Of a stretch of DNA of 34,530 nucleotides, positions 1-34,530 are shown one piece after another. Each line of letters starts with the position of its first letter. Position 1 is the first letter of the stretch. Source of the DNA: an uncultured Lactobacillus sp. (GTDB lineage: Bacteria; Bacillota; Bacilli; Lactobacillales; Lactobacillaceae). The notes below the pieces were generated by a model. It ran no database searches. It saw only the letters and a program-made list of their open reading frames with translations, and had not been told where the DNA came from. A program made the translations under genes and the position numbers. The DNA lies in assembly GCA_945971245.1 (NCBI GenBank), contig CAMFOZ010000004.1, positions 1 through 34,530 on the forward strand. Direction: 5' to 3'.

Positions 1-180
1 CGTTTTTTATTTACCACCAACTGGGTGGCTAACTTCATTCTATAATCCACCACAAAATTTCTATTTTGAAATGTAATATTGATCATTTCTTAAAAAACAA
101 GTATAATTATGGTTCCTTGGCAGGGGCGGAGAAATGGTTACTGAAAAAGCATACTGTTTCTCTATTATTTTGTTACCATT

Positions 181-194
181 TGTTAGCGCTTCCA
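181..194 (+). promoter_or_regulatory. cre-like CcpA site (TGTTAGCGCTTCCA), upstream of nupC
   Basis: 12/14 match to TGWAANCGNTNWCA. Confidence 0.4.
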
Positions 195-285
195 CCAAAT
201 TGAAAAACTTTGTGAAATAAATTTTTTACTGGGTTTGACCGGTGAATATATAGAAAGTAAAACGTTATAGCGCTTTACTAAACGC

Positions 286-299
286 TGTAAACGTCATCA
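286..299 (+). promoter_or_regulatory. cre-like CcpA site (TGTAAACGTCATCA), upstream of nupC
   Basis: 13/14 match to TGWAANCGNTNWCA. Confidence 0.5.
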
Positions 300-455
300 T
301 TTCACAAAGATAGTAATAAATTGTGCTTTACAGGGGAGAAAAATTAAGATATTCTAAAGATGTCTTGAAGTTAGCTCACTGAACAAAGCAATTATTCTTT
401 CAATTTGAGTAGTCGGGCTAGCGAGCACATGTGTTTTATATTAAGGGGTGTAAAT

Positions 456-1658
456 ATGTATCTCGCAATCAATATTATTGGTCTGATTGTTTTCCTTGCT
501 ATTGGTTGGCTGTTCTCAAAGAACCGTAAGGCGATTAACTGGAAGACGGTCGGGATCATGATTGTCATTAACCTTATCCTGGCATGGTTCCTGACTGGTT
601 CCGCCGCAGGTCGTGCTGGTGTTAAGGCTGCTGCCGACGGTTTCGTTTGGATCGTTGACGTATCTGCAAAGGGTACGGTCTTCGCACTGGGTAATTGGTA
701 CAATCCTAAGAACTTGAACTTTATCTGTTCTGCATTGATGCCAATCCTGATGATTGTTCCACTGTTCGACATTTTGACTTACATCGGTTTCCTGCCATGG
801 ATTATTAAGTGGATAGGACGTGGACTTTCATACATCACTGGTCAACCAAAGTTCGAATCCTTCTTCGCTGTTGAAATGATGTTCTTAGGGAACACTGAAG
901 TTCTGGCCGTTTCTGGTATGCAGATTCGGAAGATGAGCAAGGAACGTAACTTGACCTTGGCCATGATGTCAATGTCTTGTGTTACTGCCTCAATTCTTGG
1001 ATCTTACATTTTGATGATGCCAGGTCAATACATTTTGACCGCTGTTCCAATCAACATCATGAACGCATTGATTGCGACGAGTATGTTGAACCCTGTTCAG
1101 GTTGCTCCTGAAGACGATACGATTGAAAAGGTTGGTAATACTGATAACGGTAAGAAGGAACCATTCTTCAGCTTCTTGGGTGACTCCATCCTGGGCGCTG
1201 GTAAGCTGATTCTGATCATTATCGCTAACGTTGTTGCCTTCGTTGCATTGGCTGCCTTGATCGACAAGATCTTAGGTCTGTTCTGGAAGCCACTGTCACT
1301 GGAAAGTATCCTTGGTGTCTTCATGTTCCCATTCTCCTGGCTGCTCGGTCTACCAGTTCACCAAGCATGGGACTTGGCACAAAACATGGGTATGAAGTTA
1401 GTTACTAACGAATTCGTTGTTATGGGTAAGGTTACTGGTTCTATCGACCACTATCCAGCTCACTTGAAGGCTGTTCTGACGGTCTTCGTTACCTCCTTCG
1501 CCAACTTCGGTACTTTAGGTATGATTATCGGTGCCTTCAAGGGTCTGGCAGACAAGGAAGATAACGACTACATCGCTCACAACATTGGTTACCTTCTGCT
1601 TTCTGGTATCTTGGTATCACTGTTGTCTGCTGCCTTCGTCGGCCTGTTCGTTTGGTAA
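456..1658 (+). CDS. nupC: NupC/CNT-family nucleoside transporter
   Basis: Multi-TM protein with CNT-like motifs (GNTEVLAVSG, FANFGTLGMIIGAFKGL). Start set at ATG 456 after AGGGGTG rather than the ORF-track start at 405. Confidence 0.85.
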   Translation: MYLAINIIGLIVFLAIGWLFSKNRKAINWKTVGIMIVINLILAWFLTGSAAGRAGVKAAADGFVWIVDVSAKGTVFALGNWYNPKNLNFICSALMPILMIVPLFDILTYIGFLPWIIKWIGRGLSYITGQPKFESFFAVEMMFLGNTEVLAVSGMQIRKMSKERNLTLAMMSMSCVTASILGSYILMMPGQYILTAVPINIMNALIATSMLNPVQVAPEDDTIEKVGNTDNGKKEPFFSFLGDSILGAGKLILIIIANVVAFVALAALIDKILGLFWKPLSLESILGVFMFPFSWLLGLPVHQAWDLAQNMGMKLVTNEFVVMGKVTGSIDHYPAHLKAVLTVFVTSFANFGTLGMIIGAFKGLADKEDNDYIAHNIGYLLLSGILVSLLSAAFVGLFVW

Positions 1659-1662
1659 AATT

Positions 1663-1692
1663 AAAAAGCAGCTTGTGAGGGCTGCTTTTTTT
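1663..1692 (+). terminator. Rho-independent terminator after nupC
   Basis: AAAAAGCAGC-ttgtgagg-GCTGCTTTTTT. Confidence 0.8.
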
Positions 1693-1703
1693 AGCCAAAG
1701 ATT

Positions 1704-1717
1704 CGTAAACGCTTGCA
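1704..1717 (+). promoter_or_regulatory. cre-like site upstream of nucleoside hydrolase
   Basis: CGTAAACGCTTGCA, 12/14 to cre consensus. Confidence 0.35.
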
Positions 1718-1738
1718 TTTCTCAAGGAGGAATAGAAT

Positions 1739-2647
1739 ATGACTACTAAGATTATTATGGATACTGACCCGGGGATTGATGACGCTGCTGCTTTGACGAT
1801 GGCGATCAATGACCCATCAATTGACCTGAAGCTGGTGACGGCGGTTGCCGGGAACGTTACGGTCGATAAGACTACGGCCAACGCCTTAAAGATTATTCAC
1901 TTCTTCGGTAAGGACATTCCGGTAGCAGCTGGTGCTGAACAACCACTGATCAAGCCATTTGAAGATGCTGCCCGGATTCATGGTGAATCAGGAATGCCTG
2001 GCTATGACTTTGGTGATGACTATGGTGAGCCAATCAAGAAGACGGCGGTTGAGGCCCTTCATGATGCTATCATGGCCGAAGATGAAGTTATCCTGGTACC
2101 AACTGGTTCCTACACCAACATCGCCCTTCTGTTTAGCGAATACCCAGAAGTAAAGAGTCACATCAAGAAGATTGTGGCAATGGGTGGTTCCATGTCCGGC
2201 GGTAACATGACCAGTGCAGCTGAATTTAACGTCTTCACTGACCCAGATGCTGCCCGGATCGTGTACAATGCGGGTATTCCGATTGTCATGGTTGGACTGG
2301 ATGTGACTTTGAAAGCCCTCCTGACTAAGGACACGATTGAAAAGTTAGGTCAGATGAATAAGACCGGTGAAATGCTCCACGCCCTGATCACCCACTACAA
2401 CGATGGGACCGATGAGGGACGGCCAATGCATGATGTTAACACCATTTTCTACCTGCTTCACCCAGAAGCATTTACCACTAAGAAGATGTGGGTTGACGTT
2501 CAGACTGACGGCCCAGCCATTGGGGCAACGGTTGGCGACATCCGTGGTGCTTACCATAATGGCAAGACCAACGCGGAAGTTTGCCTGGATATCGATGCTG
2601 AGTACTTCAACAAGTGGTTCTTAGAAGAAGTCAGCAAGATGAAGTAA
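1739..2647 (+). CDS. Inosine-uridine-preferring nucleoside hydrolase family protein
   Basis: N-terminal DTDPGIDDAAAL motif typical of the IUNH family; AAGGAGG RBS upstream. Confidence 0.92.
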   Translation: MTTKIIMDTDPGIDDAAALTMAINDPSIDLKLVTAVAGNVTVDKTTANALKIIHFFGKDIPVAAGAEQPLIKPFEDAARIHGESGMPGYDFGDDYGEPIKKTAVEALHDAIMAEDEVILVPTGSYTNIALLFSEYPEVKSHIKKIVAMGGSMSGGNMTSAAEFNVFTDPDAARIVYNAGIPIVMVGLDVTLKALLTKDTIEKLGQMNKTGEMLHALITHYNDGTDEGRPMHDVNTIFYLLHPEAFTTKKMWVDVQTDGPAIGATVGDIRGAYHNGKTNAEVCLDIDAEYFNKWFLEEVSKMK

Positions 2648-2657
2648 AAAACATTGT

Positions 2658-2695
2658 GCGGGAAGTGACAAATGTGTCACTTCCTGCCTTTTTAT
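2658..2695 (+). terminator. Rho-independent terminator
   Basis: GCGGGAAGTGACA-aatg-TGTCACTTCCTGC followed by CTTTTT. Confidence 0.85.
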
Positions 2696-2712
2696 TTACT
2701 TTTTCCTACTCA

Positions 2713-2726
2713 TGTAAGCGATTTCA
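2713..2726 (+). promoter_or_regulatory. cre site (CcpA), consensus match
   Basis: TGTAAGCGATTTCA fits TGWAANCGNTNWCA at all positions; 54 bp upstream of the dehydrogenase start. Confidence 0.7.
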
Positions 2727-2779
2727 TGTTATGGTAGGGGCGGATGTTATTGAAAGGTATTCAGTAGGAGGCTGATATA

Positions 2780-3667
2780 ATGGCATTTCAAAACATAACA
2801 ATTGCCGGAACCGGTGTCCTGGGTAGTCAAATCGCCTACCAGACGGCACTCAACGGCTTTAAAGTTACGGCGTATGATTTAGATGTCGATGCCGCCAAGC
2901 AGCGGGTATTGGCGTTGAAGGACAGTTACAAGCGTGATCTGGACCTGACCGATGAAGACTTCCAAGCTGGACTAAACAACCTGACCTTTACGACCAATCT
3001 AGAAGAGGCGGTTCAAGACGCTGATTATGTTATCGAAGCTTTGCCTGAAGAACTGTCGATCAAGGCAGATTTTTATAAGCAGCTCTCAAAGTTAGCTACA
3101 GCTAAGGCGATCTTTGCCAGCAACTCGTCGACAATGGTCCCAAGTCAGCTGGTAAAGTACGTTGACCGGCCACAGAAGTTCCTCAACATGCACTTTGCTA
3201 ATATGATTTGGAAGTGCAACGTTGCTGAAATTATGGGAACGGACCAGACGGATCCAGCCGTTTACCAAGCAGTAGTTGACTTTGCTCGGGCCATCAAGAT
3301 GGTACCGATCGAGATTCACAAGGAGCAACCAGGTTATGTCTTAAATTCTCTGTTGATCCCGTTTGTTGTTAGCGCCATGAGCTTGTGGGTTAAGGGAGTA
3401 GCTGATCCGGAGACCGTCGATAAGGATTGGATGATCTCAACCGGGGCTCCAGTCGGTCCATTCATCATGCTTGATGATGTCGGTCTGCGGACGGTCTGGA
3501 ACATCGTCAACGAGCTTTATGCGACCCAACATAAGGAACTGTTCAAGCAGATTGCCGATAAGTTAAAGGAAAAGATTGATGCCGGTCAAGAGGGCCTTGA
3601 ATCCGGAGAAGGCTTCTACAAGTACCCGCATCCGGCCTTTGAAGATCCAGACTTTCTTAAGAAATAG
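2780..3667 (+). CDS. 3-hydroxyacyl-CoA dehydrogenase family protein (paralogue 1)
   Basis: N-terminal Rossmann motif GTGVLGSQIAYQTAL, ASNSS and MHFAN segments of the 3HCDH family. Confidence 0.85.
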   Translation: MAFQNITIAGTGVLGSQIAYQTALNGFKVTAYDLDVDAAKQRVLALKDSYKRDLDLTDEDFQAGLNNLTFTTNLEEAVQDADYVIEALPEELSIKADFYKQLSKLATAKAIFASNSSTMVPSQLVKYVDRPQKFLNMHFANMIWKCNVAEIMGTDQTDPAVYQAVVDFARAIKMVPIEIHKEQPGYVLNSLLIPFVVSAMSLWVKGVADPETVDKDWMISTGAPVGPFIMLDDVGLRTVWNIVNELYATQHKELFKQIADKLKEKIDAGQEGLESGEGFYKYPHPAFEDPDFLKK

Positions 3668-3678
3668 GGGCGAAAATT

Positions 3679-4569
3679 ATGACATTTAAGAATATTACGG
3701 TTGCTGGTGCAGGGGTTTTAGGTAGCCAGATTGCCTATCAGACTGCCCTGAGTGGTTTTAAGGTAACGGTATATAACCATCACATTGACACGGCCCAACG
3801 GCGAATCACAGCTTTGAAGAAGGACTACCAGCGTGATCTGGGGCTGAGCGATGAAGAATTTCAGGCAGGCTTGGATAATATTGTTAACATCACAACCGAC
3901 CTGCAGGAAGCGGTCCAAGATGCTGACTATGTTATCGAGGCGCTGCCAGAATCACTGCCTCTCAAGGAGAAGTTCTACACGGAACTGTCCAAACTGGCAC
4001 CTGCCAAGACGGTCTTTGCAAGCAACTCATCTTCCTTTGTACCGAGCCAGTTGGTGAAGTACGTTGATCGGCCGGCAAAGTTTCTTCACATGCACTTTGC
4101 TAACAAGATCTGGCGCTTCAATGTTGCCGAAATCATGGGAACTGACCAAACAGATCCGGCGGTTTACCAGGAGGTTGTTGATTTTGCCCGGGCGATTAAG
4201 ATGGTGCCAATTGAAGTTCATAAAGAACAACATGGCTACGTCCTCAATGCGGTTTTGATGCCGTTGATTGGGGCGGCCTTACAGCTGTGGGCTAACGGGG
4301 TTTCTGACCCGCACACCATTGATAAGGATTGGATGATCTCAACCCATTCACCAATGGGACCGTTCATGATCCTCGACATGGTAGGTCTCCGGACGCCACT
4401 ACAGATGGAAGACAACCTATATGAAGCGACCCATGCGGAAATCCACAAGCAGATTGCCGATAAGCTGAAGGCGATGGTTGACGCTGGTCACGTTGGCCAG
4501 GAATCGGGACAAGGGTTCTACCATTACCCACACCCCGAGTTTGAAGATCCGTCTTTCTTACGGGCATAG
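3679..4569 (+). CDS. 3-hydroxyacyl-CoA dehydrogenase family protein (paralogue 2)
   Basis: Close tandem paralogue of 2780..3667 along its full length (GAGVLGSQIAYQTALSGFKV, HFANKIW). Confidence 0.85.
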   Translation: MTFKNITVAGAGVLGSQIAYQTALSGFKVTVYNHHIDTAQRRITALKKDYQRDLGLSDEEFQAGLDNIVNITTDLQEAVQDADYVIEALPESLPLKEKFYTELSKLAPAKTVFASNSSSFVPSQLVKYVDRPAKFLHMHFANKIWRFNVAEIMGTDQTDPAVYQEVVDFARAIKMVPIEVHKEQHGYVLNAVLMPLIGAALQLWANGVSDPHTIDKDWMISTHSPMGPFMILDMVGLRTPLQMEDNLYEATHAEIHKQIADKLKAMVDAGHVGQESGQGFYHYPHPEFEDPSFLRA

Positions 4570-4591
4570 ATAGTATGAATAGATAATAAAC

Positions 4592-4625
4592 AGCGGTACT
4601 GTCGGTTGACAGTGCCGCTCTTTTT
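4592..4625 (+). terminator. Rho-independent terminator
   Basis: AGCGGTACTGTC-ggtt-GACAGTGCCGCTCTTTTT. Confidence 0.85.
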
Positions 4626-4641
4626 GCGATGACTGCCCACG

Positions 4642-4657
4642 TATTTCCCGGGAAATA
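4642..4657. promoter_or_regulatory. Noc-binding site (NBS)
   Basis: TATTTCCCGGGAAATA, a perfect palindrome containing the B. subtilis Noc consensus ATTTCCCGGGAAAT; noc itself lies about 850 bp downstream. Confidence 0.75.
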
Positions 4658-4684
4658 ATAATGTTAAGCAGTGGGTGCTGGCGG

Positions 4685-4713
4685 TTGAAAGTGGGGCGCT
4701 TTTACGGTACAGT
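4685..4713 (+). promoter_or_regulatory. Putative sigma-A promoter for rsmG operon
   Basis: TTGAAA-17 nt-TACAGT. Confidence 0.45.
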
Positions 4714-4723
4714 AATAAGGTAA

Positions 4724-4747
4724 CGTGAAACAATTTGCTGTTTCACG
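4724..4747. repeat. Inverted repeat of parS half-sites (CGTGAAACA-N6-TGTTTCACG)
   Basis: Perfect 9-bp inverted repeat; each arm matches a half of Firmicute parS TGTTTCACGTGAAACA but in outward order. Confidence 0.7.
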
Positions 4748-4760
4748 AAAGGAGGATCTG

Positions 4761-5486
4761 ATGAATCCAGAACAATTTCAACAGGCGTTAGCGGATCGCG
4801 GTATCACGCTGACCGCTAAACAGCTAGAACAATTTGCAACCTACTATCGGATGCTAGTTGAGAGCAACAAACATGTTAACTTAACACGGATTACTGACCA
4901 GGATGAGGTCTACCTGAAGCACTTTTATGATTCTATTACTGGGGCGCTGGCTGAGCCACGTCTGCAGACAGAGCAGCTGACCCTGTGTGATATCGGTGCT
5001 GGTGCCGGTTTTCCATCGCTACCACTGAAGATTGCCTTTCCGCAGCTTAAGGTGACGATCGTGGACTCACTTAATAAACGGATTACTTTTCTTGAAGAGC
5101 TAGTCGCCAAATTGGGATTGTCCGACGTGGAATTAGTTCATGATCGGGCAGAGACGTTTAGCGCCAAGAAGAGTACTCACCGGGAACAATTTGACGTAGT
5201 GACGGCCCGGGCAGTAGCTCGCTTGGCAGTTTTAAGCGAATTGTGCCTGCCGGCTGCTAAAGTTGGTGGTGAGTTTATTGCTTACAAAGCACTGGCGGCA
5301 CCAGAAGAGCTACATGATGCTACTAAGGCGATTGCTAAGCTTGGTGGTCAGGTTCGCCAAACGGTGAAATTGACGCTGCCAGGGACGGATGATGAGCGTA
5401 ACATTATCCTGATCGATAAGACGGCCCCAACACCACAGAAATACCCACGGCGGCCGGGATTACCGAACAAGAAACCAATTCAATAG
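4761..5486 (+). CDS. rsmG: 16S rRNA (guanine527-N7)-methyltransferase RsmG (GidB)
   Basis: [19 protein letters not shown] motif; GGAGG RBS before ATG 4761; gene order rsmG-noc-parA-parB. Confidence 0.93.
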
Positions 5487-5503
5487 CGTCAGGGGGAGAG
5501 AGT

Positions 5504-6451
5504 ATGCCATTTTCACTATTTAACTTTGGTAAAAGTGATTCAAATAATAAGAATAAGGTTGTCGATATTAAACTAGACCAGATTATTCCTAACCGCTATC
5601 AACCACGGAAGGTCTTTAACCAGGATGAGATCCGTGAGTTAGCTCATACGATTGAGGAACACGGGCTGTTACAGCCAATCGTCCTTCGGGAATACGAACC
5701 GGCAAAGTACGAGATTATTGCAGGTGAACGGCGTTATCGGGCAATGAAGCTGCTGGGCTGGGAGACGACCCCGGCTATTCTCAGGAAAATGACGGATGAG
5801 GAATCGGCATCGTTGGCGCTGATTGAAAACCTTCAGCGGGCCCAGCTGAGTTCCGTAGAAGAGGCCCAGGCTTATCGGCAATTAATGGACCTTAACCACC
5901 TGACTCAGGCGGCTCTCGCCAAGGGAATGGGGAAGAGCCAGTCCTTTGTTGCCAACAAGTTACGTTTGCTTAAGCTGATCACTCCTGTTCAGACGGCCAT
6001 TCTTGATCACCGGATTTCCGAGCGTCACGGGCGGGCGCTGCTTGACCTGGATGAGAAACAACAGCGGACCATGCTGATGCGAATCGTCAATGAGCACCTG
6101 ACAGTGCGGCAAACGGAAGATGAGGTTGCCAAGGCCCTGGGACGGCCAGTGCCATCAGAAGTTGCTAAACAGAAGAAGCTGGCTAAGGAGCAGGCAACAA
6201 TGACGGCGGCGCCAACAAGCGCTGAAGCCGAGCCCACCAAAAAACCGGCAAGGAAGGCCAAAAAGAAATCAACAAAGAAGAATAAGTCAACAGCGAAGAC
6301 GAATGCTAAGGCTGCTGATGGACGCTTGGCATTAAATACGATTAAGAAATCGATTAAGATGGCAACGGAAAATGGCTTTAAGGTTACTACCCACGAGAAG
6401 GAAATGGGGAATGCCTACCAGTTGACCATCGAGATTCCAAAAGAGCAGTAA
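5504..6451 (+). CDS. noc: Nucleoid occlusion protein Noc (ParB family)
   Basis: ParB N-domain (NRYQPRKVF, GERRYRAMKLLGW), HTH, N-terminal MPFSLFNFGK helix, position upstream of parA-parB. Confidence 0.88.
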   Translation: MPFSLFNFGKSDSNNKNKVVDIKLDQIIPNRYQPRKVFNQDEIRELAHTIEEHGLLQPIVLREYEPAKYEIIAGERRYRAMKLLGWETTPAILRKMTDEESASLALIENLQRAQLSSVEEAQAYRQLMDLNHLTQAALAKGMGKSQSFVANKLRLLKLITPVQTAILDHRISERHGRALLDLDEKQQRTMLMRIVNEHLTVRQTEDEVAKALGRPVPSEVAKQKKLAKEQATMTAAPTSAEAEPTKKPARKAKKKSTKKNKSTAKTNAKAADGRLALNTIKKSIKMATENGFKVTTHEKEMGNAYQLTIEIPKEQ

Positions 6452-6463
6452 GGAGGCAATAGG

Positions 6464-7237
6464 ATGGGCGCAGTAATTGCGTTAGCAAACCAAAAAGGTG
6501 GCGTTGGAAAGACCACGACCAGTGTAAATCTGGGCGCCTGCCTTGCTGACCTAGGGAAACGGGTATTGTTAATCGACCTTGACCCCCAGGGAAATGCCAC
6601 CAGTGGCCTGGGGATCGAAAAGCGGCAGATTGAAAAGAGTGTCTATGATGTGTTGATCGATGAGGAAACGATGCTCAAGGACGTCATTAAGCCTTCTAGT
6701 CATCCGGGCCTTGATATTGCCCCGACGACAATCGCACTCTCGGGGGCAGAAGTCGAACTGACTAATTTAATGGCGCGGGAGACGCGGCTCAAGGACTCCT
6801 TTGGGACGATCAGGGATGATTACGACTTTATCCTGATCGACTGTCCACCATCGCTGGGTCTACTGACGATCAATGCCTTCACGGCGGCTGACTCGGTACT
6901 CATTCCGGTCCAGAGTGAATACTATGCGCTGGAGGGGTTGAGTCAGTTACAGAACACAATCAACCTGGTTAAACGACACTTTAACCCGCGGATGAAGATT
7001 GAGGGGGTCTTGCTGACGATGTATGATAAGCGGACTAACCTCGGTCAACAGGTCAATGCGGAGGTGCGGAAGGCCTTTGGTGATCGTGTCTATGAGACCG
7101 TGATTCCCCGGAATGTACGGCTGTCGGAGGCCCCGAGCCATGGCTTGGCAATTGTCGACTACGACAAACGGTCGACGGGGGCTCACGTGTATGAACAATT
7201 AGCAAAGGAAGTGTTGGCAAAACATGGTAAAGCGTAA
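6464..7237 (+). CDS. parA: Chromosome-partitioning ATPase ParA/Soj
   Basis: Deviant Walker A KGGVGKTTTSVNLG, IDLDPQGNATSGLG. Confidence 0.96.
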   Translation: MGAVIALANQKGGVGKTTTSVNLGACLADLGKRVLLIDLDPQGNATSGLGIEKRQIEKSVYDVLIDEETMLKDVIKPSSHPGLDIAPTTIALSGAEVELTNLMARETRLKDSFGTIRDDYDFILIDCPPSLGLLTINAFTAADSVLIPVQSEYYALEGLSQLQNTINLVKRHFNPRMKIEGVLLTMYDKRTNLGQQVNAEVRKAFGDRVYETVIPRNVRLSEAPSHGLAIVDYDKRSTGAHVYEQLAKEVLAKHGKA

Positions 7238-8111
7238 AACGGGTGCCCTGGGCCGCGGGATCGAGGCCCTCTTTGAGGAAAATACCATTGCGACTCCGGA
7301 CGAGGGTGAGCAGGTCCAAGACATTAAGCTGACGGCCATCCGGGCCAATCCTTACCAGCCCCGGCGGACCTTTGATCAAGCGGCCCTTAAAGAATTGGCT
7401 GCCTCGATTGAAAAGTCGGGGGTTTTCCAGCCGATTATTTTACGGCAGCCGGATCCACAGCTGGAACGCTATGAGCTGGTAGCCGGTGAACGGCGATTCC
7501 GGGCATCAAAGCTTGCCAAGCAGTCGACGATTCCCGCAATTGTGCGGACGATGAGCGACGAGCAGATGATGGAGATTGCCGTCCTGGAAAACCTGCAACG
7601 TGAGGACTTAACTCCTCTTGAAGAGGCCCAGGCTTATCAGACCTTGATGGAAAAATTGTCTCTGACCCAGGCCCAAGTCGCTGCTAAGCTTGGTAAGAGT
7701 CGGCCTTACATTGCCAACTACCTACGCTTGTTAGGCCTGCCTGCGCCGATCAAGGAGGCCCTGAACGCTGGTAAACTGTCAATGGGGCAGGCCCGGACGA
7801 TTTTAGGACTGAAGAATAAGCGGCAGTTGACCCAGCTGGCTAACCGGGCGGTGAAGCAAAATCTGACGGTTCGGCAGCTGGAAAAGATCGTTGCCCAGAT
7901 GAACGGGACCGTCAAAGAGAAGGATCAACATAAGCGGCAACGCAAGCCGGTCTACATTCGGGAGGCCGAGAACCAGCTTCAGAGTAAGTTCGGTACCAAG
8001 GTCGCGGTTTCCCAGAGCCGGAAGCACGGCAGTGGAAAAATTGAGATTCCGTATAACTCAAACGATGATCTGACCAGGATCTTAGAACTGCTTGATATTT
8101 CACTCGATTAG
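7224..8111 (+). CDS. parB: Chromosome-partitioning protein ParB/Spo0J
   Basis: ParB domain (NPYQPRRTF, GERRFRASKLA), HTH; overlaps parA by 14 nt. Confidence 0.96.
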   Translation: MVKRKTGALGRGIEALFEENTIATPDEGEQVQDIKLTAIRANPYQPRRTFDQAALKELAASIEKSGVFQPIILRQPDPQLERYELVAGERRFRASKLAKQSTIPAIVRTMSDEQMMEIAVLENLQREDLTPLEEAQAYQTLMEKLSLTQAQVAAKLGKSRPYIANYLRLLGLPAPIKEALNAGKLSMGQARTILGLKNKRQLTQLANRAVKQNLTVRQLEKIVAQMNGTVKEKDQHKRQRKPVYIREAENQLQSKFGTKVAVSQSRKHGSGKIEIPYNSNDDLTRILELLDISLD

Positions 8112-8122
8112 GAGGGATGACA

Positions 8123-8320
8123 ATGGCAAGTTATGATAAGGGCGATATCGTGATGATGAAGAAGGCCCACCCGTGTGGCAGCAACCGCTGGGAAATTACC
8201 CGGGTCGGCGCTGACATCAAGATTCAATGTCAGGGCTGTGGCCACGTTGTGATGATGACCCGGCAAAAGTTCGACAAGGGCCTCAAGAAGGTCATTGAAA
8301 AAGCCCATCCGGCAGAATAA
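8123..8320 (+). CDS. DUF951 domain-containing protein
   Basis: KKAHPCGSNRWEITRVGADIKIQCQGCGHVVMMTR; typical neighbour of parB and ychF; start after TAGGAGGG. Confidence 0.9.
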   Translation: MASYDKGDIVMMKKAHPCGSNRWEITRVGADIKIQCQGCGHVVMMTRQKFDKGLKKVIEKAHPAE

Positions 8321-8398
8321 ATCCGGATAAAGTGGTCACAAATCAAGTAAGATAGCTTAAAATAAAAAAGATTAACGAAAAAGGAAAGTGAATTATTC

Positions 8399-9496
8399 AT
8401 GTCATTAACTGCAGGAATTGTCGGCTTGCCAAACGTCGGTAAGTCAACGCTGTTTAACGCAATTACCAAGGCGGGGGCCGAGATGGCCAACTACCCATTT
8501 GCCACGATCGACCCAAACGTGGGGATGGTGGAAGTTCCCGACAAGCGTCTTGACCGGATTCAGGAACTGATTCCCGCCAAGAAGATCGTTCCAACGACCT
8601 TCGAATTTACTGATATTGCCGGAATCGTCAAGGGGGCCAGCAAGGGTGAAGGACTTGGTAACAAGTTCTTGGAAAACATTCGGCAGACGGATGCGATCGT
8701 TCACGTTGTCCGGGCCTTTGATGATGACGACATCACGACAGTTTCCGGGAAGGTTGACCCGATCGAAGATATCGACACGATTAACCTGGAATTAGTCATG
8801 GCAGACCTTGACGCTGTTAACAAGCGTTTGGGTAAGGTTCAACGGGCTGCTAAGGGCCGTGATAAGGATGCCCTGGCTGAACTGGCCGTTTTGAACAAGA
8901 TCAAGCCAGTTCTGGAAGACGGTAAGAGTGTCCGGTCCATCGACTTCTCCGATGATGAGAAGAAGATTGTTAAGGGGCTCTTCCTGTTGACCAGCAAGCC
9001 AGTTCTTTACGTTGCCAACATCTCTGAAGACGACATGGCTGATCCTGACAACAGTAAGTACATGGCGGCCATCAAGGAACACGTCAAGGGTGATGGTGAA
9101 GTCATCGGTGTTGCTGCTGCTGCCGAAGAACAAATTGCCGAGATGGATGATGCTGACAAAGCTGACTTCCTGGAAATGGAAGGTGTAACGGAACCAGGAT
9201 TGAACCGGTTGATTCGGGCGGCTTACAAGCTGCTGGGTCTGGAAACCTTCTTCACTGCTGGTGGTCCGGAAACCCGTGCTTGGACCTTTAAGAAGGGAAC
9301 TAAGGCCCCTCAAGCTGCCGGGATTATTCACTCTGACTTTGAGCGGGGCTTTATCCGGGCTGAAGTGATGAGCTTTGACGACCTTGACCAACTGGGCTCT
9401 GCTGCGGCAGTCAAGGAAGCCGGGAAGCTGCGGCTTGAAGGTAAGGACTACGTAATGCAAGACGGCGACATTGTTGAATTCCGCTTCAACGTTTAA
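8399..9496 (+). CDS. ychF: Redox-regulated/ribosome-binding ATPase YchF
   Basis: GIVGLPNVGKSTLFNAITKAGAEMANYPFATIDPNVG, TGS domain at C-terminus. Confidence 0.97.
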   Translation: MSLTAGIVGLPNVGKSTLFNAITKAGAEMANYPFATIDPNVGMVEVPDKRLDRIQELIPAKKIVPTTFEFTDIAGIVKGASKGEGLGNKFLENIRQTDAIVHVVRAFDDDDITTVSGKVDPIEDIDTINLELVMADLDAVNKRLGKVQRAAKGRDKDALAELAVLNKIKPVLEDGKSVRSIDFSDDEKKIVKGLFLLTSKPVLYVANISEDDMADPDNSKYMAAIKEHVKGDGEVIGVAAAAEEQIAEMDDADKADFLEMEGVTEPGLNRLIRAAYKLLGLETFFTAGGPETRAWTFKKGTKAPQAAGIIHSDFERGFIRAEVMSFDDLDQLGSAAAVKEAGKLRLEGKDYVMQDGDIVEFRFNV

Positions 9497-9520
9497 TGCA
9501 CCACAGAGAGGAGTTTATTC

Positions 9521-10297
9521 GTGAGCGAAGAACAAGAGCGCAATCAGGCGCGGAATGCAGCGGCGGGCCAACGGCAAAAAGAACATGCTAAGGCCCAGCG
9601 GCAAGCACAGGGGAACGCGTTTGAGCAGTACCATTTGACGCGTAAAAATGAAGAATTTATGTACCAGCTGAACAAGCAGTTGGACCGGCAGGGCGTTGAA
9701 AGTGATAAAAAGCCTGAAATGCTCCAAGAGACGGCCCAACAGCTAGCTGCTGGGCAGAAGAAGGGTAAGACAGCTAAGGCCCTCTTTGGTACACCAACTG
9801 AATATGCCAAAGAATTAAAGAATCCTAAGAAGACACCAGAACACATGACTAAGCGGTCAATCTGGCTGTTAGCAATTGATAATGCTTTGATCTTCTTAAG
9901 TATTTTTACCTTCATGTTTGGCCTGATGTTCTGGCTGTCACCACTGGCCATGCACAGTAGCCGGGCCGGAAGCAGTGGGATCACGGCTATCCTGCTGGTT
10001 GCCATCCTCGGTGGGGTGCTGTTTGGCTACGTGGCTATGCAATTGCAGCCAACGAAGAATAAGGATGGCAAGTGGGTTCAAACCAAGCCAATGTGGTTCC
10101 GGGTATTGACCGTGGCCTTTGGACTGGTGGCCTGGTTGGCAGTCTACATGCTGGCATCGTTGTTACCGAACGTGGTTAACCCGCGGCTCAACCAGTGGGG
10201 TTACCTGGCAATTGCCGTGGTTACCTTTGTCGGTGATATTTACTACCGGCGTCGTTACCACATCACTGGAAGCTTCTACGGCAACCGACGTCGTTAA
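9521..10297 (+). CDS. DUF1129 family membrane protein
   Basis: Soluble N-terminal region followed by several TM helices; location after ychF typical. Confidence 0.75.
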   Translation: MSEEQERNQARNAAAGQRQKEHAKAQRQAQGNAFEQYHLTRKNEEFMYQLNKQLDRQGVESDKKPEMLQETAQQLAAGQKKGKTAKALFGTPTEYAKELKNPKKTPEHMTKRSIWLLAIDNALIFLSIFTFMFGLMFWLSPLAMHSSRAGSSGITAILLVAILGGVLFGYVAMQLQPTKNKDGKWVQTKPMWFRVLTVAFGLVAWLAVYMLASLLPNVVNPRLNQWGYLAIAVVTFVGDIYYRRRYHITGSFYGNRRR

Positions 10298-10307
10298 TTC
10301 AGTCTAT

Positions 10308-10343
10308 AAAAAGATGCGGAGAATTTTCTCCGCATCTTTTTTT
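10308..10343 (+). terminator. Rho-independent terminator
   Basis: AAAAAGATGCGGAGAA-TTTTCTCCGCATCTTTTTTT. Confidence 0.9.
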
Positions 10344-10436
10344 GTTACTTAAATTCATGGCTGAGCAATTAAATATTAATAATTTATGATAATTTTGATG
10401 AACTTATCTTAATTAATTTAGCAAACAAATAAAATG

Positions 10437-10503
10437 GTCAAATGTTCAAAAAAGATATGGACAAATGTGCGGGAGATTGTTAAACTATAAACGTAGTCAA
10501 ATG
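10437..10503 (+). repeat. Three direct repeats of G(T/A)CAAATG upstream of deoC
   Basis: GTCAAATG 10437-10444, GACAAATG 10460-10467, GTCAAATG 10496-10503. Confidence 0.4.
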
Positions 10504-10515
10504 AAAACGCATACA
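10502..10515 (+). promoter_or_regulatory. cre site upstream of deo operon
   Basis: TGAAAACGCATACA, 13/14 to cre consensus. Confidence 0.55.
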
Positions 10516-10538
10516 TATTTTCAAAGGAGATTTCAACT

Positions 10539-11216
10539 ATGAAGTTAACACAAGCACAATTAGCCAAGTACATGGACCACACGATGCTTAAGCCTGAGGC
10601 CACTGCCGAAATGATCGATAAGACCGTTGCCGAGGCACGGAAGTACAACACTGCTTCTGTCTGCATCAATCCGTACTGGGTTAAGCGGGTTCATGAGGGT
10701 CTCGCAGGAACTGACATTAACACCTGTACCGTAATCGGCTTCCCTCTGGGGGCAACCTCAACGGCAAGCAAGGTCTTCGAAACCAAGCAGGCCATTGAAG
10801 ATGGTGCCGATGAGATCGATATGGTCATCAACATCGGTGAGCTGAAGGGCGGCAATGACCAAGCGGTTGAAGATGATATCCGTGCCGTTGCCGAAGCTAC
10901 CCACGAGAAGGGCAAGCTCCTGAAGGTAATTATTGAAAACTGCCTGCTGACGGACGAAGAAAAGACCCGGGCAAGCAAGCTGACCGTTAAGGGTGGTGCT
11001 GACTTCGTTAAGACTTCTACTGGATTCTCAACTTCTGGTGCCAAGGTTGAAGACGTCAAGTTGATGCGTGAGGCTGTTGGCCCAGACTTCAAGATCAAAG
11101 CTGCCGGTGGTATCCACAGCCTGGCTGAGGCCTACGCCATGATTGAGGCCGGCGCTAACCGGTTGGGTGTTTCCGCATCCGTTAAGATCCTGGAGGAAGC
11201 TGCTAAGCAAGACTAA
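10539..11216 (+). CDS. deoC: Deoxyribose-phosphate aldolase
   Basis: [30 protein letters not shown]-like phosphate motif. Confidence 0.96.
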
Positions 11217-11265
11217 GCAGACCACAATTTTTAGCTAACAAAATTTTCAAGATGGAGGGGTTAAC

Positions 11266-12459
11266 ATGTCATATAAACGTGTATTTGTAATTGTAATGGA
11301 CTCAGTTGGTACTGGTGCTGCACACGATGCCGATAAGTTTGACGACCTCGGTTCAGATACCCTTGGTCACGTTGGTGAATTTTACAAGGGCGACCTGAAA
11401 TTGCCTAACCTGGGCAAGATGGGTATTAGCAACCTCCGTGATACGCCAATTGAAGGTGTTCCAGTCGCTGACCCAGCAATCGGTGACTACGGCAAGATGG
11501 AAGAAATCTCTGCCGGTAAGGACAGTATGGATGGTCACTGGGAAATGATGGGACTGCCAGTTACTAAGCCACTGTCAACCTTCCCAAACGGCTTTCCACA
11601 GGAAATTGTCGACAAGCTGGAAAAGTTCTCCGGTCGGAAGGTGATCGTTAACAAGCCATACTCCGGAACTGAAGTTATTCACGATTACGGTGAACGGCAG
11701 ATGAAGACCGGGGAACTGATCCTCTACACTTCTGGTGACTCCGTAATGCAGATTGCGGCCCACGAAGATGTTATTCCAGTCAAGGAATTGTACAAGATCT
11801 GTGAATACGCTCGGACACTTGTTAACGGCCCTGAATACACCGTTGGACGGATCATTGCCCGGCCATACGTCGGCCCTGACAAGGACCACTTCACCCGGAC
11901 TGCTAACCGGCACGACTTCAGCCTGAAGCCAATTGGCAAAACCGATATGGACCGGCTCCGTGAGGCTGGTTATGACGTTATCGGTGTTGGTAAGATCAAC
12001 GATATCTTCTCTGGTCAGGGAATCGACCGTGGTTACCACAACGAGAGCAACATGGATGGAATGGACCACGTTGACGAAGTGATGAAGCAAGACTTCACCG
12101 GTTTCTGCTTCACCAACCTGGTGGACTTCGATGCTATGTACGGTCACCGGCGTAATCCAAAGGGCTTCGGTCAAGCGCTGATGGACTTCGATAAGCGCCT
12201 GGGAACGGTCCTCAAAGAGATGAAGCCGGACGACTTGCTGATGATCACCGCTGACCACGGTAACGACCCTGGCTTCCGGGGAACCGACCACACGCGTGAA
12301 AACGTGCCATTGCTGGTCTACTCCCCATCGATGAACAAGTCTAATCAATCACTAGGCCTGCGGAAGACCTTCTCTGACTTAGGGGCAACGATTCTGGAAA
12401 ACTTCAACGTTGACTCCGTCCGGGGAACCAGTTTCTACAAGGAAATTAGCAACGACTAA
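11266..12459 (+). CDS. deoB: Phosphopentomutase
   Basis: [49 protein letters not shown]. Confidence 0.97.
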
Positions 12460-12487
12460 CAACGGTTAAACGAGAGGAGCGATTGCG

Positions 12488-13786
12488 ATGCGGATGGTTG
12501 ACATCATCGACACCAAGCGAAATGGTGGGACCCTGAGTGATGAACAATTGCAGTTCTTCGTGGATGGGGTGGTTGACGGTAGTATTCCTGACTACCAGAT
12601 CAGCGCCCTCCTGATGGCGATCTACTTTCAGGGGATGACCAGCAGTGAGCAGACCAGCCTGACCATGAAAATGATGCATTCTGGGGAACGCCTCGACCTC
12701 CATCAGATTCCAGGAATCAAGGTTGATAAACACTCTACCGGTGGGGTCGGTGATAAGGTCAGCCTGCCGCTTGCCGCAATGGTGGCCGCTACGGGGATTC
12801 CAGTTCCTATGATTTCGGGACGGGGCCTCGGTCACACCGGGGGTACGTTGGATAAGCTGGAGGCTATTCCGGGCTTTCGCGTGGAACTGAGTGAACAGGA
12901 ATTCATTAACCAGGTTGCCAAGGAGAAGTTGGCAATCGTTGGGGCTACCGGGGAAGTTGCCCCGGCTGACAAGAAGATCTATGGCCTGCGGGATGTTACA
13001 GACACAGTAGACTCCATTCCATTGATTGCCAGTTCGATCATGAGTAAGAAGATTGCTTCGGGCACGGACGCCCTGGTAATTGACGTCAAGACCGGGGCGG
13101 GAGCCTTCATGAAGACCCTCGATCAGTCCCGGGACCTCGCCCATGCCCTGGTTGATATTGGCAAGCAGGCTGGTTTGCAGTGCATGGCCGTAATTTCCGA
13201 CATGAATCAACCACTGGGTAACAAGATCGGGAACGCCCTGGAAATTGAGGAATCCATTGATGTCCTAAAGGGGAAGGGACCAGTGGACTTAACTGAATTA
13301 GTTTTGACCCTCGGTAGCTACATGGTAGTGATGGGTGGCAAAGCCAAGACACCAGACCAAGCCCGGCAACTACTTGAGCAAACAATCACTGATGGAACGG
13401 CCTACGACCGCTTCAAGGCGATGGTGGTTGCTCAAGGTGGTGACCCGCGGGTGATGGATGACTACCAGGTCATGCCACAGGCAAAGTATCAGATTCCATA
13501 CCTTGCTAAACGTGCCGGGGTGGTCACTAAGCTGACGGCCGATGAGATCGGTACTGCCAGTATGCTCCTCGGTGGGGGCCGGCAGAAAGCTGATGACCAA
13601 CTGGATTACAGCGTGGGAATCGAACTCCACCACAAGCTCGGCGATCGTGTCGAGGAAGGTGAACCATTGCTGACGATTTACAGCAACCGTCAGGAGATCA
13701 AAGATGTTGAGCAGCTCTTAGACGAGAGTATCGAAATCAGTGACCATGGTGAGCAACCAACACTGATTCATGAAATCATTGAATAA
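12488..13786 (+). CDS. pdp: Pyrimidine-nucleoside phosphorylase
   Basis: [44 protein letters not shown]. Confidence 0.96.
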
Positions 13787-13803
13787 CTTGAGGAGGAACA
13801 AAA

Positions 13804-14514
13804 ATGAGTACACATATTGGTGCCAAGATGGGCGATTACGCAGACGTAGTATTACTTCCAGGTGACCCGCTGCGGGCAAAGTACATTGCGGAAAACTTCC
13901 TGGACAATGTTAAGCAGGTTAACTCCGTTCGGAACGCCTTTGGCTACACTGGTGAATACAAGGGACACCGGGTATCCGTTCAGGGTTCTGGAATGGGGAT
14001 CCCATCAATGTCCATCTACATTAACGAACTAGTTCAGTTCTTTGGTGTTAAGACCATCATCCGGGTTGGTTCCTGTGGAGCCATTGCCCCTGATGTTCAC
14101 CTGCGGGACGTCATCCTCGCCCAGGGTTCCTCCACAGACTCAGCGGTAACGATGAACACTTTCGGCCCAGGCTTCCATTACGCACCGCTGGCCGACTTCA
14201 AACTGCTGGACACGGCCTACCATGTTGCCGAAAAACTGGGGATCAATACGAAGGTGGGGGACATCTTCGCCGCTGATCGTTTCTACAACGATGAGTTGGA
14301 CATGAAGAAGCTCCGTGATTACGGGATCCTCGGGACTGAAATGGAGTCTGCTGGTCTGTACCTACTGGCCGCTAAGCTGCATTTCCGGGCCCTCTCCGTC
14401 CTGACCGTCAGTGATCTGATCTTTGGTGACGAGAAGACTACGGCAGAGGAACGGGAGAAGACGTTCAACGACATGATTAACATCTCGCTGGAGACGGCAA
14501 TCGCGGACAAGTAA
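13804..14514 (+). CDS. deoD: Purine-nucleoside phosphorylase
   Basis: [37 protein letters not shown]. Confidence 0.97.
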
Positions 14515-14566
14515 TGTTCCGGTTTGAATATTATTGACCAATCAGTTAGAATTTAACAAAACAGAG

Positions 14567-14611
14567 AACAAGGGCCTGGCACGGAAATCCTGTGACGGTT
14601 CCCTTGTTTTT
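14567..14611 (+). terminator. Terminator-like hairpin between deoD and deoR
   Basis: AACAAGGG ... CCCTTGTT TTTG; lies just upstream of the deoR SD. Confidence 0.55.
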
Positions 14612-14632
14612 GTATATAAGGGAGGACAAAAA

Positions 14633-15574
14633 ATGGATGGTGAAAATAAGCGAATAGCCCTGGCCCTCAAGGTAGCGACTCTCTACTACCGGGACGGTTT
14701 CAACCAGCAGGAGATTGCCAGTGAACTGGGCATCTCCCGGGCGACCGTTTCCCGCCTACTGCAGTACGGTCGCGATAAGGGCCTGGTAACAATCAAGATC
14801 CACAACCCCCTCGCTCCATTGCACCAGTTGCAGACGGAATTATTGGCTAAGTATCCAAGCCTCAAGCAGGCAATCATTGTGCCAGGGAAGGACAATCCTT
14901 TGGAAGAGGTCGGGGTCGCCGGTGCCCGTTACATTGAAACAATCGTCAAGGACAATGACATCGTTGGCCTGGGCTGGGGGCGGACGGTTTATCAGGTGGC
15001 CCTCCACATCACTCCTAAGGATGTCTCCGGGATCAAGGTTGTCCAGATGAAAGGATCGATGGCTAACACCGAGACTCGCAACTATGCCTTCGAGACGGTC
15101 AACACCTTTGCGGGGGCCTTCAATACCCTGCCACAATATCTGCCAGTGCCGGTCATCTTTGACCATGCCCAAACCAAGGAACTGGTAGCTAACGATACCC
15201 ACATCAAGTACATCCTCAAGCTGGGGCAGCAGGCCGATATTGCGATATTTACGGTCGGGACGGTTCGTGATTCCGCCATGCTGTTTAAGCTGGGTTACTT
15301 CACTAAAGAGGAGCAGAAGACTCTTCAACAAGAGGCGGTGGGGGATATCTTCTCCCGGTTCATCGATGCCAAGGGCCAGATTGTGAACAAAGACATCAAC
15401 GAGCGGACGATTGGGATCCATCTTGATGAATTAAAGAAGAAAAAGCATAGTATCCTGGTGGCAGCCAATGTTGCTAAAGTTCCGGCAATTCACGGCGCGT
15501 TGGTGGCAGGATATGCCAATACCCTGGTGATTGACCAGGAAAGTGCGAACGATCTCCTGGAGTTTTCTCGATAA
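14633..15574 (+). CDS. deoR: DeoR-like SorC-family transcriptional regulator
   Basis: N-terminal HTH (QQEIASELGISRATVSRLLQYGRDKGLV), sugar-binding SorC domain; end of deo cluster; GGAGG before ATG 14633. Confidence 0.85.
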   Translation: MDGENKRIALALKVATLYYRDGFNQQEIASELGISRATVSRLLQYGRDKGLVTIKIHNPLAPLHQLQTELLAKYPSLKQAIIVPGKDNPLEEVGVAGARYIETIVKDNDIVGLGWGRTVYQVALHITPKDVSGIKVVQMKGSMANTETRNYAFETVNTFAGAFNTLPQYLPVPVIFDHAQTKELVANDTHIKYILKLGQQADIAIFTVGTVRDSAMLFKLGYFTKEEQKTLQQEAVGDIFSRFIDAKGQIVNKDINERTIGIHLDELKKKKHSILVAANVAKVPAIHGALVAGYANTLVIDQESANDLLEFSR

Positions 15575-15590
15575 TTTTAACATTTTGCTA

Positions 15591-15619
15591 TTGACCTAAG
15601 CGCCAATTCCTAGTAGAGT
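15591..15619 (+). promoter_or_regulatory. Putative guaB promoter
   Basis: TTGACC-17 nt-TAGAGT. Confidence 0.5.
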
Positions 15620-15651
15620 TGACCTAATCAAAAACTAAGGAGCGTGTTTGA

Positions 15652-16797
<1,146 letters not shown>

Positions 16798-16869
16798 TCA
16801 TTAAGTTGATTTTCTATCAGGGACTGTGACTTAAGTCTGTTATGTAGATCAAAAGTCAACAGCGCGGTA

Positions 16870-16921
16870 CACAAATGGCCTCAAGCATTCGGGAAACCCG
16901 AACGTTTGAGGCCTATTTGTG
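16870..16921. repeat. Long imperfect hairpin/inverted repeat downstream of guaB
   Basis: CACAAATGGCCTCAAGCATTCGGG-aaa-CCCGAACGTTTGAGGCCTATTTGTG, nearly fully complementary arms. Confidence 0.75.
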
Positions 16922-16925
16922 CTCG

Positions 16926-16976
16926 CGGGGGCTCGAAGACGAAGTCGTAAACGACTTCTGTCTCGCTCCCTTTTTT
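16926..16976 (+). terminator. Second hairpin with U-tract, terminator-like
   Basis: GGGGGCTCGAAGACGAAGTCGT-aa-ACGACTTCTGTCTCGCTCCC TTTTTT. Confidence 0.8.
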
Positions 16977-17062
16977 GTTGTGTTTGGCCTCCCAGAAGCT
17001 GGTACAATAAAGAAAGAACTAAATTGGTAGATTTGCTATTGATGATGAGGGGAGGGAAAACG

Positions 17063-17644
17063 ATGAATTATCAGATGATTTTGCTGTGCGTAGCGATCGT
17101 GTGCCTGCTACTGTTTTTAATTCAGTGGTTTCGTCAGGCACGGCACATCCTGCATGGGGGAACTCGTCCACTGACTTGGAACCATCCGGTATTAAACTGG
17201 TGCCTGCTGGTGGTTGCGGTGTTGGCGTTTGCCGGGATGGGGGTCGTCAATATGAAGACAGAGGCCGCCACCAGTCAGGTTGCAAAAACTGCTTCGTCTA
17301 AAGCACGTTCGGCATCCAGTAGTTCCCAACCCAAGCAACAAGCTAAACCACAGGCAGCTAATCCTAATCGCCAAGGAGAACAGAGTCAGGATAACCTGCC
17401 TGCTCCCGAACATCAGGACCTCAAACTTGACCAAAATAGCCATGCCGTCCTAAATAACTTTGCTGTTCCGGCAAAGAACCAATTGCAGATCATTGATGCC
17501 GGAAGTGGCAATGTCCTGCAGACATTTCCTAGTCAGCCAGCCGCGGGGAAGGTCAATTATACCTTTACCAAGGAGGGCAACTACTACTTGATCTTGACGA
17601 ATGGTGAACAGACCAAGACGGTTGCGGTCAGCGTCAGCCGCTAA
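17063..17644 (+). CDS. Hypothetical membrane-anchored protein with extracellular domain
   Basis: Two N-terminal TM helices, then a Ser/Gln/Ala-rich linker and a C-terminal beta-rich-looking domain; GGAGGG RBS before ATG 17063. Confidence 0.7.
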   Translation: MNYQMILLCVAIVCLLLFLIQWFRQARHILHGGTRPLTWNHPVLNWCLLVVAVLAFAGMGVVNMKTEAATSQVAKTASSKARSASSSSQPKQQAKPQAANPNRQGEQSQDNLPAPEHQDLKLDQNSHAVLNNFAVPAKNQLQIIDAGSGNVLQTFPSQPAAGKVNYTFTKEGNYYLILTNGEQTKTVAVSVSR

Positions 17645-17743
17645 GATTTCCTTAAGGTCGGAATCGATAGTCGGTCTAATCGAAGTAAATTAGTTATAAT
17701 TAATAAGTATGTAAAGACAGCTTGAAAAAGGAGTGGCCGCATA

Positions 17744-18433
17744 ATGAAAATTTTAGTTGTCGATGATGATAAAGAAATTGTTCAATTACTGGAAATTTAT
17801 ATCCGTAATGAAGGGTATGAGCCGGTAGCGGCTTACAACGGTAAGGAAGCCCTGACCAAGCTGAACACCAATCCAGATATTGGCCTGGTAATCCTGGACC
17901 TGATGATGCCCGAAATGGATGGGATGGAAGTCATCAAGCAGGTACGCAAGGACTCCGATATTCCAATCCTGGTACTGTCTGCTAAGACGACCGACATGGA
18001 TAAGATTCAGGGCCTGATCAGCGGGGCGGATGACTATGTAACTAAGCCGTTCAACCCGTTGGAAGTAATGGCCCGGGTTAAGTCACTGCTGCGCCGGAGC
18101 CAGGGTGAGGTCACCAATGACCAGCCAGACATCCTCAATGTGGGTCCGCTGATCATCAACAAAGATTCGCACGAGGTTAAGACGATCAAGGGCGACACGA
18201 TTCAACTGACGGCCCTGGAATTCGGGATCTTGTACCTCCTGGCCAGTCACCCGAACCGGGTCTTCTCCGCGGATGACATCTTCGAGCGGGTTTGGCAACA
18301 GGAAAGCGTGGTTTCTGCCAAGACGGTGATGGTCCACGTTAGCCACCTGCGGGATAAGATCGAAGAAGCCACAAATGGTGAAAAGGTGATTCAGACGGTC
18401 TGGGGCGTTGGCTACAAGATTGAGAACCACTAG
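17744..18433 (+). CDS. OmpR/PhoB-family response regulator (VanR-like)
   Basis: KILVVDDDKEIVQLLEIY receiver, LDLMMPEMDG, winged-helix C-terminus. Confidence 0.95.
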   Translation: MKILVVDDDKEIVQLLEIYIRNEGYEPVAAYNGKEALTKLNTNPDIGLVILDLMMPEMDGMEVIKQVRKDSDIPILVLSAKTTDMDKIQGLISGADDYVTKPFNPLEVMARVKSLLRRSQGEVTNDQPDILNVGPLIINKDSHEVKTIKGDTIQLTALEFGILYLLASHPNRVFSADDIFERVWQQESVVSAKTVMVHVSHLRDKIEEATNGEKVIQTVWGVGYKIENH

Positions 18434-18452
18434 TAACTGAGGGGGTTCAAGC

Positions 18453-19589
18453 GTGAAGCTAACGGGACGTGAAAAAAGTTCACTGATATTTGAGGGGGTC
18501 ATCACAGTTGTCCTGCTGATCCTCTTGAACATGGCCATCCTGACCATCATTCAGGATGTCATCCAGTCTAATCCCGGGGTTAACAACGGGATTTTCATGA
18601 TCAAACAGTCGTTGCGGATCGGTCCGATGCAGGCCCAGATCTGGAGCTATCAGCGGATCCTGATCATCTTTCTGCTGTTGATTGATGTTTGGGTTGTCTG
18701 GTGGCGATTGCGCCGGCGTTATCACCTTTACTTGATGAACCACATTATCGGTGAGCTCCATTACATTGCCCAGGGCCACCTTGACCACCGGATTCCCTTC
18801 CGGCTCAAGGGAAACGAGCAGCATGTGATCACCAGTGTCAATGCGTTGGTTGATAGTGCAGTTCAATCGATGGATGATGAACGTAAGATTGAGAAGTCCA
18901 AGGATGAGCTGATCACTAACGTCAGCCATGACCTGCGGACCCCACTGACCAGCATCATTGGTTACCTGGGATTGATCGAGGATAAGCAGTACCAAAATGA
19001 GGAGGACATCCTCAAGTACACCCATATTGCCTACGAAAAGGCCAAGCAGATGAAGAACCTGGTGGACGACCTCTTTGAATACACCAAGGTCCAGCAGCAC
19101 GGGGCCCCCGTCAACATCATGCGGGTGGATCTTGACCAACTGCTGGAACAGCTGACGGCTAGCTTTGCCCTGGAGGCGGAACGGCGGGGGATTGAGATCA
19201 GCTCCAAAGTGGTTCCTAATCCCTTGATGATTGAGGCGGACCCGGAGAAGCTGGGTCGGGTCTTTAACAACCTGGTTGCCAACGCCTTCAAGTACGGTAA
19301 CGGGGCTAGCTATATTCGCATCACGGCGCACCAGGAGCAGGCTAACGTGGTTGTCAAAGTTGCCAACGACGGGACGCCAATTCCTAAGGAAGCCCAGAGC
19401 CACCTCTTCGAACGTTTCTACCGGGCTGAGGCATCGCGGTCCCGGGCAACCGGGGGGACCGGACTGGGACTGGCGATTGTTAAGAGCATCGTGGACCTAC
19501 ACCATGGTCAGGTTACGGTGACCTCTGACGAGAACGAGACGGCCTTCATTGTTACCCTGCCCCTTAAGCAGGAGAAACTGAATAAATAA
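18453..19589 (+). CDS. Sensor histidine kinase (VanS-like)
   Basis: Two TM helices, H-box NVSHDLRTPLTSIIGYLGLIED, N and G boxes (FNNLVANAFKYG, GGTGLGLAIVKSIV); GTG start. Confidence 0.93.
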   Translation: MKLTGREKSSLIFEGVITVVLLILLNMAILTIIQDVIQSNPGVNNGIFMIKQSLRIGPMQAQIWSYQRILIIFLLLIDVWVVWWRLRRRYHLYLMNHIIGELHYIAQGHLDHRIPFRLKGNEQHVITSVNALVDSAVQSMDDERKIEKSKDELITNVSHDLRTPLTSIIGYLGLIEDKQYQNEEDILKYTHIAYEKAKQMKNLVDDLFEYTKVQQHGAPVNIMRVDLDQLLEQLTASFALEAERRGIEISSKVVPNPLMIEADPEKLGRVFNNLVANAFKYGNGASYIRITAHQEQANVVVKVANDGTPIPKEAQSHLFERFYRAEASRSRATGGTGLGLAIVKSIVDLHHGQVTVTSDENETAFIVTLPLKQEKLNK

Positions 19590-19593
19590 TTTA

Positions 19594-19635
19594 AAAAGAA
19601 TGAAGAATTTCACCGTAAATTCTTCATTCTTTTTA
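19594..19635 (+). terminator. Rho-independent terminator after histidine kinase gene
   Basis: AAAAAGAATGAAGAATTT-caccgt-AAATTCTTCATTCTTTTT. Confidence 0.9.
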
Positions 19636-19731
19636 TTTCACTGTATTCATTAAAAATGGAGTGTGTTAAACTGAAAGAGCATTGTGTCGCCTCAATTTTA
19701 TTAATAGATGACGATAATTGGAGGAAATTCT

Positions 19732-20598
19732 GTGGCTAAAGCGCAAATAAATCCAGAAAAAGCACGATGGCTAGAAGTCTTGGGCATTGCCATGCCGCTC
19801 TGCCTTAGCTATATTCCAATCGGATTAGCTTGTGGAATTTTATTACACGCAGCGGGCTTTAACTTTATAATGACCCTTGTGGTGTCGATCGTGGTTTTCT
19901 CTGGCGGTGCTCAGTTTATTCTGGCTTCGTTATTGACGATTCACGCACCGTTAACGTCAATTTTCGTGACCCTATTCTTCTTGGAGCTGCGTTATGCACT
20001 CCTGGGATCGAGCCTTTCTAAATACATCAAAAATGAATCACAGCACTTCATCTGGCTCTTTGCCGTATCGATGAATGATGAAAACTATGCGGTGAACTAC
20101 CTTAAGTTTGCAACTGATAAGAAGTGGACCCCGAAGGACGGGTTGTTAGTGGAGCACTACTCCCTAATTTCTTGGTCCGTGGCCAACATGGTCGGGGGCT
20201 TAATCGTTAGTACGATCTCAATTAACCTGGAAGTGGTGGACTTCGCTTTGACGGCCCTGTTCTTGTACATGGTCGTAATGCAGGTTCGGAACCACCTGAC
20301 CCTGTTGATCTGCCTGTTTTCGGCAGTGCTGGCCGTATTCTTCCTGGTGCTTACCAGGAGTACGTTGGGGATTGTGATTGCAACCTTGATTGCCTCCTTC
20401 ACCGGTTTCCTGATTGAAAACACGGTTCGTAAGCACAGTAAGGATCCTGATAATAACTGGTTCTTGACCAAGATCTTCCGGCCAATCGCTACCCGGATTA
20501 CGGTGGAGGACCAGCAGGAACGGCGTGAAATGAAGAAAGTTAAGCAGCAACTGGATGAGGATCGTCAGGAAAAGGTCCCGTCCGAACACGATGATTAG
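19732..20598 (+). CDS. azlC: AzlC family branched-chain amino acid permease
   Basis: CLSYIPIGLACGILLHAAGF, VFSGGAQFI; paired with AzlD-like ORF; GTG start after GGAGG. Confidence 0.88.
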   Translation: MAKAQINPEKARWLEVLGIAMPLCLSYIPIGLACGILLHAAGFNFIMTLVVSIVVFSGGAQFILASLLTIHAPLTSIFVTLFFLELRYALLGSSLSKYIKNESQHFIWLFAVSMNDENYAVNYLKFATDKKWTPKDGLLVEHYSLISWSVANMVGGLIVSTISINLEVVDFALTALFLYMVVMQVRNHLTLLICLFSAVLAVFFLVLTRSTLGIVIATLIASFTGFLIENTVRKHSKDPDNNWFLTKIFRPIATRITVEDQQERREMKKVKQQLDEDRQEKVPSEHDD

Positions 20599-20610
20599 TG
20601 GAGACTAGGT

Positions 20611-20991
20611 ATGGAACAACTATTTAGTAATTTACCTTTATTAATTTCCGATACTGGTAACAACAAGACCTTGTATCATATCATTGTCATTATTTTTGCG
20701 GCATTTGCGGCATTTATTCCACGTTATTTCCCAATTCTGTTCTTCTCCACCCGGAAGATTCCCGAGTGGTTTAACGAATGGATGAAGTATGTCCCCGTCA
20801 GCCTTTTCACCGCACTGATCGTGAAGAACGTCTTTGTGACAACGGCGGGCTACCACTTCGTTCCGTTTGGCCACGTTGATCAGATTGTGGCGGCCGTCAT
20901 CGTGATGGTCATTGCCTACTTTACCCGCTCGATGTCGATCTCAGTCATCAGCGGGCTGGTCGCAGTTTGGCTGCTGAGTATGGTAATATAA
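20611..20991 (+). CDS. azlD: AzlD family membrane protein
   Basis: AAFIPRYFPILFFSTRKIPEWFNEWMKYVPVSLFTALIVK. Confidence 0.88.
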   Translation: MEQLFSNLPLLISDTGNNKTLYHIIVIIFAAFAAFIPRYFPILFFSTRKIPEWFNEWMKYVPVSLFTALIVKNVFVTTAGYHFVPFGHVDQIVAAVIVMVIAYFTRSMSISVISGLVAVWLLSMVI

Positions 20992-20994
20992 TTC

Positions 20995-21037
20995 AAAAGC
21001 ACCCTACCTCATTTAGTTGAGGGCAGGGTGCTTTTTT
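20995..21037. terminator. Bidirectional terminator between azlD and methyltransferase
   Basis: AAAAGCACCCT...AGGGTGCTTTTTT between convergent genes. Confidence 0.85.
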
Positions 21038-22010
21038 AATCTGCGGGATTATTGCTATGGTTACGACGATGGGCTTGCTGGACAGCGCGGGTGTTGCGTT
21101 CCCAGAAGACCCCGTCTGTGTAGCCCTGAATATCGTCGCCCGCCTTGGTCTGTTGAAGGCGGTATTCCCCCCAGGCGGTGTAGAGAAGGCTCTGCTCAAT
21201 CCCGATGAAGTGGCGATTAAGCTTCTTGGCGGTAACCAGGCTGGAGCCGGCGCCGGCGAAGGGGTCGAGAATCAGGTCGCCGGGGTTGGTGCTGGCCAGG
21301 ATGACCTTGGCTAACAGCTTTTCTGGCTTCTGGGTCGGGTGTCCGGTATTTTCGGGCATCGACCAGTAGGGGATGGAGATGTCATCCCAGAAGTTAGAGG
21401 GCATGGTGTCGCGGAAACGCCCGGCCGCTGTCTCCTGCCAATCCCGGGCCTTACCAGCGACACGGTAGGGGGCGATGACCTGCCGCCGCTGCTTAACCTG
21501 ATCAACGTTGAAGGTGTAATTGGACTGGTCACGAACAAGGAACCAGATATCCTCCATGCCGTTTTTCCAGTTAGTCTTGGCCCCCCGGCCTTTCTCACGT
21601 TGCCAGGTAATCCGGTTCTTGATAGTGAAGTTACTGGCTAGGACCGGGGCGAGGGCGATACTGGTCTGCCAATCGGCGAAGACATAGAGACTGGCGTGTG
21701 GCTTTAACTTAGCGGTCAGGGCATCAATCCAACGCTGGGTATAGGCCTGATAGTCCTGGTCGCTCATCTTCTTGAAGTTGAGACCATCATACTTTTTATC
21801 GAGGTTGTATGGCGGGTCGACAATTGCCAGATCAGCAACTTGATCCGGGAGTTGCTTGAGAATCCGAAACGCGTCCCCGTTGATGGTCTGGTCAATGACC
21901 GATGATAGCGTGCTAAGCTGGTCACCCTCATGGCGGATCCGTTCGAGGACGCCGGCTGGAGCATCCGCCAGCGGAAAGTCGATCGTCTTGTTGCGTGCCG
22001 ATTTAGTCAT
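21036..22010 (-). CDS. Beta-class site-specific DNA methyltransferase (orphan, YhdJ-like)
   Basis: Motif IV DPPYNLDKKYDGLNF precedes motif I LDPFAGAGSSLVTAKKLNRHFIGIE; GHPTQKPEKLL motif X region; AAGGAGG before ATG 22010. Confidence 0.9.
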   Translation of the reverse strand: MTKSARNKTIDFPLADAPAGVLERIRHEGDQLSTLSSVIDQTINGDAFRILKQLPDQVADLAIVDPPYNLDKKYDGLNFKKMSDQDYQAYTQRWIDALTAKLKPHASLYVFADWQTSIALAPVLASNFTIKNRITWQREKGRGAKTNWKNGMEDIWFLVRDQSNYTFNVDQVKQRRQVIAPYRVAGKARDWQETAAGRFRDTMPSNFWDDISIPYWSMPENTGHPTQKPEKLLAKVILASTNPGDLILDPFAGAGSSLVTAKKLNRHFIGIEQSLLYTAWGEYRLQQTKAGDDIQGYTDGVFWERNTRAVQQAHRRNHSNNPAD

Positions 22011-22091
22011 GATGGGCCTCCTTATCAAAATAAATACTAGTTAAGATCATACCATACCGGGCGCGTGATATGAGAAATTTAATAAAGAGTG

Positions 22092-22120
22092 TTGACAACC
22101 CCACTGAAAGCGTCTAGTAT
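22092..22120 (+). promoter_or_regulatory. Promoter for pyr operon
   Basis: TTGACA-17 nt-TAGTAT. Confidence 0.65.
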
Positions 22121-22137
22121 TATGGGCAATCGAAATA

Positions 22138-22228
22138 CCTTTAACTTAGTCCAGCGAGGCTAGGAAGGATTTAATTGAGCGTTAGAATATCTCGGCCTTC
22201 TTAGTGCACCACTGAGGAGGCCGTTTTT
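22138..22228 (+). promoter_or_regulatory. PyrR-type transcription attenuator 1
   Basis: Binding-loop consensus AGTCCAGCGAGGCT; CTAGGAAGG (22160-22168) can pair with CCTTCTTAG (22196-22204) as antiterminator; terminator CGGCCTTCTTAGTG-cac-CACTGAGGAGGCCGTTTTT. Confidence 0.85.
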
Positions 22229-22312
22229 ATGCAGAATTTCCCGGGCCAACTCAGGGTGTCGGAAGGAAGTTTCGCCCACTTAATCAAATAGGTATTTTTG
22301 AAAGAACTGAGC

Positions 22313-22440
22313 CATTTAATTGTCTCCCGTGAGAGCAGAATCGGTGCAGTGTTTTCAGCCTATCTAACATAAGCAAAAAACACACGAAAAGCAGCGTGAC
22401 CGCAAACCAGGGGACTGGATCGGTTGACGCTGCTTTTGTT
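22313..22440 (+). promoter_or_regulatory. Candidate second PyrR-type attenuator immediately before pyrB
   Basis: TTTAATTGTCTCCCGTGAGAGCAGAA resembles the PyrR loop (TCCNGNGAGR), followed by terminator stem AAAAGCAGCGT...ACGCTGCTTTTGTT. Confidence 0.55.
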
Positions 22441-22470
22441 ACTTATGCAAAGAAAAAGGAGATCTATTTG

Positions 22471-23400
22471 ATGATTAGTACTGAACGAATTCAACCAAAC
22501 GTTGTCACTGTTGCCGACATGGATGCTGAGGATGCCCTGGACCTGATCAACGAGGCCGAGGAATACAAGCACGGCAAGAAGGCGGAACTAACCCGGCCAG
22601 CCTACGCCGCTAACCTCTTCTTCGAAAATTCAACCCGGACCAAGACCAGCTTCCAGATGGCCGAGATGAAATTAGGGATGCACGTAATGCAGTTTGAAGC
22701 GGGCACCAGTTCCGTCAAGAAGGGTGAAAGCCTCTATGATACCGTTAAGACGATGGAATCAATTGGGGTTGATATCGCCGTCATCCGTCACCCCGAAAAC
22801 GAATACTACAAAGAACTGATCAAGCACCCGGGCCTCAAGATCGGGATTGCCAACGGTGGTGACGGCAGTGGCCAGCACCCATCCCAATGCCTGCTCGACA
22901 TGATGACGATCCACGAGGAATTCGGTAACTTCAAGGGCCTCAAGGTACTGATCATCGGTGACCTGTCCCACTCCCGGGTGGCCCACTCCAACGCCATGAT
23001 GCTCAACCGGCTGGGGGCCGAGGTCTACTTTGCCGGCCCTCAGGAATGGTACGACGACGAACTGGCCCAATACGGGACTTTCGGCGACTTTGACGAACTG
23101 CTTCCTAAGATGGACGTGGTCAACCTGCTACGGGTCCAGAACGAACGGCTGTCCGGTGCAGAAAACGGCGCATTCGATGCTGAGAAGTACCACCAGCAAT
23201 ACGGCCTGACCAAGGAACGTTACAACAAGATGAAGAAGGGTGCCATCATCATGCACCCGGCACCGGTTAACCGGGGCGTCGAAATCGACAGTGACCTGGT
23301 TGAGGCCCCGAATTCCCGGATCTTCCGTCAGATGCAAAACGGGGTCTTCACGCGGATGGCCATCTTGAGTCGGATCCTGCGCTACAAGGGTATTATGTAA
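22471..23400 (+). CDS. pyrB: Aspartate carbamoyltransferase catalytic subunit
   Basis: [52 protein letters not shown]. Confidence 0.97.
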
Positions 23401-23415
23401 GACGGGGGCGACACT

Positions 23416-24705
23416 ATGAGTCAAACCCTCCTGAAGAATGGCCGGCGTCTGGTCGGCGAGCAACTAGTTACCAGTGACGTTCTGATTGAGGACGGCAAGA
23501 TCATCGCAATTGGGACCGACCTTAATGCCAGTACTGACGCCCAGGTGATTGACCTGAATAATAACCTGATCACCCCGGGCCTGGTCGACATCCATGTTCA
23601 CCTCCGCGAGCCAGGTTACACCAACAAGGAAACAATTGCGACCGGGAGTCGGGCCGCGGCCCACGGTGGCTTCACCACGATCGCTGCAATGGCGAACCTA
23701 AAGCCCACCTGTGACACGCCCGAACGCTTCCGTGCCCAGGAAGCCCGTAACGCCAAGGACGGCGTAATCAAGATCATCCAGTACTCACCCGTCACCAAGA
23801 ACCGGGCGGGGAAAGAACCGGTCGACGTTACTGCCCAGTACGCAGCGGGGGCCCGCCTTTTCAGCGATGACGGGGCCGGTATTCAAGATGCTGGCGTCGT
23901 CTACCGGGCTATGCAACAACTCGCCAAGTATGACCTACCACTGTGTGACCACGCCCAGGATAACCAGCTGGCTAACGGTGGGGTGATCAACGACGGTCCG
24001 GTTGCCAAGAAGATGGGGCTGCCGGGGATGCCAAAGATCAGCGAGACGGCCCAGATTGCCAGAAACATCGTGATCGCCCAGGCCACCGGTGCCCATTACC
24101 ATGTCTGCCACGTTTCAACCAAGGAAAGCATTGAACTGGTCCGGCACGCCAAGCGGTTGGGGATCAACGTCACCTGTGAGGTTACCCCCCACCACCTCCT
24201 GCTAGCCGATGCAGATATTCCGGATGATGACGCGGAGTACAAAATGAACCCACCGCTGCGGAGTCGGGAAGATCAAGAAGCCTGCCTGGCCGGTCTGCTT
24301 GATGGAACCATCGATTGCATTGCAACTGACCACGCTCCGCACACGGATGTCGAGAAGCACCAGGGCTTCCTGGCCTCACCGAACGGGATTGTCGGTAGTG
24401 AAACCGCCTTTGCCCTGCTCTACACCCGCTACGTTAAGAACGGGATCTTCACTCTGGGCCAGTTAATCGACTGGCTGAGCGGGGCTCCGTGCCGGGTGTT
24501 CAAGCTGACTAACGCTGGTCAGCTCCAGGTTGGAGATCCTGCAGATATCGCGGTCTTCGACATTGATCACCAGACCACGATCAAGGAAGACCAGTTCTTC
24601 TCAAAGGGGCACAACACCCCGTTTGTTGATGACCAGGTCTATGGAGCAACCGTAAAAACATTCGTTGATGGCAAGTTGGTTTACGATCGGGAGGATGCAG
24701 AATGA
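23416..24705 (+). CDS. pyrC: Dihydroorotase
   Basis: PGLVDIHVHLREPGYTNKETIATGSRAAAHGGFTT, CIATDHAPH. Confidence 0.97.
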   Translation: MSQTLLKNGRRLVGEQLVTSDVLIEDGKIIAIGTDLNASTDAQVIDLNNNLITPGLVDIHVHLREPGYTNKETIATGSRAAAHGGFTTIAAMANLKPTCDTPERFRAQEARNAKDGVIKIIQYSPVTKNRAGKEPVDVTAQYAAGARLFSDDGAGIQDAGVVYRAMQQLAKYDLPLCDHAQDNQLANGGVINDGPVAKKMGLPGMPKISETAQIARNIVIAQATGAHYHVCHVSTKESIELVRHAKRLGINVTCEVTPHHLLLADADIPDDDAEYKMNPPLRSREDQEACLAGLLDGTIDCIATDHAPHTDVEKHQGFLASPNGIVGSETAFALLYTRYVKNGIFTLGQLIDWLSGAPCRVFKLTNAGQLQVGDPADIAVFDIDHQTTIKEDQFFSKGHNTPFVDDQVYGATVKTFVDGKLVYDREDAE

Positions 24706-25628
24706 ACGATGAACAACGGTTGGTAGTCGAACTGCCGGGCTTGTCCCTGAAGAACCCCGTGATCGCCGCTAGTGGTACCTGTGGGTATGGTCGAGAAATC
24801 GCCAGTAACTATGATCTCAACCGATTGGGGTCGTTGGTGATGAAGTCGACCACCCTGCACCCGCGTTCGGGTAACCCGCGGCCCCGGGTCTGCCATACGA
24901 GTGCCGGTTGGTTAAACGCCAACGGTCTACAGAACGTCGGTGTCCAACGGGTCGTGGATGAGAAGATCCCGTGGCTGCAGGTCAACTACCCCAAGCTACC
25001 TGTGATCGCCAGTGTGGCCGGTTTCTCCAACGACGAGTACGTGGAAGTAACTGATAAGCTGACGACCGGTGGCGGGGTTAACGCCCTGGAATTGAACGTC
25101 TCCTGTCCAAACGTCAAGCACGGCGGCCTGGCGATGGGCACCGATCCAGAGACGTTGGAACAGCTGGTTAAGCAGGTCGTTGCCGCGGCCCACGGGGTGC
25201 CGGTCTATGTCAAACTGACTCCCAACGTCACCAACATTGTGCCCCTGGCCCAGGCAGCCGAACAGGGCGGGGCCAATGGGCTGGTGATGATCAACACCCT
25301 GACCGGATTGAGCATCAACCTGAAGACCCGACGGCCGGTTCTGGCCAACGTGACGGGCGGTCTGTCTGGCCCGGCCCTGAAGCCCATGGCCCTGCGGATG
25401 ATCCACCAGGTCCGGAGCATTTCCAAGATTCCAATTATCGGTGTGGGCGGAATCGAGAGTGCTGAGGATGTCCTGGAATTCATGATGGCTGGTGCCAACG
25501 CGGTTGAGGTCGGGGCCGCCAGTTTTCATGATCCACTAGCCCTGCCGAAGATTGTGGCGGAACTGCCGATGACGATGGATAAGTATGAGATTGAGAAGTT
25601 AACGGACCTATGGGAGGTAAAGTTTTGA
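24702..25628 (+). CDS. pyrD: Dihydroorotate dehydrogenase, class 1B catalytic subunit
   Basis: LPGLSLKNPVIAASGTCGYG, LELNVSCPNVKHGGLAMGTDPE (Cys in active-site segment), class 1B-like. Confidence 0.93.
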   Translation: MNDEQRLVVELPGLSLKNPVIAASGTCGYGREIASNYDLNRLGSLVMKSTTLHPRSGNPRPRVCHTSAGWLNANGLQNVGVQRVVDEKIPWLQVNYPKLPVIASVAGFSNDEYVEVTDKLTTGGGVNALELNVSCPNVKHGGLAMGTDPETLEQLVKQVVAAAHGVPVYVKLTPNVTNIVPLAQAAEQGGANGLVMINTLTGLSINLKTRRPVLANVTGGLSGPALKPMALRMIHQVRSISKIPIIGVGGIESAEDVLEFMMAGANAVEVGAASFHDPLALPKIVAELPMTMDKYEIEKLTDLWEVKF

Positions 25629-26356
25629 AACGCTATGTACCAATGGTCGCAATTGACGTGGCTACAAAGGAAGAAGCGGTCAAGCTGTTTGACGAGCTCG
25701 ATGTGACGCCGAAGCCGATTGTTAAAATCGGGATGGAAATGTACTACGGGCTGGGTCAGGAGATCGTTCGGGAAGCCCAGAAACGCGGCTTCAAGATCTT
25801 CCTTGACTTAAAGCTCTATGACATCCCCAACACGGTCCACCGGGCCATGGCCGCCATCGGCCGGCTCGGCATCGACTTCACCACCATCCACGCGGCAGGT
25901 GGGACCGAGATGCTGACGGCGGGTCTGGCTGGCCTAGAAGAGGGCGCTGTTCAGGCGGGGGTCCGGCCTGCTAAGCTCCTGGCAATCACCCAGCTGACCT
26001 CGATTGATGATGAAATTCTGCATGATCAACAGCATGTTGACCTTTCCCTGATCGAGTCGGTCCAGAACTATGCCCAGCTGGCGGAAAGTGTCGGTCTGGC
26101 TGGGGTGATCTGCTCGGCCCATGAACTTCCGGCAATTCGCCAGGTGACCCGGCCGGACTTTCTGTGTATCACGCCTGGCATTCGGCCATCGCTGGCGGTC
26201 CACGATGACCAGAAGCGGGTGGTGACCCCAGCTCAGGCCCGAGAACTTGGTAGCAATGGCATTGTCGTGGGGCGGCCAATCACCCAGAGTGCCGACCCAG
26301 TCGCAGCATACCAGCAGATTCAACAAGCATTTTTAGCAAATGAGGAGGAAAAATAA
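25625..26356 (+). CDS. pyrF: Orotidine-5'-phosphate decarboxylase
   Basis: VAIDVATKEEAVKLFDEL, FLDLKLYDIPNTVHRA, ITPGIRP; probable TTG start at 25625 behind GGAGGT (ORF track starts at ATG 25610). Confidence 0.94.
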   Translation: MKRYVPMVAIDVATKEEAVKLFDELDVTPKPIVKIGMEMYYGLGQEIVREAQKRGFKIFLDLKLYDIPNTVHRAMAAIGRLGIDFTTIHAAGGTEMLTAGLAGLEEGAVQAGVRPAKLLAITQLTSIDDEILHDQQHVDLSLIESVQNYAQLAESVGLAGVICSAHELPAIRQVTRPDFLCITPGIRPSLAVHDDQKRVVTPAQARELGSNGIVVGRPITQSADPVAAYQQIQQAFLANEEEK

Positions 26357-26358
26357 TT

Positions 26359-27012
26359 ATGACTTATTCACAAAGAGTTGCTAAGGCATTATTAGATATT
26401 CACGCGGTTACCCTGAGCCCTGACAAACCCTACACATGGGCAAGCGGTCTGAAGTCCCCAATCTACACGGATAACCGCCTGACGATCTCCTACCCGGATG
26501 TGCGCCAAGCTATCTATAACGGGATGGAAGAACAGATCAACCTCCATTTTGCGGATGTGGACGTTATCGCCGGGACCGCGACGGCGGGGATTCCCCATGC
26601 TGCTTGGGTTGCCCAGGAGATGGGCCTGCCACTGGTATACGTACGGTCTAAGCCGAAGGACCACGGCCAGGGGCACCAGGTCGAAGGGGTGCTCAAACCC
26701 GGTCAAAAGGTCGTTGTGATCGATGACCTGATCTCCACTGGTGGTAGTGTCCTCAATGCAGTCCGGGCGATCAACAATACCGGTGCCCAGGTCATCGGCA
26801 TGGTCGCTGTCTTCACCTACCAACTCCAGGCGGCCGAACAGAACTTCTTAGCCGACGACCTGAAGTACTATGCCGTTACCGACTACACAACTTTGATTAA
26901 GGAAGCTCAGACTACCGACCAGATCAGCGCTGACCACCTGAAGTCTCTTCAGCAATGGCGTGAAGACCCCATGAAGTGGAGCAAGGAACACAGCCTTAAT
27001 GCAGTTGGCTAA
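26359..27012 (+). CDS. pyrE: Orotate phosphoribosyltransferase
   Basis: SPIYTDNRLTISYPDVR, VVVIDDLISTGGSVLNA. Confidence 0.96.
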   Translation: MTYSQRVAKALLDIHAVTLSPDKPYTWASGLKSPIYTDNRLTISYPDVRQAIYNGMEEQINLHFADVDVIAGTATAGIPHAAWVAQEMGLPLVYVRSKPKDHGQGHQVEGVLKPGQKVVVIDDLISTGGSVLNAVRAINNTGAQVIGMVAVFTYQLQAAEQNFLADDLKYYAVTDYTTLIKEAQTTDQISADHLKSLQQWREDPMKWSKEHSLNAVG

Positions 27013-27048
27013 TCGTCACATTCAATTGATAGATTTCCATATACAAGT

Positions 27049-27090
27049 AAACGCACCAGCACAGCTTGATTAGACTATGCTGGCGCGTTT
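27049..27090 (+). terminator. Terminator after pyrE
   Basis: AACGCACCAGCA...TGCTGGCGCGTTTT. Confidence 0.75.
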
Positions 27091-27102
27091 TACATCAAAA
27101 AG

Positions 27103-27144
27103 AAAACCCGTGCCAGGCCTCAACAGAGGTTGGCACGGGTTATT
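27103..27144 (-). terminator. Terminator for cfa (readable on both strands)
   Basis: AAAACCCGTGCCAGGCCT-caac-AGAGGTTGGCACGGGTT. Confidence 0.8.
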
Positions 27145-27151
27145 TAGTCTA

Positions 27152-28327
27152 TTACTTAGTCATGTAGTCCCGAGTCATCGGCAGGTTCTTGCCAGAAGCA
27201 CCCTTAGTGATCAGGTATTGAATTACGTCGATGTTACCGGACTCGAATGAAGCGGCACAGGCCTGCAGGTAGAGGTCCCACATCCGGGTGAAGCGTTCAC
27301 CCATCATGTCCTGGATCTGAGCGCGGTGAGCGTTGAAGTTCGCGTCCCAGATTTCCAGGGTCCGCTGGTAGTGACGACGCAGTATTTCGATATCGGCAAT
27401 CTGCATGTGGTTCTCTTCGATGTGTTGAACCATTTCAACCAGGCCGGGAACGTAGCCGCCAGGGAAGATGTACTTGTTGATCCAGCCGTTGTAGGCCCCG
27501 CCCTGTTGCCGGGTGATTCCGTGGATCAGTGCTACCCCGTCATCGGTGAGGTAGCGTTGGATATCCTTGAAGTAGAGGCCGAGGTTTTCCTTGCCGACGT
27601 GTTCGAACATCCCCACAGAGGTGATGTAGTCCCACTTTTGGTCACCGAGTTCCCGGTAGTCGACCAGCTTAACTTCGGCAACGTCTTCCAGACCATCCTT
27701 CTTGATCTGTTCTTGGACGAAGCGGTATTGTTCCTCACTCAGGGTAACCCCAGTGACCTTCAAGCCGTATTCCTTGGCCGCCGTCAACATCAAGGTTCCC
27801 CAGCCACAACCAATGTCCAGGAAGGTCTTGCCTGGCTTTGGATTGAGCTTCTTTAGGATGTGTTGAACCTTATCTTCCTGAGCCTTGGTCAGATCGTCAT
27901 GGTTGTCACCAGTGAAGTAGGCACAGGAGTAGGTCATCGTGTCGTCGAGCCAGAGCTTGTAGAAGTCGTTCCCGACATCGTAGTGGCTCTGCACATCGGT
28001 TTCACTTTCCTTTTCGGAGTGACCTTGCTTCGGCAGAAACTTACGGAACTTGGAGTTACGCATGAAACTACCGGCACTCTCATAGGCGGATTCAATCAAT
28101 TTTTGGATGCTACCCTGGATTTCGATCTTACCATCCATGTAGGCTTCCCCAAGTGCGATTGAGGCGTTCTTCGTAATGTCACGAATCGGGATCTTCTCCT
28201 TGAACGTGATGGTAACCTCGGGTTCGCCGTCACCGTAAACAACGCTCGAGCCATCCCAGAAGATGATCTTGACCGGGATGTTGAACGAGTGGCTTAACAG
28301 TGACTTGTAGAACGTCTTTTCTAACAT
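27152..28327 (-). CDS. cfa: Cyclopropane-fatty-acyl-phospholipid synthase family protein
   Basis: [48 protein letters not shown]; start at internal ATG after AAGGATG. Confidence 0.95.
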
Positions 28328-28392
28328 TAAAGCATCCTTCTTTCTCAAATAATGTCACTATTATAACACTCAACTTTTAGGGTCGTAACTAA

Positions 28393-28482
28393 ATGGAACA
28401 ACCAGACCAAAACGTTGCTGAAATTACCCCTTTAGGATTAAAATTGAATAAGTTTATTAGATTTTTGAAGGGTGATGATTAA
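28393..28482 (+). CDS. Candidate 29-aa small ORF abutting the AI-2E-family gene
   Basis: ATG...TAA encodes MEQPDQNVAEITPLGLKLNKFIRFLKGDD; stop falls within ATGATTAATGTG at the next start; weak AGGG SD. Confidence 0.35.
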   Translation: MEQPDQNVAEITPLGLKLNKFIRFLKGDD

Positions 28483-29542
28483 TGTGACTGATGCCTGGCA
28501 TCGCTTCATCAAGAATGTGGAGCTACGCCGCTTTGTGGTCCTATTGTTAATCGTGTTTGCGCTGTGGATGATGCGGTCGATGATGAACATGATCTTGTTC
28601 ACCTTTATTTTGACCTTCATCGTGGTGAGCTGGGTCCACTTTGTTCAGCGATGGCTACCGCACTTCTCGACCAAACTGCTGGTGATCCTGACTTATCTGG
28701 TCCTCCTGATGCTCCTGTACTTTGGGATAACCAGGTATCTGCCCGTGCTGGTGCATCAGGTGGTCAAGCTGGTCAACTCGGTGCTTAAATTCTACAGTAG
28801 CCGGGACGCGACGAACCTCTACCACTACATTAACCAGTACGTCAGCTGGTCGACAATTATGGCGCAGGTGCGGCACGGGGTCAGCTTTGCCATCAGTGCG
28901 CTGACCAGTATCGGGGCCATCACGGTGACCTTCTTCCTGTCCTTTATCCTGAGCTTCTTCTTTGCCCTGGATCTGCAGGAGACGGCCACCTTTTCGAAGC
29001 TCTTCTTGAACAGCACCTTTGGCTGGTTCTTCCAGGATCTGGCCTATTTCGGTAAGAAGTTCGTGAATACCTTCGGGGTGGTCTTGGAAGCCCAATTCTT
29101 CATCGCCATCTGTAACACCGCCATTACTACGGTCTGCCTGCTGTTCATGAAGATGCCGCAGATCCTGGCCCTGGCCCTGGTCGTCTTTGTCTTCAGCCTG
29201 GTTCCGGTAGCCGGGGTAATTATCTCGACAATCCCCCTCAGCCTGGTGGCCTACTCGGTCGGTGGGATTCGTGACGTCATCTACATTATCATCATGGTGA
29301 TCGTTATTCACGCCCTGGAAGCCTATGTCCTCAACCCGAAGTTCATGTCGAGCCAGACCGACCTGCCGATCTTCTATACCTTCATCGTCCTCCTGGTCGG
29401 TGAGCATTTCTGGGGGACTTGGGGTCTGATTGTCGGAGTCCCGATCTTTACCTTCCTATTAGATATCCTAGGGGTAAAGTCAATTCACCAGGGGCCGCAA
29501 CTACGGCGGCGCACTGCTGCCAATTCTGGCGGTGAAAAATAA
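28475..29542 (+). CDS. AI-2E family transporter (PerM/TqsA-like)
   Basis: Multi-TM protein ending ...VLNPKFMSSQTDLPIFYTFIVLLVGEHFWGTWGLIVGVPIFTFLLDIL; start among GTG 28472, ATG 28475, GTG 28484 ambiguous. Confidence 0.88.
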   Translation: MINVTDAWHRFIKNVELRRFVVLLLIVFALWMMRSMMNMILFTFILTFIVVSWVHFVQRWLPHFSTKLLVILTYLVLLMLLYFGITRYLPVLVHQVVKLVNSVLKFYSSRDATNLYHYINQYVSWSTIMAQVRHGVSFAISALTSIGAITVTFFLSFILSFFFALDLQETATFSKLFLNSTFGWFFQDLAYFGKKFVNTFGVVLEAQFFIAICNTAITTVCLLFMKMPQILALALVVFVFSLVPVAGVIISTIPLSLVAYSVGGIRDVIYIIIMVIVIHALEAYVLNPKFMSSQTDLPIFYTFIVLLVGEHFWGTWGLIVGVPIFTFLLDILGVKSIHQGPQLRRRTAANSGGEK

Positions 29543-29654
29543 AATTCGGAAATTACCCTTTACTTATCACTGAGATTACAGTATCTTAATGATATATCCT
29601 TATATTAAATAGTATTTTACAATTTTTGTTCGTATTTCAAGGAGGAAGCCAACG

Positions 29655-31316
29655 ATGATGACTGATATTGAAATTGCCGATCGCGCGGAAATGAAACCGA
29701 TCAAGGAAATTGCTGCCCAGATTGGCCTGGGTGAGGATGACATCGAACAGTACGGCAAGTACAAGGCGAAGATCACGCTGCCGGTCAAGGCCCACCCAGA
29801 TAAGAAGCACAAGCTGGTCCTGGTAACGTCAATCAACCCGACCCCAGCCGGTGAAGGGAAGTCAACGGTCCTGGTGGGACTCGGTGACGCCATGAACCAG
29901 CTGGGCCATCAGACCATCATCGCAATGCGGGAACCATCGATGGGCCCCGTCTTTGGGATCAAGGGGGGTGCCACTGGTGGTGGTTACAGCCAAGTAGTTC
30001 CAATGGAAGACATTAACCTCCACTTCACCGGTGACCTCCATGCCCTGACCAGCGCCAATAACACCCTGGCGGCCCTGGTGGATAACTACATCATGCGGGG
30101 GAACGAACTGGGACTTGACCCTCGTCGGATCATTTGGAAGCGGGTCGAGGACGTTAACGACCGGGCCCTGCGGAATGTCGTTACGGGCTTGGGCGGCATC
30201 ATGCAGGGAGTCCCACGCCAGACCGGCTTTGACATCACGGCGGCCTCAGAACTGATGGCTATCCTGTGCCTGTCCACTGACCTGATGGACCTGAAGAAGC
30301 GGGTGGGCCGGATCGTGGTCGGCTATACCTACGACAAGCAGCCGGTCACGGTGGCTCAACTCCACTTTGCCGACGCCATTACCATCCTGCTCAAGGATGC
30401 CATCAAACCGAACCTCGTCCAGACCCTGGACCACACCCCAACAATCATTCACGGTGGCCCATTTGCCAACATCGCCCACGGTTGCAACAGTGTCCTGGCT
30501 ACTAAGACCGCTCTGCAACTGGCCGATTACACCGTCACTGAAGCCGGCTTCGGTGCCGACCTGGGGGCTGAGAAGTTTATGGACATCAAGGAACGGGTCT
30601 TGGGTAAGAATCCTGACGCCGTGGTAATCGTTGCTACGGTCCGGGCGCTTGAATACAACGGGGGCGCCAAGCTGGCTGACCTGAAGGAAGAACACCTGCC
30701 AGAATTAAAGGCGGGATTAGCCAACCTGAACCGCCACATCAAGAACATGCAGCGGTATGGGGTGCCATTGGTTGTCGCCATCAATCACTTTGTAAGTGAC
30801 ACGGCTGCCGAAATCAAGATGATCGAAGACAACTGCCGGCAACTCGGGGTTAACGTGGTTACGGCCGACGCCTGGGCTAAGGGTGGCGCCGGTACCCAAG
30901 ACCTGGCCAAGGAGGTTGTCCGGCTGACTGAACAGGACAGCGACTTCCACGAGCTTTACAGCCTCGACGCCACACCAGAGGAGAAGGTTACGACCATCGC
31001 CACTAAGATCTATGGTGCCAAGAAGGTGGAATTCAGTCGGAAGGCCCAACGCCAACTCAAGCAGTTTAGTGAACTGGGCTGGGACAAGCTGCCGGTCTGC
31101 ATCGCCAAGACCCAGTATTCCTTTACCGATGATAAGAATCTGCTAGGGGCCCCAGAAGACTTTACCTTCCACATTCGGGAATTTGTCCCGAAGCTCGGTG
31201 CTGGCTTCATTGTAGCCCTGTCCGGTAACATGATGACCATGCCGGGCCTGTCAAAGGTCCCAGCTGCCGTTAACATGACGATTGATGCAGACGGTAAGAT
31301 CACCGGATTGTTCTAG
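29655..31316 (+). CDS. fhs: Formate--tetrahydrofolate ligase
   Basis: [61 protein letters not shown]. Confidence 0.97.
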
Positions 31317-31327
31317 ATTTAACTTAA

Positions 31328-31354
31328 AAGAGGAGCAAAAGACCGCTCCTTTTT
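31328..31354 (+). terminator. Rho-independent terminator after fhs
   Basis: AGGAGC-aaaagacc-GCTCCTTTTT. Confidence 0.75.
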
Positions 31355-31367
31355 ATTTTGCTTGCAA

Positions 31368-31412
31368 TTAATACGAACAATATATAATTAAATACTAAAA
31401 AAGTTCGATAAA
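31368..31412. promoter_or_regulatory. Candidate PurR operator (inverted PurBox pair) before purE
   Basis: TTAATACGAACAATA and AAAAAAGTTCGATAA facing each other; CGAAC 31374-31378, GTTCG 31403-31407. Confidence 0.65.
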
Positions 31413-31472
31413 TCTATTGAAGTTGAATGCCGGCTTTGTTATCTTTAAAGCAGATTTAAGGAGGAATCAAAG

Positions 31473-31958
31473 ATGAGTCAGATTAGTGTGGTAATGGGTA
31501 GTAAGTCCGACTGGCCAACCGTTAAGGAGGCCTGTCAGATCCTCGATCAATTTGGTGTTGATTATAATAAGAACGTCATTTCCGCTCACCGGATGCCGGA
31601 CGAAATGTTCGCCTTTGCGAAGGGGGCCGTGGCCAATGGCACCAAGGTAATCATTGCCTGTGCCGGTGGAGCTGCCCACCTGCCGGGGATGATTGCCGCC
31701 AATACCCCCCTGCCGATTATCGGGATTCCGGGGCAGACCCGAGCTCTTGGTGGTATGGACTCCCTTTTGTCGATTGTTCAGATGCCAGCCGGAATCCCGG
31801 TCGCTACGACTGCCATCGGCGTTGCAGGCGCTAAGAACGCGGCATTGCTAGCTTTGCAAATTCTCGGGATCACCGACCAGCAGATCCAGGACCAGATCGT
31901 TGCCTACCGGAAGCAGATGCACGACCAGGCGGCAGAAAGCGGGGCGCACCTTGACTAA
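31473..31958 (+). CDS. purE: 5-(carboxyamino)imidazole ribonucleotide mutase
   Basis: VVMGSKSDWPTVKEACQIL, ISAHRMPDEM, IACAGGAAHLPGM. Confidence 0.96.
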   Translation: MSQISVVMGSKSDWPTVKEACQILDQFGVDYNKNVISAHRMPDEMFAFAKGAVANGTKVIIACAGGAAHLPGMIAANTPLPIIGIPGQTRALGGMDSLLSIVQMPAGIPVATTAIGVAGAKNAALLALQILGITDQQIQDQIVAYRKQMHDQAAESGAHLD

Positions 31959-31959
31959 G

Positions 31960-33075
31960 ATGATTCAACAGGGCCAAACGATTGGCATTATCGGCGGTGG
32001 CCAGCTCGGCCAGATGATGGCCCTCGATGCTAAGCAGACCGGAATGAAGGTCATTGTCCTTGACCCGACTCCTGCTTGTCCAGCCGGTCAGGTGGCTGAC
32101 GACCAGATTATTGCTCCCTACGCCGACGTCAAGGCAATCACCGAATTAGCCCGGCGCGCGGATGTCCTGACGTATGAGTTTGAAAACGTCGATCTCAATG
32201 CCTTGGAAGACGTGGCAGACAAGGTCTATGTTCCCCAGGGGACGCACCTTCTCTATACAACTAAGAACCGGATCCGCGAGAAGACCTTCCTCCGTAATGC
32301 CGGTCTGCAGACGGCCCCCTTCATGGCGGTCAAGGATGCGGCTGACTTGAAGAAGGCTGTCGCTAAGATTGGCTACCCGAGTGTCCTTAAGACCTGCGAG
32401 GGTGGCTATGACGGTCATGGCCAGGAGGTCCTGCACAGTGATGCCGACCTGGCGAAGTGTGCGGGGATCCTCTCGACGAAGGACGCGATCCTTGAGGGCT
32501 GGGTCCCGTTTAAGCTCGAGTGCTCCGTAATGGTGGCCCGCAACGAAAATGGCGAGGTGACGGTCTTCCCGGTTTCTGAGAATATTCACCATAACGAGAT
32601 CCTCCACCTCAGCATCGTGCCGGCCCGGATCAGTCCGGAACTGCAGAAGAAGGCTCAGCAGATGGCAATTAAGATTGCCCATGCCATAGACCTGCGTGGA
32701 ATCCTCGGGGTCGAGATGTTTGTTACCGCGGATGGGCAGATCTACATCAACGAATTAGCACCGCGGCCGCATAACTCAGGCCACTACTCGATCGAGGCCT
32801 GCAACTTCTCCCAGTTTGCGATTCATAACCGGGCAATCTGTAACTGGCCATTGCCACAGATTAAGCTCCTCCAGCCGGTCGTGATGGTCAACGTTCTCGG
32901 TCAGCACGTCGCCGGTGTCCGCCGGCAGATCGCCAAGAAACCTAACTGGCATTTCCACGACTACGGGAAGGCAGAGGTTCGTCACAACCGTAAAATGGGA
33001 CACGTTACCATCCTGACTGATGATATCGACGCCACTCTGGAAGAAATTGACAATACTGGGATCTGGCAGGAATAA
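31960..33075 (+). CDS. purK: 5-(carboxyamino)imidazole ribonucleotide synthase
   Basis: IGIIGGGQLGQMMALDAKQTGMKVIVLDPTPACPAGQVADDQI, ELAPRPHNSGHYSIEAC; start at ATG 31960 or TTG 31951. Confidence 0.95.
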   Translation: MIQQGQTIGIIGGGQLGQMMALDAKQTGMKVIVLDPTPACPAGQVADDQIIAPYADVKAITELARRADVLTYEFENVDLNALEDVADKVYVPQGTHLLYTTKNRIREKTFLRNAGLQTAPFMAVKDAADLKKAVAKIGYPSVLKTCEGGYDGHGQEVLHSDADLAKCAGILSTKDAILEGWVPFKLECSVMVARNENGEVTVFPVSENIHHNEILHLSIVPARISPELQKKAQQMAIKIAHAIDLRGILGVEMFVTADGQIYINELAPRPHNSGHYSIEACNFSQFAIHNRAICNWPLPQIKLLQPVVMVNVLGQHVAGVRRQIAKKPNWHFHDYGKAEVRHNRKMGHVTILTDDIDATLEEIDNTGIWQE

Positions 33076-33147
33076 AGTTCGCCTTTACGCCGAATGGTAA
33101 CCTGTGCGATAATGATGGAGAATAAGAATAGAGAGGATTTTTAACTG

Positions 33148-34443
33148 ATGATTGATCGTTACACAAGTCCGGAGATAAAGAAGATTTGGAGCCTGGAAAC
33201 TCAGTACCAGTGCTGGCTGGAAGTCGAAATTGCGGCCGACGAAGCCTGGAGCAAGCTGGGCCACATTCCGGCGGCTGACGTTGAGAAGATCAAGAAAAAC
33301 GCTAAGTTCAGTGTGGAGGGGATTGCCGAGATTGAGGCCGTTACCCACCACGATGTGATTGCCTTTACCCGGGATGTCTCCAAGTCCCTCGGCCCTGAGC
33401 GGAAGTGGGTTCACTACGGCATGACCAGTACCGACGTGGTTGATACTGCTCAAGGACTGCGCTTGAAAAAGGCGAACGATATCATCCGCCAGGACATCGA
33501 TAACTTCATGGATGTGCTGAAGGAGATGGCCGAAAAGTACAAGTACACCGTCTGCATGGGTCGGACCCACGGGGTGCACGCGGAACCAACGACCTTTGGG
33601 CTGAAGGCGGCTCGCTGGTACTCCGAGATGAAGCGGAACAAGGAACGATTTGAACACGCCGCCCGCGGGGTTGAAGCCGGGAAGATCTCCGGTGCGGTCG
33701 GTACCTTCGCGGAAATCGATCCTTTCGTTGAAAAGTACGTTTGCGACAAGCTCGGTCTGCGGGCCCAGGAGATCTCAACCCAGGTCCTGCCGCGTGACCT
33801 GCACGCCGAATACATCGCCACGATTGCCCTGATCGGGACCAGCATGGAAGAGATGGCCACCGAGATTCGTTCCCTCCAACGGACCGAAATCCACGAGGTC
33901 GAGGAACACTTCGCCAAGGGGCAAAAGGGCTCTTCCGCCATGCCACACAAGCGGAACCCGATCGGCTCAGAGAACATCTGCGGCTGTGCCCGGGTTCTGC
34001 GGGGTTACATGACGCCAGCCTACGAGGACGTTTCCCTCTGGCATGAACGGGACATCTCCCATTCCAGTGCCGAACGAATGATCCTGCCTGACGCTACCTC
34101 ACTGATCGACTACATGCTGCGGCGCTTTGGTCGGATCCTGAAGAACCTCGACGTCTTCCCAGAGACGATGAAGAAGAACATGGACAAGACCCTGGGCCTG
34201 ATCTACTCCGGCCGGGTTTTGCTCAAGCTAGTTAACTCCGGGATGTCCCGGGAGTCTGCCTACGACCTGATCCAGCCATACACCGCCAAGTGCTGGGCTG
34301 AACAGATCCCATTCCGGCCACTCCTGGAGGCGGACCCAACGATCCAAAAGCAGCTGACCAAGCAAGACCTTGATGATGCCTTTGATTACCACTGGCACCT
34401 CCGTCACGTCGACGATATTTACAAGCGGATTGGCTTGGACTAA
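33148..34443 (+). CDS. purB: Adenylosuccinate lyase
   Basis: [40 protein letters not shown] signature. Confidence 0.97.
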
Positions 34444-34454
34444 CCGAATTAATA

Positions 34455-34526
34455 AAAAATAGTTCATGGCGAATGTGGGCACTAGTGCCTGTCAAGTATA
34501 CAGTTTAAATAGAAAAATAGTTTATG
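34455..34526. repeat. Near-direct repeat pair flanking a 12-bp palindrome
   Basis: AAAAATAGTTCATG (34455-34468) and AAAAATAGTTTATG (34513-34526); GGCACTAGTGCC at 34478-34489. Confidence 0.45.
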
Positions 34527-34530
34527 CGGC

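Follow-up and report, generated by a model that had tools for sequence, protein, structure and literature searches.

Two PyrR-type attenuators in series upstream of pyrB, with a covarying helix between them, probably descend from an attenuator-pyrR-attenuator operon

The window, by which we mean the whole 34,530-nucleotide stretch of DNA analysed, comes from a gut Limosilactobacillus genome (G000) and carries the pyrimidine operon pyrB-C-D-F-E (22471-27012). The pyrBCDFE leader contains two RNA off-switches in series. It is bordered on its 5' side by a divergent DNA methyltransferase-like gene and on its 3' side by pyrB, and each of its two elements places an intrinsic terminator upstream of a pyrimidine gene (Table 1). 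Transcription is expected to start near 22127. Element 1 (22134-22230) scores 55.6 bits against the Rfam PyrR family RF00515 and thus passes the gathering threshold of 54. The sequence and coordinates of the tandem given in the initial annotation are borne out, as is its statement that no ORF separates the two elements: nothing of gene length lies there, and the sole frame is one of 20 codons with an ATG start (22229-22291). Elsewhere in the window, two adjacent and clearly paralogous genes (2780-3667 and 3679-4569) are 3-hydroxyacyl-CoA dehydrogenase-like.

Table 1. Positions and supporting evidence of the leader features and of the genes that border the leader.
Feature	Positions	Strand	Evidence or remark
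DNA methyltransferase-like gene, divergent	21036-22028	-	5' border of the leader
Sigma-70-type promoter, TTGACA-17-TAGTAT	22092-22120	+	Consensus scan
Possible long-range helix P1, 5' strand (GAAAUACCU), partner 22290-22298	22132-22140	+	Overlaps the foot of hairpin 1
PyrR-binding hairpin 1 (anti-antiterminator), loop UCCAGCGAG at 22150-22158	22138-22168	+	RF00515; loop invariant in aligned leaders
Antiterminator 1, CTAGGAAGG (22160-22168) with CCTTCTTAG (22196-22204)	22160-22204	+	Direct complementarity, in agreement with the RF00515 alignment
Intrinsic terminator 1, 14-bp stem 22193-22223, T5 22224-22228	22193-22228	+	RNAalifold, covarying pairs
H3 upstream strand, formed by the terminator 1 apex and 3' arm	22206-22222	+	Duplex of -24.5 kcal/mol
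H3 downstream strand, past the T-run; pairing excludes terminator 1	22244-22259	+	Swap test
AGGUAUUUU box; able to pair with the 5' end, forming P1, or with the foot of hairpin 2 (AUAGG 22288-22292 to CCUAU 22359-22363)	22290-22298	+
PyrR-type hairpin 2: GCC/GGU lower stem, 3' internal loop rich in purines, U22323 bulged from the upper stem	22311-22345	+	Covariation; homology to G209
Candidate antiterminator 2: GUGUUUU 22349-22355 with AAAACAC 22377-22383, extended by UGC/GCA and CG/CG to the terminator foot	22342-22396	+
Intrinsic terminator 2: stem 22387-22437, tail TTTTGTT	22387-22440	+	-27.5 kcal/mol; covarying stem
pyrB, ATG at 22471, first gene of the operon	22471-23400	+	ORFs and relatives

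Hairpin 2 lies about 80 nt past the T-run of terminator 1 and presents the loop UCCCGUGAG (22325-22333), with the hexaloop CCGUGA at 22327-22332. In the alignment of element 2, the plan of hexaloop, upper stem, bulge and lower stem is present, with a 3' internal loop AGAAU and a lower stem ACC/GGU. The Rfam PyrR model returns no match to element 2, even at E <= 10, where chance hits alone appear. This blank is explained by the curated single-unit model, which misses units of this kind. A search of the genome for TTTAAN{2,6}TCCNGNGAG returned four matches, two of which are in this leader, and the reversed control returned none. By blastn of the leader, element 2 is conserved in other Limosilactobacillus species, and a blastn search of the plasmid collection gave zero matches.

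To compare the second elements, 20 tandem leaders were aligned and three more (G065, G066 and G073) were added later by means of a covariance model. The loop UCCNGNGAG is present in all 23 second elements recovered and is invariant in the first element of the aligned 20 as well. RNAalifold recovers hairpin 2 with covarying pairs in its upper stem and terminator 2 with compensatory changes; the swap test for terminator 2 gave 1/20,000. PyrR of B. subtilis recognises ARUCCAGAGAGGYU (PMC7430163). Measured against this motif, UCCNGNGAG is kept throughout the 23; the flanks differ in the window (GUCUCCCGUGAGAGC) and are close in G077 and G014. The second-element loops of some relatives are near-canonical (TTCCAGAGAGGAC), reading GTTCCAGAGAGGAC in G077 and G014 and GTTCCTGTGAGGAC in G025. 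Within the genus, the covariance model gives 101-143 bits in 23 of the 54 genomes and does not exceed 53 bits elsewhere; as 17 of those 23 supplied its training sequences, these scores describe the distribution of the tandem and are not independent proof of it.

The first claim of the initial annotation, two PyrR-type attenuators back to back, is thus confirmed by the conserved loop and by the covarying hairpin 2 and terminator 2. Its description of the second loop as degenerate does not hold, as this is the ordinary form of post-pyrR attenuators in Lactobacillaceae, bulged base included. It had also named an Rfam scan as a check on element 2: only element 1 scores in that scan, and the relatives show such a score to be too weak a measure. 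By sequence comparison, element 2 is best described as a homolog of post-pyrR attenuators and, by score, not a member of RF00515.

The weakest part of the leader model is antiterminator 2, which overlaps terminator 2 slightly. Its swap test across lineages gave 105/20,000, and against shuffles it reaches p values of 0.003-0.03 in G029, G015, G077, G014 and G025, with p=0.31 in the window. Element 2 could accordingly be viewed as a relic, in which terminator and loop persist while PyrR is inactive, leaving at most a fixed partial terminator. The blank Rfam scan, the bulged base in the upper stem of hairpin 2 and the weakness of antiterminator 2 in the window lineage are what a relic might display. 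We nevertheless regard this as improbable: the loop invariants and the hairpin are kept in every recovered second element, with compensatory changes, and relatives such as G344, whose post-pyrR attenuator is single, show a similar extra base there.

The spacer between the two attenuators contains an additional helix, H3, in which terminator 1 pairs through its apex and 3' arm with sequence beyond its T-run. In the window, none of 500 shuffles yields a duplex as good as the native one. Across 29 leaders, the native pairing averages -21.9 kcal/mol, compared to -12.9 kcal/mol for swaps between lineages, and the native sum was not matched by any of 20,000 permutations in a swap test that used 12 representatives. 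Several Watson-Crick pair types occur at nearly every position of the helix. H3 is found in the window lineage, the reuteri-like lineage, pyrD leaders and pyrE-only leaders. H3-type pairing at p<=0.01 is seen in 17 of the 24 leaders of this locus, in contrast to 0 of 126 other PyrR attenuators, among which there is no clear counterpart. With this strongly covarying helix, and with no pyrR remnant detected, the spacer is not a passive scar.

The 20-codon frame in the spacer, MQNFPGQLRVSEGSFAHLIK, begins 8 nt past the GAGGAGG of the terminator 1 3' arm. G000, G001 and G002 keep it, G013 has a shortened version, and its ATG is missing from the pyrD leaders and from G028 and G062; a leader peptide therefore does not explain the conservation of the spacer, and we rejected this candidate. 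H3 would mask part of the Shine-Dalgarno-like GAGGAGG.

Because the second strand of H3 is transcribed only past the terminator, H3 stands outside the termination decision itself and must act on read-through RNA. The H3 fold is more stable than terminator 1 in several species, for example G013, G028, G036 and G007. For the window RNA, terminator 1 is favoured over the H3 fold by about 3 kcal/mol, and in the equilibrium ensemble of the whole leader it dominates, with H3 near 0. Formation of H3 in the window RNA would thus need the antiterminator or co-transcriptional folding. In our preferred reading, we propose that H3 acts as a latch that would remove terminator 1 from the read-through transcript and free its 5' arm for the antiterminator.

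A second long-range pairing, P1, could bring the 5' end of the leader to the AGGUAUUUU box. The P1 strands are complementary in 26 of 26 leaders, and each of the 11 representatives has domain 1 closed by P1 in its free minimum-energy fold. The strands hardly vary, and the swap test accordingly finds no informative covariation in them. The motif GGTATTTT is present in all 29 leaders examined, and the ensemble probabilities of the AGGUAUUUU box are divided between P1 and the foot of hairpin 2. H3 and the possible P1 might together constitute a coupled two-stage switch, in which read-through would lock a fold that lacks hairpin 1 and terminator 1, and the AGGUAUUUU box would relay the state of attenuator 1 to attenuator 2; we consider this scheme speculative and unlikely. 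In the pyrE-only leaders L011, L014, L016, L017, L019 and L020, the CUAGGU box can pair with an ACCUAG that overlaps the Shine-Dalgarno sequence AGGAGG, a pairing that could add translational control.

The tandem is present in 23 of 54 Limosilactobacillus genomes, upstream of pyrB (the window type), pyrD (for example G023, G036, G004 and G016) or pyrE (G025). The tandem sites between azlCD and cfa look like one locus. The arrangement attenuator-pyrR-attenuator is common in Lactobacillaceae. It is found before pyrB in other genera, namely in G209 (genus g26) and in several g19 genomes including G344, and in G388 (g28). It also occurs within Limosilactobacillus (G017, G035, G067 and G075), and in many cases pyrD or pyrF lies downstream. 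In G408, from another genus, two attenuators about 105 nt apart precede pyrB with no intervening gene, and the single PyrR hit of that genome lies elsewhere, outside the tandem.

Several observations concern the wider gene context. The genus is split by pyrB type, the window type being 80-100% and another about 55-59% identical. The pyrE copies at the purA locus are distinct from those at the azlCD locus (60-68% versus 71-78% identity to the window pyrE). The pyr and azl genes of G021 (L046) abut with zero intergenic bases, and there is no PyrR element genome-wide; this assembly looks like concatenated coding sequences. In the window genome, a PyrR element of 42.7 bits, below the cut-off, lies upstream of a gene for an NCS1 cytosine/uracil permease-like protein (G000:C9:6460-6579, L004).

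The two attenuators of the window differ in form. Attenuator 1 has the form of a pre-pyrR attenuator (ACCTTTAACTTAGTCC), and attenuator 2 is 82% identical over about 45 nt to the post-pyrR attenuator of G209, with 0 of 500 shuffles as good. The genome contains one PyrR hit of 178 aa, on another contig (C26:11272-11805) and with its own attenuator. Comparison with relatives at the site and a search for pyrR elsewhere, both suggested in the initial annotation, thus returned an attenuator-pyrR-attenuator order before pyrB or pyrD and a single pyrR copy on another contig. Of its proposal that the tandem is the scar of a lost pyrR or pyrP, the pyrR part is supported by the gene order in relatives and the homology to G209; for pyrP, nothing pointing to its presence at the window site was found. 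Gene order and attenuator homology make it very probable that pyrR once stood between the attenuators in the ancestor, and we favour a reading in which pyrR was lost from this position.

The spacer contains no detectable pyrR remnant (p 0.29-1.0), so that deletion in place and relocation of an attenuator-bearing block would look alike here. The main alternative is indeed an operon fusion, in which a pyrB-F block with attenuator 2 moved from behind pyrR to behind a pre-existing pyrE attenuator. Some species have attenuator 1 and H3 directly 5' of pyrE at the azlCD/cfa locus, with pyrR-attenuator-pyrF elsewhere, and the pyrR on C26 retains an attenuator of its own; both speak for such a fusion. 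In G025, however, pyrE is the only gene behind the two attenuators, and the AGGUAUUUU box is retained in the pyrE-only leaders. These two features fit a longer operon that eroded downstream of its tandem leader, and we judge relocation to be unlikely, if a serious competitor. The lack of a pyrR remnant would also suit a local duplication of one attenuator, with pyrR never having lain between the copies. That explanation is already disfavoured, and we give it very little weight: element 2 takes the form ACCATTTAATTG...CGGT, which is that of post-pyrR attenuators in several genera, whereas element 1 has the pre-pyrR form.

Taken together, two serial PyrR attenuators, descent from attenuator-pyrR-attenuator-pyrB and the spacer helix H3 form an account that we consider probable as a whole. 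Sequence comparison establishes the two PyrR-type hairpins, the two terminators, H3 and the ancestral order of genes in relatives, whereas binding of PyrR to hairpin 2, double gating, the direction and manner in which pyrR was lost and the role of H3 are inferred. When UMP is plentiful, PyrR-UMP would hold the hairpin, the antiterminator would be blocked, and the terminator would halt RNA polymerase. A transcript reaching pyrB would have escaped both stops, and AND-like gating by the two attenuators is plausible. With pyrR gone from between them and both gates kept, the biosynthetic genes would still lie behind two gates; in 23 of 54 species genomes both appear to be retained under selection. 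The spacer would have gained H3, by which post-terminator sequence sequesters the terminator 1 apex and 3' arm in read-through RNA only; this most likely prevents re-formation of terminator 1 and makes its 5' arm available to the antiterminator. H3 is a statistically strong, unexplained helix between a terminator and sequence beyond its own T-run. It could matter only once the terminator has been read through, a stage commonly placed after the decision.

A targeted search of the open literature, which covered few subscription journals, found neither tandem PyrR attenuators without a gene between them nor H3, and the consulted passages of PMC3766115 and PMC2965389 make no mention of tandem PyrR attenuators. 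In B. subtilis, PyrR-UMP acts at AR1-3, located upstream of pyrR, pyrP and pyrB (PMC7430163); these are serial, so gating in series is already known. Like AR1-3 (RF00515), the window leader places a PyrR-type hairpin, an antiterminator and a terminator serially before biosynthetic genes. In B. subtilis each attenuator precedes its own gene, whereas the window has two in one leader, no gene between them, and H3 in addition. The attenuator-pyrR-attenuator-pyrB/pyrD operons of Lactobacillaceae (G209, G344, G388 and G017) have homologous attenuators in the same order, but retain pyrR between them and lack H3-type pairing at p<=0.01. The window leader shows how a classic series of protein-sensed attenuators can be rearranged once the regulator gene leaves the operon. 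Its two sensing elements per leader also recall the tandem glycine riboswitch, two copies of which precede 82% of glycine-regulated operons according to PMC3766115. Unlike the glycine riboswitch, the window leader has a separate terminator in each unit and relies on a protein as sensor.
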